NCBI GenBank assembly: GCA_000701725.1
Contig: JNJQ01000005.1
Span: 1-64,000, forward strand
Length of the DNA stretch: 64,000 nucleotides
Direction: 5' to 3'
Origin: Erysipelotrichaceae bacterium NK3D112
Lineage (GTDB): Bacteria > Bacillota_I > Bacilli_A > Erysipelotrichales > Erysipelotrichaceae
Shown: piece after piece, positions 1 to 64,000 of the stretch
Layout of the letters: each line of letters starts with the position of its first letter
How positions within the stretch are numbered: the stretch's first letter is position 1
Translations under genes and position numbers: made by a program
The notes under the pieces: generated by a model
Database searches by the model: none
Told to the model about the DNA's origin: nothing
What the model saw: only the letters and a program-made list of their open reading frames with translations

Positions 1-1
1 C

Positions 2-226
2 GGATCTGCCCGGCTGCGTAAGACACTGTTCCAGATCATGAGCTGCCTGCTTCAGAATATGCCGGAGGATGATCCGGTGTATCAATTCATTGATAAGAAA
101 CGTTCCGAAGGTAAAGAGTATTACGTTTACATGACCGCTGGTGCGAACAAATTCCTTCGCATTTACTACGGCAAGGTCAAGGAATACATGCGTAATCTAC
201 AGGCTGAGCAATCCCAGGGCAAATGA
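2..226 (+). CDS. IS110-family transposase, C-terminal part (cut by window start)
   Basis: The open frame runs in from the window edge (GSARLRKTLFQIM...) and ends at a TGA. The start GSARLRKTL, followed by a helical stretch and GKEYYVYMTAGANKFLRIYYG, is the usual end of the Transposase_20 domain of IS110/IS116 recombinases: a G-x-x-x-LR helix, then a GK-x-x-x-V-x-x-A-x-K-like block. The catalytic RuvC-like part and the Ser region would lie upstream, outside the window, so it cannot be judged whether the element is intact. The ATG at 38 is internal and not a real start. Family assignment is by pattern only. Confidence 0.65.
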   Translation, partial: GSARLRKTLFQIMSCLLQNMPEDDPVYQFIDKKRSEGKEYYVYMTAGANKFLRIYYGKVKEYMRNLQAEQSQGK

Positions 227-250
227 ATGAATGTCCTACTTATTACCATC

Positions 251-271
251 AGGCCGTTAAATCGGTCTTTT
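251..271 (+). terminator. Intrinsic terminator after transposase tail
   Basis: GGCCG-TTAAAT-CGGTC forms a 5-bp stem with one G-U pair and is followed by TTTTC. It lies 25 bases after the transposase stop. The stem is short, so this is a modest call. Confidence 0.4.
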
Positions 272-534
272 CATCATGGCTCCTACCACATCACCGTCCT
301 TCCTGAAAGTTTCTGCTAATTTACTATTGACTTTTTATTAGCAGGCTTTCCATATAGCTCTTTCTGCTCATATTATATTTGTTTTTTACATTCATGCGAG
401 AAAGTTAACCAAAAAAGTCTGATTGCTCAGACTGTTGTTTTCATCTGAACTTCCGCCATGAGATCATTCAATTGTACGGGCAGGGCGGTCTCGTCATTTA
501 CCGCAAAATATAAAATTGAGAATCATGCAAAAGA

Positions 535-566
535 GAAGGAACATCGCAGCTCCTTCCCTTTTTTGG
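535..566 (+). terminator. Terminator-like hairpin
   Basis: GAAGGA (535-540) pairs with TCCTTC (551-556) across a 10-base loop and is followed by CCTTTTTT. It would stop plus-strand transcription before it enters the convergent EamA gene. Confidence 0.5.
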
Positions 567-631
567 ACTTTTTTTGTAAGAATCATTCGCTGAAGATACA
601 CATCTTGCAATGAGGAGGTGAAAAGATCTGT

Positions 632-1498
632 TCAATGATCAGACAATTCCGCGATCAGAGCCGAGGCGATGATTAACACCGCACCGCACAAAGCGGAAAG
701 GGTGAGCGATTCACCAAGGATCAGGGCTGACAGGAATAAAGCGGAAACCGGATCGATATATCCCATCACCGCAATAGTCTGCGCTTTCAGCCCTTCCATC
801 GCACTGAAATAAAGCATATAGGCGAGTCCTGTATGAACCAGGCATACCGTTACGAGCAAACCCCATTCCATCGCATTCAAAGCGAAGGAGGGAATGCCTT
901 TGCTCAAAAGGATATAGGGCACCAGTACCATTCCGGCGGAAAACAGCTGGATCATTGTTTTCTGATATGCGTCGGCTTTGGGCGCTTTCTTGTTGAAGAT
1001 GACCACGCCCGCATAAAGACATGCGGCCGCAAGGCCATAGAGGATTCCTTTCAGATCATTTTCTCCGGAGGTGCCGCCTGAGACCAGATACATGCCGATG
1101 ACTGCCGCAATCGCGCAGATCACTTTCTTCCATGTCAGTTTTTCATGAAAGATGATGGGTGAAAGCAAAATCATGATCATCGGCTGCATGTAATAACAAA
1201 GCGTCGCGATTCCAACGCTCGTATAACGGTATGCCTCAAACAGAAACATCCAGTTGAAACCGATGAAACATCCGGAAATCACAAAGGAGATCACCGCTTT
1301 TCTGCTCAAAGGGATATCCGTGCGCTTACGCAAAGAGGCGACCAGAAACAGAAAGAGCGCTCCCGCGATGCCTCTGATCATCGCAAGGGATGAAGAGGAA
1401 AGCGGAATATACCGGCGGAAGATGCCGATGGTTCCGAAAATGAGCATGGACGTACACATTTTCAGAAGGGATGAAAGATCATTTTTACTTTGGTTCAT
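632..1498 (-). CDS. EamA/DMT-family transporter
   Basis: This is a 288-residue membrane protein with ten hydrophobic segments arranged as two repeats, the pattern of drug/metabolite (EamA) exporters. Recognisable blocks are TIGIFRRYIPLSSSSLAMIRG at the N-terminus and GLAYMLYFSAMEGLKAQTIA, then GYIDPVSALFLSALILGE, near the C-terminus. The substrate cannot be read from sequence. The start at 1498 is chosen over 1510 because GAGG lies seven bases before it, while the upper ATG has no ribosome site. It follows the flavoprotein gene by about 60 bases on the same strand, so the two probably form an operon. Confidence 0.8.
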   Translation of the reverse strand: MNQSKNDLSSLLKMCTSMLIFGTIGIFRRYIPLSSSSLAMIRGIAGALFLFLVASLRKRTDIPLSRKAVISFVISGCFIGFNWMFLFEAYRYTSVGIATLCYYMQPMIMILLSPIIFHEKLTWKKVICAIAAVIGMYLVSGGTSGENDLKGILYGLAAACLYAGVVIFNKKAPKADAYQKTMIQLFSAGMVLVPYILLSKGIPSFALNAMEWGLLVTVCLVHTGLAYMLYFSAMEGLKAQTIAVMGYIDPVSALFLSALILGESLTLSALCGAVLIIASALIAELSDH

Positions 1499-1557
1499 TT
1501 CCGGCCTCATTTCTGAAATACGGATTCCAGACTGGATCAGGCTGGAGATGACAGTGT

Positions 1558-2919
1558 TTATTCTTTGTTTTGTCTGGCTTTTTCAATGATCTGCTTATAA
1601 GGCATGACCATTCCCTCTGTCATTTTACCGCCGATTTTCTGATTGAGCTTTTTATTGCTCATCATGGCGCCGACCGCATACATGCCGAGCATCATTCCCA
1701 TCTTCTTCTGCGGGAAGTCATAGAAGCCGTGTTTCTTGTAGAAACGGTGATCCTCTTTCATGAGTCCCTGCATCTGCCAGATCAGATCGCGGAAGATCTT
1801 AAGACCGCCAACACCGTAGAAATTGCGCGGTTCATTGTATTGATGCGATACCGCATAGCCGATCACTTCCGCCAGTCTTCTGATCTCACTGTCCGGATCA
1901 GTCTGATCCGAAGCGATACCGGCATGGAAGTTGCCGCCGGCTTCAGAGCGCGCCTCCATGACCATTGCCATATTCGGTTCATTGTGAAGATTGCCGCTGA
2001 CCAGATAGCCGATCGGCTTGCCCATGGTCACGGTGCGGTGGCCGTTGCAGAACTGGCGGTCATCATACATCTTGAACAGGGAACCCATGGAATGATCTTT
2101 GATGGTATAGGCATAAACGATTGCATCGGCGCTCTGGATATTCTTCCTTAAGAATTCATCAAAGCCGTCCGTGTAGACGCATTTGCCGCTGCTTGCGCAA
2201 TGGAAACAGCCCAGACATCCGCCCCTGAACGGGAAATCACGCAGATTGACAACAGAGCTGTTCATCGGCAGATATGCGCGGAAGGCTTCGATCATCTTTG
2301 CGAGACGGGAATTCTCCTCATAGTCAGCGACGATCACGGTGCTGCCGATGAGCGGATGCTCAGAAGGTTTGGGCAGATGGATTTCCGGTTTATCACTCAC
2401 TTCCGGCACATAGCCAAACGGATAGCGCGCAGGCTCATGATGGCCGTGATCCATGCAGTAAAGCACATAGGCGAAGAAATCGCGTGCCTCCTTCTGACCG
2501 GATTTTTTCAGAAGGTCATCCATATCCGCACTGAGTCCGCGGATATACTTCATGCCAAGATCATCGCAGCTGTCTTCGATGAACTGATGGGCGCTGACAT
2601 CATAAAAGTGCTTGGAGGTTGTGATCTGGGTGGCATACGTTCCTTTCACATTCACATGGTTCTCTTTCATCAGTTCAATGAAGCGGTGCAGCTGGGAAGG
2701 AACCAGGAAGGTATAGACCGGATAGGCAAACAGAATGAGGTCAGCCTGTTCCAGCACCTGGGCACATTGCGAAAAATCCTTCTCATAAAGGCGGATTTTC
2801 GCACCGGGATCAAGATATTGAAAAGAATGATCCGGAAAGAGGGCCTCCAGATAAAGCACGGTCTGCAGGGTGATACTGTTCAGACCGGAAGGGGATCCGT
2901 TGAGTACTGTGATTTTCAT
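1558..2919 (-). CDS. Two-domain NAD(P)H/flavin oxidoreductase (flavodoxin-fold, iron-sulfur flavoprotein-like)
   Basis: This is a 453-residue cytoplasmic protein. The N-terminal 180 residues are an NADPH-dependent FMN reductase fold starting MKITVLNGSPSG, the usual phosphate loop of FMN binding. A second flavodoxin-like domain begins near residue 190 (STVIVADYEENSRLA). It contains GGCLGCFHCASSGKCVY, a C-x2-C-x2-C-x5-C cluster in the position where iron-sulfur flavoproteins hold a cluster or disulfide. The tail of about 100 residues is helical and ends in basic residues. Two flavodoxin domains in one chain are less usual than one. The electron donor and acceptor are unknown. It lies upstream of the EamA gene on the same strand. 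Confidence 0.75.
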   Translation of the reverse strand: MKITVLNGSPSGLNSITLQTVLYLEALFPDHSFQYLDPGAKIRLYEKDFSQCAQVLEQADLILFAYPVYTFLVPSQLHRFIELMKENHVNVKGTYATQITTSKHFYDVSAHQFIEDSCDDLGMKYIRGLSADMDDLLKKSGQKEARDFFAYVLYCMDHGHHEPARYPFGYVPEVSDKPEIHLPKPSEHPLIGSTVIVADYEENSRLAKMIEAFRAYLPMNSSVVNLRDFPFRGGCLGCFHCASSGKCVYTDGFDEFLRKNIQSADAIVYAYTIKDHSMGSLFKMYDDRQFCNGHRTVTMGKPIGYLVSGNLHNEPNMAMVMEARSEAGGNFHAGIASDQTDPDSEIRRLAEVIGYAVSHQYNEPRNFYGVGGLKIFRDLIWQMQGLMKEDHRFYKKHGFYDFPQKKMGMMLGMYAVGAMMSNKKLNQKIGGKMTEGMVMPYKQIIEKARQNKE

Positions 2920-3091
2920 TAGTATTGTCTCCGTATTGTCCGAAAGCGTTGTTCCTCAACAGATTATACCGTGCGGGCAGCGGAATTTTGAATGAACACA
3001 GCCAAAAAAGAGTCCGGTTTCATAAAAAACATTAAAAATTGTTAAAAAAAGATGAAACCAATCCGGAAACCGCATCGTTTATATAGGTGAA

Positions 3092-3110
3092 GAACATAAG
3101 AAAGATGTTC
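3092..3110. promoter_or_regulatory. Inverted repeat before orphan winged-helix gene
   Basis: GAACAT (3092-3097) and ATGTTC (3105-3110) form a perfect 6-bp inverted repeat with a 7-base spacer, 30 bases before the start codon. Its place in the 5' region fits an operator, possibly for autoregulation, but this is inference. Confidence 0.35.
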
Positions 3111-3139
3111 GTGATCAAGAAAAAGAAAGGGAGGAAAAC

Positions 3140-3427
3140 ATGACAATTTTACTGCATGAAACCAACTGCCTGGCGGAAACACCCAAAGGCACAATTCATC
3201 TGACTCCGAAAGAATACGACATCCTGGATTACTTAATGAAAAACAGTGAGAAGTGTGTTTCTCCGGAGGAACTCTATTCCGAAGTCTGGAGCGCTCATCC
3301 GTTCAACTGCCGTCCGGTGGTTGCGGTGCATATCTGCCATCTCAGGGAGAAGATCGAAATCGATCCTTCCAGACCTGAATATGTGAAGGGAGTATGGGGC
3401 AAAGGCTACCGTTATTCCGCAAAGTAA
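3140..3427 (+). CDS. Orphan OmpR/PhoB-type winged-helix DNA-binding protein
   Basis: This 95-residue protein is almost entirely a Trans_reg_C winged-helix domain. It has the opening LTPKEYDILDYLMKNSEKCVS, the helix VVAVHICHLREKIEID and the closing wing YVKGVWGKGYRYS. All are standard for response-regulator output domains (compare RxVxVHIxxLRxKI...IxTVxGxGYxF). There is no receiver domain and no open frame upstream that could supply one, and no histidine kinase is nearby. GGGAGG lies eight bases before the ATG. It is followed by its own terminator, so it is a single-gene unit. It may be a stand-alone regulator or the domesticated end of a two-component regulator. Confidence 0.8.
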   Translation: MTILLHETNCLAETPKGTIHLTPKEYDILDYLMKNSEKCVSPEELYSEVWSAHPFNCRPVVAVHICHLREKIEIDPSRPEYVKGVWGKGYRYSAK

Positions 3428-3449
3428 TATTCTGTACGTTCCATGAATG

Positions 3450-3478
3450 AACGCCGGTCTGGCAGCCGGCGTTTTACT
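3450..3478 (+). terminator. Intrinsic terminator
   Basis: AACGCCGG (3450-3457) pairs with CCGGCGTT (3466-3473) around an 8-base loop and is followed by TTTTA. It closes the winged-helix gene. Confidence 0.8.
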
Positions 3479-3557
3479 ATGCGCGGATACAGTGAGCAAA
3501 TCGCTCTTTGAGTCAGGACTGTTCCTTTACAATGAAAACAGATAGACGGAGGACATC

Positions 3558-4634
3558 ATGTCACAATTGAAATATATTTTCTGCCACGGCCTGTCCGGCT
3601 GGGGTGAATATGACAGCCAGTATCAGAAGATGCCCTACTGGGGAATGCGCAATGGCGATCTGCTGGAAAAACTCAGAGCAGAAGGTTATGAATGCCATGG
3701 CGCCACCGTTTCTCCGACCGGCAGTGCCTGGGACAGAGCGTGTGAACTCTATGCGCAATTGGCGGGTGCCCGGACGGATTACGGACATGCCCACAGTCTG
3801 AAATACAATCATGAACGCTATGGACCTGATTTTACGGGAAGACCTCTGATTTCATCCTTTGACGATGATACACGGATTGTTCTGCTGGGACATTCGTTCG
3901 GTGGCGCAACAGTGCGTCTGCTGTCACTATTAATGGCGGATGGGGATGAAGCGGAAAGAGACGCGACTCATCCCAAAGATCTGTCTGATCTGTTCAAAGG
4001 CGGAATGGAACAGAGAATCTTCGCAATTGTCACCCTGGCCGCCCCGACCAATGGTACAACCTCTTATGATCTGTATCAGGATTCTTCTTTTGATGTGTCT
4101 GCCGTGAAGATTCCTGCGAAATACCGTCTGCTGGCGAAGATGATGTCAATGGGAACGAGTATGAAAAGGGATGGCAGACATCCGGACGATTATGCCAATT
4201 ATGATATGCGCATTGACAATGCGCTTGCTTTGAATCAGAAGATCCGCACTTTGCCTGACACATATTATTTTTCAGCCGCCTGCACAAGTACGGTATGGAA
4301 TGAGGACGGCACGGCAAAACCGGATGAGACAATCACCGAAAGTCTCTACACCCGCTCCTCCATTCTCATGGGTAGATACAAAGGAAAAACAGCCAATGGC
4401 TTTGTGATTGAAGAATCATGGCGTGAGAATGACGGACTGGTCAATACCGTTTCCGCAAGAGCTCCTCTTGGTGCGCCGCAGAAACAATTTGACAAAGATC
4501 ATATTGAAAAAGGTGTGTGGAATATCCTGCCGGATTATCCATACGATCATATGAGCTTTCAGGGAGGCCTGATCATCCGGCATGATCCTCTTGCGTTCTA
4601 TGAGGAGCTGCTTGGGATCATTAATCAGCTTTGA
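3558..4634 (+). CDS. Lipase / alpha-beta hydrolase of the staphylococcal-Geobacillus lipase type
   Basis: This 358-residue alpha/beta hydrolase has the nucleophile elbow GHSFGG, with Ser at about residue 113. The flanking pattern fits family I.5/I.6 lipases: FCHGLSGWG at the N-terminus as the oxyanion strand, HPKDLSDLFKGG and TLAAPTNGT after the elbow, and late blocks ENDGLVNTVSA and DHMSFQG. The Asp of DGLVN and the His of DHMSF would complete the triad. These lipases are normally secreted, but no signal peptide or pro-region is visible here, so the enzyme appears cytoplasmic. Substrate chain length is not readable. Spacing suggests a single-gene unit. Confidence 0.8.
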   Translation: MSQLKYIFCHGLSGWGEYDSQYQKMPYWGMRNGDLLEKLRAEGYECHGATVSPTGSAWDRACELYAQLAGARTDYGHAHSLKYNHERYGPDFTGRPLISSFDDDTRIVLLGHSFGGATVRLLSLLMADGDEAERDATHPKDLSDLFKGGMEQRIFAIVTLAAPTNGTTSYDLYQDSSFDVSAVKIPAKYRLLAKMMSMGTSMKRDGRHPDDYANYDMRIDNALALNQKIRTLPDTYYFSAACTSTVWNEDGTAKPDETITESLYTRSSILMGRYKGKTANGFVIEESWRENDGLVNTVSARAPLGAPQKQFDKDHIEKGVWNILPDYPYDHMSFQGGLIIRHDPLAFYEELLGIINQL

Positions 4635-4700
4635 ATCACTGATCGCCGGGCAAAAACCGGCTGATCGGTATTGAAATGAAATCGTTCAGAAAGGATTGTC

Positions 4701-4826
4701 ATGAGCGAATTCGGTTCAAAACTGAGAGAACTCCGTAAGAAAAACAGCAAAACACTGACCGGATATCTGACTGCCTGTTTTGGGGGCAGTCTTTTGGTTT
4801 GTATGTTTAAGATTGTCCATAGCTGA
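4701..4826 (+). pseudogene. Truncated start of an XRE-type HTH regulator, ended by a terminator
   Basis: A good ribosome site (AAAGGA) precedes MSEFGSKLRELRKKN, the usual first helix of a Cro/C1-type regulator. After about 15 residues the likeness stops, and the frame ends after 41 codons without the recognition helix. A strong terminator sits inside the frame. This reads as a regulator gene whose body was deleted, leaving the start signals fused to other sequence. The 200 bases that follow hold no clear gene. Confidence 0.5.
4769..4800 (+). terminator. Intrinsic terminator inside the HTH remnant
   Basis: GACTGCC (4769-4775) pairs with GGCAGTC (4785-4791) and is followed by TTTTGGTTT. It probably ends the lipase transcript or the dead regulator transcript. 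Confidence 0.75.
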
Positions 4827-5031
4827 GTTGTCCGCCAGGCAGAGATCGTGTAAATTGAAACTATACAGAAACCATCGTCTGATATCCGGGGAAGCCATTG
4901 CCATAGCAATTCCTTTTGAAAGTATCATGGAATATTAATTGGTATTTGGTTCTGCTCCTTTACGATAGAAGTATATTGCACATATAACCGGCGAATCAGA
5001 ACATACAGGCTTTAAACGGAGGTGAATGATC

Positions 5032-6498
5032 ATGAGTGAAACAGCTGTCAAAAAGAAACATCCCGTACGCAATACATTGCTGGTGATTCTTGCGGTCATT
5101 CTGACTGTCTTCGCCATCAGCAGAGCCTCCACGGTAAATAACCGGAAATACATGGGCCATGGATTTGACTATATGCACGGATATTCCTCAACTGATTTCA
5201 CGGGCTATCATGTCTATGATTCTGAAAAGCTGTACAAGCTTGATCACAAGGCATCCCTGAGTATTGAGAATGAAGAGGATATGCCGGTGCTGGATGGGGC
5301 GGAAGCGTGTTATCCGGTATACAGCGCGCTGGCTCTGGCAACATACAAAAACATTGATCAGATTGAAAAAGATCTGCATGATCAGGCGGAGGAACTGTTT
5401 GAAAGCCGTGATTTCAAGGATGAGGATTACGAGCTCATGGATGTGTATTACAAAAACGGCAGATATGTGACATTCACCAATACCCAGGAAGCTTATTTCA
5501 GACTGATTGAACGGAAGGTGGATATGGTGTTCGCTGCCAGACCGTCTCTGAAACAGAAACAGTATGCGACTGAAATGAATGAGCAGATCCTGACAACCCA
5601 GATCGGTAAAGAGGCCTTTGTCTTCTTCACCCAGGCTGATAATCCGGTTGATAATCTGACAAGCGATCAGATCCGCGCCATATATCACGGGGATATCACC
5701 AACTGGAAGGATGTCGGCGGAAAGAGACAGAAGATCGTCGCCTTCCAGAGACCGGAAAACTCCGGATCGCAGGTGATGATGAATTATTTCATGGGCGATG
5801 TGGAGATGGCTGATCCGAAGAAGGTTGAAATCGTCAATATCGGCCCGATGGGCGGTGTCGTGGAACAGGTTGCGCAATACAATGATGAAGCAGGTGCCCT
5901 CGGTTACACTTTCAAATATTTCCTGACCGGTCTGAACCAGGAGGAAAATGTGAAGATCCTTTCCGTTGACGGGGTTTATCCGAGTACAGAGAATATTGAA
6001 AACGGAACCTATCCGGCAATCGCCTCACTGGTATGCTCGACACTGGCATCCAATGAAAAGCAGTCAGTGAAAGACATGATGAATTTCATTCTTTCCGATG
6101 ACGGCCAGGAAATCATCAAAGAGACCGGATATGCGCCGCTTTCCGACCGCAATGTCACGCCGGTTGCGGAAAATGAGCTTACCCTTGAAGCGGCACAGTT
6201 TGTGATGGAAGGGGATGAAAGTATCTCTTTGACCATCTATGGAAATCTTGAAGACCAGATGCCGTCGCTGTTTGAACTGAAAACAGGGGATATGACAATC
6301 AAGGGCATGGTCAGTCAGCTGTACCATGATGCCGAGCCTCAGCCTGACTGTTACTATATCTTTTCCCTTGATGGAGACTATGAACAGGATTTCCGGTATG
6401 ACCGTGAATCAAAGTCGGTTGTTTTTGACGAAGAACTGTATAATCCGAAAGAATATCCGCTGCCCTCAGAAGGCGCCGTGTTCCGTCCGGTTCCATAA
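5032..6498 (+). CDS. PstS-like, membrane-anchored phosphate-type substrate-binding protein
   Basis: This 488-residue protein has a single N-terminal membrane segment (NTLLVILAVILTVFAI, about residues 13-28) and no lipobox cysteine, so it is held at the outer face by a signal anchor. The body is a type 2 periplasmic-binding fold of the PstS kind. Diagnostic blocks are the LTSDQIRAIYHGDITNWKDVGG region and QRPENSGSQ, the loop that binds the oxyanion in PstS. No PstC/A/B or PhoU gene is near, so it may sense or scavenge rather than feed a local transporter. The ATG at 5032 is preferred to 5026 because GGAGG at 5018-5022 gives a spacing of nine rather than three bases. Confidence 0.75.
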   Translation: MSETAVKKKHPVRNTLLVILAVILTVFAISRASTVNNRKYMGHGFDYMHGYSSTDFTGYHVYDSEKLYKLDHKASLSIENEEDMPVLDGAEACYPVYSALALATYKNIDQIEKDLHDQAEELFESRDFKDEDYELMDVYYKNGRYVTFTNTQEAYFRLIERKVDMVFAARPSLKQKQYATEMNEQILTTQIGKEAFVFFTQADNPVDNLTSDQIRAIYHGDITNWKDVGGKRQKIVAFQRPENSGSQVMMNYFMGDVEMADPKKVEIVNIGPMGGVVEQVAQYNDEAGALGYTFKYFLTGLNQEENVKILSVDGVYPSTENIENGTYPAIASLVCSTLASNEKQSVKDMMNFILSDDGQEIIKETGYAPLSDRNVTPVAENELTLEAAQFVMEGDESISLTIYGNLEDQMPSLFELKTGDMTIKGMVSQLYHDAEPQPDCYYIFSLDGDYEQDFRYDRESKSVVFDEELYNPKEYPLPSEGAVFRPVP

Positions 6499-6509
6499 AT
6501 GAATCAAGA

Positions 6510-6540
6510 AAAAAGGGAAGCTCAGTGAGCTTCCTTTCAT
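6510..6540. terminator. Bidirectional terminator between convergent genes
   Basis: GGAAGCTC-AGT-GAGCTTCC (6516-6534) is a perfect 8-bp stem. It has an A-tract before it, giving T6 on the minus strand, and TTTCATT after it. It can serve both the PstS-like gene and the DUF4298 gene. Confidence 0.85.
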
Positions 6541-6830
6541 TCATCCTCATCCATGATCCGGATCGCGTTCTGAAGTCTGTCTGTCTCTTCGAGAAGATCG
6601 AAGAGCGTGTCCTGGGAAAGAACACCGCGTTTGAGGTCTTTGGGGATCTTTCCTTTTTCATCCGCCTCATAATCCTCACGCCATGCGCCGTCCATGTAAT
6701 ATGTGTTGAGTTCATCGATCTCATCTTCCAGATCCGCGAAGTTCTGCAATGCGTCCTGGCATTGTCTGACCGCATTCTGCACACGGTCCATGATTTCTTC
6801 CATTTTTCTGATGCGTTCAATCTGTTCCAT
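6537..6830 (-). CDS. DUF4298 family protein
   Basis: This is a 97-residue, strongly acidic and mostly helical protein. It has the DUF4298 pattern: an N-terminal coiled coil (RIRKMEEIMDRVQNAV), then LNTYYMDGAWREDYEADEKGKIPKDL and the end VLSQDTLFDLLE. The family is common in Bacillota and of unknown function. No signal peptide or membrane segment is present. AAGGA lies upstream of the ATG. The neighbouring 113-residue gene is on the same strand but has its own terminator. Confidence 0.75.
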   Translation of the reverse strand: MEQIERIRKMEEIMDRVQNAVRQCQDALQNFADLEDEIDELNTYYMDGAWREDYEADEKGKIPKDLKRGVLSQDTLFDLLEETDRLQNAIRIMDEDE

Positions 6831-6892
6831 ATCTGCTGTCCTTCTTGTGATTCTGTTTTAATCATAGTTAGGAACAGAAGGAAAGAAAAGAA

Positions 6893-6916
6893 AAACCTGC
6901 ACATCGGCAGGTTTGC
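6893..6916 (-). terminator. Intrinsic terminator
   Basis: On the minus strand AAACCTGC (from 6914-6907) and GCAGGTTT form a perfect 8-bp stem followed by TTCTTTTC. It closes the 113-residue gene. Confidence 0.8.
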
Positions 6917-6927
6917 GTTATAACCGC

Positions 6928-7269
6928 TCAGGCAAGACAATACCAGTCGGTGCTGCCTTTGTGAGTGAGGGAATACGGGTTGATCATTTCAGCCTTGAAG
7001 ACATTGCCTTTGATTTTGCGGATTGCGAATTCCGCACCGGCAATCGATAACGTCAAAGCTTCTTCCAGCGGTACGTTGACGCAGATGTCTGCCGGGATCA
7101 TATGCTCATGTTTGTCAATCAGGCAGAATCTGCCGTTGTTCTGGGCGAGTCTGACCTCATCACCGGCTTTGAACCGTTTCATATTTCCTTCCGCAGCCAG
7201 AGTGACCCGCTGTCCTTCTTCTTCAAACAGACGCGTGACTGTCTCTCTGATGTATTCTGTATTTGCCAT
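6928..7269 (-). CDS. Conserved-looking small cytoplasmic protein, unknown function
   Basis: This 113-residue protein was not recognised. A strong AAAGGAGG site precedes the ATG and a clean terminator follows, so it is a real gene. The N-terminal 20 residues are helical (ETVTRLFEEEGQ). The middle is beta-rich with alternating hydrophobics (VRLAQNNGRFCLIDKHEHMI). The end carries FAIRKIKGNVFKAE and an aromatic tail. There is no membrane segment and no metal-binding cluster. It is monocistronic. Confidence 0.6.
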   Translation of the reverse strand: MANTEYIRETVTRLFEEEGQRVTLAAEGNMKRFKAGDEVRLAQNNGRFCLIDKHEHMIPADICVNVPLEEALTLSIAGAEFAIRKIKGNVFKAEMINPYSLTHKGSTDWYCLA

Positions 7270-7346
7270 ATTTGCGTACCTCCTTTGTGTACGCAGACAG
7301 TTATAAATGTTAAATGAAACAAAATCAATGAATTTTCACAAAGAAA

Positions 7347-7377
7347 ATGAAAATTTTCATAATTGTAAACGGATACA
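7347..7377 (+). promoter_or_regulatory. CcpA cre box next to a 14-bp palindrome
   Basis: TTGTAAACGGATACA (7363-7377) matches the catabolite-responsive element consensus WTGNAANCGNWNNCW at every fixed position. Immediately before it, ATGAAAATTTTCAT (7347-7360) is a perfect palindrome that may be a second operator. Both lie 170-200 bases upstream of the alpha-glucosidase start. Confidence 0.6.
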
Positions 7378-7550
7378 CCTGTAAGCGTTCTCAGAAGGAA
7401 CGTCTGAAAAACGGCAGATCTGAAACACTGTTATCATTGAAAAAATACGGCAGATCAGGCCGGAATCCGCTGTGAATCATTCAGTTGTCTCCGTATGGAA
7501 TCCTGTTTTTCTGTTAAGATGGATTTTGAAGAACCAAGAGGTGAAAAATC

Positions 7551-9197
7551 ATGAAATGGTGGCAGAAGACAATTGTATATGAACTGTATCCGAAGAGTTT
7601 CAAGGATACGAAGGGACAGGGTACCGGCACCATCCGCGGCATTATTGAAAAACTGGATTATCTTGCATCACTGGGAGTCGGTGCGGTGTGGATGACACCG
7701 GTATGCAGATCGCCGATGGTGGACAACGGCTATGACATTGCGGACTACTGCAGTGTGGATCCCTCCTACGGAACCATGGATGATATGAAGGAACTGATTG
7801 ACGAGGCGAAAAAACGCAATATCCGTATTGTCATTGACCTTGTATTCAATCATTCCAGCGATCAGAATGAATGGTTCCTGGAATCCAAAAAGTCAAAGGA
7901 CAATCCGAAAAGCGACTGGTATATCTGGCGCGATGCGAAAGAGGACGGCAGTGCGCCGACCAACTGGAGAGGAATTTTCGGCGGCAGCGCATGGACATGG
8001 TGTGAGGAAAGAGGACAGTATTATCTTCATACATTCGCTTCCGCTCAGCCTGATCTCAACTGGGCTAATCCCGAAGTCAGAAAGGCGCTTTATGATGCCG
8101 CGAACTTCTGGGTGGATCTTGGCGCGGGAGGCTTCCGCATTGACGCGATCACCTATGTGAAAAAGCCGGATGTGTTTGTGGACGGAACCCCTGACGGAGA
8201 TGACGGCATGGTCAGTGTCCATGACATGACGGCCAATCAGCCGGGTATTCTGGATTATCTTCATGAATTCAAACGCGAAGTATCAGAAGGCCATGACATC
8301 TTCACGGTCGCCGAAGCCAACGGCGTCAAAGCGGATGAGCTGAAATACTGGGTCGGCAAAGACGGCGCCTTTGACATGTTATTTGAATTCAGCCATATCA
8401 ATCTGGAATTCAAAGGAATTGAAACCTGGTGCAGACCGGATCCGTGGAAAATCAGTGATCTCAAGAAAGCATTGCGTGATTCGCAGAATGCCACAAAGGA
8501 TAACGGATGGTATCCGGCCTTCTTTGAAAACCATGACAAGCCGCGCTGTGTGAATCATTACTTCGATGAAAATGCGGATAAAAAGATGGCTGCCAAGGCG
8601 ATGGGGACATTGCTGATGACATTGAGAGGAACCCCGTTCCTTTATCAGGGACAGGAGCTCGGACTGGAAAATGTCGCCTGGCCGTCCATTGACTGCTATA
8701 ACGATATTTCATCTTTCGGACAATATGAATTTGCTCTGTCTGAAGGATTCACAGCAGAACAGGCACTTGCCTGCGTTCATGAATTCTCCCGTGACAGCGC
8801 GAGAACCCCGATGCAGTGGGATGATACCCCCAATGCCGGTTTCACTTGCGGAACACCATGGCTGCCCGTGCATGAGGATTACCGGGAGGTCAATGTCATG
8901 AAACAGGAACAGGATGAAACATCCGTTCTTTCCTGGTTCAGAACGCTGGCAAAGCTCAGAGCGGAATATCCGGTCCTTGCGGAGGGCAGCTATGAGGAAA
9001 TCCTTGCGGATCATGAACAGATCATCGCCTATATCAGAAAGAATGAGGAGGATGAACTGTGCGTGCTGATCAATCTTTCCAATGAAACGGCGGCGTATGA
9101 TCCTTCCCTTTGCGAAGGAAAAGAAGTCATCCTGAACAATGCGGAAACATATGAAAAAGGATCACTGGCACCTTTGCAGTGCGTGATCCTCAGATGA
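7551..9197 (+). CDS. GH13 alpha-glucosidase (oligo-1,6-glucosidase type)
   Basis: This 548-residue cytoplasmic enzyme is of the GH13_31 kind and removes terminal alpha-glucose from isomalto- and malto-oligosaccharides or similar alpha-glucosides. It opens with WWQKTIVYELYPKSFKD. The conserved regions are all present: VIDLVFNHSS, GGFRIDAI (nucleophile Asp198), FTVAEAN (acid/base Glu255) and FFENHDKPR (transition-state Asp329). There is no signal peptide. The length is normal for the family. No transporter gene is adjacent. The upstream cre box predicts repression by CcpA in glucose. Trehalose-6-phosphate or sucrose specificity cannot be excluded. Confidence 0.9.
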   Translation: MKWWQKTIVYELYPKSFKDTKGQGTGTIRGIIEKLDYLASLGVGAVWMTPVCRSPMVDNGYDIADYCSVDPSYGTMDDMKELIDEAKKRNIRIVIDLVFNHSSDQNEWFLESKKSKDNPKSDWYIWRDAKEDGSAPTNWRGIFGGSAWTWCEERGQYYLHTFASAQPDLNWANPEVRKALYDAANFWVDLGAGGFRIDAITYVKKPDVFVDGTPDGDDGMVSVHDMTANQPGILDYLHEFKREVSEGHDIFTVAEANGVKADELKYWVGKDGAFDMLFEFSHINLEFKGIETWCRPDPWKISDLKKALRDSQNATKDNGWYPAFFENHDKPRCVNHYFDENADKKMAAKAMGTLLMTLRGTPFLYQGQELGLENVAWPSIDCYNDISSFGQYEFALSEGFTAEQALACVHEFSRDSARTPMQWDDTPNAGFTCGTPWLPVHEDYREVNVMKQEQDETSVLSWFRTLAKLRAEYPVLAEGSYEEILADHEQIIAYIRKNEEDELCVLINLSNETAAYDPSLCEGKEVILNNAETYEKGSLAPLQCVILR

Positions 9198-9199
9198 CA

Positions 9200-10378
9200 T
9201 CAATACATTTCAATTGAAACAAACTTGCCAAGCTCATTCAGACTGTTGCTGATACTCTGGATGAGCATTTTCTTTGCGTTCAGGGAAACTCCGGCAATGC
9301 TCTGATGGCCTTTGTTTTCACTGAGTCCCATCACGAATGTGACCGCGGTGGATTCAGCCAGTGCGCGGAAGAGACACGAGGCGCCGTCCTGTTCCTTTGA
9401 CATGCGCATCTCTTCATAGAAATCCCTGTCTTTGAGCGCTTTCTGAAACAGGAAGCTCACCTTCTGCAGGGTGAGCTGGCCTTCGGTGACTAGATCAATT
9501 CCCTTGATAAATGCCTTGGGCGGCACATCATCCAGCATCGGTGTCTCACTGTCGGGAATGCATTCCGTCTGAAGATAGGCGGCGGCGATCTGCGAGGTGG
9601 TGCCTCCGCAGACAATCTTCTGACCGCTGGCGTGAAGCAGTCTCTGCATCACTTTTTCATCATCCTCTTTATGAAGCGGCGGACCGGCCATCACAACCGT
9701 TTCGGTTGCGGGCAGAATTCTCGCGGCTGCCACGGTGCAGTCATCGGTGGGTTTGCCGCCATAAAGGCTGTTGACCATGGCAAGCAGGATTCTTGTGCAT
9801 TCCCTGGCCGGATCATCCTTCTGGATGGCGGCAGCCAGGAAGTCTTCGACATCCTTCTGTCCCCAGTTGAGATTCAGCTGCATCTCCGTGTCGGCATAGA
9901 GAATGCCGTCGGAGAAGAACATGATATGATCCCCGGGCAAAAGATCAAACTGCGATTCCCAGATTTTCTTGCCGTCGATGATGACTTCCTTCTTTTCAAT
10001 ATCCATGATCTGATTGTCGCGGATAAAGACAGTCAGAGGATTGTCATACTGGGCAAGATATGCCTTGGAGGTGAAGTAGTTGATCTTGAGAATCGTGAAG
10101 GTGCTGTACGCAACCTCACGGTCGGCACATACCGGCAGTGTGGAAGCGATTGTCTCCACCGCTTCATGAAGCGTGAGGCCTTCAAAGATCATCTGTGAAA
10201 TGATGGTTGAGGTCAGGGTGGAAAGAATATTCGCCTTGACCCCTGAGCCAAGTCCGTCCGCCAGCACCATCACGAAAACCTCATCATTGCGTCTCATCAT
10301 GACACGGTCGCCGCAGAGCTCCTCGCCATAGTGGAACAGGGAACGCCAGTCGGCATCGATATGAATCAGATGGTTCAT
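9200..10378 (-). CDS. SpoIIE-family (PP2C) serine phosphatase paired with sensory hydrogenase
   Basis: This is a 392-residue protein. The first 220 residues form a PP2C/SpoIIE phosphatase domain with the metal-binding aspartates intact in VLADGLGSG (motif with Asp and Gly), MFFSDGILYADT and TDDCTVAAARIL. It should therefore be an active Ser/Thr phosphatase. The last 165 residues are an extra domain (VVMAGPPLHKEDDEKV, KIVCGGTTSQ) that was not recognised. Its ATG overlaps the stop of the hydrogenase-like gene, so the two are translationally coupled. PP2C genes next to PAS-containing group C [FeFe]-hydrogenases are a known arrangement. The likely job is to turn the hydrogenase's redox or H2 signal into dephosphorylation of an unknown target. 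Confidence 0.85.
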   Translation of the reverse strand: MNHLIHIDADWRSLFHYGEELCGDRVMMRRNDEVFVMVLADGLGSGVKANILSTLTSTIISQMIFEGLTLHEAVETIASTLPVCADREVAYSTFTILKINYFTSKAYLAQYDNPLTVFIRDNQIMDIEKKEVIIDGKKIWESQFDLLPGDHIMFFSDGILYADTEMQLNLNWGQKDVEDFLAAAIQKDDPARECTRILLAMVNSLYGGKPTDDCTVAAARILPATETVVMAGPPLHKEDDEKVMQRLLHASGQKIVCGGTTSQIAAAYLQTECIPDSETPMLDDVPPKAFIKGIDLVTEGQLTLQKVSFLFQKALKDRDFYEEMRMSKEQDGASCLFRALAESTAVTFVMGLSENKGHQSIAGVSLNAKKMLIQSISNSLNELGKFVSIEMY

Positions 10379-12063
10379 ACGTTTTCTTCCCCGTTGATGA
10401 CTTTCTGCAGCTTCAATAATGCGACCTTGGATTTGGCGGTTGTCTCGCCGAGCATGGAGGCGATTTCCTGAACCGCTCTCATCTGATCGTTGATCACCTG
10501 CTGGGTGACTTCAATGGTCTTTGTGCGCATGGAGGCCATGGCTGCTTCCCGGAGGGTTTCCTCGGTTCTGTCCATGAGGATGATGACCTTGAGGTTCTGG
10601 TTCTGCACACCGACAACCGCATGCTCGAACAGCTTGTCATACATCTCGTAGTAACAATGGAAGTGGGCTGCCTTGCGGCCGGTTTTGCGGATCAGATCCA
10701 TCAAAGCCTCATTGGGCAGGATTCCTTCCAGCGGCATTCCGGAAGGGGAGACCATATCATAGCCGAGAACATGTCTGGCGCTCTTGTTCATATCTCTGAC
10801 CCGCAGTTCATCATCCACGACGATGATGCCGTTGGGAGTGTTGTCAAGAACGACATTGGAAAGAGACTGCGCAGCTTCCAGGGCTTCGGGCAGACAGATC
10901 TTGGGATCCGCCTTTCCGTCGAGAACCGCGATCGCCTTGAGCCGGCATGTTTCATATCCGCAGGCGCCGCAGTCATGGATTTTCATCGGGCTGGTCTTGC
11001 CCATCGCGATCATCTGTCTGCGGATTTCCTCTTCGGAGTGAACCGTGTGATGCGCGCTGTCCTCCTTCCAGACAGCCTTCATCTCAACCGGCAGTTCCCC
11101 ATCGGTGACTTTAGGCAGATTGCGGGTGACTTTGTTGATGCGCCTTTGACCGGCGAATTCAGCGTGGGTGAAGTGGGAAAGCAAAGGACCGGCAAGACAT
11201 GCGCCGCGGCAGGAGTTGACTTCCAGCAAGCAGCCTTCCAGCTCACCGCTGCGGATGGATTCGAGCATGACCCTTACCCGCTCAATGCCGTCCACCGGTA
11301 AATATTCATAATTGTCATTGTCCGGAAGGGTGGCGATCACGCCGCCGGCAGCCGGATAGATTCTGGAGATGGAGCCTTCGAAATCATTCCAGTCCTCAAT
11401 CTCCTCATCGCATAACTCATCCCTGACCCAGTTCACGATTTCAAGCATGGAGACACAGGCATCGACCGCCCCGTCAAAGCGGGCATCGACGATCTCCTTG
11501 AACTTGGCAATGCAGGGGGAAAGGAAAACAACCTTCGCATTCGGATGGTTCTTCTTGATCATGCGTCCGTGGGCAATCAAAGGTGAAACCACCGGAGCCA
11601 TCTGATCAATCAGATCGGGATATTCCTTCTCAATCAATGTGTTGACGGCCGGGCAGCATGTCGTGATGATGTTTTTCATCGTATGCTCATTCATGAGCTT
11701 GATATATGCGCGGGAAACCATGGCAGCGCCTTCGGCTGTCTCCCTGACATCTTTGAAGCCCCGTCTTTTCAGGATGTTTTTCAGAGAACCGATATTCTCC
11801 CAGATCACCGCAAAGCTCGGAGCCGCGCTCAGAATGACTTCCTCACCGTTTTCCAGCCATTTCAATACCTGTCTGAATTCGGATTTCTGTGTTTTGGCAT
11901 CATGGGGACAGGCGGCGTAGCAGCGTCCGCACAGAATGCAGTCATTGGCTTCAATTCTGGGCTCATTGTTTAGATAAGTCATCGCGTTGGTCGGGCAGGC
12001 CCGCACGCAGCGCAGACAGTTATGGCAATGAGAGTCAACCAGTCTGATATATTCAGATTTCAT
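10375..12063 (-). CDS. Sensory [FeFe]-hydrogenase-like protein with PAS domain (HydS/group C type)
   Basis: This is a 562-residue protein. The N-terminus carries two 4Fe-4S ferredoxin motifs (CHNCLRCVRACP, CILCGRCYAACP). The H-cluster domain follows, with its cysteines kept in TTCCPAVN, SPCIAKFKE and VNSCRGACLAGP. Next is a four-cysteine Fe-S domain (CGACGYETCR with a later Cys), then a PAS domain from about residue 395 (NVVLDNTPNGIIVVDDELRV) and a helical tail. This order fits sensory, not bulk-producing, hydrogenases. The third motif has Val where catalytic enzymes have Met. It is co-transcribed with the PP2C gene. An extended -10 lies upstream at 12098-12106. Confidence 0.85.
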   Translation of the reverse strand: MKSEYIRLVDSHCHNCLRCVRACPTNAMTYLNNEPRIEANDCILCGRCYAACPHDAKTQKSEFRQVLKWLENGEEVILSAAPSFAVIWENIGSLKNILKRRGFKDVRETAEGAAMVSRAYIKLMNEHTMKNIITTCCPAVNTLIEKEYPDLIDQMAPVVSPLIAHGRMIKKNHPNAKVVFLSPCIAKFKEIVDARFDGAVDACVSMLEIVNWVRDELCDEEIEDWNDFEGSISRIYPAAGGVIATLPDNDNYEYLPVDGIERVRVMLESIRSGELEGCLLEVNSCRGACLAGPLLSHFTHAEFAGQRRINKVTRNLPKVTDGELPVEMKAVWKEDSAHHTVHSEEEIRRQMIAMGKTSPMKIHDCGACGYETCRLKAIAVLDGKADPKICLPEALEAAQSLSNVVLDNTPNGIIVVDDELRVRDMNKSARHVLGYDMVSPSGMPLEGILPNEALMDLIRKTGRKAAHFHCYYEMYDKLFEHAVVGVQNQNLKVIILMDRTEETLREAAMASMRTKTIEVTQQVINDQMRAVQEIASMLGETTAKSKVALLKLQKVINGEENV

Positions 12064-12097
12064 AATTGTTTTCTCCTGGCAATCGTTTTGCGCTGAA

Positions 12098-12106
12098 ATT
12101 ATAACA
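12098..12106 (-). promoter_or_regulatory. Extended -10 promoter element of the hydrogenase/PP2C operon
   Basis: On the minus strand the sequence reads TGTTATAAT, an extended -10 box, about 40 bases before the hydrogenase start. No good -35 is visible, as expected for an extended -10 promoter. It lies in the 158-base region shared with the divergent DUF1858 gene. Confidence 0.5.
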
Positions 12107-12221
12107 TTGTGTGCGGAAACTTTCGGATGAATTTCACAACAGGAATGAAACAGTCATAATGATTTTTGTTACCATAATAGAGAAGGCTGACAATGCCTGA
12201 AAAAAATGAGAGGTAATTGAT

Positions 12222-12464
12222 ATGAATCTGGAAAATATCACGAAAGATACAAGACTGAAAGATCTGGCAAAGGAATATCCCTGGCTGATCGATGAAGTGA
12301 AGAAACTCAGTTCCCAGGCGGCGAAGATTCCGTCTCCGATGATCAAGATGATTCTTGCCAAGGCAAGCATCAGCGATGTCGCTGACAAGGTGAATCAGCC
12401 GGCGGACAAGCTGATTGAAATGCTCAGGGATCTGATCACGAAACATGAAGGAAAAGCTGAATGA
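12222..12464 (+). CDS. DUF1858-type small protein
   Basis: This 80-residue protein matches the DUF1858 pattern: a start ITKDTRLKDLAKEYPWLIDEV, a central SPMIKMILAKASISDVAD helix pair, and an end in which an LRDLI helix follows. It has no cysteine, unlike the redox-disulfide relatives of this domain. AGAGG lies ten bases before the ATG. Its stop overlaps the start of the next gene as ATGA, so the two proteins are probably made together. The role is unknown. The same domain is often found fused to or beside redox and metabolite-sensor proteins, which suits the hydrogenase sensor across the intergenic region. Confidence 0.7.
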   Translation: MNLENITKDTRLKDLAKEYPWLIDEVKKLSSQAAKIPSPMIKMILAKASISDVADKVNQPADKLIEMLRDLITKHEGKAE

Positions 12465-14383
12465 ATGACGATTATTCCAAAGCATTGAAACTCGGAGAAC
12501 AGGCTTTCTCCAAAGCCATCCATGAAGGCAGAAATCCATATCTCAGTGCGCTGGATGATTTTCTGGATGCGAAAACGTGCAGTGTTAGAGAGCTTGGTAC
12601 CATAGACATTCCGCTGTCATTGATTGCCGGCACCAAAACAGCCGGCAGACAGCAGGCTTTCGCATGCAATTTCATGCCCATCATGGAAAAGGATACTGAA
12701 TTTGCAGGCAAATGGAGCCGTCTGTATGAATCGCAGGCAGAGGAGGGACTCAGAGATTCCATTCTTGTCTATGAATACCTGCATCATTTTTACGTGCAGG
12801 AAGGCAACAAGCGCGTCTCGGTCGCCCGTTATGTGGGCATGCCCGTGATCAGCGCGAAAGTGAAGCGGCTTGTGAAGCAGGAAGAGAAAACCGGTACGGA
12901 CATCTATGATGAATTCCTGAAATTCTATGCGGTCTGTCCGCTATACGAATTCAACTTCTCCAAGAAGGGAAGCTACCTTGCATTCGCGCAGGCACTGAAT
13001 CTCGATCTGAAAACAAAGTGGGATGACATTACCGTCAGCAGAGTCAAGGCTGCTTATTATCAATTTGACAGGGCTTACCGGAATCTCGAACATGTATCAG
13101 GCAGCGGTGAGGAATCCGATGCATTCCTGACCTATATCACCATCTATGGCTTTGATTCACTGAGACTGTCCGGACCGGATACAATCCGCCGGAATGTGCT
13201 GAAAATCAGAAAAGAACTGCAGGCGCAGTCTGTGCCTGACAGCATTTCCTTCCGCGAAACACCGGCGGAAAAGAAAGACACGCCGTTATCAGACCTTAAG
13301 AAAATCCTGCCCATCAAGCTGGATGAGAAACCTCTGAACATCGCATTTATCTATGACAAGAACCCGCAGGATTCCGCGTGGACTTATGAGCATGAGATCG
13401 GCCGGATGTATCTGAACAAGAAGTTCGGAAATGAAGTCACGACAGAAGTATATGAAAACTGCGATACTTCCGAAAAACTCAAAGACGCGCTGAACAGGGC
13501 TTCCGCATCGGCGGATATGGTTTTCACCGTTTCACCGAGCATGATGCAGGAAACACTCAAAGCAGCGCTCGCCCATCCGAAAACAAAGTTTCTCAACTGT
13601 TCCATCAACTCTTCCGCCAACGCGGTCCGTTCCTATTATGCCCGCATGTATGAAGTGAAGTTTCTGATGGGAGCGCTCAGTGCCATGTGCACAGAGAACC
13701 ATAAAGTATGCTATATCGCCGATTATCCGATCTACGGAACCATCGCATCGATCAACGCGTTTGCCGTCGGCGCCTCTCTGATTGATCCGCAGTGCCGGGT
13801 GTATCTCGGCTGGAGCGGAGTCCATGATGAGAAGTGGTTCTCACTGCTTGATGATCTGGATATCCGGATCTTCTCGGCAGCGGATTTTGTTTCCCTGAAA
13901 GAGGATCATACGATCTTCGGTCTTTGCCGCAAGGAAGCAGACGGCTCGATTGTCAATCTGGCCATGCCGGTCATCAACTGGCCGAAATACTATGAAAAGC
14001 TGGTTTCCCAGGTGCTTGAGGGCACATGGAATAACGAAAAGGATCCGAAGAAGAAATCAGTCAACTACTGGTGGGGAATGAATTCGGATGTTCTGGATCT
14101 GGTTCTTTCCTCGCGGATTCCGTACAGTTCCGCCAAAATGATCAGCCTGATGAAGGAAGGTCTGATCAAGGGCACACTGAATCCTTTCTCGGGCGAACTG
14201 CGCAGCACGGAAAAGCTCATTCAGGACAGCCATGCCGGCAGATTAAGCAACGAGCAGATCATCCGTATGGACTGGCTCAATGACAATGTTATCGGCGTCA
14301 TTCCCGAATTCCATGAGCTGAATGAAAGCGGCAGAAAACTGTCAAAGGTATCCGGTGTGGATGCTGCGAAGGAAAAGGCCTGA
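12461..14383 (+). CDS. Cytoplasmic BMP/PnrA-domain protein with ParB-like N-terminal segment
   Basis: This is a 640-residue protein. The C-terminal half, from about residue 290 (PLNIAFIYDKNPQDSAWTY), is a basic-membrane-protein (PnrA/Med) type 1 binding fold with SADMVFTVSPSM, KFLNCSI, YYARMYEVKFLMGALS and TIASINAFAVGA. Family members are normally lipoproteins that bind nucleosides. Here no signal peptide or lipobox is present, so the ligand must be cytoplasmic. The N-terminal region has YVQEGNKRVSVARYVGMP, which resembles the core motif of ParB/sulfiredoxin-fold proteins. The arrangement suggests an intracellular ligand sensor. It overlaps DUF1858 by four bases and is followed three bases later by the phosphoesterase gene. 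Confidence 0.65.
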   Translation: MNDDYSKALKLGEQAFSKAIHEGRNPYLSALDDFLDAKTCSVRELGTIDIPLSLIAGTKTAGRQQAFACNFMPIMEKDTEFAGKWSRLYESQAEEGLRDSILVYEYLHHFYVQEGNKRVSVARYVGMPVISAKVKRLVKQEEKTGTDIYDEFLKFYAVCPLYEFNFSKKGSYLAFAQALNLDLKTKWDDITVSRVKAAYYQFDRAYRNLEHVSGSGEESDAFLTYITIYGFDSLRLSGPDTIRRNVLKIRKELQAQSVPDSISFRETPAEKKDTPLSDLKKILPIKLDEKPLNIAFIYDKNPQDSAWTYEHEIGRMYLNKKFGNEVTTEVYENCDTSEKLKDALNRASASADMVFTVSPSMMQETLKAALAHPKTKFLNCSINSSANAVRSYYARMYEVKFLMGALSAMCTENHKVCYIADYPIYGTIASINAFAVGASLIDPQCRVYLGWSGVHDEKWFSLLDDLDIRIFSAADFVSLKEDHTIFGLCRKEADGSIVNLAMPVINWPKYYEKLVSQVLEGTWNNEKDPKKKSVNYWWGMNSDVLDLVLSSRIPYSSAKMISLMKEGLIKGTLNPFSGELRSTEKLIQDSHAGRLSNEQIIRMDWLNDNVIGVIPEFHELNESGRKLSKVSGVDAAKEKA

Positions 14384-14385
14384 TC

Positions 14386-15054
14386 ATGAGAATTCTTCTG
14401 GTTGCCGACCATGAGGAAACCTCCTTGTGGGATTATTACCGCGCATCAAAAACGGAAGGTGTGGACCTGATCCTTTCATGCGGCGATCTTGATCCGGACT
14501 ATCTGGAATTTCTGGTGACCATGGTCAACAAGCCGCTGCTTTATGTGCGTGGCAACCATGATGACAAATACGAAACCCATGAGCCGCTGGGATGCGATTG
14601 TATTGAGGATAGCATCTATGATTTCCACGGGCTCAGGATTCTCGGGCTCGGAGGTTCCTATAAATACGGAAACCGGAAAAACATGTATACCGAAGCAGCC
14701 ATGGAAAAACGCATTAAGAAGCTGAAACTGAAACTGAAGCTGATGAACGGCTTCGATGTGCTGCTCACCCATGCCCCGGCATACGGCTATGGCGATCTGG
14801 ATGATCTGCCCCATAAAGGATTTGAATGTTTCAATGATCTGATTGAACAGTATCATCCGGCTTATATGTTCCATGGCCATGTGCATGCGGAGTACGGAGC
14901 ATTCAAGAGAGAAAGAATCCATTCCTGCGGAACGAAAATCATCAACGGCTACGGCTCCTGGATGGTGGACATCGATGAGAATGAATATCCCGCCCAGGGA
15001 CATACCGGCAGTAAACTCTATGACTGGTATGTAAAAAAGAAGTATCATCTCTGA
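14386..15054 (+). CDS. Calcineurin-like metallophosphoesterase
   Basis: This is a 222-residue cytoplasmic phosphoesterase. Metal-ligand motifs are visible in order: LLVADHEE (variant of the D-x-H start), SCGDLDPDYLEF, VRGNHDDKYE, LLTHAPAYG and MFHGHVHAEYG. The first motif has Ala-Asp-His rather than the usual Ser/Thr-Asp-x-His. It is the last gene of the DUF1858-BMP operon, so its substrate may be connected with the ligand of the BMP-domain protein. A nucleotide is a fair guess but not shown by sequence. Confidence 0.8.
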   Translation: MRILLVADHEETSLWDYYRASKTEGVDLILSCGDLDPDYLEFLVTMVNKPLLYVRGNHDDKYETHEPLGCDCIEDSIYDFHGLRILGLGGSYKYGNRKNMYTEAAMEKRIKKLKLKLKLMNGFDVLLTHAPAYGYGDLDDLPHKGFECFNDLIEQYHPAYMFHGHVHAEYGAFKRERIHSCGTKIINGYGSWMVDIDENEYPAQGHTGSKLYDWYVKKKYHL

Positions 15055-15122
15055 GTGAAAATGGAATTAACCGCAGAATGGTTGAAACAATAACAATTTA
15101 ATCAGAAAGGTATTCTCAAATC

Positions 15123-17057
15123 ATGGAAAGAAAATTCAAAAATCTTTGCAGTCCCCTGGTTGTGGGCAGAACAGTGCTCAGAAACCGCATGTGTTCCGCT
15201 CCGATGGGCGGCACAGACATTGCCAATGACGGCTGTATCGGAGACAAGTCCAAAGGCTTCTATGAACTCAGAGCCAAAGGCGGTGCTGCCGTTGTCACTG
15301 TTTCCGAGTGCATGGTCCATCCCGCCACAGACGGTTCGCATGCCTATCATCTGGATGAAAGCATTCTGAACTCCCTCGCCCAGGCAACCTATTGCGCGGA
15401 TGCGATCAAACGTCATGGCGCCATTCCGTCCCTTGAACTCTCCCATTCGGGAATGTTTGCGGGAACCTATATGACAGACAAGAAGAAACAGAAGTCAATG
15501 CATCAGTGGGGACCCAGCGACACAGTCAGAAATGACGGTGTCGAGGTCAAGGCGCTGACCAAAGACATGATCAGGGAAATCGTTGAGGCATACGGTCATG
15601 TGGCAGGCCTTGCCAAAAGGGCAGGATTTGAACTGCTCATGGTCCATGGCGGCCACGGCTGGCTGATCAACCAGTTCCTTTCCCCGATGTTCAATCACAG
15701 AACCGATGAATACGGCGGCAGCCTGGAAAACAGATGCCGTCTGGCGATTGAAGTTCTCAAAGCGGTCAGAGAAGCGGTCGGACCGTTCTTCCCGATTGAA
15801 TTCAGAATGAGCGGCGACGAGTTTGTGCCGGAAGGATATCATCTGGAAGAGGGAATTGAGATTGCGAAGATGATTGAACCGTACTGTGATATCATCCATG
15901 TCTCCGCTGGCACTTACCAGAAGACATTCGGAATCACCCATCCTTCCATGTTTGAAGAACACGGCCGCAATGTCTATCTGGCTGCGGAAATCAAAAAACA
16001 TGTGTCAAAACCGGTTTCCACACTCGGCGGACTCAATGATCCCGCCCAGCTGGAAGAAATCATCGCAAGCGGAAAAGCGGACCTGGTATACATGGGCAGA
16101 GCACTGCTCGCTGATCCGTATCTGCCGCAGAAGGTCATGGAAAACCGGGATGATGAGATTGTCAGATGCTTAAGATGCTTCACATGCATGGCGGAGCGGG
16201 CGGCAACCTCAACCAGAAGATGCACGGTCAATCCGGTGATCGGCAGAGAGCTCGAAGGCGACAGGGTTTATCCCGCACCCGTGAAAAAGAAGGTCATGGT
16301 TGCCGGCGGCGGTCCGGGCGGACTGTATGCGGCATATACCGCAGCTTTGAGAGGCCATGATGTCACCCTTTATGAAAAGGAAAGCGAAGTCGGCGGCATT
16401 CTCAAATCCGAACAGGCACTGCCGTTTAAAAAAGAGATGTATCAGCTCTCTCTGACATATAAACTCTTCTGCGAAAAAGCAGGTGTGAAGATCGTTCTCA
16501 ACACTCCGGTCACAAAGGAACTCTGCGAAAAGGAAAATCCGGACGCATTGATCATCGCAACCGGTTCAACACCGATTGTTCCGCCGCTGCCCGGAATCGA
16601 TAAGTGTGTCATTGTGAACAACTATTATCTTGAGAAGGAAAAAGTCGGTGATGATGTCGTCGTGCTTGGCGGCGGACTTGCCGGATGCGAATGCGCGATT
16701 CATTTAGGCCAGGAAGGAAAGAAAGTCCATCTGGTTGAAATGAGAGATGTTCTGGCGCCTGACGCAAATGTCAGACACAGACCGTTATTGCTCAAAGAGA
16801 TCGACAGATACGTCACAGTCCATACCGGCCTGAGAGGTCTGAGAATCAGTGATGAAGGCGTTTGGTGCGCGGACAAGGATAACAATGAGGTGCTCGTGCC
16901 CGGCACAAGCGTCATCTGCGCACTCGGACAGAGAAGCACCAATGTCAATGATCTGCTTGACGGGGCTCCCTATGTCAGAGTCATCGGCGATGCTTCCAGA
17001 GTATCCACCATCACCAATGCCGTTTATCAGGGTTATCACGCGGCGCTGGATATCTGA
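15123..17057 (+). CDS. NADH:flavin oxidoreductase / 2-enoate reductase-like (BaiCD-FldZ type)
   Basis: This is a 644-residue flavoenzyme. Residues 1-340 form an Old Yellow Enzyme barrel (FKNLCSPLVVGRTVLRNRM, FELLMVHGGHGWLINQFLSP, HRTDEYGGSLENR). A cysteine-rich loop RCLRCFTCM with a later RRCTVNP binds a 4Fe-4S cluster. The C-terminal half is an FAD/NAD domain with VMVAGGGPGGLYAA (about residue 388) and a second dinucleotide fold VVVLGGGLAGCECA. Family members reduce alpha,beta-unsaturated acids or bile-acid intermediates. The substrate here is open. The gene sits alone between the phosphoesterase and a bidirectional terminator. Confidence 0.85.
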   Translation: MERKFKNLCSPLVVGRTVLRNRMCSAPMGGTDIANDGCIGDKSKGFYELRAKGGAAVVTVSECMVHPATDGSHAYHLDESILNSLAQATYCADAIKRHGAIPSLELSHSGMFAGTYMTDKKKQKSMHQWGPSDTVRNDGVEVKALTKDMIREIVEAYGHVAGLAKRAGFELLMVHGGHGWLINQFLSPMFNHRTDEYGGSLENRCRLAIEVLKAVREAVGPFFPIEFRMSGDEFVPEGYHLEEGIEIAKMIEPYCDIIHVSAGTYQKTFGITHPSMFEEHGRNVYLAAEIKKHVSKPVSTLGGLNDPAQLEEIIASGKADLVYMGRALLADPYLPQKVMENRDDEIVRCLRCFTCMAERAATSTRRCTVNPVIGRELEGDRVYPAPVKKKVMVAGGGPGGLYAAYTAALRGHDVTLYEKESEVGGILKSEQALPFKKEMYQLSLTYKLFCEKAGVKIVLNTPVTKELCEKENPDALIIATGSTPIVPPLPGIDKCVIVNNYYLEKEKVGDDVVVLGGGLAGCECAIHLGQEGKKVHLVEMRDVLAPDANVRHRPLLLKEIDRYVTVHTGLRGLRISDEGVWCADKDNNEVLVPGTSVICALGQRSTNVNDLLDGAPYVRVIGDASRVSTITNAVYQGYHAALDI

Positions 17058-17069
17058 TATTTCAAAATG

Positions 17070-17110
17070 AACGAAGGCACTGTCTCAAACCGGACAGCGC
17101 CTTCGTTTTA
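17070..17110. terminator. Bidirectional terminator
   Basis: AACGAAGGC-CTGTC (17070-17084) pairs with GACAG-GCCTTCGTT (17093-17107) with one mismatch. TTTTA follows on the plus strand. It separates the convergent flavoenzyme and MATE genes and overlaps the MATE stop codon. Confidence 0.85.
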
Positions 17111-18499
17111 ACTATTCTGATCAACAATGGTTCTGTGCAGAAGATACAGGGCAAACAATGATGCCAGACCTTCCCCGACGACAAGCGCACACGCCAGTCC
17201 GGTTTCTGCGAAGAGATGATCCAGAAGGAACATCATCGGAATGTAGAAGACAAGCTCACGCACAAAGGCATGGAGCAGGGTTTCCTTTCCCTTTCCCATT
17301 GCCTGCATGCAGTAGGAGGTGTGGTAGTTGATCAGCTGCACCGGTGAGGCCAGACATCTGATCCGTAAGAACAAAGACGCATAGGCGATGGTCTGCAGTG
17401 CTGTAGAAGCATCGCTTCCTTTGGTGCTCAAGAACATTTTTGTCACGGAAGGAGCGAAGAGCTGGAAGAAGATGATACTTGCGGCGGAGATTGCCAGTCC
17501 GGCAAATCTTGCCGTATTGATCGTCTTTTTCATTCTCTGTCTGTTTCCGGAAGAATAGTTGTAAGCCACAATCGGCAGCATTCCCTGGCAGATGCCGATA
17601 TTGATCGCGTTGGGAATCCGTTCGACTTTCATGACAATGCCCATGCCCGCAAGCACCAGATCATTGTGCGCGGAAGCGATGATATTGACGCAGATATTTG
17701 CCAGATCGAAAAGACCGGTTAAAAGCGCGGAAGGAATACCGACGGTGAAGACGGCTTTTCGGTCTGCGGCTTCTGCTTTGAGCGCATCCTTCGGGTTCAT
17801 GGACAGGGGAGCTTCACTGCCTGCTTTCTGATATGCATACAGCAGATAGAGACAGGAAACAGCATTTGAAATCGTTGTGGCGATTGCGGCGCCGGTGACC
17901 TCATTTCCTTTGGGCAGGATGACAAACATGAACAGAGGATCCAGGAAGCAGTTGAGGATACCGCCCATGGAAAGTCCGAAGCTGGCCTTGGATGAGAATC
18001 CCGCATTTCTTAACAGATGCCCAAGGGCAAGGGAAAGAATGGAGGGAAGCGAGCCGATGACAATGACAATCAATGCGTAGCTGTGCGCATAGCTGATGGT
18101 TGCGCTGGATGCGCCAAGCAGTCTCAGCAGCGGATCCAGAAAGATACCGACCAGCAGGGAATAGAGCAGGGCGATGCATACCGCGCCATAAAAGCTGAAT
18201 GCGCTGACCGCTTTGCCTTCTTCGTTTTTCTTCCGGCCCATCAGACGGGCGACATGGGAACCGCCGCCGATGCCGAAGAGATTGGACAGCGCCACGTTCA
18301 TCATGACCATGGTCAGGGTGACGCTGGTGGCTGCCATCATGTATGAATTGCCGGTTCTGCCGATGAAGAAGGCGTCCACCATGTTATAGATCAGGTTGAT
18401 GACCTGGGATATGATCGTGGGCACCGCCATGGTCAGCAGTGCGCGGGGAACGGGAACTTTCCCGAACAGTTCTTCTTTGGATTGAATTTCTGATGCCAT
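17108..18499 (-). CDS. MATE-family efflux transporter
   Basis: This 463-residue membrane protein has about twelve hydrophobic segments in two halves. Typical MATE signatures are TMAVPTIISQVINLIYNMVD and FFIGRTG in the first helix and FGIGGGSHVARLMGRK after helix two. Another is a second-half repeat with IPNAINIGICQGMLPIVAYNY. It exports cationic compounds with Na+ or H+; the actual substrate is unknown. The start at 18499 is chosen because AGAGGTT precedes it and the likeness to MATE proteins begins just after. The longer frame upstream adds 28 residues without a ribosome site. It is a single-gene unit. Confidence 0.85.
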   Translation of the reverse strand: MASEIQSKEELFGKVPVPRALLTMAVPTIISQVINLIYNMVDAFFIGRTGNSYMMAATSVTLTMVMMNVALSNLFGIGGGSHVARLMGRKKNEEGKAVSAFSFYGAVCIALLYSLLVGIFLDPLLRLLGASSATISYAHSYALIVIVIGSLPSILSLALGHLLRNAGFSSKASFGLSMGGILNCFLDPLFMFVILPKGNEVTGAAIATTISNAVSCLYLLYAYQKAGSEAPLSMNPKDALKAEAADRKAVFTVGIPSALLTGLFDLANICVNIIASAHNDLVLAGMGIVMKVERIPNAINIGICQGMLPIVAYNYSSGNRQRMKKTINTARFAGLAISAASIIFFQLFAPSVTKMFLSTKGSDASTALQTIAYASLFLRIRCLASPVQLINYHTSYCMQAMGKGKETLLHAFVRELVFYIPMMFLLDHLFAETGLACALVVGEGLASLFALYLLHRTIVDQNS

Positions 18500-18590
18500 A
18501 TTGATAAACCTCTGTTGAACAACACTGCAATTATAGTCTTCTTTCATCTTTGCAGATGTGTAAAAAAACAAAAAAGGCTGCAAAAAAAAG

Positions 18591-18628
18591 ACATAAAAAG
18601 GACATCGCCCTCAGGCGATGTCCTTTCT
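18591..18628 (-). terminator. Intrinsic terminator of the ATPase operon
   Basis: On the minus strand AGGACATCGCC-TGAG-GGCGATGTCCT forms an 11-bp stem followed by TTTTATG. It ends the minus-strand ATPase gene. Confidence 0.9.
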
Positions 18629-18662
18629 GAGTCACTGATCTGATTCAGCGATCATCCGCTTC

Positions 18663-19865
18663 TCAGAGATATTCCAGGTTCATTCCTGTTTCAGGATCGA
18701 AGACATGGATTGCGTTCGGTGCGAATGTGAACTTCACATTTGCGCCCTGCTGCAGAGCGGAGTTGTCCTTGAGGTCCAGAGTCGGGACGATGATGATGCA
18801 GTCTCTTCCCAGGGAGTTCAGGTGCAGATGTACAGAGGAACCCATCATTTCTGAGACTTCCACGACACCTTCGATCATTTTGCCTTCAGCATAATCAAGG
18901 GAGATATGCTCAGGTCTGCATCCGACTGCGACCGGTCTGGATTCAGTGTTGCGGTCAGCCAGGTTCTTCTGCTTTTCAGGAGACAGCTCGATGCATGCAT
19001 CCATAACCTGAACGTAGTACTTGCCGTCCTTCTTGATCAGGTCGCCGCCGAACATGTTCATTCTCGGCATGCCGATGAATCCGGCAACGAATGTGTTGAT
19101 AGGCTTGTCGAAGACTTCCTGAGGTGTGCCGATCTGCTGGACTTCGCCGTCTTTCATGATGACGATTCTGTCACCAAGTGTCATGGCTTCAGTCTGGTCA
19201 TGGGTAACGTAGATAAAGGTTGTGTTGATTCTGTGTCTGAGTTTGATGATCTCAGCTCTCATCTGGTTACGCAGTTTCGCATCAAGGTTGGAGAGAGGTT
19301 CGTCCATCAGAAGAACTTTCGGTTCACGGACGATGGCACGGCCGATCGCGACACGCTGTCTCTGACCGCCGGAAAGAGCCTTCGGCTTTCTGTCCAGGAA
19401 CTGGATGATACCGAGGATTTCAGCAGCTTCATTGACACGTCTGTCCATCTCTTCCTTCGGAACTTTTCTTAACTTCAGAGGGAATTCGAGGTTCTGTCTG
19501 ACTGTCATATGAGGATACAGCGCATAGTTCTGGAAGACCATTGCGATGTCTCTGTCTTTCGGAGCCACGTCATTCATTCTGACGCCGTCGATATAGAGAT
19601 CGCCTCTTGTGATCTCTTCAAGGCCGGCGACCATACGGAGAGTTGTGGACTTTCCGCATCCGGAAGGACCAACGAAGACGATGAATTCTTTGTCTGCGAT
19701 GTCGAGATTGAAGTTGTCAACTGCGACGACACCTTCATCGGTGACCTTCAGCTTGTACTTCTTCTCTTCTACAGGCTGATCTTCCTTCTTCTGCTTCTTC
19801 TTCTTTTTCTGCGGTTCGGAATGAGGATAAACCTTCTGGATACCTTTAAGTGATACTGTTGCCAT
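18663..19865 (-). CDS. UgpC/MsmK-type sugar ABC transporter ATPase
   Basis: This 400-residue ATPase of the MalK/MsmK class probably powers the divergent permease pair. The motifs are [10 protein letters not shown] (Walker A), the Q-loop [27 protein letters not shown] (signature), [11 protein letters not shown] (Walker B) and VTHDQTEAM (H-loop). A C-terminal TOBE/regulatory domain runs from about residue 270. An odd feature is an insertion of about 30 residues after the first strand ([10 protein letters not shown], then a run of lysines and glutamates), before the strand continues at [11 protein letters not shown]. One such ATPase often serves several sugar transporters in a cell. Confidence 0.9.
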
Positions 19866-19995
19866 AGTTCTTTTTTTGCCCCTTTCTTAAGTTTTTTTGA
19901 AAGAATTATGAAGTCAGCCGCCGTTATTTAATCGAAAAGGCTCTGACTTACTGGCACGGTTTTTCACCGTCTCACGGAATGGGCGGCAGTCTCTT

Positions 19996-20739
19996 TTAAG
20001 GATAGGGCTCAAAGAGATAGCCTGCGAAGGAAAGCGCTTCTTCCTTGTGGGTGCTGTTTTCGATGACACCGAAATAGACGGTATCAGGGAAACCGGCACT
20101 TGCCAGACAAGGCGCGGTTGAGACATCCAGGCCGTTCGGAATTTCAGTTGTTTCAGCCTTATACTCTTCGGCTTCGCCCAGATCATACTCAATGGCATTG
20201 TCATCCAGGATGACCGTATTGCTTACAATCAGATCACTCAGCTCATTGTAGAGCTCTGTGTCCTGCTTGAGCAGGTCATCGAGGCGGCAGAGGAATCCGC
20301 TGGATGAAAACAGGTCATACGCTTCCTTGTTCATAAACACAACATCAAGCTGGCGGGAACTGAGTGCACCCAGAACCTTCAGCTTGGAAGCATATGCGTA
20401 CTGATGGTTTTCAGATGACGCATCATCTGAAATGTAGAGGTCCAGGTAAACGGACACTCCCTGTTTGCTGGTTTTGCCGGCAAACGTGAGGTACTCGTCG
20501 GTCAGATGATCAAGAAGAGTCTCGCCAATCCCTACATTGGCAAATGCCGTATAAAGCACCGGCTCCTTCCTGTTCGCCCGTTCGACGGCTGTAGATATCA
20601 ACACTGCGGCCGCGATAATAGCAGTGATGACAGGTAATTTATAATAGGCGAAGATGTATTCGATCTTCTCCTTGAAAGTCATTTTTTTAAAGGACTCTTT
20701 GAGATGGAAATGTTCTTCTGTACCCCTGGGCTTGACCAT
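19996..20739 (-). CDS. Membrane-anchored protein of unknown function, sugar-ABC associated
   Basis: This 247-residue protein has one membrane segment at about residues 35-52 (LPVITAIIAAAVLISTAV), preceded by a basic cytoplasmic segment. The remaining 190 residues are predicted outside. It contains blocks like GVSVYLDLYISDD and QLDVVFMNKEAYDLFSSSGFLCRLDDLL, which resemble parts of an extracellular solute-binding protein. The ATG overlaps the YesL stop as TAATG, with AGGAGG upstream, so it is translationally coupled. Similar anchored proteins accompany YesL genes in other Bacillota sugar loci. It may be an accessory of the transporter. Confidence 0.6.
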   Translation of the reverse strand: MVKPRGTEEHFHLKESFKKMTFKEKIEYIFAYYKLPVITAIIAAAVLISTAVERANRKEPVLYTAFANVGIGETLLDHLTDEYLTFAGKTSKQGVSVYLDLYISDDASSENHQYAYASKLKVLGALSSRQLDVVFMNKEAYDLFSSSGFLCRLDDLLKQDTELYNELSDLIVSNTVILDDNAIEYDLGEAEEYKAETTEIPNGLDVSTAPCLASAGFPDTVYFGVIENSTHKEEALSFAGYLFEPYP

Positions 20740-21380
20740 TATTGATCCTCCTGATCAGACGGAACGGAAAGCAGGCTGATCACATTCCGCAGAACATAAG
20801 AGCACAGCAGTGCGCAAAGACCTTCTCCGAATATCGCCAAAGGCGTAAAGACAATCACAATCGCCAGAAACATTACCACATGAATCAGGAACATGGTAAT
20901 GGTTGCGAACAGATATCTGACGCCGACCAGGAATGCGTTTTTCAGCATTTCCATATCGGTGTTGACAAAGCTTGCGACAAGCGGGAACAGATTGAGCAGC
21001 ACGATGACATACACAACACATGCCCCGATGATAAAGGCCATGACAAGCGTCCATAAGACAGCCATGGTGCCTGCCGATGAAGCGCGCAGGCGGTATACAA
21101 AGAGCAGATCCACTGTAAGGAATATGCCGGCTGCCAGCATGATCAGCCACAGCCTGGTTGCCTGGGCAAAGTTTTCCTTAAAGGATTTGAAGAACTGTTT
21201 TGTGATGTTGGAATCCGTGTCATCCGCGATTTTCAGCGTTACTGAATAAAGCGCTGTTGTGGATGCGCCGATCGTGAAGACCGGAAGTGAGCACAGCATC
21301 CATAGTACGTTCAGCCAGCAGCTGTAAGAGAGTTTGATCAGAACCTGGCTGAATTTGCTGTCATAGGAAAAATAACTCAT
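20739..21380 (-). CDS. YesL family (DUF624) membrane protein
   Basis: This 213-residue protein has five to six membrane segments and the DUF624 pattern: a start with KFSQVLIKLSYSCWLNVLWMLCSLPVFTIGAST, then ALYSVTLKI. YesL genes accompany LplB/YtcP-type sugar ABC transporters. The function is not established. It lies between the LacI gene and the anchored protein on the minus strand, and all of these are likely one operon running to the ATPase. Confidence 0.85.
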   Translation of the reverse strand: MSYFSYDSKFSQVLIKLSYSCWLNVLWMLCSLPVFTIGASTTALYSVTLKIADDTDSNITKQFFKSFKENFAQATRLWLIMLAAGIFLTVDLLFVYRLRASSAGTMAVLWTLVMAFIIGACVVYVIVLLNLFPLVASFVNTDMEMLKNAFLVGVRYLFATITMFLIHVVMFLAIVIVFTPLAIFGEGLCALLCSYVLRNVISLLSVPSDQEDQ

Positions 21381-21396
21381 AAAGCTTTACCGTATA

Positions 21397-22446
21397 TCAG
21401 AATTCGGTGGATTCCCTCTGGATCAGATCCGTTGATATATGGACTGTCCGATATTCCATCGTCGGGTACTGCATTCTGCTCATCAGCAGCTGAACCGCAG
21501 CGTAAGCCATTGACTGGGTGTGGATGTGGATCGTGGAGAGAGCCGGTGTGAAGATCCGTGATTCATGTGAATCATCAAATCCGAGGAAACGGATCTGATT
21601 CAGAAGCCCGCTGTCCAGACGCTTGAGAATCATCATTGCGTCAATGGCAAGGAAGTCATTGGCACAGATGAAGACATCAGGATATTCATCAAGGTTCCTG
21701 AGAGCTTCCTCAAGCTGGATGAGATCCCGGTCCTCAGGCGAGATGACGAATTTCTCATCATATTTCAGACCTTCGGTATCCAGGGAGATTCTGAAGGCGC
21801 AATATCTTTCATAGAACGACTGGCAATGTTTACGGTCGCCGATGAAGCCGAAGCGGGTAAGTCCCCGGGATGCCTTCTCATGAATGAACTGCGAGATTTC
21901 CGTTTCATTGTCCATCAAGAGCTGATCGCAGTTGACACTCCGTCTGTTATACATACACGGGCCGTCCACAAACAGCACCGGCAGATCAAGAGAACATACC
22001 AGATCCGCATACTCATTGTTAAAAAGCTCGACGCAGACAACGGCACACGTTTTTTCAGGGTCGAACGTAAGCGGCAGTGTCAGGGAATCGATGGCATCCT
22101 TCTGGATGACATACGAGACCATGGAATAACCGAGCAGGCTGATTTCGTGCTGAAACTTATCCAGCAGCAGAGTCGCGAAATAGCTTCCCTTGGTCAGATA
22201 AGAAGTTGTGAACAGAGCGACTTCCCCGATCTGGCGGGGACTGTCGGATGAGAGTTTGTTATTGACAAGATCACTCATTGCCATCACATAGGAAAACTGC
22301 TTATAACCCATTTCCACAGCCTTTTCGAGGATCATCTGCTTTGTGCTTTCAGCGAGTCCTTCTGAGTTGTTGATTGCTTTGGATACAGTATTTCTGGAAA
22401 GTCCCAGTGCATCGGCAATGTCCTGGATTGTAACCTTTTTTCCCAT
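21397..22446 (-). CDS. LacI-family transcriptional regulator of the beta-fructoside locus
   Basis: This 349-residue regulator has the LacI HTH at the start (VTIQDIADALGLSRNTVSKAINNS) and a periplasmic-binding-like sugar domain behind it (GEVALFTTSYLTKGSYFATLL, FGFIGDRKHCQSFYERYCAF, ICANDFLAIDAM, RFLGFDDSHESRIFTPALSTIHI). It is divergent from the permease operon and heads its own operon with YesL and the ATPase. The TGCAAATGCA boxes in the shared control region are the best candidates for its operator. The inducer is probably a beta-fructoside or its breakdown product, given the GH32 gene. Confidence 0.9.
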   Translation of the reverse strand: MGKKVTIQDIADALGLSRNTVSKAINNSEGLAESTKQMILEKAVEMGYKQFSYVMAMSDLVNNKLSSDSPRQIGEVALFTTSYLTKGSYFATLLLDKFQHEISLLGYSMVSYVIQKDAIDSLTLPLTFDPEKTCAVVCVELFNNEYADLVCSLDLPVLFVDGPCMYNRRSVNCDQLLMDNETEISQFIHEKASRGLTRFGFIGDRKHCQSFYERYCAFRISLDTEGLKYDEKFVISPEDRDLIQLEEALRNLDEYPDVFICANDFLAIDAMMILKRLDSGLLNQIRFLGFDDSHESRIFTPALSTIHIHTQSMAYAAVQLLMSRMQYPTMEYRTVHISTDLIQRESTEF

Positions 22447-22954
22447 TATTATTAAGTCCTTATCTATCCTTATAAATTTAACATTCAGGTATTCGGACTG
22501 TCAAATATACGGGCGCAAAGCGCAACGATGCAAATGCACAAAAAGATAATAACTTGCATTTGCTGAGATTACAAGAAAAGAGCAAAAAAACGTTTCACGA
22601 AAGCCGTGAATTCCGGTTCCGGCGTGATCCGGCAGTGCATTTTCCCGCGGATGACAGGATAACGGATCATGTCCTGTTTCTCGGACCGGATGGATTCAAA
22701 AAATGTTCCGCGAGAGTCGGCGCTCAAAGATTCATGGATAAAACAGATTTTAATATGGACGGATAAGATATTGTTCGGAAATAGGCCATTCCGCTTTATA
22801 TGCCGCCAAAATGTGAAAAAACGTTTCACAAACAATTGACGTTGCGTAGCGCTTTTGATAAATTAGTTTTGAACTTGAAACCGCTTACTGTGCAAAACAC
22901 TATCTGGCCGCGGCGTGCAAATGCACAATCGGTGGTTTTCAAAAGGAGGGTTCA
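22447..22954. promoter_or_regulatory. Divergent control region of the beta-fructoside locus
   Basis: These 508 bases without a gene carry three copies of GCAAATGCA (22530-22538, reverse at 22555-22563, and 22917-22925). Each lies in a TGCA-AA-TGCA-like inverted repeat. There is also a perfect inverted repeat TGTGAAA-AAACG-TTTCACA (22812-22830) and TTCACG-AAAGC-CGTGAA near 22594-22610. The two short open frames here have no ribosome site and look non-coding. A related box, GTGCAAAGGCAC, lies after the GH32 gene at 28150-28161. Confidence 0.6.
22836..22864 (+). promoter_or_regulatory. Promoter of the beta-fructoside permease operon
   Basis: TTGACG (22836-22841), a 17-base spacer and TAAATT (22859-22864) make a sigma-A type promoter. 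The repeat TGTGAAA/TTTCACA ends six bases before the -35, and a TGCAAATGCA box lies downstream within the leader. Confidence 0.6.
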
Positions 22955-23881
22955 ATGGAAAAGGTTTCGACTAATAACTCGAAACTGCATGCCACTCTGC
23001 TTTACATTAAACAGCACTGGCAGCTTTATGCGATTTTTATTTTACCGGCGTTCCTTCTGACAATCATCTTCAGATATGTTCCAATGGGCGGTGTTCTGAT
23101 TGCATTTATGGATTACAACCCGTTCAGAGGAATTCTCGGCAGTGAGTGGGTAGGATTCAGTCATTTCTCAAGATTCCTTTCCTCTCCTGACTTTATGAGA
23201 TACCTCATGAACACATTGAAGCTGAGTGTCTTTGGCTTGCTCTGGGGATTCCCGGTACCGATTCTGCTTGCCTTCCTGCTCAACCGAATCCTGAGCTCGA
23301 AAATCAAGCAGAAAATTCAGCTTGTTCTTTACATGCCGAATTTCATTTCTGTTATCGTCCTCTGCGGTATCGTCCGTATCCTGCTTTCTCCGACAGGTAT
23401 GATCAACTCACTGCTCGGCACACAGACAAACTTCATGACTATGCCGTCCGCATTCCGTACGATCTACATCGCATCCGGTATCTGGCAGGGCGCAGGCTGG
23501 GGCTCCATCATTTATACAGCCGCACTGTCCAACGCCAGCAAGGAACTGAAGGAAGCAGCAGTTATTGACGGTGCAAACATCATTCAGCAGATCAAGGCAG
23601 TTGAATGGCCTGCAATCAAGGACACAGTCCTGATTCAGTTCATCATGGCTGTCGGTAACATCATGAGCGTCGGTTTCGAAAAGGCATATGCTCTGCAGAC
23701 TGACCTGAACATGAGTGCTTCGGAAATCATTTCCACGTACACATACAAAAAAGGTCTTCTTGACGGTGACTATGGTTTCTCCACCGCCGTCGGTCTGTTT
23801 AACACCATTATCAATGTCATCCTTCTGGTCAGTATGAACAAGGTTGTTCAGAACATGAATGATGGCAAGGGTATGTATTGA
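22955..23881 (+). CDS. Sugar ABC transporter permease, LplB/YtcP type (first)
   Basis: This 308-residue permease has six membrane segments. It carries the binding-protein-dependent transport motif near residue 205 (ELKEAAVIDGANIIQQIKAVEWPAI, the EAA loop that docks to the ATPase). AAAGGAGG precedes the ATG. It is the first gene of the permease-binding protein-GH32 operon and pairs with the next gene to form the membrane channel. The family mostly carries oligosaccharides. Confidence 0.9.
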   Translation: MEKVSTNNSKLHATLLYIKQHWQLYAIFILPAFLLTIIFRYVPMGGVLIAFMDYNPFRGILGSEWVGFSHFSRFLSSPDFMRYLMNTLKLSVFGLLWGFPVPILLAFLLNRILSSKIKQKIQLVLYMPNFISVIVLCGIVRILLSPTGMINSLLGTQTNFMTMPSAFRTIYIASGIWQGAGWGSIIYTAALSNASKELKEAAVIDGANIIQQIKAVEWPAIKDTVLIQFIMAVGNIMSVGFEKAYALQTDLNMSASEIISTYTYKKGLLDGDYGFSTAVGLFNTIINVILLVSMNKVVQNMNDGKGMY

Positions 23882-23897
23882 TCATGGAGGGAGAAAT

Positions 23898-24803
23898 ATG
23901 AGTGAGAAAAAGAAAAGCGAATTCTCCAAGTATCCTACAGAGGATAAAGTAATCCTCATTATCGGTTACATTCTCCTTGGTCTGTTCTGCGTGGCGATCA
24001 TTCTGCCGATGATTTATATCATCCTGGCTTCATTCATTGATCCGGTTACACTGCAGAACAAAGGTCTGACATTTGACTTCTCAAAATGGACGCTTACGGC
24101 ATATGAGCGTGTTATGAGCAACAGTCAGATCTGGGTCGGTTTCAAAAACGCCCTGATCTACTCGATTCTCTTCACAATCATTTCCGGAGTTATTACTCTG
24201 CTGGCAGCTTACCCGATGTCCCGTCCTGATTTTAAAGGCAAAGGTTTCTTCAATACGCTCTTTATCATCACGATGTTCTTCGGCGGCGGCCTCATCCCTA
24301 CATACTTGCTGATTTCCAATCTCGGCATGCTTGATACCATCTGGGCAATCCTGATCCCGGGCGCGTTCAGTGTCTGGAACATGATTATTGCCAGAACTTA
24401 TTATCAGGGAATTCCGAAGGATCTTCAGGAAGCTTCCGAAATCGACGGCGCAGATGAAATGGTTTATTTCTTCCAGATTCTGCTGCCGGTCTGCACACCG
24501 ATTATCGCGACCATTTCCATGTGGAACTTTGTCGGTATGTGGAACAGCTACTTCGATGCAATGATTTACCTCAACAGCGCATCCAAACAGCCTCTGCAGC
24601 TGGTTCTCCGTTCAATCCTGATTCAGAACCAGCCTGAACCGGGCATGGTCTCAGACATGCAGAGTACAGCAGCCCGTGCCCAGCTGGCCGAACTGCTGAA
24701 GTATGCGACAATCATCATCTCAAGCTTACCGCTCATGATCATGTATCCGTTCTTCCAGAAGTATTTCGACAGCGGAATCATGGCCGGTGCGGTCAAGGGT
24801 TAA
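23898..24803 (+). CDS. Sugar ABC transporter permease, LplC/YtcP type (second)
   Basis: This 301-residue permease has six membrane segments and the EAA loop DLQEASEIDGADEMVYFFQILLP. The start at 23898 (MSEKKKSEF) has GGAGGG seven bases upstream. The longer frame from 23859 overlaps the preceding gene and has no ribosome site. It forms the transporter with the gene before it, the binding protein after it and probably the divergent MsmK-type ATPase. Confidence 0.9.
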   Translation: MSEKKKSEFSKYPTEDKVILIIGYILLGLFCVAIILPMIYIILASFIDPVTLQNKGLTFDFSKWTLTAYERVMSNSQIWVGFKNALIYSILFTIISGVITLLAAYPMSRPDFKGKGFFNTLFIITMFFGGGLIPTYLLISNLGMLDTIWAILIPGAFSVWNMIIARTYYQGIPKDLQEASEIDGADEMVYFFQILLPVCTPIIATISMWNFVGMWNSYFDAMIYLNSASKQPLQLVLRSILIQNQPEPGMVSDMQSTAARAQLAELLKYATIIISSLPLMIMYPFFQKYFDSGIMAGAVKG

Positions 24804-24829
24804 AAATTTATTTAGGAGAAAAATTTAAC

Positions 24830-26521
24830 ATGAGTAACTTTTACAACACAGTAAAAAAAGCAGGCGCAGCTCTGATGGCTGTTGCCCTTCTGGCTGGCTG
24901 CGGTGGCGGCGGCGGAAGCACACCTTCCGGCGGCGGAAGCAGCAGTGATGTCGATCCCGCAGATCTGACATTCCCTCTTGCTGAAAAAGCAACAATCAGC
25001 GGTCTGATCAGCTACCCTGCAGGTACAGAATCCGAACCGAACAACCGTACAATCTTCAAGCGTCTTGAAGAAGCTACAAACGTCCATGTAGATTGGAAGG
25101 CAATCCAGAACGACCAGTGGGGCGACAAGATTGCTCTTGAAATGTCCAACGTCAAGACACTTCCTGAATTCGTCTTCACTGCCGGATTCGGCGACACAGA
25201 CCTGCTGAAGTATGCGAAGCAGGGCGCTATCATCCCTCTTGAAGAATACATCGACAAGTACATGCCTAACCTCAAGACAGTCTTCGAAAAGGCTCCTGAG
25301 TACAGAACAATGTGCGAAGATGCAGACGGTCACATCTGGGCTCTGCCCTGGATCGAACAGCTCGGTTATGAAAAGACAGCGATTCAGGTACTCGACAACA
25401 TGTCCTTCATCAACAAGAACTGGCTCGATTTCCTCGGTCTCGAAGTTCCGACAACTGTTGATGAATTCGAAAAGACTCTGCTCGCTTTCAAAGACAACGC
25501 TGACAAGCTCAAGGCTGAATTCAATATCGACGGCGACATCATCCCGATGTCCTGCATCATGAATGACGGCGGCCAGGATCCGATGATTCTGATCAACGGC
25601 TTCGGCGAAGGCTTAGGCGATCCTGATCCGGGCAGACACATCGTTGTTACTGACGAAGGCAAGGTTGTCAGCTCTGCTACACAGGAAGGCTTCAAGAAGG
25701 GTCTCGAATGGCTCCACAAGCTCTATGATGAAGGCCTCATCGACGTTGAAGCATTCACTCAGGACTGGTCCACATATGTTGCCAAGGGTAAGTCCGGACG
25801 TTATGGCGTCTGCTTCACTTGGGACGTTGCAAACGTTGCACAGGTCTCCATGGACGACCTGATTGCCGGCAAGAGCTGGGTACCGATGCCTGTTCTGACA
25901 GCCGACACAAGAAACCTCACAGCTGACAACGGTTCCTTCACTTCCGGTTTCGACAGAGGCCGCTGTGTTGTAACTGCTACTGCAAAGAACCCTGCACTGA
26001 TCTGCGCATGGCTCGACCAGATGTACAATCCGATCCAGTCCCCGCAGAACAACTGGGGTACATACGGTGAAGACGATGACTTCGATATCTTCGAAATGAG
26101 CCAGAACGATAAGGGCGAACCGATGCTGAAGCACACATGGCTTGGCGATGCTTCCCCTGTAGAAGTACGTGAAGCTGAAGCTGTCGGCGGCCCGCTCGCT
26201 ATCCTCGATGAATACTATGATGTCTACGTAACATGCCCTGATGATGCTCAGTATCGTCTCGACTGGATTGAAAAATACTACACACCTGACATCAACGAAA
26301 AGTATGTCTTCCCGAACGTCTTCATGTCAACAGACGACACCAAGAAGTGCTCTGATCTGAGTGCTGACCTGACAAAGGTTATCAACGAATTCAAGTCCAA
26401 CGCTGTCAAGGACGGTTTCGATGATGCTGCATGGGATAAGCTGCAGTCCGATCTCGAAGCTTATGGCTTAACAGAATATCTTGAAATTCACCAGAAGTAT
26501 TTCGACGCATTCAACAAATAA
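24830..26521 (+). CDS. Extracellular sugar-binding lipoprotein (LplA-like)
   Basis: This 563-residue lipoprotein has a signal peptide ending LLAGCGGGGGS (lipobox Cys at about residue 24) and a Gly/Ser linker, followed by a long type 2 binding fold (FKRLEEATNVHVDW, TLPEFVFTAGFGDTDLL, IPLEEYIDKYMPNLK, WALPWIEQLGY). It holds the sugar outside the membrane for the two permeases. Codon use is sharply biased to a few preferred codons, as in highly expressed genes. A 16-bp perfect hairpin follows the stop and probably raises its transcript level over the GH32 gene. The long late insertions are typical of LplA-class proteins. Confidence 0.9.
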   Translation: MSNFYNTVKKAGAALMAVALLAGCGGGGGSTPSGGGSSSDVDPADLTFPLAEKATISGLISYPAGTESEPNNRTIFKRLEEATNVHVDWKAIQNDQWGDKIALEMSNVKTLPEFVFTAGFGDTDLLKYAKQGAIIPLEEYIDKYMPNLKTVFEKAPEYRTMCEDADGHIWALPWIEQLGYEKTAIQVLDNMSFINKNWLDFLGLEVPTTVDEFEKTLLAFKDNADKLKAEFNIDGDIIPMSCIMNDGGQDPMILINGFGEGLGDPDPGRHIVVTDEGKVVSSATQEGFKKGLEWLHKLYDEGLIDVEAFTQDWSTYVAKGKSGRYGVCFTWDVANVAQVSMDDLIAGKSWVPMPVLTADTRNLTADNGSFTSGFDRGRCVVTATAKNPALICAWLDQMYNPIQSPQNNWGTYGEDDDFDIFEMSQNDKGEPMLKHTWLGDASPVEVREAEAVGGPLAILDEYYDVYVTCPDDAQYRLDWIEKYYTPDINEKYVFPNVFMSTDDTKKCSDLSADLTKVINEFKSNAVKDGFDDAAWDKLQSDLEAYGLTEYLEIHQKYFDAFNK

Positions 26522-26536
26522 TCAGTTATACTATTG

Positions 26537-26575
26537 ATTGGTATCTCCCGGCGGGTATGCCGGGAGATACCAATA
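26537..26575 (+). terminator. Strong intercistronic hairpin after the binding-protein gene
   Basis: ATTGGTATCTCCCGGC (26537-26552) pairs perfectly with 26559-26574 across a 6-base loop, giving a 16-bp stem. Only ATATTTATT follows, so it is a weak or partial terminator at best. More likely it protects the 3' end of the upstream transcript. Confidence 0.7.
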
Positions 26576-26598
26576 TTTATTAGAAATGGAAGTAATTT

Positions 26599-28083
26599 AT
26601 GAGCAGCCAGATGTTAAATGATGCACGGGAATATGAGGCAAAAGTAGGAAATTCAGTCCTTGAAGAAGAAAGACCGCGGTTTCACCTTTCTTCAAGAAGC
26701 GGATGGATGAATGACCCGAACGGATTTTCTTATTACAAGGGTGAATACCATCTTTTCTACCAGTATTTCCCGTATGACAATCGCTGGGGCCCCATGCATT
26801 GGGCTCACGCCAAAAGTAAAGATCTGATTCATTGGGAATATCTTCCGGCTGCCCTTGCTCCGGATACAACGGCAGATGCGGACGGCTGTTTCTCAGGCAG
26901 CGCATTTGAACTGAATGACGGAAGACAGGCACTGATGTATACCGGTGTCAATGTGACCGACGAGTATAAGAAATACATCCAGACACAGTGCGTCGCCGTT
27001 ATTGATGACAATGGGGAATATGTCAAATATGAAGGCAACCCTGTTCTCACAAGCAAAGATCTGCCCGAAGGCTACAGCCGCTACGATTTCCGTGATCCGA
27101 AAGTATTCCGTCTGGATGACGGAACATGGGCATGCGTGATCTGTGCATGCAAAGGCAAGACAGACGGACGGATTGTTTACTATACAAGCGAGAACGGCAT
27201 TGACTGGACGTTCAAGAGTGTGCTGGCGGAGAATAACGGCCGCTACGGCACAATCTGGGAATGCCCCGATTTCTTCGAGCTTGACGGCAAACACGCTCTG
27301 ATCTGCAGCCCGATGAATATGACAAAAACCCCTGACAAATACAATCCGGGCAATGGCACACTGTGTCTGATCGGTACATTTGATCAGGAGAATACAAAAC
27401 TGATCGAAGAAAATGATCAGCCGATTGACGGCGGTGTGGATTTCTATGCACCGACAACCCTGATCGCACCGGACGGAAGACGTATCATGGTTGCCTGGAT
27501 GCAGAACTGGGAGTCGATTGCTTATGGAGCCAAGAATTTCGCATGGTTCGGACAGATGACAATCCCGCGCGAACTTCATATCAAGGACAATCATCTGATT
27601 CAGAACCCGGTCAGAGAAATTGAAAACTACTGGGGCAATGAAACCCTGTACAGAGATGTTCCGGTATGTGAAAAGATGACTCTGGACGGAATCAGCGGAC
27701 GTATGCTTGATATGACTGTCAATGTCAGAGCTGATTCTGAAGATGCGTACGGACTGTTTGAGATTCATGTCGCTTCCGATGACAATCTTTACACATCCAT
27801 TAGATATAAGAGAAAAGACCACTTCGTGACTGTGGACAGAAGATACTCAGGCATCAGAAATGCGGTTATCTCCAAACGCAGTATGAAAGTCAAGGATCTG
27901 GGCGGAGATATCAAACTCCGTATCATTCTTGACCGCTACAGTGTCGAAGTCTTTATCAATGACGGTGAGCAGGCGCTTTCAACCGTTATCTATACCGATC
28001 TCTCTGCTGATACAATCAGCTTCATGGCTGACGGCAAGGCGATCGTTGATATCGATAAGCATGATCTTGTCATGAATCAGTAA
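26599..28083 (+). CDS. GH32 beta-fructosidase (sucrose / fructo-oligosaccharide hydrolase)
   Basis: This is a 494-residue cytoplasmic enzyme. The three GH32 acidic motifs are present: GWMNDPNGF (nucleophile Asp39), FRDPKVF (Asp166, transition-state stabiliser) and WECPDFF (acid/base Glu221). The second domain is the usual beta-sandwich (DRYSVEVFINDGEQALS). It lacks a signal peptide, so it acts on fructosides brought in by the ABC transporter, releasing fructose. Because the route is ABC and not PTS, the substrate is probably not phosphorylated. It is the last gene of the operon. Confidence 0.92.
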   Translation: MSSQMLNDAREYEAKVGNSVLEEERPRFHLSSRSGWMNDPNGFSYYKGEYHLFYQYFPYDNRWGPMHWAHAKSKDLIHWEYLPAALAPDTTADADGCFSGSAFELNDGRQALMYTGVNVTDEYKKYIQTQCVAVIDDNGEYVKYEGNPVLTSKDLPEGYSRYDFRDPKVFRLDDGTWACVICACKGKTDGRIVYYTSENGIDWTFKSVLAENNGRYGTIWECPDFFELDGKHALICSPMNMTKTPDKYNPGNGTLCLIGTFDQENTKLIEENDQPIDGGVDFYAPTTLIAPDGRRIMVAWMQNWESIAYGAKNFAWFGQMTIPRELHIKDNHLIQNPVREIENYWGNETLYRDVPVCEKMTLDGISGRMLDMTVNVRADSEDAYGLFEIHVASDDNLYTSIRYKRKDHFVTVDRRYSGIRNAVISKRSMKVKDLGGDIKLRIILDRYSVEVFINDGEQALSTVIYTDLSADTISFMADGKAIVDIDKHDLVMNQ

Positions 28084-28201
28084 GATTCAGGCACATTGTC
28101 TCAATTGACAGAAGTAAACGCACAATTGTCTGCAGCTTTGAAAAGGCCTGTGCAAAGGCACTTTCAATGATGTACAGATTGCGCGCAGATCTGAATCAAA
28201 C

Positions 28202-28268
28202 AAACCGGCAGCCATGTCAGAAAAACGCTGATTGCGGATTTCCCGACCGGGCTGCCGGTTTTTCTTTT
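28202..28268 (+). terminator. Intrinsic terminator of the beta-fructoside operon
   Basis: AAACCGGCAGCC (28202-28213) pairs perfectly with GGCTGCCGGTTT (28250-28261) across a long loop and is followed by TTCTTTTT. It closes the plus-strand operon about 120 bases after GH32. Confidence 0.85.
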
Positions 28269-28310
28269 TGGATGAAATGGCTTTGGATTCTTCTGAGTAC
28301 CTGGTTCACG

Positions 28311-28339
28311 AAAAAAAACATCTGCCGTCAGGCAGATGT
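28311..28339 (-). terminator. Intrinsic terminator of second LacI gene
   Basis: ACATCTGCC-GTCA-GGCAGATGT (28318-28339) has a run of A before it, which reads as T8 on the minus strand. It ends the minus-strand regulator gene. Confidence 0.9.
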
Positions 28340-28360
28340 CAATGATTGTGTTCTGTGTCT

Positions 28361-29350
28361 TCAGATCCAATCCTTTGTTGTGGGGCCGGGGATATATCTG
28401 ACCGGAAGGCAGATCAGGCTGGGGGTGTTTTCCGAATCGTAATTGAGGATCGTGTTGACTGCGACTTTGGCCAGCTGTTCGATCGGCTGTTCAATGGAGG
28501 AACACACCGGCAGACCCGTATAGAAATCGATACTTCCGTCAAAGCCGATCATCTGCACATCTTCCGGGATGCGGATGCCAAGCCTGTTTAATTCATTGCG
28601 TATCAGAATCAGAAGCAGATCCGTACTGCAGAAGATCCCGTCATAATCGAAAGTGCCGTTTTCCACCATTTCCCGGATTTTTTCGATCATCTGATCATTG
28701 TCTACTTTGGCGTTGATAATGTCATAAGAAACGGAATTCGTCTGACACCAGTTTTCAAAACCGTAGCCGCGTTTATCGGTTTCTCCGGGGACCGGTGAGC
28801 CGGTTCTCGCATATAGGAGTTTCCGGCAGCCGAGTTCATGAAGTTTGGCCGCGGCAATCTGTCCGCCCGTATAATTATCCGAAGTGATACAGGGACAGGA
28901 ACCGGTGAATGAGCGGTCGATACTGACGAAGGGAATATTGCCGATATTATTGAAATCGGGATCATAGGTCAATGCTATGATACCGTCTGTTTTGTTCTGC
29001 GCGACCATCCGGATACACCGGGCTTCCGCCTTCGGATTTCTGTCAGTAACGGAAACAAATGTATTGTAGTTATGACTGTCAAGCTCGCGGATGATGCATT
29101 CCGTCAGTTTTGAAAAGAACGGATGACAAATCATCGGCATGATAATGGAAATGGTGTTTGTCCGGTTGGTACGCATACCGCGGGCATAATTATTTACGCG
29201 ATACCCGAGTTTTTTAGCCGCCTGTTCAACTCTGATGCGATAGCTTTCACCGACCGGAAATCCGTTAAACACTTTTGAAACAGTACCCAAGGCAACGCCT
29301 GCTTCCGCTGCGACATCTTTCATCGTGGGTATTCGTTCTTTGTTTTTCAT
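28361..29350 (-). CDS. LacI-family transcriptional regulator (second)
   Basis: This 329-residue regulator has the LacI HTH TMKDVAAEAGVALGTVSKVFNGF followed by the hinge RVNNYARGMRTNRTNTI. The sugar-binding core has NKTDGIIAL, FVSIDRSF, GIFCSTDLLLI and MIGFDGSIDFY. The start at 29350 is chosen because AGGAGT lies ten bases upstream and the HTH follows directly. It could control the fructoside locus with the first LacI, or distant genes. The palindrome ATTTCATGAAAT (29462-29473) upstream of its start is a candidate operator. It does not share an operon with neighbours. Confidence 0.85.
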   Translation of the reverse strand: MKNKERIPTMKDVAAEAGVALGTVSKVFNGFPVGESYRIRVEQAAKKLGYRVNNYARGMRTNRTNTISIIMPMICHPFFSKLTECIIRELDSHNYNTFVSVTDRNPKAEARCIRMVAQNKTDGIIALTYDPDFNNIGNIPFVSIDRSFTGSCPCITSDNYTGGQIAAAKLHELGCRKLLYARTGSPVPGETDKRGYGFENWCQTNSVSYDIINAKVDNDQMIEKIREMVENGTFDYDGIFCSTDLLLILIRNELNRLGIRIPEDVQMIGFDGSIDFYTGLPVCSSIEQPIEQLAKVAVNTILNYDSENTPSLICLPVRYIPGPTTKDWI

Positions 29351-29712
29351 GATAAATGGTACTCCTGATAAAAACGATGTGCTTCTGTTGATTATTTTAA
29401 TAATCATGTCGTTAAATTCATTATATATTCATCGGTGAAACAAGAAAACACCATTTCATATATTTCATGAAATTTCACGGCTGAATAAGGGATTATTCAG
29501 GAAGATTGAGCTTCTGCTGATTTCCTGAATAGCGAAAATATTCATATAAATAAAGCGGTTTTGGAAGATACCCTTTGCCGGTATCAGAAGCGGATTTCAT
29601 GAAACGTTGTCATGAAATCATGCGTGGTAATCGTTGCGGCATGCATGTGCCGATTGACATCGGAAACAGGTATATTACAATAAATGTAGCAAGCTACAGA
29701 AAGGAGGCTTTC
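29351..29712. promoter_or_regulatory. Divergent control region between LacI and MarR genes
   Basis: These 362 bases have no gene. They hold a 12-bp palindrome ATTTCATGAAAT (29462-29473) and a related inverted repeat ATTTCATG-AAACGTTGT-CATGAAAT (29594-29618). The marR promoter and operator are described separately. The plus-strand frame that opens at 29575 is the untranslated part of the marR leader, because the ribosome site lies at 29699. Confidence 0.5.
29654..29698 (+). promoter_or_regulatory. marR promoter with overlapping operator
   Basis: TTGACA (29654-29659), a 16-base spacer and TACAAT (29676-29681) form the promoter. Starting four bases after it, TGTAGC-AA-GCTACA (29685-29698) is a perfect inverted repeat over the likely transcription start. 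That is the usual place for MarR autorepression. Confidence 0.7.
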
Positions 29713-30144
29713 ATGATTCATAACGAAATCGGATTTCTGATCAAGGTGATCAGCGACCGGATGAAAGCACTCGGGGATAATGATCTGAGAGAGCATGATC
29801 TGACATTTTCACAGGCTCAGGTGCTCGTGGTGATTGAACGCAGCGGCGGGTCAATTGCCCAGAAGGAGATTGAAAAGGTTCTCGATGTCTCTCATCCTAC
29901 CATCGTCGGTCTGGTCAACAGACTTTACGAAAAAGGGTTCGTCACATGCGAAACAGATGATTCCGACCGCAGATCGAAAATTGTCAGTCTGACGGATAAG
30001 GCGGTTGCACTTGGTAAAATGATGCGGGCTGCCAGAAACCAGTCGGAGCAGGATCTGCTGGAAGGTCTGGATGATCAGGAGATTGAAACACTGAACGGAC
30101 TGCTCAGAAAACTATACGGAAATATTGAGGAAAGGAAGGTATGA
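29713..30144 (+). CDS. MarR-family transcriptional regulator
   Basis: This 143-residue regulator has the MarR winged helix: LTFSQAQVLVVIERSGGSIAQKEIEKVLDVSHPTIVGLVNRLYEKGFV, then the wing TDDSDRRSKIVSLTDKA. The ATG at 29713 has a strong AAAGGAGG site. It is followed five bases later by two ABC exporter genes, which it probably represses together with itself through the inverted repeat at its promoter. The inducer is unknown, but exported drugs or fatty compounds are usual for such operons. Confidence 0.88.
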   Translation: MIHNEIGFLIKVISDRMKALGDNDLREHDLTFSQAQVLVVIERSGGSIAQKEIEKVLDVSHPTIVGLVNRLYEKGFVTCETDDSDRRSKIVSLTDKAVALGKMMRAARNQSEQDLLEGLDDQEIETLNGLLRKLYGNIEERKV

Positions 30145-30148
30145 GGTG

Positions 30149-31903
30149 ATGCTGAAAACACTTTTGGCAGAGGTGAAGCAGTATAAGAAAGTGACACTGC
30201 TGACACCTTTATTCACAGCCGCGGAAGTTGTCATGGAAGTGCTGATTCCCTATGTCACGGCAATGATCATTGACCAGGGCATCAACGCCGGAAACATGCA
30301 GGCTGTGCTCAAATACGGCGGACTCATGGTTCTGATGGCGTTCGCGTCTCTTTACTTCGGAACCCAGGCGGGCAGACATGCGGCGATGGCGGCGACCGGA
30401 TTCGCGGCCAATGTCCGTGATGACATGTATAAGAAGGTTCAGGAATATTCCTTCTCCAACATCGATAAGTTCTCGACTGCCGGTCTTGTCACAAGACTGA
30501 CCACGGATGTGACCAATCTGCAGAATGCGTTCCAGATGATCATCCGTATCGCGGTCAGACCTCCGCTGATGCTGGTGTTCTCGATTGTGATGTGTGTCAT
30601 CATCAGCCCGGATCTTTCCGTGATCTTCTTAGTTGCGGTGCTGTTTCTTGCCTGCGCGCTGGTTTTCATCACCAGCCACGCGATGCCTGCTTTCAACAGG
30701 GTGTTCACCAGATATGACGACCTCAACGCATCGGTGCAGGAGAATGTTTCCGCGATCCGTGTGGTCAAGGCATTTGTCCGTGAGGATTACGAAAACCAGA
30801 AGTTCAGAAAGGCTGCCGGCAATCTGAAAGATCTCTTCATGAAAGCTGAGAAGTTCATTATTCTCAACAACCCGGTGATGATGCTGACGGTCTATTCCTG
30901 CATCATCGCGCTGTCATGGTTCGGCGCGAAACATGTGGTGGCGGGCAATATGACAACCGGCAACCTCACATCAATGTTCTCCTATGTCATGAGCATCCTG
31001 ATGAGTCTGATGATGCTGTCGATGGTCTTTGTCATGATCACGATGTCCATCGCCTCCGCCAAGAGAATTTCGGAAGTCCTCAATGAGGTTCCGGATCTTG
31101 CCAATCCCGAAAACCCGGTGATGCATGTTGAGGACGGCTCCATCGATTTCAATCATGTGACCTTCTCCTATAAATCAGGCACCGGCGCAGCGGTATTGAA
31201 AGATATTGATCTGCATATCAAATCCGGTGAAACCATCGGTATTCTCGGCCCGACCGGTTCGGGAAAATCCACCTTTGTCTCATTGATCAGCCGTCTTTAT
31301 GATGCCACACAAGGTGAAGTCAAAGTCGGCGGCGTCAATGTGAAGGATTATGACATGGCAGTGCTTCGCGATCAGGTCTCGGTGGTTCTTCAGAAGAATG
31401 TCCTGTTCTCCGGAACCATCATTGACAACCTGAGATGGGGCAACGAAAACGCCACCGAAGAGGAATGCATTGCCGCCTGTAAGATGGCATGCGCCGATGA
31501 GTTCATTGAAAAGATGCCGGACGGCTATCATACCTATATTGAACAGGGCGGCACCAATGTGTCAGGCGGTCAGAGACAGAGACTCTGCATTGCCAGAGCA
31601 TTGATGAAGAATCCGAAAGTGCTGATTCTGGACGACTCAACCAGCGCGGTTGACACGGCGACGGATGCCTCCATCCGCGAAGCCTTCCGCAAAACCATTC
31701 CCGGCACCACCAAGCTCATCATTTCACAGAGACTCGCCTCACTTATGGACGCGGACAGAGTGCTCGTACTGCACAGAGGTGAGGTCAGCGGCTTTGATAC
31801 ACCTGAGAACCTGCTCATGAACAATGAGATCTATCAGGAAATCTACACGACCCAGGTCATGGGCGGCGGCGCGGACTTCGACTCCGCACCCGCTCAGGCA
31901 TAG
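30149..31903 (+). CDS. ABC exporter half-transporter with degenerate ATPase site
   Basis: This 584-residue protein has an N-terminal six-helix exporter domain (from residue 15) and a C-terminal ATPase. Walker A is GPTGSGKST and the signature NVSGGQRQRL. Walker B is LILDDSTSAVD, with Asp where the catalytic Glu should be, and the H-loop is IISQRLAS, with Gln for His. These changes mark the non-catalytic partner of heterodimeric exporters such as TM287/288 or LmrCD. The start at 30149 (MLKTLL) is used. The frame upstream overlaps marR. The catalytic partner follows 14 bases later. Confidence 0.88.
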   Translation: MLKTLLAEVKQYKKVTLLTPLFTAAEVVMEVLIPYVTAMIIDQGINAGNMQAVLKYGGLMVLMAFASLYFGTQAGRHAAMAATGFAANVRDDMYKKVQEYSFSNIDKFSTAGLVTRLTTDVTNLQNAFQMIIRIAVRPPLMLVFSIVMCVIISPDLSVIFLVAVLFLACALVFITSHAMPAFNRVFTRYDDLNASVQENVSAIRVVKAFVREDYENQKFRKAAGNLKDLFMKAEKFIILNNPVMMLTVYSCIIALSWFGAKHVVAGNMTTGNLTSMFSYVMSILMSLMMLSMVFVMITMSIASAKRISEVLNEVPDLANPENPVMHVEDGSIDFNHVTFSYKSGTGAAVLKDIDLHIKSGETIGILGPTGSGKSTFVSLISRLYDATQGEVKVGGVNVKDYDMAVLRDQVSVVLQKNVLFSGTIIDNLRWGNENATEEECIAACKMACADEFIEKMPDGYHTYIEQGGTNVSGGQRQRLCIARALMKNPKVLILDDSTSAVDTATDASIREAFRKTIPGTTKLIISQRLASLMDADRVLVLHRGEVSGFDTPENLLMNNEIYQEIYTTQVMGGGADFDSAPAQA

Positions 31904-31917
31904 GAAAGGAGGCTGTC

Positions 31918-33807
31918 ATGAGTACACGAAGCAGAGTACCGATGAGAAAACTCGATACCGGTACATTGAAACGGATTATCAGCTATGTGTTCCGCTATTA
32001 CGGCTGGCATTTCCTTCTTGTCATCATTCTGATCATGATCACCGCCTTCTGCAGTGTGCAGTCAACCCTGTTCACAAGAACCCTGATCGATGATTATATC
32101 GTTCCGCTGCTCAATACGCAGAACCCGGACTTCGCACCGCTTGCGGCAAGACTTCTGAAACTCGCGGGTGTGCTTGGACTCGGCGTCATTTCCGCTTACA
32201 GCTATAACCGCATCATGGTCACCGTCGGCCAGGGAACCATGGAAAAGCTCAGAGTCGAGCTCTTCACGCACATGGAATCCCTTCCGATCAAATACTTTGA
32301 TACGCATTCCCATGGCGATATTATGTCGGTCTATACCAATGATATCGACACCCTGAGACAATTGATCGGCCAGTCCATGCCGCAGATCGTCAACAGTTCG
32401 GTCACGGTCGTGGTCACATTTGTTTCAATGGTCATGTTATGCCTGCCTCTGACGGTTGTGTCCGTGTTCATGATCTTTGTCATGCTGACAGTGTCAGGAA
32501 AACTCGGCGGCAGATCCAGAAACTACTTCATCGCACAGCAGAAGTCGCTTGGCGCCCTCAACGGCTATATTGAGGAAATGCTCAGCGGCCAGAAGGTTGT
32601 CAAGGTGTTCAACCATGAGGACAAATCCATTGAAGGCTTTGAAAAGTTGAACGATGAGCTGCGTGAGAATGCGGCCAACGCGAACAAATATGCCAACATC
32701 ATGATGCCTGTGATGGCGAACCTGGGAAATATCTCCTATGTATTGATCGCTGTCATCGGCGGTGTGCTGGCCCTCAACAATCTGTTCGGCTTAACCCTCG
32801 GAACCCTGGTTTCCTTCCTTTCCCTCAACCGCAGCTTCTCCATGCCGGTGACACAGATCTCCCAGCAGTTCGCTTCCATCGTCAACGCGATGGCAGGTGC
32901 GGAGCGTGTCTTCAGGATGATGGATGAAAAGCCTGAATTCGATGAAGGCTATGTTGAGCTCGTCAACATCGAGGAAGATGAAAACGGTGAGATTCATGAA
33001 ACCGATAAGAAGACCGGCATGTGGGCATGGAGACATCCGCACAAGGCGGAAGGCACGGTCACATATCAAAGACTTCAGGGCAAGGTGGATCTTTACAATG
33101 TCGACTTCTCATATGACGGCAGAAAGACCATTCTCCATGACATTGACATCGAGGCAAAACCCGGTCAGAAGATCGCCTTCGTCGGTTCCACCGGCGCCGG
33201 CAAGACAACCATTACAAACCTGATCAACCGTTTCTATGACATTGATGACGGAAAGATCCGTTTCGATGACATCAACATCAACAAGATCAGAAAGCCGGAT
33301 CTGAGAAGATCGCTGGGTATGGTTCTCCAGGACACCCATCTCTTCACCGGCACGGTCATGGAAAATATCAGATACGGCAGACTTGACGCAACCGATGAGG
33401 AATGCATCGCCGCGGCCAGACTGGCCAGAGCGGACGGCTTCATCCAAAGACTTCCCGACGGATATAACACCATGCTCAAGGGAGATGGCGGCAACCTCTC
33501 CCAGGGACAGAGACAGCTGCTTGCCATTGCCAGATGCGCGGTGGCGGATCCGCCTGCGATGATTCTTGATGAGGCAACATCCTCCATCGACTCCCGTACC
33601 GAGAAACTGGTTCAGGAAGGCATGGATGCCCTGATGAAAGGCAGAACCACCTTCGTCATTGCCCACCGTCTTTCCACGGTCAGAAACAGTGACTGCATCA
33701 TGGTTCTCGAACAGGGAAGAATCATTGAGCGGGGCAACCATATGGATCTGCTTGACAAGAAGGGCAGGTACTATCAGCTCTACACCGGCAACGCAATCAC
33801 CGAATAA
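31918..33807 (+). CDS. ABC exporter half-transporter with catalytic ATPase site
   Basis: This 629-residue protein carries the same exporter architecture with complete catalytic residues: GSTGAGKTT (Walker A), MILDEATSSID (Walker B with Glu) and VIAHRLST (H-loop His). Its signature LSQGQRQL has Gln for the usual Gly, matching the altered half-site of heterodimers. A charged insertion of about 45 residues (near 345-390, with DENGEIHETDKKTG) lies between the membrane and ATPase domains. AAAGGAGG precedes the ATG. With the preceding gene it forms one multidrug-type exporter under MarR control. Confidence 0.9.
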   Translation: MSTRSRVPMRKLDTGTLKRIISYVFRYYGWHFLLVIILIMITAFCSVQSTLFTRTLIDDYIVPLLNTQNPDFAPLAARLLKLAGVLGLGVISAYSYNRIMVTVGQGTMEKLRVELFTHMESLPIKYFDTHSHGDIMSVYTNDIDTLRQLIGQSMPQIVNSSVTVVVTFVSMVMLCLPLTVVSVFMIFVMLTVSGKLGGRSRNYFIAQQKSLGALNGYIEEMLSGQKVVKVFNHEDKSIEGFEKLNDELRENAANANKYANIMMPVMANLGNISYVLIAVIGGVLALNNLFGLTLGTLVSFLSLNRSFSMPVTQISQQFASIVNAMAGAERVFRMMDEKPEFDEGYVELVNIEEDENGEIHETDKKTGMWAWRHPHKAEGTVTYQRLQGKVDLYNVDFSYDGRKTILHDIDIEAKPGQKIAFVGSTGAGKTTITNLINRFYDIDDGKIRFDDININKIRKPDLRRSLGMVLQDTHLFTGTVMENIRYGRLDATDEECIAAARLARADGFIQRLPDGYNTMLKGDGGNLSQGQRQLLAIARCAVADPPAMILDEATSSIDSRTEKLVQEGMDALMKGRTTFVIAHRLSTVRNSDCIMVLEQGRIIERGNHMDLLDKKGRYYQLYTGNAITE

Positions 33808-33827
33808 ATCATTACCGTTTAAACTGC

Positions 33828-33856
33828 AGGGCATCCTCACAAGGGGATGTCCTTTT
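33828..33856 (+). terminator. Intrinsic terminator of the exporter operon
   Basis: GGGCATCC (33829-33836) pairs with GGATGTCC (33845-33852) with one G-U and is followed by TTTT. It separates the exporter from the HAD gene. Confidence 0.75.
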
Positions 33857-33887
33857 GTGTACAATGGTTGTAAGGACGAGGTGTTTT

Positions 33888-34619
33888 ATGGGAAATAATA
33901 TTGCGGCATTCTTTGATATCGACGGCACGATTTACAGAGAAGGTCTGATTACGGAAGTGTTTAAAAAGATGGTCACTCATGAGCTGATCGATGCCTCCGA
34001 GTGGACGGATCGTGTCAGACCCGCCTTCATGGCATGGGACAGAAGACAGGGGGATTATGATATTTATCTGGACCGCATGGTGGAGGCATTCAAGCGCGTC
34101 ACGGTCGGAATCTCAAGCGAGCATATCAATCTGATCGCGAAGAAGGTCATTGAGCAGAAAGGCGACAGAGTATACCAGTTCACGAGAAATGAGATTGAAA
34201 GACACCGGAAACTTGGTCATAAGATCATTGCCATCTCCGGTTCTCCCGATGCATTGGTCAATTATATGGCGGAAAAATATCTCTTCGACAACTGGAGAGG
34301 AACAGTCTATCACACCGATGAAAATGGCATTTACACCGGCGCAATCACGCCGATGTGGGATTCCATATCCAAGAAAAAAGCCATTCATGAGATGGAACAG
34401 CTCTATGATCTGGATCTTTCACAATGTTACAGCTATGGAGACACCAACGGCGATCTGACAATGTTTGAAAACACCGGCCATCCCACTGCGGTCAATCCGA
34501 CCCGCGAGCTGCTCAACCACATCCGTGACAATGAGGAGCTCATGAAGCGGATCAATGTGGTGGTGGAACGCAAGGATGTCATCTATCATCTCGATATCCA
34601 TAGCATCATTTACGAGTGA
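33888..34619 (+). CDS. HAD-IB family phosphatase
   Basis: This is a 243-residue cytoplasmic phosphatase of the SerB-like HAD class. Motif I is AFFDIDGTIYRE (nucleophile and acid/base Asp), motif II AISGSPDAL, and motif IV SYGDTNGDLTMFE followed by GHPTAVNPT. These are the usual features of HAD-IB phosphatases, which act on small phosphomonoesters or phosphatidylglycerol phosphate-like lipids. The substrate is open. The ATG at 33888 has CGAGGTG upstream. The deformylase gene follows nine bases later, so both are probably co-transcribed. Confidence 0.85.
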   Translation: MGNNIAAFFDIDGTIYREGLITEVFKKMVTHELIDASEWTDRVRPAFMAWDRRQGDYDIYLDRMVEAFKRVTVGISSEHINLIAKKVIEQKGDRVYQFTRNEIERHRKLGHKIIAISGSPDALVNYMAEKYLFDNWRGTVYHTDENGIYTGAITPMWDSISKKKAIHEMEQLYDLDLSQCYSYGDTNGDLTMFENTGHPTAVNPTRELLNHIRDNEELMKRINVVVERKDVIYHLDIHSIIYE

Positions 34620-34628
34620 GGAGGAAAC

Positions 34629-35039
34629 ATGCAGAAACCGATTGTCAGAGACATGTTTTTCTTAGCTCAGAAATCACAGCCAACCACAAAGGATGATCTG
34701 AATGATGTCAGAAATCTGCTCGACACATTCATGGCAAACCGTGCGCACTGCGTCGGAATGGCAGCCAATATGATCGGGGTGAAGAAGCGCTTCATCGTCG
34801 TCGAGTTCATGAATATGCCGCTCATCATGATCAATCCGAAGATCATTGCAAAACAGGACAGATATGAAACGGAAGAGGGCTGCCTGTCTCTTTCCGGCAT
34901 GCGCAAGGCCATCCGTTACAGAAATATCACGGTTGCCTATGAGGATATGCAGTTTGTCCGGCACACACAGGCCTTCACCGGCTTCACCGCACAGATCATC
35001 CAGCATGAAATCGATCATTGCGACGGCATTGTGATCTGA
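34629..35039 (+). CDS. Peptide deformylase, short variant form
   Basis: This 136-residue enzyme would remove the formyl group from N-terminal methionine. The metal motifs EEGCLSLSG (Cys ligand) and IIQHEIDHCDG (His ligands and catalytic Glu) are intact. The first motif reads CVGMAANMIG where canonical enzymes have G-x-G-x-A-A-x-Q. The oxyanion Gln is replaced by Met. The protein also lacks the usual C-terminal helix. Such compact variants are found as second deformylases in Bacillota, so a canonical copy is probably elsewhere. It is translated from a GAGGA site after the HAD gene. Confidence 0.82.
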   Translation: MQKPIVRDMFFLAQKSQPTTKDDLNDVRNLLDTFMANRAHCVGMAANMIGVKKRFIVVEFMNMPLIMINPKIIAKQDRYETEEGCLSLSGMRKAIRYRNITVAYEDMQFVRHTQAFTGFTAQIIQHEIDHCDGIVI

Positions 35040-35080
35040 AAACAATCAGGAAACAGGAGAGGGGAATTGAGCTCCTTTCA

Positions 35081-36319
35081 TCATTGTGTTCTGTTCTTCT
35101 TTCTGTACCGGGCCGGGGTGCATCCTTCCACGTTGCGGAAGCACTGGATGAAATAGTTTGGTGTGTTGAAGGCAAGCATGTCGGCGATTTCCGATATGGG
35201 AAGCGCGGTGGTTTCCAGAAGAATTTTCGCTCTTTCTATTTTCTTGTCTCTGATATAGCTGCTCAGTGATACACCTGTTTCCTTTCTGAATTTGTCAGTC
35301 AGGTAGTATTCGGTATAACCGACCAGAGGGGCAAGATCGGCAGCGGAAAGCTTCTGATCCAGATTCAGTTCAATATAATCGCAGCACTTCTGAACGGCAT
35401 GGGAATAATCCGGATTGGCGCGGGCATAATGGACACGATAAATGAAATCATGATACATCGCGTTGGCAAGGGCGGAGAGTTCTCCCGAATCCTTGCAGTC
35501 TTCCGCATTCTGGATATAGGAGTCGCCAAGCGCATAGGCGATTTCCGGGGAAAGACCTCCCACCATGGCGGCTCTTGAGACCAGAGTTGTGAAGACGGTC
35601 ACGCTGGTTTTCTGCTGCCTCAGAGGATCGCGTCCGCGCACCGGAACACCCGGCGAGATATCAGAGCTGGATTTCAATACATCGTGGTAATTGATGTTTC
35701 CTTCCGCCACCATCCTCAGCAGCGCCTGTTCATTCTGCCAGACTTTCAGACGGTTGCGCACACCCGGTGAATTGTCGGCGGCTGTCTCCTCCCGCTCATC
35801 CTCCCTGTGCAAAGCTTCGAGTCCTGCCTGTTCTCCGGTGAGGGTGTTATGAATCATCATGACATAGCGGGTGAAGATGGAATAGGGCATGACGGGCAGC
35901 TCATCAACGGAATTGCACATCTGTCTGATCCAGGAAAGATTCTGATATCCTTTCGCCGCAGTGTGCAGGGCGGACTGAAGCTGTCCCGTATCCGGTCTGG
36001 AATAGAAGACGGGACCGATCAGAAAAATCAGATCATCGGTTTTGCCTGCTTCAAACGTGACGGCCCATTGCATGCCCACCGCACTGCCGATCAGACATGG
36101 CATTCTCCGGTTTTTATCATTGGCGAGCTGTTTTGCCTTCTCCATGGTGCCAAGGGCGCGGAAGGCTTTTTCAAACATACTGACAAGATGTTCCGGGCAA
36201 TAGGAGGCAATATATTCCCCGTCATAGCTGAAACACCAGACATACAGTTTTTCATCCGCGGGAATGATTGACTGCAGAAGGATGAGATTGGCTTCGGCAT
36301 TGGTCATGATCCGGTCCAT
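35081..36319 (-). CDS. AraC-family regulator of the plant-glycoside locus
   Basis: This is a 412-residue regulator. The C-terminal 100 residues hold the two HTH motifs of AraC (KLSAADLAPLVGYTEYYLTDKFRKETG and the closing block around FIQCFRNVEGCTPARYR). The N-terminal 280 residues form a sensor region (KLYVWCFSYDGEYIASYCPE) of a type common in such Bacillota regulators but not named here. AAGGAG lies seven bases before the ATG. The gene is divergent from the GPH symporter operon and is its likely activator. Confidence 0.85.
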   Translation of the reverse strand: MDRIMTNAEANLILLQSIIPADEKLYVWCFSYDGEYIASYCPEHLVSMFEKAFRALGTMEKAKQLANDKNRRMPCLIGSAVGMQWAVTFEAGKTDDLIFLIGPVFYSRPDTGQLQSALHTAAKGYQNLSWIRQMCNSVDELPVMPYSIFTRYVMMIHNTLTGEQAGLEALHREDEREETAADNSPGVRNRLKVWQNEQALLRMVAEGNINYHDVLKSSSDISPGVPVRGRDPLRQQKTSVTVFTTLVSRAAMVGGLSPEIAYALGDSYIQNAEDCKDSGELSALANAMYHDFIYRVHYARANPDYSHAVQKCCDYIELNLDQKLSAADLAPLVGYTEYYLTDKFRKETGVSLSSYIRDKKIERAKILLETTALPISEIADMLAFNTPNYFIQCFRNVEGCTPARYRKKNRTQ

Positions 36320-36472
36320 AGAGTATCTCCTTATAACATGCGTTTTTTGGCATTATTATAAATGAATGTGTTTTCGGGATTGTAAATAACTGCGATAAAA
36401 TCTGTTTGTTAAGCGGTTACAAATCATTTTAACACAATCACGAATAATTGTAATTTCACTTTGGTTTTTGAC

Positions 36473-36510
36473 TTTACGCGGATGTATGCGCTTTCTACAA
36501 TGAGATTGTA
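36473..36510 (+). promoter_or_regulatory. Promoter of the glycoside operon with inverted repeat
   Basis: TTTACG (36473-36478), a 17-base spacer and TACAAT (36496-36501) form a fair promoter. TACAAT-GAG-ATTGTA (36496-36510) is a perfect inverted repeat covering the -10 and the likely start, and may be a regulator site. Confidence 0.5.
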
Positions 36511-36552
36511 ACAAAAGGGGAAAGCTCCCATCATTCAAAAAAGGAGAAAATC

Positions 36553-38013
36553 ATGGAAAAGGTTTCACAGAACACAGAAGTTCAGTATCGCAAAGCAAAA
36601 CTCTGGCAGATCATTCTGGTTGCCTTCAATGCCTTCAACGGCATGGCTGTTTACTTTCTGATCGGTCTTGCCAGCTATTCCGCAAGTATCGGCTATGGCA
36701 TCGCGACTGTGGTTGTCGGCGGACTGCTCACCTTCACAAGAATCTTCGACGCGATCACCGATCCGCTGCTGGCGTTTGTCTATGACCGTTTCAACACTCC
36801 GTTTGGCAAAGTCAGACCGCTCATGCTGATCGGCTGGGCAATCCAGTCTCTTGGTCTGTTATGCATGTTCAACTTCTTCTCCAGCAAGGGACACGGCATT
36901 CCCGTCTTCCTGGCATTCTACATGCTGTATGTTGTCGGCTACACAATCGTCAATATGACCGCGCAGACACTGCCGGCTCTGATGACCAACGATCCAAAGC
37001 AGCGTCCGACAGTCGGCGTATGGCAGACCGTTCTCAACTATCTGACACCGATGGCTCTCAACATCATCGTTTATACAAAGCTGATGCCCGCATACGGCGG
37101 CAGCTTCAACCAGGAATTCCTCAACATCGTCACATGGATGTGCGTCACCATCGCCTTTGTCGGTGTCGTCCTTGTCTGCATCGGTATCTCCGAATATGAC
37201 AAGCCGGAAAACTTCGAAGGTCTTGGCAAGAAGGAACGCCTCAAGCTTTCCGATATGATTGAGGTTCTCAAGGACAACAAGCCGCTGCAGAGCTATATCC
37301 TCTCCGCCGCTTCCGACAAGATCGCCCAGCAGGCTTCCTCCGCTTCCATCGTTTCCACCATGCTCAACGGCATCCTGATCGGAAACATGGGCCTTGCGAC
37401 AACATTAAGCATGATCGGTATGCTGCCGTCCATTCTCTTCGCAGCTTATGGCGCAAGATATGCCGGCCAGCACGGTCACAAGGAATCCATCGTCACCTGG
37501 ACACGCAGATGCATCTATGCAAACCTTGCAATCATCGCATTCTTCATTGTTGTCCGCATGACAGCAGGTACGCAGTCCATCGCCAGCATGGGCGTCACAA
37601 TGATCGTGTTCGTTCTGCTGACCTTCATCTCAAACGGTTTCGCGATGTGCGTCACAACTTCCAATACAGGTTTCATGGCTGATATCATTGACTATGAGCT
37701 TGACCGTTCCGGCAGATACATCCCGGCAGTCATCAGCGGCACATACAGCCTGATCGACAAGATCGTCTCCTCATTCTCCGCAGCGATCGCCACCGGATGC
37801 GTTGCTCTGATCGGCTATACATCCACCATGCCGCAGCCGGGTGATCCCGCAACAGGCGGTGTGTTCTGGATGACCATGTTCCTGAGATACGGTCTGGCAA
37901 TTCTCGGCTGGATCTGCACACTGATCGCAATGAGACAGTGCAAACTCAACAAGGACGAAATGGTCCGTGTCCAGAAGGATATCGCAGAGCGCAAGGCTGC
38001 TCTGGCAAAATAA
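36553..38013 (+). CDS. GPH-family (glycoside-pentoside-hexuronide) sugar symporter
   Basis: This 486-residue membrane protein has twelve hydrophobic segments. The GPH pattern is clear: KLWQIILVAFNAFNGMAVYF at the start, then FTRIFDAITDPLLAFVYDRFNTPFGKVRPLMLIGW after helix two, and the mid-loop NDPKQRPTVGVWQ. Family members carry intact glycosides with a cation. It is the first gene of a seven-gene unit and the only transporter in it, so it should bring in the plant glycoside. GGAGAAAAT precedes the ATG. Confidence 0.9.
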   Translation: MEKVSQNTEVQYRKAKLWQIILVAFNAFNGMAVYFLIGLASYSASIGYGIATVVVGGLLTFTRIFDAITDPLLAFVYDRFNTPFGKVRPLMLIGWAIQSLGLLCMFNFFSSKGHGIPVFLAFYMLYVVGYTIVNMTAQTLPALMTNDPKQRPTVGVWQTVLNYLTPMALNIIVYTKLMPAYGGSFNQEFLNIVTWMCVTIAFVGVVLVCIGISEYDKPENFEGLGKKERLKLSDMIEVLKDNKPLQSYILSAASDKIAQQASSASIVSTMLNGILIGNMGLATTLSMIGMLPSILFAAYGARYAGQHGHKESIVTWTRRCIYANLAIIAFFIVVRMTAGTQSIASMGVTMIVFVLLTFISNGFAMCVTTSNTGFMADIIDYELDRSGRYIPAVISGTYSLIDKIVSSFSAAIATGCVALIGYTSTMPQPGDPATGGVFWMTMFLRYGLAILGWICTLIAMRQCKLNKDEMVRVQKDIAERKAALAK

Positions 38014-38032
38014 TTCAAATCATAAAAACGGC

Positions 38033-38061
38033 GGGTATGTACGGAAGGACCGTGCATACCC
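38033..38061 (+). terminator. Intercistronic hairpin between symporter and GH2 genes
   Basis: GGGTATGTACGG (38033-38044) pairs with CCGTGCATACCC (38050-38061) with one U-G pair and a 5-base loop. There is no T-run, so it is more likely a transcript-stabilising or processing hairpin than a true terminator. Confidence 0.55.
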
Positions 38062-38091
38062 TGCATATATATTGCAGGAGGTAAAACGGAT

Positions 38092-40293
38092 ATGCGCAAT
38101 ATTACAGTTCTGAAAGAAGGATGGCATTTCCTGAAAAAGGATCTGTCATACGAAAACGCGGTGAAATATGCGGAAATGGGTGAAGCCGTTTCCGTTCCCC
38201 ATACCTGGAACGCAGTTGATGGCCAGGATGGCGGCAATGATTATCACAGAGGCCTCTGCTGGTATGTGCGTGAGCTCACAGCAAAAGAGCTGGCAGGCGA
38301 ATGTGTCTTTGCGGAATTCAATGGCGCGGCGATGAGCGCGGATGTCTGGTTCAACGGAAAGCATCTTGCCCATCATGACGGCGGCTACAGCACATTCCGC
38401 GTTGATCTGAGTGCGGAAAGAAGTGAGAAAAACATTCTCGCCGTATCCTTAAGCAACGAGGATAACAACACGGTTTATCCCCAGAAGGCGGACTTCACAT
38501 TCTATGGCGGCCTTTACCGTGAGGTCAGACTGATTTCGGTTCCTGAAAAGCATTTCGAACTGCTCAAGGACGGCACACCGGGAATCAAAGTCACCCCGGT
38601 CGTCGATCTGGAAAACAGATGCGCATCTGTCACTGTTGAAACATGGCAGAATGCGGACAGTGTCACAATGACAGTCAACGGTGAAACCAGAACGGTATCT
38701 TCCGATAACGGTCATGCGTGCGAAGAATTCAGGATTGAAAATGTTCATTTATGGGACGGTCTTGATGATCCGTATCTTTATACAGCAAGCGCAAAGCTGG
38801 AAAGCGGCGATGAGGTATGCACAAGATTCGGCTGCCGCAAATTCGAATGGAATGCGGAAAAGGGCTTCTTCCTCAACGGCAGAAGCTATCCGTTAAGAGG
38901 TGTGTCCAGACACCAGGACCTCAAGGGCAAAGGCAATGCCTTAAGTGTTGAGGACCATAAAGCTGATATGGATATCATCCTTGAGCTTGGCGCAAACACA
39001 CTGCGTCTTGCCCATTACCAGCATGCCCAGGAATTCTATGATCTCTGCGATGAGAACGGTCTGGTCGTATGGGCGGAAATTCCCTATATCACCATGCATA
39101 TGAAGAACGGCCGTGAAAACACCCTGAGCCAGATGAAGGAACTGGTCACACAGTCCTACAATCATCCGAGCATCGCGGTCTGGGGTCTTTCCAATGAAAT
39201 CACAGCCGCCAGCGCGGTGGATGAGGATCTGCTGGAAAATCACAGACAGCTCAATGATCTGTGCCACAGAATGGATCAGACAAGACCCACCGTCATGGCC
39301 AACGTGTTCATGCTTGAAACAGACAGTCCGATTCTGGAAATTCCCGATATCAACAGCTACAACCTCTATTTCGGATGGTATCTGGGCGATCTGAACCAGA
39401 ATGATGAATTCTTCGATGAATATCATGCGAAATATCCGGAAAGAGTCATCGGTTTCTCGGAATATGGCGCTGATGCCAATCCCGCCTACCATAGTGCTCA
39501 TCCGGAAAAGGGCGATTACACGGAAGATTATCAGGCGCTCTATCATGAGCATATGCTGAAGATGATCGAGGAAAGACCTTACTTATGGGCAACCCATGTA
39601 TGGAATCTCTTCGACTTCGCAGCCGATGGCAGAGATGAGGGCGGCAAGCACGGTGAAAATCAGAAAGGTCTGGTCACCTTCGACCGCTCATACAGAAAGG
39701 ATGCCTTCTGGCTTTACAAGGCAGCCTGGAACAAAAAGACACCGTTTGTGCATCTTTGCGGCAAAGGCTATGCCAACCGTGCTGAAGAAACCACACAGAT
39801 CAAGGTCTACTCCAATCAGAACAGTGTCACCCTGTTCATGGACGGCAAAGAGATCGGCACATGCGAAGGAAAGACAGTCTTCACATGGGATGTGAAGATC
39901 ACCGGCACCCATGAATTCAGGGCGGTATCCGGCGAATGCACCGACACAATGACAATCACAAAGGTTGCCGAACCGGATGAAAGCTATATTTTCAACAAGG
40001 CTGCACAGTCTGTCACAAACTGGTTTGACGCGGATGAGGTCAATCCTGAATATTTCTCCATCCAGGATACACTCGGTGAACTCAGAGCGCATCCGGAAGC
40101 CGGAAAAGTGGTTGAACAGATGATGGCAAAAGGCGCATCGGAACGCGGCGATGTCGCGGAAAGCGTCAAAAACAATCCGGGTCTTCAGAGGATGATGGCA
40201 AGAATGACCATGATCAGCCTGCTGAAACAGTCAGGAGCGGACGAGCAGTCCATGAAGCAGCTCAACAGAATCTTACAGGGGATTAAAAAATGA
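38092..40293 (+). CDS. GH2 beta-glycosidase (beta-galactosidase/beta-glucuronidase-like) with helical tail
   Basis: This is a 733-residue cytoplasmic enzyme. In order it has a jelly-roll sugar-binding domain (SVPHTWNAVDG, YHRGLCWYVRE), an immunoglobulin-like domain, the GH2 barrel, a C-terminal sandwich and a helical tail of about 85 residues. The acid/base Glu369 is in WGLSNEI and the nucleophile Glu457 in GFSEYGAD. The tail (from FSIQDTLGELRAHPEAGK) is Met- and Gln-rich and looks like an added domain, as seen in some gut GH2 enzymes. Beta-galactoside, beta-glucuronide or another beta-linkage cannot be told apart by sequence reading. It overlaps the isomerase gene by four bases. Confidence 0.88.
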   Translation: MRNITVLKEGWHFLKKDLSYENAVKYAEMGEAVSVPHTWNAVDGQDGGNDYHRGLCWYVRELTAKELAGECVFAEFNGAAMSADVWFNGKHLAHHDGGYSTFRVDLSAERSEKNILAVSLSNEDNNTVYPQKADFTFYGGLYREVRLISVPEKHFELLKDGTPGIKVTPVVDLENRCASVTVETWQNADSVTMTVNGETRTVSSDNGHACEEFRIENVHLWDGLDDPYLYTASAKLESGDEVCTRFGCRKFEWNAEKGFFLNGRSYPLRGVSRHQDLKGKGNALSVEDHKADMDIILELGANTLRLAHYQHAQEFYDLCDENGLVVWAEIPYITMHMKNGRENTLSQMKELVTQSYNHPSIAVWGLSNEITAASAVDEDLLENHRQLNDLCHRMDQTRPTVMANVFMLETDSPILEIPDINSYNLYFGWYLGDLNQNDEFFDEYHAKYPERVIGFSEYGADANPAYHSAHPEKGDYTEDYQALYHEHMLKMIEERPYLWATHVWNLFDFAADGRDEGGKHGENQKGLVTFDRSYRKDAFWLYKAAWNKKTPFVHLCGKGYANRAEETTQIKVYSNQNSVTLFMDGKEIGTCEGKTVFTWDVKITGTHEFRAVSGECTDTMTITKVAEPDESYIFNKAAQSVTNWFDADEVNPEYFSIQDTLGELRAHPEAGKVVEQMMAKGASERGDVAESVKNNPGLQRMMARMTMISLLKQSGADEQSMKQLNRILQGIKK

Positions 40294-41138
40294 AAACAGC
40301 AGTCCAGCAGATCATGCTGGGAACAGTGACACAGAACGAAGACAAAGCACGCAATACACTTGCACGCATCAAAGCGGCCGGATATGACGGACTTGAACTG
40401 AACCGGTTCATGATCCATCCGGCTGCGCCGCTGGTGCGCATCCTGACCAAAGCGGCGGGAATGCCCACCGGCAAAGGCGGCAATCTTGACTGGAAAAAGC
40501 TGATGTGTGAAAGCGGACTTGAAGTCATCAGTCTGCACGCTGATCTCGGCTCACTTGAAAATGACGCACTGGCGGTCATTGCCGATGCGAAGGATCTTGA
40601 AACAGAGACCGTCGTCATCACCGGAATGTACCGTTTTGACTACAGCGATGAAACAGCTGTGAAAGGACTTGCGCAAAGGCTGAACAAAGCCGGCGAAGTT
40701 CTGAAGAATGAAGGAATTTCTCTGCTCTATCACAACCACAATGCCGAACTTCTGAAAACGAAATCCGGCCGATGCGCCTATGAGATTCTGATCGAAGAGA
40801 CCGACCCCGCTTTTGTGAATTTTGAATTTGACAGCTACTGGTTCACGGATGGCGGTGCAGATGCGAAAGTCTGGATGAGGAAACTGGGCACACGCATGAA
40901 GAAGTGGCATGTGACTGACCGCGGCTTCCGTAATACAAAAAAAGCAATCACACCGATTCTCAAAGCCGATTCGATGGAACTCGGCACGGGCAATATGGAT
41001 CTGGACGGTCTGAAGGAGATCGCGCTGGCCAATGGCATTGACGCGGTGGTTCTTGAAAGCCATAAGAACTGGATTGACAAGGATCCCCTCAAAAGCCTGG
41101 AATTAAGCGCGAAGTGGCTTAACAGGAGGTTCAAATGA
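40290..41138 (+). CDS. Sugar phosphate isomerase/epimerase-like TIM-barrel protein
   Basis: This 282-residue protein belongs to the xylose-isomerase-like barrel superfamily. Metal-site blocks include VISLHADLG, LLYHNHNAEL, VNFEFDSYWFTDGGAD, KKWHVTDRG and GTGNMDLDG. It overlaps GH2 and GH78 by four bases at each side, so it is made together with them. It probably epimerises or isomerises, or oxidatively opens, a sugar freed from the glycoside. The exact step is unknown. Confidence 0.8.
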   Translation: MKTAVQQIMLGTVTQNEDKARNTLARIKAAGYDGLELNRFMIHPAAPLVRILTKAAGMPTGKGGNLDWKKLMCESGLEVISLHADLGSLENDALAVIADAKDLETETVVITGMYRFDYSDETAVKGLAQRLNKAGEVLKNEGISLLYHNHNAELLKTKSGRCAYEILIEETDPAFVNFEFDSYWFTDGGADAKVWMRKLGTRMKKWHVTDRGFRNTKKAITPILKADSMELGTGNMDLDGLKEIALANGIDAVVLESHKNWIDKDPLKSLELSAKWLNRRFK

Positions 41139-43396
41139 AAATGTCTGAATACGGACTGCCGCAGAAGTGGCAGGCGGAATGGATCAATCCTGAACTGCAG
41201 ATTAATGAAGAAAAACGTCAGCCTGCATCTGTGCTGCGCAGGCGTTTTTCACTTGAGGAAACAGTCAATGCCGTGCTTTATATCACTGCGCACGGCGTCT
41301 ATGAAGCATATCTGAACGGAAAAAGAGCCGGTGACTTTGTCCTGGCCCCGGGAACGGGGGACTATCATTCCCGTTTATGTGTGCAGGCATATGATGTCAG
41401 TGAACTTCTGGTCAAAGGGGATAATGAAATCATTGTCTGTCTGGGTGACGGATGGTACCGCGGCAGCGTCGGAATTGACGGCCTGACTGATTATTACGGC
41501 AAAGACATCGCTCTTCTCACTCAGCTGGAAGTCAATGGAAAACCTGTATTGTGCAGTGATGAAAACTGGCAGGCTTCCCAGTCAGGATGTATCCGTGAAA
41601 ATGATCTTCAGAAGGGTGAAATTTATGATGCCCGCAATGAGACAATCACGGACTGGCATGGTGTGAAGAAAGAAGACTTCGGATATGGCAATCTTGCACT
41701 CACGGAAAGTGTTCCGGTCATTGAGCAGGAGCGCTTTGAAGGAAAACTGATCCATACTTCCAATGGCGAGACAGTTATCGATTTCGGACAGAACCTGGCC
41801 GGTTATACGGAAATCAGAGTGCATGCGCATGAAGGGCAGACGATCACTTTATGGCATGGTGAAACACTTGATGAAAACGGCAATTTCACTCAGGAGAATT
41901 TCAATCCCGGTGACAGAAACCAGAACGGCGGCATCGAACAGAAGATTGTCTATACCTGCAAAGAAGGCCTGAATGTTTATAAGCCGCATTTCACCATCTT
42001 CGGCTTCCGCTATGCGAAGGTGGAAACAGACATTGATCTGAGTGATGCGGAATTCACTTCCATCGCGGTTTATTCAAAGATGAGACAGACCGGATTCTTC
42101 GAATGCGGCAATGCGGATGTCAACAGACTGTTCTTAAACAGTTTATGGTCCATGAAATCCAACTTCTGCGATATCCCGACCGACTGCCCGACCCGTGAAA
42201 GAGCGGGATGGACAGGCGATGCCCAGGTGTTTGCGCATACAGCGGTTTATCTCTCGGACTGCCTGCCGGTTTACCGCAAGTGGCTGGATGAATGCCGCTA
42301 TGCGCAGAAAGAGGACGGTCTGGTTCAGAACATCGCACCGGTAAACAATTCCGGTTCGATGATCTCCAATATGTTACAGGGAAGCTCCGGATGGGGCGAT
42401 GCCTGCGTGATTGTTCCATGGACCCTGTATCTGGCATATGGCGACAGAACAATCCTGGAAGAAAACTATGACATGATGACAAAGTGGGTTGACTTCTCAC
42501 TTGGCCGTGCGAAGGATACACGTCCGCAATACCAGGACAATCCTTATAAGGAATACCTTGTTGATCAGGGATTCCATTTCGGCGAATGGTGTCAGCCGGG
42601 TGTGGACAATACCGAAGTCATGAAAAACACGATGATGAACGGCGCACCCGAAGTCGCGACAGCCTTCTTATACAGAAGCGCAGCCCTGCTTTCACAGATC
42701 GCGAAGATCCTCAATCATCAGGAAGACGCTGAAAAATATGCGGAAATCGCGAAGAATGCGAAGAAGGCATACCGCTTCACCTGCACGGATGAAGGCGCAA
42801 TCCATTCCGAAAGACAGTGCGAATATGTCAGACCCGTCTCCTTCGGGCTTCTGGATGAAGAAGAGGCAAAGAAGGCGGCAGATGATCTCAATTCGCTGGT
42901 TGTGAACGGCGGATATCATTTGAATACCGGTTTCCTTTCCACACCTGATCTTTGCCGCGTGCTTGCCCAATACGGACACATCGATACGGCATACAGACTG
43001 TTATTGCAGAAGGAGTGCCCGTCCTGGCTGTATGCGGTGGACAAGGGAGCGACAACCATCTGGGAGACATGGGACGGCATCCGTGAGGACGGCACTGTGC
43101 ATGATTCACTCAATCATTATTCCTATGGTGCCATTTCCGGCTGGCTGTTCGACGGGGTGTGCGGAATCAATCTTTCCGCAGACGGTCTTGTGATCAGACC
43201 GTGCCCGGACAGATCGTTAGGCTGGGCAAAGGCCTGCTGGGATTCACCGAAGGGAAGAATCGAAAGCGCCTGGAAATATGTCAACGATATGATGGAAATG
43301 GATATCACCGTCCCGATGGCAGCTGAGATTGTGCTTCCTGACGGACAGAAACATTCTGTTGAGAAAGGAACATATCATTATGAAATATCTCTGTAA
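41135..43396 (+). CDS. GH78 alpha-L-rhamnosidase
   Basis: This 753-residue enzyme removes terminal alpha-L-rhamnose. The order of domains is typical: N-terminal sandwich (ITAHGVYEAYLNGKRAGD, LAPGTGDYHSRL), a second beta domain (VIDFGQNLAGYTEIRVHA), then an (alpha/alpha)6 barrel. The barrel has the catalytic block DIPTDCPTRERAGWTGDAQV and TTIWETWDG, and a C-terminal sandwich follows. There is no signal peptide, so it acts in the cytoplasm. The presence of rhamnosidase in the unit points to plant rhamnosides such as flavonoid or saponin glycosides. It is overlapped by the start of the GH43 gene. Confidence 0.9.
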   Translation: MKMSEYGLPQKWQAEWINPELQINEEKRQPASVLRRRFSLEETVNAVLYITAHGVYEAYLNGKRAGDFVLAPGTGDYHSRLCVQAYDVSELLVKGDNEIIVCLGDGWYRGSVGIDGLTDYYGKDIALLTQLEVNGKPVLCSDENWQASQSGCIRENDLQKGEIYDARNETITDWHGVKKEDFGYGNLALTESVPVIEQERFEGKLIHTSNGETVIDFGQNLAGYTEIRVHAHEGQTITLWHGETLDENGNFTQENFNPGDRNQNGGIEQKIVYTCKEGLNVYKPHFTIFGFRYAKVETDIDLSDAEFTSIAVYSKMRQTGFFECGNADVNRLFLNSLWSMKSNFCDIPTDCPTRERAGWTGDAQVFAHTAVYLSDCLPVYRKWLDECRYAQKEDGLVQNIAPVNNSGSMISNMLQGSSGWGDACVIVPWTLYLAYGDRTILEENYDMMTKWVDFSLGRAKDTRPQYQDNPYKEYLVDQGFHFGEWCQPGVDNTEVMKNTMMNGAPEVATAFLYRSAALLSQIAKILNHQEDAEKYAEIAKNAKKAYRFTCTDEGAIHSERQCEYVRPVSFGLLDEEEAKKAADDLNSLVVNGGYHLNTGFLSTPDLCRVLAQYGHIDTAYRLLLQKECPSWLYAVDKGATTIWETWDGIREDGTVHDSLNHYSYGAISGWLFDGVCGINLSADGLVIRPCPDRSLGWAKACWDSPKGRIESAWKYVNDMMEMDITVPMAAEIVLPDGQKHSVEKGTYHYEISL

Positions 43397-45182
43397 TCCT
43401 CTGAATGTGAATTACCGCTATCAGTTCAACCTTGATCAGAGACTGCACGGTCAATTGAAAATCTGCCGTGAGGCTGCCGATCCCAGCATGATTTATTTTG
43501 AAGGAAGATATTACATCTTCGCTTCAATGACCCTTGGCGTGTGGGTTTCGGATGATCTTGTGAACTGGGAAAATCACAGACTTCCTTCAGATCTTCCGCT
43601 TTATGACTACGCGCCTGATGTGCGCGTCAAGGACGGATATGTCTGGTTCTGCGCCTCAAAAAGAGAAGAGAACTGCGACCGTTACCGGACAAAGGACATC
43701 CTTAACGGGCCGTATGAAAAGGTGGAGGGAAACTTCCCGTACTGGGATCCTAATCTCTTTATCGATGATGACGGCAGGGTTTATTTCTACTGGGGCTGTT
43801 CGAATATGACACCGATCTATGGCGTGGAGCTGGATCCCGTTACCATGAATCCGATCACTGAAAAGAAAGTCATGGTGGAAGGCCATCCGTATGAAATCGG
43901 CTATGAAAGAATCGGTGAGGACAATTCCACATTCCCGTTAAGCGAGCAGGAAATTGAAATGCGCTATCAGGGTTTCATGAAGAGAAATCCCGCACCTGAA
44001 AGCATGTTGTCGGATGAAATCAAAATGATGATCCGGGGCATGCTATCACAGAAGCCTTATATCGAAGGCGCCTGGATGGACAAGCATTGCGGCAAGTATT
44101 ATCTGCAGTATGCATGTCCGGGAACCCAGTACAATACCTATTCGGACGGCGTATATGTGTCCGATTCCCCGATGGGACCGTTCGTACTGGCTGAAAACAA
44201 CCCGTATTCATATAAACCGGGCGGATTCCTTCCCGGTGCCGGACATGGCTCAACCATGCAGGATGAGCAGGGCACCTGGTGGCATACCGCGACCATGCGC
44301 ATCTCGAAAAACCATGACTTCGAGAGAAGAGTCGGCTTATGGCCGGCAGGCTTTGACAAGGACGGTCTGCTGTATTGCAACCAGAGATACGGCGACTGGC
44401 CGCTGGCTGTTTCAGGCATGAAACAGGATCCCTGGAGAAATCCGGCATGGATGTTACTGAGTGTGCATAAGAATGTGAGCGCCTCCTCTTATACAGAGGG
44501 ACATGAACCCGCAAAAGCAGCGGAAGAGAATATTCAGACCTGGTGGCAGGCCCAAAGCAATGCAAAGGACGAATGGCTGTGCCTTGATCTTGGCAGCTGC
44601 TTTGATGTCCATGGCGTGCAGATCAACTTCGCGGATGATGTGATCGATATGGAATGCCCGGGTGAAATCCGTCCGGGTACCCAGGCGAGATATATCGAGG
44701 AAAGAGATCTGCTCACAAGATGGAAGCTGGAAGCCTCCGTCGACGGGGAAACGTGGTTCACAGTCTGTGACAAGACACAGGCGGATACCGATCTCAGCCA
44801 TGATTTCATCGCAAGTGAGGAAGGATATCAGGCAAGATATCTGAAACTTTCCGAGATGGAAGTTCCTTATGGCCAGAAGCCCTGTGTTTCCGGTCTGAGA
44901 GTCTTCGGACTGGGCAAGGGCGAAGCACCGGCTGTGCCTGCTTTCAAAGCAGTCAGAACCAATGAGCTGGATATGAATGTGGTCATTGAAAAACAGGATG
45001 ACGCGCTCGGATATAACATTCTCTTCGGCTCATCCCCCGAAAAGCTTTATCACAGTTACATGGTCTTTGAAGCCGGCGAAAAGAGAATCGGCGCATTGGT
45101 CAAAGACAGAACATATTACGTCAGAGTTGACGCATTCAATGAGAACGGCATCACGGAAGGAACCTGTGTGCCGCTTCAGTGA
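43380..45182 (+). CDS. GH43-family glycosidase with F5/8-type (discoidin) domain
   Basis: This is a 600-residue cytoplasmic enzyme. The five-bladed propeller has the three acidic residues in EAADPSMIYFEG (base Asp), YWDPNLFIDDDG (Asp) and EGAWMDKHCG (acid Glu). From about residue 355 follow a discoidin/CBM32-like domain (NVSASSYTEG, WWQAQSNAKDEWLCLDLG) and a short C-terminal beta domain resembling Fn3. Family activity is usually beta-xylosidase or alpha-L-arabinofuranosidase. The start at 43380 lies inside the GH78 gene with GAAAGGAA upstream; the longer frame lacks a ribosome site. Confidence 0.85.
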   Translation: MKYLCNPLNVNYRYQFNLDQRLHGQLKICREAADPSMIYFEGRYYIFASMTLGVWVSDDLVNWENHRLPSDLPLYDYAPDVRVKDGYVWFCASKREENCDRYRTKDILNGPYEKVEGNFPYWDPNLFIDDDGRVYFYWGCSNMTPIYGVELDPVTMNPITEKKVMVEGHPYEIGYERIGEDNSTFPLSEQEIEMRYQGFMKRNPAPESMLSDEIKMMIRGMLSQKPYIEGAWMDKHCGKYYLQYACPGTQYNTYSDGVYVSDSPMGPFVLAENNPYSYKPGGFLPGAGHGSTMQDEQGTWWHTATMRISKNHDFERRVGLWPAGFDKDGLLYCNQRYGDWPLAVSGMKQDPWRNPAWMLLSVHKNVSASSYTEGHEPAKAAEENIQTWWQAQSNAKDEWLCLDLGSCFDVHGVQINFADDVIDMECPGEIRPGTQARYIEERDLLTRWKLEASVDGETWFTVCDKTQADTDLSHDFIASEEGYQARYLKLSEMEVPYGQKPCVSGLRVFGLGKGEAPAVPAFKAVRTNELDMNVVIEKQDDALGYNILFGSSPEKLYHSYMVFEAGEKRIGALVKDRTYYVRVDAFNENGITEGTCVPLQ

Positions 45183-45196
45183 CAAGGAGACTGCAT

Positions 45197-46486
45197 ATGA
45201 ACTTTCCGAAAGATTTTCTGATCGGTTCCGCCACCGCCGCTCATCAGGTGGAAGGCAATAACATTCACAGTGACTACTGGGCACAGGAACAGATGCCCCA
45301 CTCAAGCTTCACGGAGCCTTCCGGCATTGCATGCGATCATTACAACCGCTATGAGGAGGATATCCGCTTAATGGCGGATGCGGGTCTGACCTGTTACAGA
45401 TTCTCCGTTGAATGGGCAAGGATTGAACCGGAAGAGGGTGTCTTTGATGAAAAGGAGACAGAGCACTACCGCGATGTCATCCGCACATGCCGCAAATACG
45501 GCATTGAACCCATCATCACACTCATGCATTTCACCAGCCCGGTCTGGCTGATTCAGAAAGGCGGCTGGGAAGCGGAAAGCACCGTTTCATATTTTGAAAG
45601 ATACGCTTCCTACATTGCTGAACAGTATGGCAATGATGTGAAATATATCTGCACCATCAATGAGGCCAACATGGGTCTTCAGCTCGCCGCCATCGCAAAG
45701 CGTTTCCGCATGATGGCTGAACAGGCTGCCAAAAACGCAAAGAAAGCCGAAGGCACTGTCCAGGTCGGCATGAACTTTGAAAAGATGATGGAGAATATGA
45801 AATACGCCGCAATGGAAAATGCGCAGGTTTTCGGAACACCGCAGCCGCAGATTTTCGTATCCTCCAGAACGGAAGAAGGCGATATTCTTGTCATGAGAGC
45901 CCATCAGGTCGCAAAGGCAGCCATCAAAAAGATCCATCCGGAAATCAAAGTCGGCTTAACCCTGTCCCTGCATGATCTGCAGGCAGTCGATGAGGGCGGA
46001 GAAGCATTTGTGAAGAAGGCATGGGATGAGGAATTCAGCCATTATGTGCCTTACATTGAAGGCGATGATTTCCTCGGTGTTCAGAACTATACCAGAACAC
46101 TTTATGACCATACCGGCCAGCTGCCCTGCCCGGAAGGTGCTGAGCTGACCCAGATGGATTATGAATTCTATCCCGAGGCTCTCGAACATGTGATCCGCAA
46201 AGTCCACGAGGAATTCAAAGGCGATCTCTTCGTCACCGAAAACGGTGTGGGTATCGGCGATGACACAAGAAGAGTCGCGTTCATTGAAACAGCCCTGAAC
46301 GGTGTCAGCCGCTGCATTGATGACGGGATTAACGTACTTGGTTATTGTTACTGGAGTTTCATGGACAACTTTGAATGGCAGAAGGGCTTTGCGATGACCT
46401 TCGGCCTGGTCGCGGTCAACCGTGAAACGATGGAACGAATCCCCAAGGAAAGCCTTTATTTCCTGGGAAACATCAGGAAGGCGTAA
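45197..46486 (+). CDS. GH1 beta-glycosidase (non-phospho type)
   Basis: This is a 429-residue cytoplasmic GH1 enzyme. The acid/base Glu156 is in CTINEAN and the nucleophile Glu348 in FVTENGVG. The late block YCYWSFMDNFEWQKGF has the Trp and Glu pair typical of enzymes acting on free, not phosphorylated, beta-glucosides. That agrees with the symporter-type import of this locus and differs from the second GH1 gene at 55 kb. The start at 45197 has AAGGAGA seven bases before it. It is the last gene of the unit. Confidence 0.9.
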   Translation: MNFPKDFLIGSATAAHQVEGNNIHSDYWAQEQMPHSSFTEPSGIACDHYNRYEEDIRLMADAGLTCYRFSVEWARIEPEEGVFDEKETEHYRDVIRTCRKYGIEPIITLMHFTSPVWLIQKGGWEAESTVSYFERYASYIAEQYGNDVKYICTINEANMGLQLAAIAKRFRMMAEQAAKNAKKAEGTVQVGMNFEKMMENMKYAAMENAQVFGTPQPQIFVSSRTEEGDILVMRAHQVAKAAIKKIHPEIKVGLTLSLHDLQAVDEGGEAFVKKAWDEEFSHYVPYIEGDDFLGVQNYTRTLYDHTGQLPCPEGAELTQMDYEFYPEALEHVIRKVHEEFKGDLFVTENGVGIGDDTRRVAFIETALNGVSRCIDDGINVLGYCYWSFMDNFEWQKGFAMTFGLVAVNRETMERIPKESLYFLGNIRKA

Positions 46487-46526
46487 ACAGAGAAATCTGA
46501 GTTTCCAATCTTGAACTGAAAACCGG

Positions 46527-46578
46527 AGCTGATGAAATCTGTATGTTTATATGACATGCGGGGAACATCAGCTTTTTA
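46527..46578 (+). terminator. Intrinsic terminator of the glycoside operon
   Basis: AGCTGATG (46527-46534) pairs with CATCAGCT (46566-46573) across a long loop and is followed by TTTTA. It closes the plus-strand unit. Confidence 0.65.
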
Positions 46579-46591
46579 CTTACTTTGCACA

Positions 46592-46620
46592 TGAAAAAGC
46601 GGCGCTCTGGCCTGCACCGC
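46592..46620 (-). terminator. Intrinsic terminator of DUF1269 gene
   Basis: On the minus strand GCGGTGC and GCGCCGC pair (one G-U) and are followed by TTTTTC. It ends the minus-strand DUF1269 gene. Confidence 0.65.
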
Positions 46621-46685
46621 TTTCAAGGGGATTATATTTCAGATCTTTTGTTTTGGAGGGAAGGGAATTTCAGATCTGAGGGATA

Positions 46686-47183
46686 TCAGTAAGTTGTATG
46701 AAGTTCACCGTTCTGAGCTTTCAGATCTTTTTCGCTCAGGATGGGTGTGCGGATGATTTCTGTTTCATAATGCGCGAGTCTTGCGTCAATCATGCCGGCT
46801 GTCTTTTCATTGACAACCATAACCAGTGCGGTTGTGTCTTCGGGCAGCTGCTTTGAGGCTTCCTGCATATACCCGCTGTTTCTCTTGAGCACCTTGTGAT
46901 CGAAGAAGACGCCGATCAGGGAACCGAGGCAGGCGCCCATGAACATCGCGTAGAATCCGAAGAAGATGCCTGTGATCATACCGATGATCCATCCTTTGGA
47001 GGAATTGTTCATTCCCACCGGCATCTCGAAGCCGTCCATCACACTCAGTGATTCACCATTGCGTTTCACAACTGCCGCGTTTGCGATTGCGTAATCGCCG
47101 TTGAGCGGATCTCTTCTGAAATCCGATAATGCCTTGTAGGCTTCCGCCTCATTTTCAAATATCACTGTCATACTGTTTTTCAT
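46686..47183 (-). CDS. DUF1269-like membrane protein
   Basis: This 165-residue protein has an N-terminal soluble part with the DUF1269 look (MTVIFENEAEAYKALSDFRR, IANAAVVKRNGE, LSVMDGF). Next comes one glycine-rich membrane hairpin (GWIIGMITGIFFGFYAMFMG, LGSLIGVFFDH) and an acidic tail with TTALVMVVNEKTAG. The start at 47183 has AGGAGA nine bases upstream. The longer frame above it has no ribosome site. The function is unknown; relatives are described as general stress proteins. The 295 bases upstream, to the next gene, hold nothing else but a terminator. Confidence 0.65.
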   Translation of the reverse strand: MKNSMTVIFENEAEAYKALSDFRRDPLNGDYAIANAAVVKRNGESLSVMDGFEMPVGMNNSSKGWIIGMITGIFFGFYAMFMGACLGSLIGVFFDHKVLKRNSGYMQEASKQLPEDTTALVMVVNEKTAGMIDARLAHYETEIIRTPILSEKDLKAQNGELHTTY

Positions 47184-47403
47184 ATGTTGTTTTCTCCTGA
47201 AGAACTGTTCTTTGTTCTTACGGTTATTATGATGCCCTTTGAAAATGAAGAAAAAATATGGATTGTGTGAAATGAAACTGAACATATAAACAATCCTGTC
47301 TTCACATTCGGCAAGATCATGAACGGGGAAAGAACGGTATGATGCCGCTTTTGAATGTGCCGTCAATGATTCTGGAAATCCTGCTTCGTATCCGGATATG
47401 AAA

Positions 47404-47424
47404 AAAACCAGCCGGGCTGGTTTT
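47404..47424. terminator. Bidirectional terminator
   Basis: AAAACCAGC-CGG-GCTGGTTTT is a perfect stem with T and A runs at its ends. It closes the minus-strand prephenate dehydratase gene. Confidence 0.8.
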
Positions 47425-47478
47425 CAGATGGATTATTATTGTCCGGCATTGCCGGATCAGATACAACAATGCTGATTT

Positions 47479-48393
47479 TTACTGCGGGCGTATTACATCG
47501 AAACTACCGAGATAGGTGAATTCGAACGGACTGTTTTCAGTCAGTTTCCGATAATCGGCATAATGGCTGTCGGCACATTCAATCAGATAGTAATACTGAC
47601 CGAGTTCTGTTTTGAGCGGGCGGTCATGAAGGGTAACCAGGGTCATCTTCTGTTTCTGCATTTCAGCCATCAAAGAAGGCAGGTCCTTTGCGCTTCCTTT
47701 CGCGATGAAGGCCATACGCTGCGCATCCGCGGTTGCGGGCTCCTGTTCGGAAAGAATGTAGAAACGGGTCTGATTGTTGTCGTTGTTCTGGATTGCGGCG
47801 GCCAGGATTTCAAGCCCGTAAACTTCAGCTGCTCCTTTTGAGGCAATTGCCGCAATACCCGTTTCATTTGACTGCGAGACGATTTTCGCGCCTTCGGCTG
47901 TGCTGGAGACTTCAATGACTTCCGCATTGGGAAGGTTTTGTTCAAGCCATTGCTTTGACTGGGCAATCCCCTGCTTGTGAGAGTAAACTTTTTTGATATC
48001 AGAAAGAGCCGTGTCTTTTCTTCCAAGCAGATTCTGTGAGATCGGCAGTTCCACTTCACCGCTTACTGAAACTCCCTTTAATGAGATCAGAGTATCAACA
48101 TAATCGATGACAGCACCGCCGATTGTATTTTCCTGAGGAATGACGGCGTATTCCGTTCGGTCTTCACACATCGCTTCGGCTGCATCCGGGACTGTTGTGT
48201 ATGGCGTACATACATCCTTTTTTCCAAAGAATAGTTCACATGCTTCTTCTGTATAGGTGCCCTGCGGACCGAGATAGCTGACCGTGCATGATTCACAATC
48301 TGTATTTAACGGAACCGCTGCTTCTTTCTGCGGTGCGGAGCAGGCAGCAGCTGACAGGCAAAGAGCTGTGAGCAGGATTTTAGTCTTTTCCAT
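47479..48393 (-). CDS. Prephenate dehydratase with ACT domain carrying a lipoprotein signal
   Basis: This is a 304-residue protein. A signal peptide MEKTKILLTALCLSAAAC ends in a lipobox (AAAC, Cys at about 18), and a short linker follows. A full prephenate dehydratase domain comes next: VSYLGPQGTYTEEACELFF, VIPQENTIGGAV and the catalytic TRF block in NNQTRFYIL. An ACT domain follows (MAFIAKGSAKDLPSLMAEM, HDRPLKTELGQYYYLIE). Normal enzymes are cytoplasmic and make phenylpyruvate; here the product should be anchored outside the membrane. In the ACT domain the Phe-binding motif ESRP reads HDRP. The start at 48393 has GGAGA upstream. It is a single-gene unit. Confidence 0.8.
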   Translation of the reverse strand: MEKTKILLTALCLSAAACSAPQKEAAVPLNTDCESCTVSYLGPQGTYTEEACELFFGKKDVCTPYTTVPDAAEAMCEDRTEYAVIPQENTIGGAVIDYVDTLISLKGVSVSGEVELPISQNLLGRKDTALSDIKKVYSHKQGIAQSKQWLEQNLPNAEVIEVSSTAEGAKIVSQSNETGIAAIASKGAAEVYGLEILAAAIQNNDNNQTRFYILSEQEPATADAQRMAFIAKGSAKDLPSLMAEMQKQKMTLVTLHDRPLKTELGQYYYLIECADSHYADYRKLTENSPFEFTYLGSFDVIRPQ

Positions 48394-48517
48394 AGATTTG
48401 ATTCTCCATAAAGTCATTATATGCTCACAGATGACAGAAAGCATCATAAGAGACCTGTATCGTCTGAGTGCAGATTGTCATTGAAGGATTATACCCTTTT
48501 GTCGATTCTGCAGTTAT

Positions 48518-48547
48518 AAAAAAGTCAGCTGTGAACTGACTTTTTGA
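48518..48547. terminator. Bidirectional terminator
   Basis: AAAAAGTCAG pairs with CTGACTTTTT around CTGTGAA. It ends the minus-strand SDR gene and separates it from the dehydratase gene. Confidence 0.85.
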
Positions 48548-48568
48548 CAGTGATTCAAATGATTCAGG

Positions 48569-49339
48569 TTATGCGCTGATCCAGTTTCCGCCTTCCACAT
48601 GAAGGGTCTGTCCGGTAACCCATCTGGAGTCATCCGAAACAAGGAATACGATGGCAGGTGTTGCGTCTTCATAAGCCATTCCCATTCTGTGCATCGCATT
48701 CTGTGACATGGATGCTTTCAGATATTCCTGGATTTCCTTCGGCGACTGATCGATGCCTTCAAGGAATCTGTCGGTTGCGACATTGGGGCAGACACAGTTG
48801 ACACGGATGTTATACTGTCCCCATTCTCTGGCAACAACTCTTGACAGACCGCGGATTGCCTCTTTTTCAGCCGCATAGGCAGCGAAGCCTTCCAGACCGC
48901 TGACACCGCCCACACTTCCGTAATTGAGGATTGCACCGCCGTTTTCTTTCATAAGCGGGAAGCATAACTGCATCATGTGCCATGTGCCGTAAAGACCGCT
49001 GTGAAGCCCTTCTTCAAGATCTGCGATTGTGTGTTCGAGGAAGGGATGGGGAGCACTGATGGTTGCGGCATTGTTGCATAATGCATCGATATGTCCGAAT
49101 TTTTCGGATATCGCATCAACGAATGCCTTCAGTTCTTCGAAATTGGTAACATCTGCTTTCATGGCCAGAACTTCAGCGCCTTTTTCCCTGCAGATGTGTG
49201 CTGTTTCGGCAAGTTTTGTTTCGTTTCTTGCACAGATACAGAGTGATGCGCCTTCTTCAGCAAAACGGATAGCAGTCTGTTTGCCAAGCCCTCCGCTTGC
49301 GCCGGTGACAACGCAGACCTTATGATCGAGTTTACCCAT
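48569..49339 (-). CDS. SDR-family oxidoreductase
   Basis: This is a 256-residue NAD(P)-dependent short-chain dehydrogenase. The nucleotide loop is VTGASGGLGKQTA. NNAAT is the structural motif and YAAEKEA holds the Tyr-x-x-x-Lys pair, with a Ser-like position in GSVGG. The acidic or neutral residue after the second strand (CICARNETKL) suggests NADP preference, which is weak evidence. The substrate is unknown. It is divergent from an AraC gene with 106 bases between, and that regulator probably controls it. Confidence 0.85.
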   Translation of the reverse strand: MGKLDHKVCVVTGASGGLGKQTAIRFAEEGASLCICARNETKLAETAHICREKGAEVLAMKADVTNFEELKAFVDAISEKFGHIDALCNNAATISAPHPFLEHTIADLEEGLHSGLYGTWHMMQLCFPLMKENGGAILNYGSVGGVSGLEGFAAYAAEKEAIRGLSRVVAREWGQYNIRVNCVCPNVATDRFLEGIDQSPKEIQEYLKASMSQNAMHRMGMAYEDATPAIVFLVSDDSRWVTGQTLHVEGGNWISA

Positions 49340-49445
49340 TATGATTTCTCCTTCTGCGATTGTTTCGCAATATTTCTAATTTCATCATAATCGTTCCGGT
49401 TTTCTGTTTATTGTATGAATGTAAGATGAATTATATGATTATGAT

Positions 49446-50195
49446 ATGAATGATGACAGAATGAGAAATCATGAAACTGAATTATATGAAAAGGTCTATG
49501 AGGATGTGAGTCTTTCATGGGTGTCGGAAAACCTGCAGCTTCTCCATGAAATTCTCAACAGCATCAGAAACGGGGATCTGGAACAGATTCATTCTCTGAT
49601 CAATATCATTCCTCCTGATTTTGAAGCGCGCTTCGGGAAAACGCCTTTGCGCCATGTGAAGAATCTTGTGATCAGTCTGATTCAGATCATGGCCATCACT
49701 GCCATGGATGCCGGTGTTTCTGCATCATTGTGCATCCGCCATGCTGAAAAGATGTCGGTCAGAACGGAAGAAGCAGAGAGTATTGAGGAACTGATGAGAA
49801 TTGCAGATGATGCAAAAGTGGAATTCTGCAGGCTGAGCCATGATATGAATGCAACAGAGATCAATGATTACAGAATCTGCAAAGCAGTGCAGTATATCCA
49901 TGAACATCTTTCTGAAAAGATTACAAGAAGGAAGCTGGCTGAGACTGCCGGGATCAGCTGTGAATACTTTTCAAGGAAGTTTCATGAAGAAACAGGTAAG
50001 ACAATTTCTGAATATATCCAATATTCCAGAATTCAGCAGGCTAAAAGAATGCTGGTGAATACAGATGAATCATTGTCTTCCATCAGCAGCTACCTTTCCT
50101 TCAGCTCACAGAATCATTTTCAGAAGGTATTCAGACAGATAGAAAAGAAAACTCCTCTGCAGTATCGCAGAGAAAACAGAAAGAATATAATCTGA
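49446..50195 (+). CDS. AraC-family transcriptional regulator
   Basis: This is a 249-residue regulator. The C-terminal 100 residues hold the double HTH of AraC (KITRRKLAETAGISCEYFSRKFHEETG, then SISSYLSFSSQNHFQKVFRQIEKKTPLQYR). The N-terminal 140 residues are helical and unlike the cupin sensor of AraC itself. It is divergent from the SDR gene, so it may regulate that gene. GAAAC-type A-rich sequence but no strong ribosome site precedes the ATG. Confidence 0.85.
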   Translation: MNDDRMRNHETELYEKVYEDVSLSWVSENLQLLHEILNSIRNGDLEQIHSLINIIPPDFEARFGKTPLRHVKNLVISLIQIMAITAMDAGVSASLCIRHAEKMSVRTEEAESIEELMRIADDAKVEFCRLSHDMNATEINDYRICKAVQYIHEHLSEKITRRKLAETAGISCEYFSRKFHEETGKTISEYIQYSRIQQAKRMLVNTDESLSSISSYLSFSSQNHFQKVFRQIEKKTPLQYRRENRKNII

Positions 50196-50206
50196 ATGAA
50201 TATATA

Positions 50207-50234
50207 TTGACTCGCGGTCAAATTATGCTAGATT
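50207..50234 (+). promoter_or_regulatory. Promoter of the Mn2+ riboswitch transcript
   Basis: TTGACT (50207-50212), a 16-base spacer and TAGATT (50229-50234) with a TG extension (TGCTAGATT) form the promoter. The predicted start near 50241 is at the first bases of the aptamer, which supports both calls. Confidence 0.7.
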
Positions 50235-50240
50235 AGTATC

Positions 50241-50402
50241 AGATGAGGGAGTAGCCGGTGTTCAGATGAACGCCAGATCAGGCCGACAGCACGGTATTTA
50301 CCCGGTCTGATTGAATAAGGCAAGACTCATGCACGTATCTGCTGTGTATGAGGATTCCATGTGATGATATGATACAGCAGTACGGCTGTATCTTTTGTTT
50401 TG
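50241..50402 (+). promoter_or_regulatory. yybP-ykoY (Mn2+) riboswitch with terminator/antiterminator platform
   Basis: The two conserved loops are present: GGGAGTAGC (50247-50255) and GGCAAGAC (50319-50326). They are closed by the P1 helix ATGAG (50243-50247) with CTCAT (50326-50330). Inside are a hairpin GGTGTTC-AGAT-GAACGCC (50257-50274) and a long helix ATCAGGCCG with CGGTCTGAT. Downstream, GATACAGC (50371-50378) and GCTGTATC (50385-50392) form a terminator with TTTTGTTTT. CTGCTGT (50339-50345) can pair instead with ACAGCAG (50374-50380) as antiterminator. The class is known to switch on genes in Mn2+. Confidence 0.88.
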
Positions 50403-50413
50403 GAGGTGTTCGC

Positions 50414-52102
50414 ATGAAAAAGAGAACAGTTTATATCAACGAAATGCCGGCCAGAGTGCTCTGGAAGGAACCGAAGCTGCAGAAGGATGTGTTTGTGATC
50501 TCACTTGTGATCACATTGATTCTGATGTTCGGTGCCTGGTATCTCACATTGCCTGCACTCAATCTGAAGAATCCGGGATTCTGGATTTTCCTGTTTGTTT
50601 CCGTCTTTGTCTATATGTTTATCAAATGTCTTGTTTCGGTAATCAAAAAGAAGGATACGGGAATCAGAAATCCGGTGATTGTATTGGTTGTTCTTGCTGT
50701 CGGTCTGATCGGCAATCTGCTTTACGGATCACGTCTGTTCCATGCGAAGGCATACAGTGAAATTCTGAAGGTTGAGGATGCAGAGATTGATCTGATTCCT
50801 TCTGTATCAGGTTCTTCATCGATCGCTCTCATGGATACTGCAAGTGCAGAACGTCTCGGTGACAGAAAGATCGGTTCATTGAGCAATGTGGTCAGCCAGT
50901 TCAATGTCGGCGATTATATGCAGATCAACTATCAGGATGCCCCGGTCAAAGTGGCAGCTTTGAAATATGACGGTTTCTTCAAGTGGAATGCAAACAAGTC
51001 GCAGGGTGTTCCGGGATATGTCATTGTCAATCCGGTTGACATGTCAGCTGATTATTCAGCTCTGAAGGAAGGAATGAAATATGTACCTTCCGCTTATTTC
51101 TCAAAGAATCTCTACCGTCATGTCCGCTTTCATAACATGGGTCTGCTTGTAGACAATATTCATTTTGAAATCGATGAAGAAGGCAATCCATGGTATGTCG
51201 GCAGTATCTATGATCATACAATCGGTCTGTTCGGCGGAAAGAAAGTCACCGGTGCAATCATCATTGATCCGGTCAGCGGTGATATGCAGAAGTATGCGTT
51301 AAGCGATGTGCCCGTATGGGCGGACATCGTCATTGACGGAGATCTCATCTGCACGCAGTATAACGATCATGCACAGCTTGTCCACGGCTTCTGGAACAGC
51401 GTCTTCTCCCAGACCGACTGCCGTCAGGTAACCACCATCCGCAGCGCCAATGAGGACGGGGATGAGGAAGCTTATCCGGACTATGGCTATATTGCCAAGG
51501 AAGGCGATATCTGGGTTTACACCGGTGTCACTTCACTGAACGGCGACTCCTCCAATCTCGGCTTCATTCTTGCCAACGAAAGAACGGCGGAAACCAAGTA
51601 CATCACATGCGCGGGAGCCGATGAGTTTTCCGGCATGAAGAGCGCCGAAGGCGAGGTGCAGGAAAAGGGCTATATCGCTTCCTTCCCGAGTCTGATCAAT
51701 GTGGAAGGCACACCGACCTATATCATGGTGCTCAAGGATTCCAACGGTCTTGTCAAAATGTATGCGGCGGTCAATGTTGAACAGTACAACATCGTCGCCA
51801 CCGCAGCCACCCAGGCGGACTGCATTGAGAAATACAGAAAACTCATGAATGCGGAAATCACTCCGGATGAGGCAAAATCAGATGAGCCTGCAAAGGACAC
51901 CAGCAATTACACGGAAATGACAGTCAAGGTGAAAAAACTGCAGACCATCGACAAGGGCGGCGATACCTATATCTACGTCGTTGATGAAACAGATCATATC
52001 TACAATGCGAAATATGCGGATGTGATCGGTATGATCCTGGTTGAGGAAGGCGATGAAATCACCATTCTCACCGACGGAACAGACTTCCTGCTCAAAGAGT
52101 AA
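50414..52102 (+). CDS. Membrane protein of unknown function under Mn2+ riboswitch control
   Basis: This 562-residue protein was not recognised. The N-terminal 110 residues hold three membrane segments (VFVISLVITLILMFGAWYL, FWIFLFVSVFVYMF, PVIVLVVLAVGLIGNLLYG). The large remaining part is soluble and beta-rich, with repeated strand-turn units such as GDLICTQYNDHAQLVHGF and EGDIWVYTGVTSL. It ends with a linker and an OB- or SH3-like tail from about residue 485 (MTVKVKKLQTIDKGGD). No metal-transport motif is visible. GGAGG lies eight bases before the ATG. The riboswitch in front suggests a role in manganese response or protection, which is inference. Confidence 0.65.
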   Translation: MKKRTVYINEMPARVLWKEPKLQKDVFVISLVITLILMFGAWYLTLPALNLKNPGFWIFLFVSVFVYMFIKCLVSVIKKKDTGIRNPVIVLVVLAVGLIGNLLYGSRLFHAKAYSEILKVEDAEIDLIPSVSGSSSIALMDTASAERLGDRKIGSLSNVVSQFNVGDYMQINYQDAPVKVAALKYDGFFKWNANKSQGVPGYVIVNPVDMSADYSALKEGMKYVPSAYFSKNLYRHVRFHNMGLLVDNIHFEIDEEGNPWYVGSIYDHTIGLFGGKKVTGAIIIDPVSGDMQKYALSDVPVWADIVIDGDLICTQYNDHAQLVHGFWNSVFSQTDCRQVTTIRSANEDGDEEAYPDYGYIAKEGDIWVYTGVTSLNGDSSNLGFILANERTAETKYITCAGADEFSGMKSAEGEVQEKGYIASFPSLINVEGTPTYIMVLKDSNGLVKMYAAVNVEQYNIVATAATQADCIEKYRKLMNAEITPDEAKSDEPAKDTSNYTEMTVKVKKLQTIDKGGDTYIYVVDETDHIYNAKYADVIGMILVEEGDEITILTDGTDFLLKE

Positions 52103-52109
52103 ATCTCAG

Positions 52110-52138
52110 GCCCTGTGCAGAAATGCGCAGGGCTTTTA
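52110..52138 (+). terminator. Intrinsic terminator
   Basis: GCCCTGTGCA-GAAA-TGCGCAGGGC followed by TTTT forms a 10-bp stem with one U-G pair and a GNRA-like loop. It closes the riboswitch-controlled gene. Confidence 0.88.
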
Positions 52139-52186
52139 AAGGCTCAGGCTATAACCGAAGATCACTTTTCGATATACGTCTGTTCA

Positions 52187-52215
52187 TTGCAAATTTCCAC
52201 CTGTAAGCGTATATT
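52187..52215 (+). promoter_or_regulatory. Promoter of the cysK-cysE leader
   Basis: TTGCAA (52187-52192), a 17-base spacer and TATATT (52210-52215) form a good promoter. The predicted start is about 20 bases before the leader peptide ATG. Confidence 0.65.
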
Positions 52216-52243
52216 GAAGACAATCAGAAGGAAGGCGAAGGGA

Positions 52244-52309
52244 ATGATGATGAAGGGTTTCAGACAAATGAACTGCTGTTGTATGAATCAGACCCGGAGC
52301 CTGAATTGA
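52244..52309 (+). CDS. Cysteine leader peptide (three Cys codons in a row)
   Basis: This frame encodes 21 residues, MMMKGFRQMNCCCMNQTRSL plus a final Asn, then TGA. Three consecutive Cys codons lie at 52274-52282. A purine-rich site (GAAGGCGAAGGGA) precedes the first ATG. The frame lies between the promoter and the cysK terminator, and the antiterminator strand overlaps its second half. This is the layout of a classical amino-acid attenuator in which charged tRNA-Cys is sensed by translation. In other bacteria Cys-rich leader peptides before cysteine genes are known; here the reading is from sequence alone. Confidence 0.8.
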   Translation: MMMKGFRQMNCCCMNQTRSLN

Positions 52310-52388
52310 ACGCGGATTGTTTCAAAACAATCCTGAACAAAGCAGACAGATCCGGGTATGACCAAAGACATTCCCGGACTTTTCATTT
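52292..52388 (+). promoter_or_regulatory. Transcription attenuator of cysK-cysE
   Basis: There are two mutually exclusive helices. The antiterminator pairs ACCCGGA (52292-52298, inside the leader frame) with TCCGGGT (52351-52357), 7 bp. The terminator pairs TCCGGG (52351-52356) with CCCGGA (52373-52378), extended by ATG/CAT after one mismatch, and is followed by CTTTTCATTT. Between them a perfect 9-bp hairpin GGATTGTTT-CA-AAACAATCC (52314-52333) spans the gap in both states. A ribosome stalled at the Cys codons leaves 52292 free and favours reading through. A ribosome reaching the stop covers it and favours termination. Confidence 0.82.
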
Positions 52389-52414
52389 CTGACATTTTGA
52401 AAGGGGAAAATGAA

Positions 52415-53347
52415 ATGGCAAACATCTATACTTCGGTAGAGCAGCTGATCGGAAACACACCGCTGCTTGAACTCACACATTTTGAAAAAGCATATGATCT
52501 GAAGGCGTCCGTACTCGCCAAGATGGAATATCTCAACGCGACCGGCAGCGTCAAGGACAGAGTCGCACTGAATATGATTCTCGATGCTGAAGCTAAGGGC
52601 ATTCTCAAAGAAGGTTCGGTCATCATTGAACCGACCAGCGGCAACACCGGAATCGGCCTTGCGGCAGTCGGCACCTCCAAAGGCTACCGCGTGATCATCG
52701 TCATGCCGGAAACCATGAGCGTGGAAAGAAGAAAGCTCATGAAAGCCTATGGCGCTGAACTTGTCTTATCCGAAGGTTCAAAGGGAATGAGCGGCGCAAT
52801 CGCGAAAGCGGAAGAGCTGAAAAAAGAAATCGAAGGTGCCTGGATTGCCGGTCAGTTTGTCAATCCGGCCAACTGGGAAGCCCATTACAAAACAACCGGA
52901 CCGGAAATCTGGAATGACACGGACGGAAAGGTGGATATCCTTGTGGCAGGCGTCGGCACCGGCGGAACAATCACCGGAATCGGAAAATACCTGCGTGAAA
53001 GGAAATCAGATGTTAAAATAGTGGCTGTGGAACCGGACAGCTCGGCAGTATTGTCCGGTGAAAAGAGCGGACCGCATAAGATTCAGGGAATCGGCGCAGG
53101 GTTCGTTCCGGAAGTTCTCGATACAGCCATCTACGATGAGATTATCCGTGTCACAAATGAAGATGCCATCAATACCGGCGCAGAATTCGGTAAGCGCGAA
53201 GGCATTCTCGTCGGCATCTCTGCAGGCGCTGCCCTCTGGGCTGCGATCCAGCTGGCAAAGAAAGAAGAGAACGAAGGAAAGAACATTGTTGTCATTCTTC
53301 CGGACTCGGGGGACCGTTATCTGTCCACACCGTTGTTCGGAGAATGA
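52415..53347 (+). CDS. cysK: Cysteine synthase A (O-acetylserine sulfhydrylase)
   Basis: This is a 310-residue PLP enzyme that makes cysteine from O-acetylserine and sulfide in the cytoplasm. The motifs are LIGNTPLLEL, the lysine block NATGSVKDRVA (Schiff-base Lys), PTSGNTGIGLA (substrate loop), VGTGGTITGIGKYL (phosphate-binding) and VGISAGAALWAA. The start at 52415 (MANIYTSVEQLIG) has AAGGGGAAA before it. The frame from 52358 lies inside the attenuator. It is followed three bases later by cysE, which supplies its substrate. Regulation is by the leader peptide upstream. Confidence 0.95.
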   Translation: MANIYTSVEQLIGNTPLLELTHFEKAYDLKASVLAKMEYLNATGSVKDRVALNMILDAEAKGILKEGSVIIEPTSGNTGIGLAAVGTSKGYRVIIVMPETMSVERRKLMKAYGAELVLSEGSKGMSGAIAKAEELKKEIEGAWIAGQFVNPANWEAHYKTTGPEIWNDTDGKVDILVAGVGTGGTITGIGKYLRERKSDVKIVAVEPDSSAVLSGEKSGPHKIQGIGAGFVPEVLDTAIYDEIIRVTNEDAINTGAEFGKREGILVGISAGAALWAAIQLAKKEENEGKNIVVILPDSGDRYLSTPLFGE

Positions 53348-53350
53348 TAT

Positions 53351-54169
53351 ATGGGAAAAACACACACTGAAATACTGAATGAAATTCACGCGATGCGTGA
53401 GCCTGAATTAAAAGTGCCGAAGGGAATCGCCGACCGCAAAGGGGTTGTTTCACTGATCAAGGAAATCCAGGTGGTATTATTGCCGGGATATTTCAATTAC
53501 AACAATCTTTCGGTTGAGGCAGCGTTTGACTGTGTTGTAAAAGATCTCGATGAACAGGCCGGCACGGCGCTGTGCTTCAGCGGAACCAGTCCGATGAAGG
53601 CAAAAGAGCTGACTCAGAAGTTTCTGGAATCCCTTCCGGAAATCCTGAGACAGATCAATACCGATATCCAGGCGATCTATGACGGTGACCCGGCTGCCAA
53701 GACAAAGTCGGAAGTCATCATCTGCTATCCGGGATTCTATGCGATTTCCATTTACAGAATCGCCCATGTCATGTACAAGCTCGGTATTCCGTACCTGCCC
53801 CGTATCATGACTGAATATGCGCATGAAAAAACCGGAATTGACATCAACCCCGGCGCGACCATCGGCGATTATTTCTGCATAGACCACGGCACCGGTATCG
53901 TTATCGGTGAAACCGCGGTGCTCGGGCATCATGTCAAGTTATATCAGGGTGTGACCATCGGAGCCAAGAGCTTTGAGAAAGATGAAAACGGCAATCCGGT
54001 CAAAGGCGGCAAGCGCCATCCGGATATCGGAAACAACGTTGTCATCTATGCCAACGCGACCATTCTCGGCGGTGACACATACATCGGCGACAACAGTGTG
54101 ATCGGCGGAAATACCTGGATCATCGACTCGGTCGAGGAAGGCAAAAAAGTTTATTACAAAGGAAAATGA
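53351..54169 (+). CDS. cysE: Serine O-acetyltransferase (EpsC type)
   Basis: This 272-residue enzyme makes O-acetylserine for CysK. An N-terminal helical region of about 150 residues leads into the left-handed beta-helix of hexapeptide repeats: DINPGATIGDYFCIDHGTG, IVIGETAVLGHHVKLYQGVTIGA, then GNNVVIYANATILGG. The longer N-terminus and lack of the C-terminal CysK-binding tail ending in Ile point to the EpsC-like form, which is common in anaerobes. Here the chain ends VEEGKKVYYKGK. It is co-transcribed with cysK. Confidence 0.92.
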   Translation: MGKTHTEILNEIHAMREPELKVPKGIADRKGVVSLIKEIQVVLLPGYFNYNNLSVEAAFDCVVKDLDEQAGTALCFSGTSPMKAKELTQKFLESLPEILRQINTDIQAIYDGDPAAKTKSEVIICYPGFYAISIYRIAHVMYKLGIPYLPRIMTEYAHEKTGIDINPGATIGDYFCIDHGTGIVIGETAVLGHHVKLYQGVTIGAKSFEKDENGNPVKGGKRHPDIGNNVVIYANATILGGDTYIGDNSVIGGNTWIIDSVEEGKKVYYKGK

Positions 54170-54176
54170 TGAAGGA

Positions 54177-54206
54177 ACAGATGCGGTGAAAGCCGCGTCT
54201 GTTTTT
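54177..54206 (+). terminator. Intrinsic terminator of cysK-cysE
   Basis: ACAGATGCGG (54177-54186) pairs with CCGCGTCTGT (54193-54202), with one U-G, and TTTT follows. Confidence 0.85.
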
Positions 54207-54301
54207 CAGATAAGTGAAAGTGATCCGATGAAGCATGATTCTGAATTGTCTGTTTTTTGAATCATAATTATGATGGTAATGCACAAAGGAGGATCCCTCT
54301 T

Positions 54302-54790
54302 ATGAAAACATTGATTGTCTGTTATTCCTGGCATAACGGGAACACAAAAAGAATTGCGGAAATGATCCATCGGAAAACCGGATATGATTTCTGCACCATT
54401 GAAACCGTAAAGCCGTATCCGGCTGAATACAGAAAGGCTTCTGATCAGGGAAAAAAGGAAACAGAAACCGGGTTTAAGCCTGAAATCAAAAAACTTCCAT
54501 ATGACATCGATGCATATGAAAGAATCATTGTCGGCACCCCGACCTGGTGGTATACGATGGCACCGGCTGTATTGTCATTTCTGGATGCGCATGATTTCAC
54601 CGGCAAGACGGTAGTGCCGTTTATGACCAACGCGGGCTGGCCGGGAACCGTGATCAAAGATATGTGCGCGCATGCAAAAGGCGCAAGGATCGAACATCCG
54701 AAGGAAATCCTCTTTGACAGTGACGGCGGAAATCAGCTGATCACATCAGAAGAGGAAATTAATGCATGGATAGAAAGTCTGGACTGCTGA
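54302..54790 (+). CDS. Flavodoxin-family protein
   Basis: This is a 162-residue flavodoxin. The FMN phosphate loop is CYSWHNGNTKRIAE, followed by PYDIDAYERIIVGTPTWWYTMAP (isoalloxazine loop with Trp-Trp-Tyr) and VVPFMTNAGWPGT. It carries electrons in the cytoplasm. The start at 54302 has AAAGGAGG upstream; the frame above has none. It is a single-gene unit with its own terminator. A partner is not visible. Confidence 0.88.
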   Translation: MKTLIVCYSWHNGNTKRIAEMIHRKTGYDFCTIETVKPYPAEYRKASDQGKKETETGFKPEIKKLPYDIDAYERIIVGTPTWWYTMAPAVLSFLDAHDFTGKTVVPFMTNAGWPGTVIKDMCAHAKGARIEHPKEILFDSDGGNQLITSEEEINAWIESLDC

Positions 54791-54808
54791 ACATCACAGC
54801 AGTTTTTT
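54784..54808 (+). terminator. Intrinsic terminator of flavodoxin gene
   Basis: CTGCTG-AACATCA-CAGCAG followed by TTTTTT. It overlaps the end of the convergent small gene. Confidence 0.8.
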
Positions 54809-55042
54809 CATGTCATTGATGTGGTCAAGCAGGCATTCATTGATCCATGAATCCTTCAGCTGATGTTTATGGACGCTGGCAGCGGATCCGCTCAGGGCAA
54901 GACTCAGCTGGTACTCTCTGGTGAACCAGGGCTGATCAAGGTATTCACGGTTTTCGGGAAGCATTTTAGCCAGCTGCCAGGCTTCATCGAGAAGTTCTTC
55001 AGTCTTTTCATCCGTATGGATTTCAACATTATAGGTTGCCAT
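54794..55042 (-). CDS. Small cytoplasmic protein, unknown function
   Basis: This 82-residue protein was not recognised. It is helical and acidic at the start (TDEKTEELLDEAWQLAKMLPENREY) and ends with a helix containing WINECLLDHINDMKKLL. Hydrophobic residues are spaced as in a helical bundle. AAGGAG lies before the ATG at 55042, which is preferred to the earlier in-frame ATG. There is no operon partner. Confidence 0.6.
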   Translation of the reverse strand: MATYNVEIHTDEKTEELLDEAWQLAKMLPENREYLDQPWFTREYQLSLALSGSAASVHKHQLKDSWINECLLDHINDMKKLL

Positions 55043-55123
55043 ATGATACTCCTTCGCATTCATGGATGCTTTCCGAAATCATTTTAACATATGGCAATAC
55101 AAATGAAATACGGCCGGAAACAT

Positions 55124-55161
55124 TGACATGCTTGTCATCGGATTGACGGAACGGGTAAAAT
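55124..55161 (+). promoter_or_regulatory. Promoter with operator-like repeat before 6-phospho-beta-glucosidase
   Basis: TTGTCA (55132-55137), an 18-base spacer and TAAAAT (55156-55161) form a fair promoter. TGACA-TGCT-TGTCA (55124-55137) is a perfect inverted repeat over its -35, a likely repressor site. Confidence 0.5.
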
Positions 55162-55189
55162 AGAAGTATCAATAACAGGAGGATTATAA

Positions 55190-56659
<1,470 letters not shown>

Positions 56660-56684
56660 GCAATTCAGCATCTGACATAAAACT

Positions 56685-56712
56685 GACAGCCCGGATTTCC
56701 GGGCTGTCTTTC
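56685..56712. terminator. Bidirectional terminator
   Basis: GACAGCCCGG-ATTT-CCGGGCTGTC followed by TTTC is a perfect 10-bp stem between the GH1 gene and the convergent XRE gene. Confidence 0.88.
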
Positions 56713-56716
56713 ATTG

Positions 56717-57001
56717 TTATACAATTTCATTTTTTACGGTTTTGCCAAGGCCTGCCGCAAGTCTTTTCAGCATTTTAAGGCCGGGAACACGGGTGCCGTT
56801 TTCAAGTTTGCTGATAACGGACTGATCGATTGCACATACCTCAGACAGCTGATCATGTGTCATTCGCTGTTCAATCCGGGCTTTCATGATTGCACGGACC
56901 GCAGCCATTTCGGGCTGCATTTTTTTCCATTCTTTTCTGAAATCCGGATCATTCAGGTTCTGATTCAATTCATTCTGAAATGTTCTCATAATCCGGCGCA
57001 T
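56717..57001 (-). CDS. XRE-family HTH protein (HigA-type antitoxin-like, orphan)
   Basis: This is a 94-residue protein. An N-terminal helical lead (LNDPDFRKEWKKMQPEMAAV) is followed by an HTH (MTHDQLSEVCAIDQSVISKLENGTRVPGLKMLKRLAAGLGK). This is the architecture of antitoxins of RelE/HigB systems, but no toxin gene is visible on either side. The start may be 57001 or 56989. Its neighbour on the other strand is an acyl-carrier-like gene starting 36 bases away, so it could be a plain regulator of that operon. Confidence 0.75.
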   Translation of the reverse strand: MRRIMRTFQNELNQNLNDPDFRKEWKKMQPEMAAVRAIMKARIEQRMTHDQLSEVCAIDQSVISKLENGTRVPGLKMLKRLAAGLGKTVKNEIV

Positions 57002-57037
57002 AAATGTATAATTTTCTTTGGAAAAGAGGATATTAAA

Positions 57038-57268
57038 ATGTTTGATTTTATTCTGGATCTTGTAATGAAATACACACCGCTTGAATCATGGGAGGTGGAT
57101 ACGGAATCAAAGCTCAGGGAAGATCTGAAAATGGATCATTCTGATCTGTATCTGCTCAGAAATGAGCTTGGCAATATGCTTGAAACAGAAATCTCAGAAG
57201 AGGATATGGATCAGGTTGTATCAGTGATGGATCTTCTGAAACTCGCTGAGAAATACGCGAAGATGTGA
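57038..57268 (+). CDS. Acyl-carrier-protein-like protein with altered attachment motif
   Basis: This 76-residue acidic helical protein has the ACP fold pattern: SKLREDLKMDHSDLYLLRNELGNMLETEISEEDMDQVVSVMDLLKLAEKY. In ACPs the second helix opens with Asp-Ser-Leu, where the Ser carries phosphopantetheine. Here the same place reads Asp-His-Ser, so the Ser is shifted or lost. AGAGGA lies seven bases before the ATG. The FMN enzyme gene follows 22 bases later. It may be a carrier with a shifted Ser or a non-acylated relative. Confidence 0.65.
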   Translation: MFDFILDLVMKYTPLESWEVDTESKLREDLKMDHSDLYLLRNELGNMLETEISEEDMDQVVSVMDLLKLAEKYAKM

Positions 57269-57290
57269 TGAATCAGAAAGGATAATTTGC

Positions 57291-58247
57291 ATGTCAGAAA
57301 CAAAGTGGCCCGGTCCGAAGGGAATGATCCCCGAACCGGAGAGAAATGCGGCGGATGCCAATCTTCATAACAGAAGATATCTTGATGAACTGCTCGTTGA
57401 AATGCGCGTCATCGATGCGTATGAGCCGGATCTGACTCTGAACCTGTTCAATGAGACGTTCTCCTCACCGATCATGATGCCGGCTTTTTCGCATCTGAAC
57501 AAAGTCGGCATTGAAGGACGCACGCCGATGCAGGAATATGCGGCAGCTGCGAAAGAGCTCAATCTTGTCAACTGGGTGGGCATGGAGCCGGATGAGGAGT
57601 ATGAATCGATTGCGCGGGAAGGCGCCCGTACTGTCCGGATCATCAAACCGTTCATGAACCATCAGATGATTCTGGATCAGATCGCTTATGCAAAGAAACT
57701 TGACGCACTGGCAGTCGGTGTGGACATCGATCATGTGTTTGGCAAGAACGGAAAATACGATGTTGTGGATGGAATCGAACTCGGCCCCGTCAGTGCCGAA
57801 GATCTCGCAATGTATGTGAAGGCGGCAGGAGATACACCGTTTGTCGCGAAGGGTGTACTGTCTGTCACAGATGCGCGCAAATGTGAAGAGGCCGGCTGTG
57901 CGGCGATCTTTGTCAGCCATCACCACGGACGTCTGCCGTTCGGCATTCCGCCGGTCATGGCGCTTCAGGAAATCCGCAAAGCCATGCCGCATACAAAGAT
58001 GAAGATTTTCGCTGACTGTTCCATTGAATCCGGGTATGACGCCTTCAAGGCGCTTGCGCTTGGCGCGGATGCGGTATCCGTGGGCAGAGGAATCCTGCCG
58101 GGACTTCTGAAAGAAGGAAAGACCGGTGTCATCAGGAAAGTGAACCGGATGAATGAGGAACTCTCTGAAATGATGGGATACACCGGTATCGGCAATCTTT
58201 CGGAAATGGATCATTCCGTCATTGTGCATCATGGAAATCATCTCTGA
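57291..58247 (+). CDS. FMN-dependent alpha-hydroxy-acid dehydrogenase family protein
   Basis: This is a 318-residue TIM-barrel flavoenzyme of the LldD/lactate oxidase superfamily. FSSPIMMPAFSHL corresponds to the N-terminal FMN strand and FVAKGVLSVTDARKCEEAGCAAIFVSHHHGR holds the lysine and the catalytic His region. KIFADCSIESGYDAFKALALGADAVSVGR forms the phosphate site. The family usually has SNHGGR at the His, and SHHHGR here is a variant. The substrate is unknown. It is likely co-transcribed with the ACP-like gene. Confidence 0.8.
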   Translation: MSETKWPGPKGMIPEPERNAADANLHNRRYLDELLVEMRVIDAYEPDLTLNLFNETFSSPIMMPAFSHLNKVGIEGRTPMQEYAAAAKELNLVNWVGMEPDEEYESIAREGARTVRIIKPFMNHQMILDQIAYAKKLDALAVGVDIDHVFGKNGKYDVVDGIELGPVSAEDLAMYVKAAGDTPFVAKGVLSVTDARKCEEAGCAAIFVSHHHGRLPFGIPPVMALQEIRKAMPHTKMKIFADCSIESGYDAFKALALGADAVSVGRGILPGLLKEGKTGVIRKVNRMNEELSEMMGYTGIGNLSEMDHSVIVHHGNHL

Positions 58248-58271
58248 AAAAGAATCCGTCTGAACTGTATG

Positions 58272-58308
58272 AAACTGTCCTGCTTAATGCTCAGCGGGGC
58301 AGTTTTTG
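58272..58308 (+). terminator. Intrinsic terminator
   Basis: AAACTGTCCTGC (58272-58283) pairs with GCGGGGCAGTTT (58294-58305), with two G-U pairs, and T's follow. It ends the flavoenzyme transcript. Confidence 0.75.
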
Positions 58309-58392
58309 ATGGTAATATTCTGGGTGAAGAGTGCATTTGCTGAAACCTGAAAACGGTTTTTATCGTCTGATTATGTGAAGGGGAAAAGAGTC

Positions 58393-58950
58393 ATGGAAGA
58401 CATTGAGATCATTGATCTTTACTGGCAGAGAAATGAGGATGCGATCAGAGAAACAGATGTCAAATACGGAAAGTATCTTAGAACTGTCGCAATGAATATT
58501 CTCAATGACCATGAGGATTCCAGTGAAGCGGTCAATGACACCTATCTCAAAACATGGAATGCCATCCCGCCGCAAAGACCCAATGCGTTTCTTGCCTGGC
58601 TGAGCAAAATCACAAGATCTCTTTCGATCGACAGGCTGAGATTTCTGAACCGCGAGAAACGTTCAACATCCCAATATGATCTTTCACTGGAAGAGCTGGG
58701 TGAATGCATCGGCGAGAACAGTGTGAACAGAGAATATGATCTGGAAATTCTCAAGGACGCGATCAGCCGTTTTCTTCGCGGCTATCCGGAGAAAAGCCGG
58801 AATCTGTTCCTGAGCCGCTACTTCTATTTCGATTCCCTTGCCAAAGCAGCTGAGTATTGCGGATTCACGGAATCCGGTGCCAAGACGCAGCTGTTCCGCA
58901 TGCGCAGCGCATTGCGGGAGTATCTGGAAAAGGAGGGATTCCTGTCATGA
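58393..58950 (+). CDS. ECF-type RNA polymerase sigma factor
   Basis: This is a 185-residue sigma-70 family factor. Region 2 is in DHEDSSEAVNDTYLKTWNAIPP and FLAWLSKITRSLSIDRLR. Region 4 is in SRYFYFDSLAKAAEYCGFTESGAKTQLFRMRSALREYL. AAGGGG lies upstream of the ATG at 58393. The next gene starts within its stop codon (ATGA), the usual coupling of ECF factor and membrane regulator. It should direct transcription in response to a signal sensed outside the membrane. Confidence 0.9.
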   Translation: MEDIEIIDLYWQRNEDAIRETDVKYGKYLRTVAMNILNDHEDSSEAVNDTYLKTWNAIPPQRPNAFLAWLSKITRSLSIDRLRFLNREKRSTSQYDLSLEELGECIGENSVNREYDLEILKDAISRFLRGYPEKSRNLFLSRYFYFDSLAKAAEYCGFTESGAKTQLFRMRSALREYLEKEGFLS

Positions 58951-60857
58951 AAAAAGAAGATCTTGCGAATGCACTGAATGAAATTGATGATGATCTGCTG
59001 CTGAGTGTGCAGAGAGCCAGAATGGCACCGGCAAAGATACCGTTTTACAGAAGAAAGAGCTTCATCGCCGTTACTGCCGCCGCATGTGTGTTCGCTGTGA
59101 TGATTGCGACGGTTCCGCGTCCGCAGCGCAGTCATGATGAAACACCCGCCGTTACAGATACACAGGGTCATGGTCTGCTGGGCTCTTCATCGAGTGTGAA
59201 AAATCCCGAAGTGATTACACTCAGCCATGAACAGTACAATTCCTCAAGTTCCGGTTTCGGCATCGTCCTCTATCCGGATCTCAAAGCGGAAACGGATTAC
59301 AATCCATGGAATGAGGAAATGGAGCTGCAGAGCCTGCCGGTATTCAAGAGAATTCCTTCATCGGCCGGAATTCCTTACGGTCTGAGCGAAAAGGAAATCC
59401 AAACAAATCTGGATCATTATGCGGAATATTTTGATGTTCATGTCAAAGAAGTCAATAAAGATCTCGATCCGGAAGGAAATGTATATGGTCTTACCGCCTG
59501 GTGCGAGGAAGGCACACTGTCATCGGATTCTTATGCAACGGTCCTGTTCCTCAATCAGGATCATGCCGTCAGTCTTGAGGAAGGCATCAGTCTGAACGTC
59601 GAATCGGATCAAGAAACGGCAGAAAGAGCCATGGAATATCTCCATGATCGATACGGTGATCTGTTAGACAGCAATGAATGGGCCTATGATATCGGCGGTG
59701 ATTTCACCTATGATGCAAGAAGAATCAGAAACTTCGTGATGTATGCAAAAGGCGCATCAGATGAAGATACGATCGTCAATTACAATCTGAAAAAGATTGT
59801 CTTCGCCGGTTCGGAAGACGGCAGTCAGCTGGATCTGATCCGTGTGTTCAATGAGCCTGCCGCATATGACACAGTGAGTGAATATCCTCTGATCAATGCG
59901 GATGAGGCATATCAGGAGCTGCTCAAAGGCAATTGCTTCGCAAATACCGGCGGCATCATGCCTGATGAAAACACGGAAATCGCGGATGTGCAGCTGGTCT
60001 ATATGAACAACCGCGCATTTGAATATGTCTTGCCGTGCTATCTGTTCCATGCGGATATCACGGATGCCGCAAAGAAAGTTTTCTCCGATCTGCCGGGTTT
60101 AAGGCAATACGGACTGTATTATGTGCCGGCTTTATCACCGGAATACATCACATGGACGGATGAGCCGCTCAGCTATGATGAACCGTTGATCACGGAAACG
60201 GCCGCAGCCGGCGGGGCTGAGGCATCTTCTGAGACATCCGCTCCTGAAATGCAGACACACTCATTTGATGAGCCGGTCACCGGAATGCCGGGAACCATTT
60301 CAAACAGGATCAGTATCAACCGGATTCTTCAGCAGGAAGATTACTATTGCTCAGCGGCATGCGCGCAGATGATTCTGAATCATTTCGGTATTGACCGCGC
60401 ACAGAGTGATCTTGCGGATGAAATGAACACATACAGACCGGGAGAAAGAAGCGACGGAATCAGCGGAACATATGATACTGACGTGGCCAGAGTGCTCAGT
60501 GAATATCTCTTCGGTGCTGCGCCGCAGAATGATATGGATGGCGGCTATCGAGTGCAGCCGGTTTCGGAAGTATTCAAAGAGAATGAATATAATCAGTTTG
60601 TGAAACGGGTCAGAAGAAATATCGATGACGGCTATCCGTCCATTATTCAGATCAGGGTCAGTTCACTGTACGGCAGCAGCACTTCCTCCAATCACAATGT
60701 TCTTGTCACAGGATATGAAGAGGGGAAGGACTTTATCAGTCTGACTCTTCTGGATCCGTATTATGACGGGAATCAGGGAAACGGTGTCAGCGTTTATGAT
60801 GCATCCGCAGTCTTTCAGTCAATTGTTGAAAGTGTTGAACCGTCCTATATCTGGTAA
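58947..60857 (+). CDS. Membrane anti-sigma-like protein with extracellular C39-like peptidase domain
   Basis: This is a 636-residue protein. An N-terminal cytoplasmic segment of about 37 residues (MKKEDLANALNEIDDD) could hold the sigma factor. One membrane helix follows (FIAVTAAACVFAVMIATV, about 38-55). A long extracellular part comes next, and from about residue 460 a papain-like C39_2-type domain. The latter has DYYCSAACAQMILNHFG (nucleophile Cys), SNHNVLVTGYEE (His) and LLDPYYDG (Asp). AGGAGGG precedes the start, which overlaps the sigma gene by four bases. A sigma-coupled sensor with its own peptidase-like domain is unusual. Whether the domain cleaves or only binds is unknown. Confidence 0.72.
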   Translation: MKKEDLANALNEIDDDLLLSVQRARMAPAKIPFYRRKSFIAVTAAACVFAVMIATVPRPQRSHDETPAVTDTQGHGLLGSSSSVKNPEVITLSHEQYNSSSSGFGIVLYPDLKAETDYNPWNEEMELQSLPVFKRIPSSAGIPYGLSEKEIQTNLDHYAEYFDVHVKEVNKDLDPEGNVYGLTAWCEEGTLSSDSYATVLFLNQDHAVSLEEGISLNVESDQETAERAMEYLHDRYGDLLDSNEWAYDIGGDFTYDARRIRNFVMYAKGASDEDTIVNYNLKKIVFAGSEDGSQLDLIRVFNEPAAYDTVSEYPLINADEAYQELLKGNCFANTGGIMPDENTEIADVQLVYMNNRAFEYVLPCYLFHADITDAAKKVFSDLPGLRQYGLYYVPALSPEYITWTDEPLSYDEPLITETAAAGGAEASSETSAPEMQTHSFDEPVTGMPGTISNRISINRILQQEDYYCSAACAQMILNHFGIDRAQSDLADEMNTYRPGERSDGISGTYDTDVARVLSEYLFGAAPQNDMDGGYRVQPVSEVFKENEYNQFVKRVRRNIDDGYPSIIQIRVSSLYGSSTSSNHNVLVTGYEEGKDFISLTLLDPYYDGNQGNGVSVYDASAVFQSIVESVEPSYIW

Positions 60858-60872
60858 TCCTTAACCGCAAAG

Positions 60873-60904
60873 AAGGCTCATGTCTTATGGCATGGGCTTT
60901 TTTG
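60873..60904 (+). terminator. Intrinsic terminator
   Basis: AAGGCTCATG (60873-60882) pairs with CATGGGCTTT (60891-60900), with two G-U pairs, and TTTT follows. It ends the sigma/anti-sigma unit. Confidence 0.75.
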
Positions 60905-61016
60905 CTGGGACATCCATATACGGAACCTTCGTATCCTGTCTTTCCGCATTCTGTTCCATGCATGCGGTTTTGCCATGAAAAAGATTATCAAACCTATGTA
61001 CAATTAACTGACACAT

Positions 61017-61024
61017 GCTATAAT
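61017..61024 (+). promoter_or_regulatory. -10 promoter element of purF-like gene
   Basis: CTATAAT, with TATAAT at 61019-61024 and a TG extension just before it, lies 51 bases upstream of the start. A weak -35 TGTACA lies 16 bases before it. Confidence 0.55.
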
Positions 61025-61074
61025 GCGTGAGTTAAAAAAGATTCCCGGAAGGGAATTTGAAGAAAGGGTGACCT

Positions 61075-62490
61075 ATGGGCGGATTCTTTGCGGCAGCACT
61101 CAAAGAAGACTGTGTCTTCGACCTGTTTTACGGAACTGACTACCATTCTCATCTCGGAACAAGAAGGGCCGGTCTTGCGGTATATGGAATGAACGGATTC
61201 AACCGTGCCATCCATAACATCGAAAACTCGCCTTTCCGCACAAAATTCGATTCTGATGTCGGTGACATGTTCGGATACATGGGACTCGGCTGTATTTCGG
61301 ATTACGATCCCCAGCCTCTGATTGTCCGTTCCCACCATGGCACATATGCGATCGCGACTGTCGGCAAAGTGAATAACACCGATGAGATTCTCGAAAGTGT
61401 TTTCGGCAATTCCAGAACCCATTTCATGGAAATGAGCGGCGGTGAAATCAACAAGACGGAACTGGTCGCGGCACTGATCAACCAGCAGGACAACCTGGTG
61501 GAAGGCATCCAGGCTGCGCAGAGTGCGATTGACGGCTCCATGACCATCCTTCTGCTCACTCCCAAAGGCATTTACTGTGCCAGGGACAGACTGGGCAGAA
61601 CCCCGATTCTGATCGGTAAGAAAGAGGAAGGCTATTGTGCCACATTTGAATCCTTTGCCTATCTGAAACTGGGCTATCAGGATTTCAAGGAACTCGGCCC
61701 CGGTGAAATTGATGTCATCACACCGGATGGTGTCACCGTGCTGGCAAAGCCGGGCACCAAGATGAGGATCTGCACATTCCTCTGGACATATTACGGTTAT
61801 CCGCCCAGCAAGTACGAAGGCGTCAACGTTGAGGCGATGCGCTACAACTGCGGCAAATACATGGCCAGAAGAGACGGTCTTACCATCGATGATATCGATA
61901 CGGTTGCCGGTGTGCCGGATTCAGGCCTCGGTCATGCGATCGGCTATGCCAATGAGTCGCATGTCCCCCATTCCAGACCGTTTATTAAATACACCCCGAC
62001 ATGGCCGCGCTCCTTCATGCCGACCATGCAGACAAAGCGTGATCTGATCGCGAAGATGAAGCTGATCCCGGTTCATGAGCTGATCAACAACCAGAGACTT
62101 CTTCTGATTGATGACAGTATCGTCAGAGGCACCCAGCTGCGCGAGACAACCCAGTTCCTCTATGAGAGCGGTGCGAAGGAGGTCCATGTCAGACCTGCCT
62201 GTCCGCCGATCATGTTCGGCTGCAAATACATCAATTTCTCCAGATCAACCAGTGACATGGAACTGATCGCCAGAAGAATTATCGCTGAAGAGGAAGGCGG
62301 AGATGTCGAAAGAGATATTCTCGAGGATTACTGCAATCCGGACAGCGACCGCTATCACAAGATGCTCGACAGAATGTGCAAGCAGATGAATTTCTCCTCA
62401 CTCAAATTCAACCGCATGGATGATATGGTCAAGGCCGTCGGCCTCCCTGAGGAAAATCTTTGCACTTATTGCTGGAACGGCAGAGAGTAA
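61075..62490 (+). CDS. Amidophosphoribosyltransferase-like protein lacking the glutaminase cysteine
   Basis: This is a 471-residue PurF relative. The C-terminal PRTase domain has the PRPP loop LLLIDDSIVRGTQ and the Cys-rich end. The N-terminal Ntn-hydrolase domain keeps YHSHLGTRRAGLAVYG and the later folds. But the chain starts MGGFF where active enzymes have Met-Cys-Gly, so the N-terminal nucleophile Cys is Gly. An upstream start is excluded by an in-frame TGA two codons before the ATG. It therefore should not use glutamine. It could use ammonia or have another role. Similar Cys-less paralogues exist in anaerobes, as far as recalled. It stands alone, outside any purine operon. Confidence 0.8.
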   Translation: MGGFFAAALKEDCVFDLFYGTDYHSHLGTRRAGLAVYGMNGFNRAIHNIENSPFRTKFDSDVGDMFGYMGLGCISDYDPQPLIVRSHHGTYAIATVGKVNNTDEILESVFGNSRTHFMEMSGGEINKTELVAALINQQDNLVEGIQAAQSAIDGSMTILLLTPKGIYCARDRLGRTPILIGKKEEGYCATFESFAYLKLGYQDFKELGPGEIDVITPDGVTVLAKPGTKMRICTFLWTYYGYPPSKYEGVNVEAMRYNCGKYMARRDGLTIDDIDTVAGVPDSGLGHAIGYANESHVPHSRPFIKYTPTWPRSFMPTMQTKRDLIAKMKLIPVHELINNQRLLLIDDSIVRGTQLRETTQFLYESGAKEVHVRPACPPIMFGCKYINFSRSTSDMELIARRIIAEEEGGDVERDILEDYCNPDSDRYHKMLDRMCKQMNFSSLKFNRMDDMVKAVGLPEENLCTYCWNGRE

Positions 62491-62495
62491 ACAGT

Positions 62496-62520
62496 AAAGG
62501 AGGCTTCGGCCTCTTTTCTG
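62496..62520 (+). terminator. Intrinsic terminator with UUCG loop
   Basis: AAAGGAGGC-TTCG-GCCTCTTTT is a 9-bp stem closed by a UUCG tetraloop, immediately after the PurF-like gene. Confidence 0.85.
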
Positions 62521-62577
62521 TTTGTGCATGAATGGTGTAACATTAAGGAGGCAGTTCAACTGCCTCAATCAGGATAG

Positions 62578-62790
62578 TTTCAGGTGCAGCGGGATATGAA
62601 AATATCGGCCGCTTGTGAAAAGGGAAACAGGTGAAAGTCCTGTACGAACCCGTCACCGTGAACGGAGGGTGTATGCCATCATGCCATTGGGAAACTGAGA
62701 AGGCGCGCATGCACAATGCTCCGCAAGCCGGGAGACCTGCCTGAAGCTGTGCGATAGTCACGGGATACTGACTGCACGGGTGTTGTCCAT
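62578..62790 (+). promoter_or_regulatory. Cobalamin (AdoCbl-type) riboswitch
   Basis: The conserved core is present in order: AGGTGCAGCGG (start of aptamer), AAAAGGGAAACAGGTGAAAGTC, GGAGGGTGTATGCCAT, CATTGGGAAACTGAGAAGGCG and AAGCCGGGAGACCTGCC (62725-62741). Together these blocks are diagnostic of the B12 box family. The pairing TTCAGG / CCTGAA closes the aptamer at 62579-62745. A hairpin GTGC-AGTCA with TGACT-GCAC follows at about 62750-62778 and may belong to the expression platform. B12 normally switches such genes off. A separate 8-bp hairpin lies just upstream (62548-62566). Confidence 0.92.
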
Positions 62791-62877
62791 GAACAGGGTT
62801 GTGAAATACTCTTTTTCGTGTGTACGCTCTTTGGTCAATCCCGGAGAGCTTTTATTTTTTCAGGAGGAATGGAAAGT

Positions 62878-63303
62878 ATGAAAAACAGAAAACCGCTGGT
62901 ATGGATTGCAGGACTTCTGGTCGCTGCCCTGCTCATGTTCGGCCTTTACAAGGCATTCGGCCCCAAGCCGGCTGAAGGCTCAAAATCCGTTGTTGTCGAA
63001 GTTGAGAATGACAAGGCGGAAGTCAAGACATACAACGCGAAAACCGATGTTCAGTATCTCAGCGAGCTCATGGATGAACTCAAGGCATCCACCGATTTCA
63101 CTTATGAAGGCACTGGCGGAGAGTATGGTCTGTATATCAATTCGGTCAACGGACTGACTGCGGATTATGACAAAGACGGTGCGTATTGGGCACTGTATGT
63201 CAACGGCGAGTACGGCCAGTACGGTGCGGATCAGCAGCCGGTGAACGACGGGGAAACCTATCGCTTCAAGTACGAGATTTACGACGAATCCTATGACGGA
63301 TAA
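62878..63303 (+). CDS. DUF4430 surface protein of a B12 import system
   Basis: This 141-residue protein has an N-terminal membrane anchor (VWIAGLLVAALLMFGLYKAF, residues 8-27) and no lipobox Cys. It is followed by a small beta domain with the DUF4430/transcobalamin-like pattern (GGEYGLYINSVNGLTADYDKDGAYWALYVNGEYGQYGADQQPV). Such domains are linked to cobalamin capture or to surface proteins of ECF systems. The ATG at 62878 is chosen because CAGGAGG lies ten bases upstream, while the ATG at 62869 would be too close. It overlaps the ECF gene by 11 bases and is B12-controlled by the riboswitch. Confidence 0.82.
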   Translation: MKNRKPLVWIAGLLVAALLMFGLYKAFGPKPAEGSKSVVVEVENDKAEVKTYNAKTDVQYLSELMDELKASTDFTYEGTGGEYGLYINSVNGLTADYDKDGAYWALYVNGEYGQYGADQQPVNDGETYRFKYEIYDESYDG

Positions 63304-63814
63304 CGGACTTGCGGTCCGCCGGCTGGTTTACATAGCTGTCATGACCGCTGTCCTGGAAACCGCTAAATTTGCGCTGAATTCAATCGCCAATGTCGAGCTT
63401 GTCACGCTTCTCGTCATTATATTCACCCGGCAGTTCGGATGGAAAATGACATTGCCGACGGTATTGATTTTCTCATTTATTGAATGCCTTTATTGGGGCT
63501 TTGGAACCTGGTCCATTGTATATTTCTATATGTGGCCTCTTCTGGTTCTGTTTGCCCATCTTTGCCGCAATGGAGATTCAGTGCTTTATTATGCGGTTCT
63601 TTCCGGTGCCTTCGGTCTGGCATTCGGGGCATTCTGTTCCGTCTTTACGATTTTCATCGGCGGATGGAAAGCGGCATTCTCGTTCTGGATCGCGGGGATT
63701 CCCTATGATCTGGTTCATGGCATTGCGAATTTCATCATCTGTCTGGTGCTGTTTGGACCGCTGGACAGGGCGCTTGAAATCATGAGACGCAAAAGCGGAC
63801 TCAGTTTTGAGTAA
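63293..63814 (+). CDS. ECF transporter S component, probably for cobalamin
   Basis: This 173-residue protein has six membrane segments, the size and layout of ECF substrate-binding subunits (VYIAVMTAVLETAKFALNSIANVELVTLLVII at the start, WSIVYFYMWPLLVLFAH in the middle). The Ala-x-x-x-Ala motif for T-component contact is not clearly seen. The cobalamin riboswitch and DUF4430 partner indicate B12 or a precursor as substrate, like CbrT. The energising EcfT/A genes are not in the window. Confidence 0.85.
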   Translation: MTDNGLAVRRLVYIAVMTAVLETAKFALNSIANVELVTLLVIIFTRQFGWKMTLPTVLIFSFIECLYWGFGTWSIVYFYMWPLLVLFAHLCRNGDSVLYYAVLSGAFGLAFGAFCSVFTIFIGGWKAAFSFWIAGIPYDLVHGIANFIICLVLFGPLDRALEIMRRKSGLSFE

Positions 63815-63846
63815 AAAAAGAAACAGGCCGAAACCTGTTTTGTGGA
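63812..63846. terminator. Bidirectional terminator
   Basis: AAACAGG-CCGAAA-CCTGTTT (63821-63840) has an A-run on its left, giving T7 on the minus strand. It separates the ECF gene from the convergent corrinoid gene. Confidence 0.85.
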
Positions 63847-63849
63847 TTG

Positions 63850-64000
63850 TTAAGATTCAAGGAAGATGCTGTCGGCATATCTTACGGATGCCATGGCATC
63901 TTTTCCATATGCGTCCGCACCGATCTGATCCGCATATTCCTGGGTCAGAACAGCACCGCCGACAATGATCTTCGTATCGGGCTTCTGCTGCCTGAGCAGT
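63850..64000 (-). CDS. B12-binding corrinoid protein, C-terminal end (cut by window end)
   Basis: Reading from the right edge, the last 49 residues include TKIIVGGAVLTQEYADQIGADAYGKDA and end FLES. This is the end of the B12-binding fold of methionine synthase-like corrinoid proteins: VGGAxxT, then a GAD-x-Y block. The nearby cobalamin riboswitch and ECF transporter fit a B12-using enzyme. The cobalt-ligand His motif is outside the window, so methionine synthase versus methyltransferase partner cannot be decided. Confidence 0.8.
   Translation of the reverse strand, partial: LLRQQKPDTKIIVGGAVLTQEYADQIGADAYGKDAMASVRYADSIFLES

Follow-up and report, generated by a model that had tools for sequence, protein, structure and literature searches.

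A predicted cysteine-codon-dependent transcription attenuator upstream of cysK–cysE in the Erysipelotrichaceae

Introduction

Ribosome-mediated transcription attenuation is a mechanism well known from other systems, among them the enterobacterial trp, his, and leu attenuators. A 2010 survey regarded regular leader peptides in Bacillota as something new, with His as the sole case, a leader peptide that precedes hisZ/hisS* in bacilli (PMC2965389). Cys leader peptides have been predicted in Mycobacterium, P. acnes, and B. longum, where no conserved terminator accompanies them (PMC1262725), and those of mycobacteria are reported to be cysteine-responsive (Canestrari 2020, as cited in PMC13236596). 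In Rhodobacterales, attenuation has been proposed for the uORFC-8-2 motif, which combines a Cys uORF with a terminator before cysS (PMC8632094).

Here, we analyzed a Cys-codon leader preceding cysK–cysE in a 64,000-nucleotide stretch of DNA (hereafter, the window) from Erysipelotrichaceae bacterium NK3D112. Like the enterobacterial attenuators, this locus has a leader ORF led by a Shine–Dalgarno (SD) sequence and containing a codon run for the operon's product, mutually exclusive antiterminator and terminator helices, and a spacing that suits a stalled ribosome; it differs from them in its Cys specificity, in its phylum, and in having no detectable hairpin between strands 1 and 2 that would protect strand 2 (0 of 24 loci). 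The uORF of uORFC-8-2 also carries two tandem Cys codons and is followed by an intrinsic terminator, but that motif belongs to Alphaproteobacteria and cysS and has its Cys codons inside the first stem, whereas here cysK lies downstream and no conserved stem links strand 2 to the 5′ portion of the leader. The actinobacterial leaders share Cys-run ORFs before cysteine genes, but lack a conserved terminator, are leaderless in mycobacteria, and are described as translation attenuation. The bacilli leader is likewise a case of codon-run attenuation in Bacillota, there replacing a T-box, but it is specific for His and serves synthetase paralogs in another lineage. A T-box(Cys) also senses tRNA-Cys charging; unlike the present leader, it binds the tRNA directly without translation, and it is absent at cysK.

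Results

Organization of the cysK–cysE leader

All features of the locus lie on the + strand. A sigma-70–type promoter (52187–52215) consists of the hexamers TTGCAA (−35, 52187–52192) and TATATT (−10, 52210–52215) separated by 17 nt, and most related leaders are preceded by similarly spaced hexamers (16–18 nt; for example, L002, L003, and L197). The SD region at 52230–52242 contains GGAAGG as well as AAGGG, which serves downstream in-frame ATGs, and a purine-rich SD is kept at the matching place in relatives, so that the leader ORF is, at the level of sequence, SD-led and translatable. This ORF (52244–52309) has 21 codons plus TGA and encodes MMMKGFRQMNCCCMNQTRSLN; its three Cys codons, TGC TGT TGT (52274–52282), are predicted to be regulatory. 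Strand 2, ACCCGGA (52292–52298), forms the 5′ arm of the antiterminator with strand 3, TCCGGGT (52351–52357), which is common to the antiterminator and the terminator, and strand 4, CCCGGA (52373–52378), forms the 3′ arm of the terminator. The promoter, the 21-codon leader, and the two competing helices had all been proposed in the initial annotation, which placed the strands of both helices exactly; its spacing of 10 bases between the Cys codons and strand 2 was close, although the gap is actually 9 nt.

Between strands 2 and 3, a central hairpin, GGATTGTTTcAAAACAATCC (52314–52333), is predicted by folding, and its GGATTGTTT motif is conserved among the nearest relatives; the hairpin is possibly a pause signal. 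Where a leader ORF extends through the hairpin, GGATTGTTT encodes GLF or ELF followed by a stop codon. Strand 4 is followed by C-TTTT-CATTTC, containing the U-rich tract TTTTCATTTC (52380–52389), which is weaker than that of most relatives.

The predicted regulated gene, cysK (52415–53347), encodes cysteine synthase A (TIGR01139, 436.6 bits versus a cut-off of 350.95). The second gene (53351–54169) encodes a cysE-like serine O-acetyltransferase, for which TIGR01172 was the best model, at 160.6 bits, below the equivalog cut-off of 210.7; the order cysK–cysE is found in most relatives.

Conservation of the Cys-codon run

The initial annotation had predicted that the Cys codons and both helices would be conserved in related genomes with compensating changes, and our comparison bore this out. 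Similarly placed poly-Cys leaders with two to six Cys codons precede cysK in about 45 genomes, which span four or more genera within a single Erysipelotrichaceae-type family. Across 53 runs, one per locus, TGT was used 123 times and TGC 51 times; this free switching indicates that the amino acid, rather than the DNA, is conserved. Among 57 same-genus loci, SD-preceded small ORFs with at least two consecutive Cys codons were found upstream of cysK in 22 and those with at least three in 14, compared with 0.58 and 0.02 expected, respectively, from Markov resampling. Examples from the same genus are MFSMMFMYTACCCCSEKARTCLKTGLF, MTAMLTNTCCCCKKNARRCR, and MKYTMNCCCMHCCKCTDRILMSFRIF. No leader was found at 13 cysK–cysE loci assigned to the genus of the window, a genus that apparently also holds Lactimicrobium massiliense (Erysipelotrichaceae), the species of leader L009/L039.

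We then searched with a covariance model, R1, built from 13 leaders and supplied with the terminator pairs only. R1 matched 25 genomes of the window's genus at E<1e-4, among them genomes outside the training set with Cys-run leaders before cysK (L196, L197, L187, L200, L201, and L199). Across the order, it matched 21 genomes from three other genera of this family (g23, g56, and g60) at E<1e-5, in which the Cys run can reach six codons (MKHYTVMCCCCCCSVLNEPGPIC and MFENIKHNMVCCCCCCICHSPDGSPGSF); 22 of the 23 fetched matches with Cys-rich leaders in these genera precede cysK, usually followed by cysE. At the exception, L234 (G238:C64), a poly-Cys leader, MVHMKKTICCCCICTSTRFCRPGSFQL, and a terminator stand before a membrane-protein-like ORF with no Pfam match instead of cysK.

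R1 detected no second copy in the window's own genome at E<0.05, and weaker matches there had no codon-run leader. Relatives in family f2 yielded no convincing leader before cysK; weak matches in this family (L249–L251) were inspected and rejected. A phylum-wide scan gave no solid match outside the family among those inspected.

Covariation of the antiterminator and terminator

In the alignment of 13 leaders, 90.0% of antiterminator and 90.1% of terminator positions were paired, with three doubly changed pairs in each helix. (L020 and L028 were excluded from alignment A2 because strand 3 was misplaced in the MAFFT alignment A1.) Among 44 R1-aligned leaders, the antiterminator was 86.4% paired, compared with at most 57.6% in slid controls, and the terminator was 91.7% paired, with six of its seven pairs doubly changed. 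Double-change cells numbered 20 for the antiterminator (6.4 in shuffles) and 23 for the terminator (4.6 in shuffles), values reached by 0 of 500 shuffles in either case, although these shuffle counts are not probabilities because related rows are not independent, and counts in alignment A3 lean somewhat toward the terminator, not the antiterminator, since R1 was built with terminator pairs. The changes run through all three strands: CCCGGA:TCCGGG:CCCGGA in the window is replaced elsewhere by CTCGG:CCGAG:CTCGG, CCTGG:CCAGG:CCTGG, or GACCGGA:TCCGGTC:ACCGGA.

Taken as a single locus, the window gave p = 0.002 for the 2:3 duplex; 17 of 24 loci fell below p 0.05, with a combined p of about 2e-17 over the 24 loci, which are not fully independent. 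When strands 2 and 3 were swapped between species in energy calculations, native and swapped pairs separated only partly because most species share CCGG, and pair counts were used instead. Together, these results indicate that mutually exclusive helices sharing strand 3 are maintained by compensating changes. A predicted intrinsic terminator with a U tract is found in nearly all relatives, the tract CTTTTCATTTC being weak in the window itself.

Ribosome position and RNA folding

The Cys run ends a median of 11 nt before strand 2. Placing the A site at the first Cys codon leaves strand 2 ahead of the ribosome's leading edge in 24 of 24 loci; placing it at the stop codon puts strand 2 behind that edge, again in all 24. 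The suggestion that the Cys codons stand at the distance at which a stalled ribosome leaves the antiterminator strand free thus agrees with the leading-edge geometry of every locus.

In simulations that used textbook ribosome footprint sizes and folded only RNA not covered by the ribosome, the probability of the terminator in the window was 0.34 for a stalled ribosome and 0.95 for one at the stop codon, and 27 of 29 loci changed in this direction. Before synthesis of strand 4, the stalled RNA took the antiterminator fold (−26.1 kcal/mol). At equilibrium, several loci still favored the terminator in the stalled state, suggesting that co-transcriptional kinetics must help. A 1:2 protector hairpin, in which the 5′ part of the leader would pair with strand 2, did not reach p < 0.05 in any of the 24 loci (median p 0.83).

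His-run leaders on a similar scaffold

In six related genomes, a similar scaffold carrying a His run precedes an amino-acid ABC transporter (L241:201–361 in G263:C184, L298, L300, L301, L302, and L303). L241, a weaker R1 match, contains MTLFMERRNHHHHHNDRTLCVAFFG, ACCGGACTC, and GAGTCCGGT together with a CCGG...TTTTTTG terminator, and is followed by a solute-binding protein (SBP_bac_3) and a permease of the transporter. Upstream of this transporter, other genomes carry MILVNGRRVHRHHHHNGRASSVVSLG, MQKRSEMRMHHHHHRFLINRTPVVRIF, MKLVMESRIHHHRHHCSGRTSCVVSFV, and MRKSYEMRKHHHHYLCISRTPVVRIF, and a further genus has an HRHHHHH leader upstream of an amino-acid ABC transporter. These loci resemble a family of His attenuators sister to the Cys leaders, and the leader suggests that the transported substrate is histidine. 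That a His run occupies a similar scaffold before a transporter speaks for the run being read as codons.

Other Cys leaders before cysK

Clostridial (Oscillospiraceae-type) cysK genes showed a distinct leader, M..(M/I)CCxxxCxxR...(I/L/M)P(I/V/M), with a strong terminator downstream (L054, L056, L068, L082, L261, L262, and L263); given its conserved C-terminal Pro motif, this leader could act as an arrest peptide instead of working by simple codon reading. In L068 and L062, directly before cysK, and in L054, the interval between the terminator and cysK holds another small ORF, with LL(K/R)ERC(C), which suggests tandem leaders. Leaders of the form MMCCRxLCSRA... with a CCGG terminator were found before a different cysK, a second copy without cysE in the same genus (L120, L124, L127, L204, and L209), and seem to be related to the clostridial leaders. 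In L025 and L114, a short CC leader and a GGCGG-type terminator come first, and another small ORF, containing SSCIC, then precedes cysK.

T-boxes and cysteine control in the same genome

The window's own genome contains 21 T-box matches at E≤0.001, 13 of them over the cut-off. One lies directly before cysS, and its specifier, read by us from the alignment to the family, appears to be UGC, that is, Cys. The T-box model RF00230 gave no match at the cysK locus, and no Rrf2-family protein (PF02082) was found in this 96%-complete genome, and hence no CymR. The contrast drawn in the initial annotation with the usual control of cysteine genes by T-boxes or CymR accordingly holds within this genome, in which the synthetase gene and the biosynthesis genes seem to monitor one tRNA by different means. 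On the + strand of the window, at 62565–62758, we also detected a cobalamin riboswitch (RF00174, 101 bits).

Discussion

The elements of this leader, their conservation, their covariation, and their geometry are features of the sequences themselves, and from them we infer stalling, termination, read-through, and a response to cysteine as follows. The ribosome would translate MMMKGFRQMNCCC... while RNA polymerase transcribes the leader. With ample Cys-tRNA, it would reach the stop codon (52307–52309) and mask strand 2, so that strands 3 and 4 pair and transcription stops before cysK. With scarce Cys-tRNA, it would stall at the Cys codons and leave strand 2 unmasked; strand 2 would then pair with strand 3 once the latter is made, no terminator would form, and cysK–cysE would be transcribed. 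Since no 1:2 protector hairpin was found, an untranslated leader is expected to read through, unlike that of the trp attenuator, making this a three-strand attenuator whose probable default without translation is read-through. The initial annotation called the element a translational attenuator; "translation-dependent transcription attenuator" is the proper term.

We estimate at roughly 93% the probability that the locus is a ribosome-mediated transcription attenuator before cysK–cysE that reads charged tRNA-Cys, the leader very probably deciding cysK–cysE transcription via the site at which the ribosome pauses. Were translation attenuated instead, as proposed for mycobacterial polycysteine short ORFs, a stalled ribosome would free the cysK ribosome-binding site and no terminator would need to be blocked. 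Mycobacterial Cys leaders before cys operons do lack terminators (PMC1262725) and are cited as translation attenuation in PMC13236596; here, however, T-rich tails follow strand 4 in nearly all relatives, the terminator covaries, and some 20 nt separate the end of strand 4 (52378) from the cysK SD (52400–52406), leaving this reading very improbable. We attach just as little weight to an arrest peptide, whose nascent chain would stall the ribosome on a small molecule and not through codon starvation. The C-terminal GLF or ELF residues kept before the stop in some relatives, and the conserved (I/L/M)P(I/V/M) ending of the separate clostridial leaders, would fit it, but the leader peptides vary widely apart from Cys, GLF overlies conserved DNA of the central hairpin, and the similar His-codon scaffold before a transporter fits codon reading.

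Still far less probable is an accidental overlap of a Cys-rich ORF with the helices of a T-box or metabolite riboswitch: T-boxes are frequent in the genome, with a Cys-specific one before cysS, but Rfam gave no match at this or related loci at the gathering threshold, no T-box sequence stands before cysK, and conservation follows the Cys codons and the strands. That a Cys-rich ORF merely adjoins an ordinary terminator is equally remote. Short hairpins and ORFs are common, and scanning this one locus for terminators yielded counts at the level of chance; against this, the excess of Cys-run ORFs over the resampled expectation, the combined p value of the 2:3 duplex, and the compensating changes mean that conservation already refutes chance.

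For neither Erysipelotrichia nor Clostridia did our literature search bring up anything relevant on a Cys attenuator, which agrees with the earlier view that this arrangement is undescribed in Bacillota; subscription papers lay mostly beyond the search, so priority is not proved. Within the literature searched, the Cys specificity, the regulated gene, and the lineage are, as far as we found, new, while the mechanism is known.

Amino-acid genes of Bacillota are held to be controlled mainly by T-boxes, riboswitches, and repressors. We give even odds to the idea that a modular three-strand attenuator without a protector hairpin operates across the family alongside T-boxes, accommodating a run of codons for whichever amino acid is needed (Cys for cysK–cysE, His for the ABC transporter) and reading through by default when untranslated. 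Both codon reading and the missing protector strand can be tested directly, thanks to the numerous sets of compensating sequences and to the His version. A Cys attenuator in gut Erysipelotrichaceae, together with the cysS T-box, would mean that two readers monitor one charged tRNA, one for biosynthesis and the other for the synthetase.
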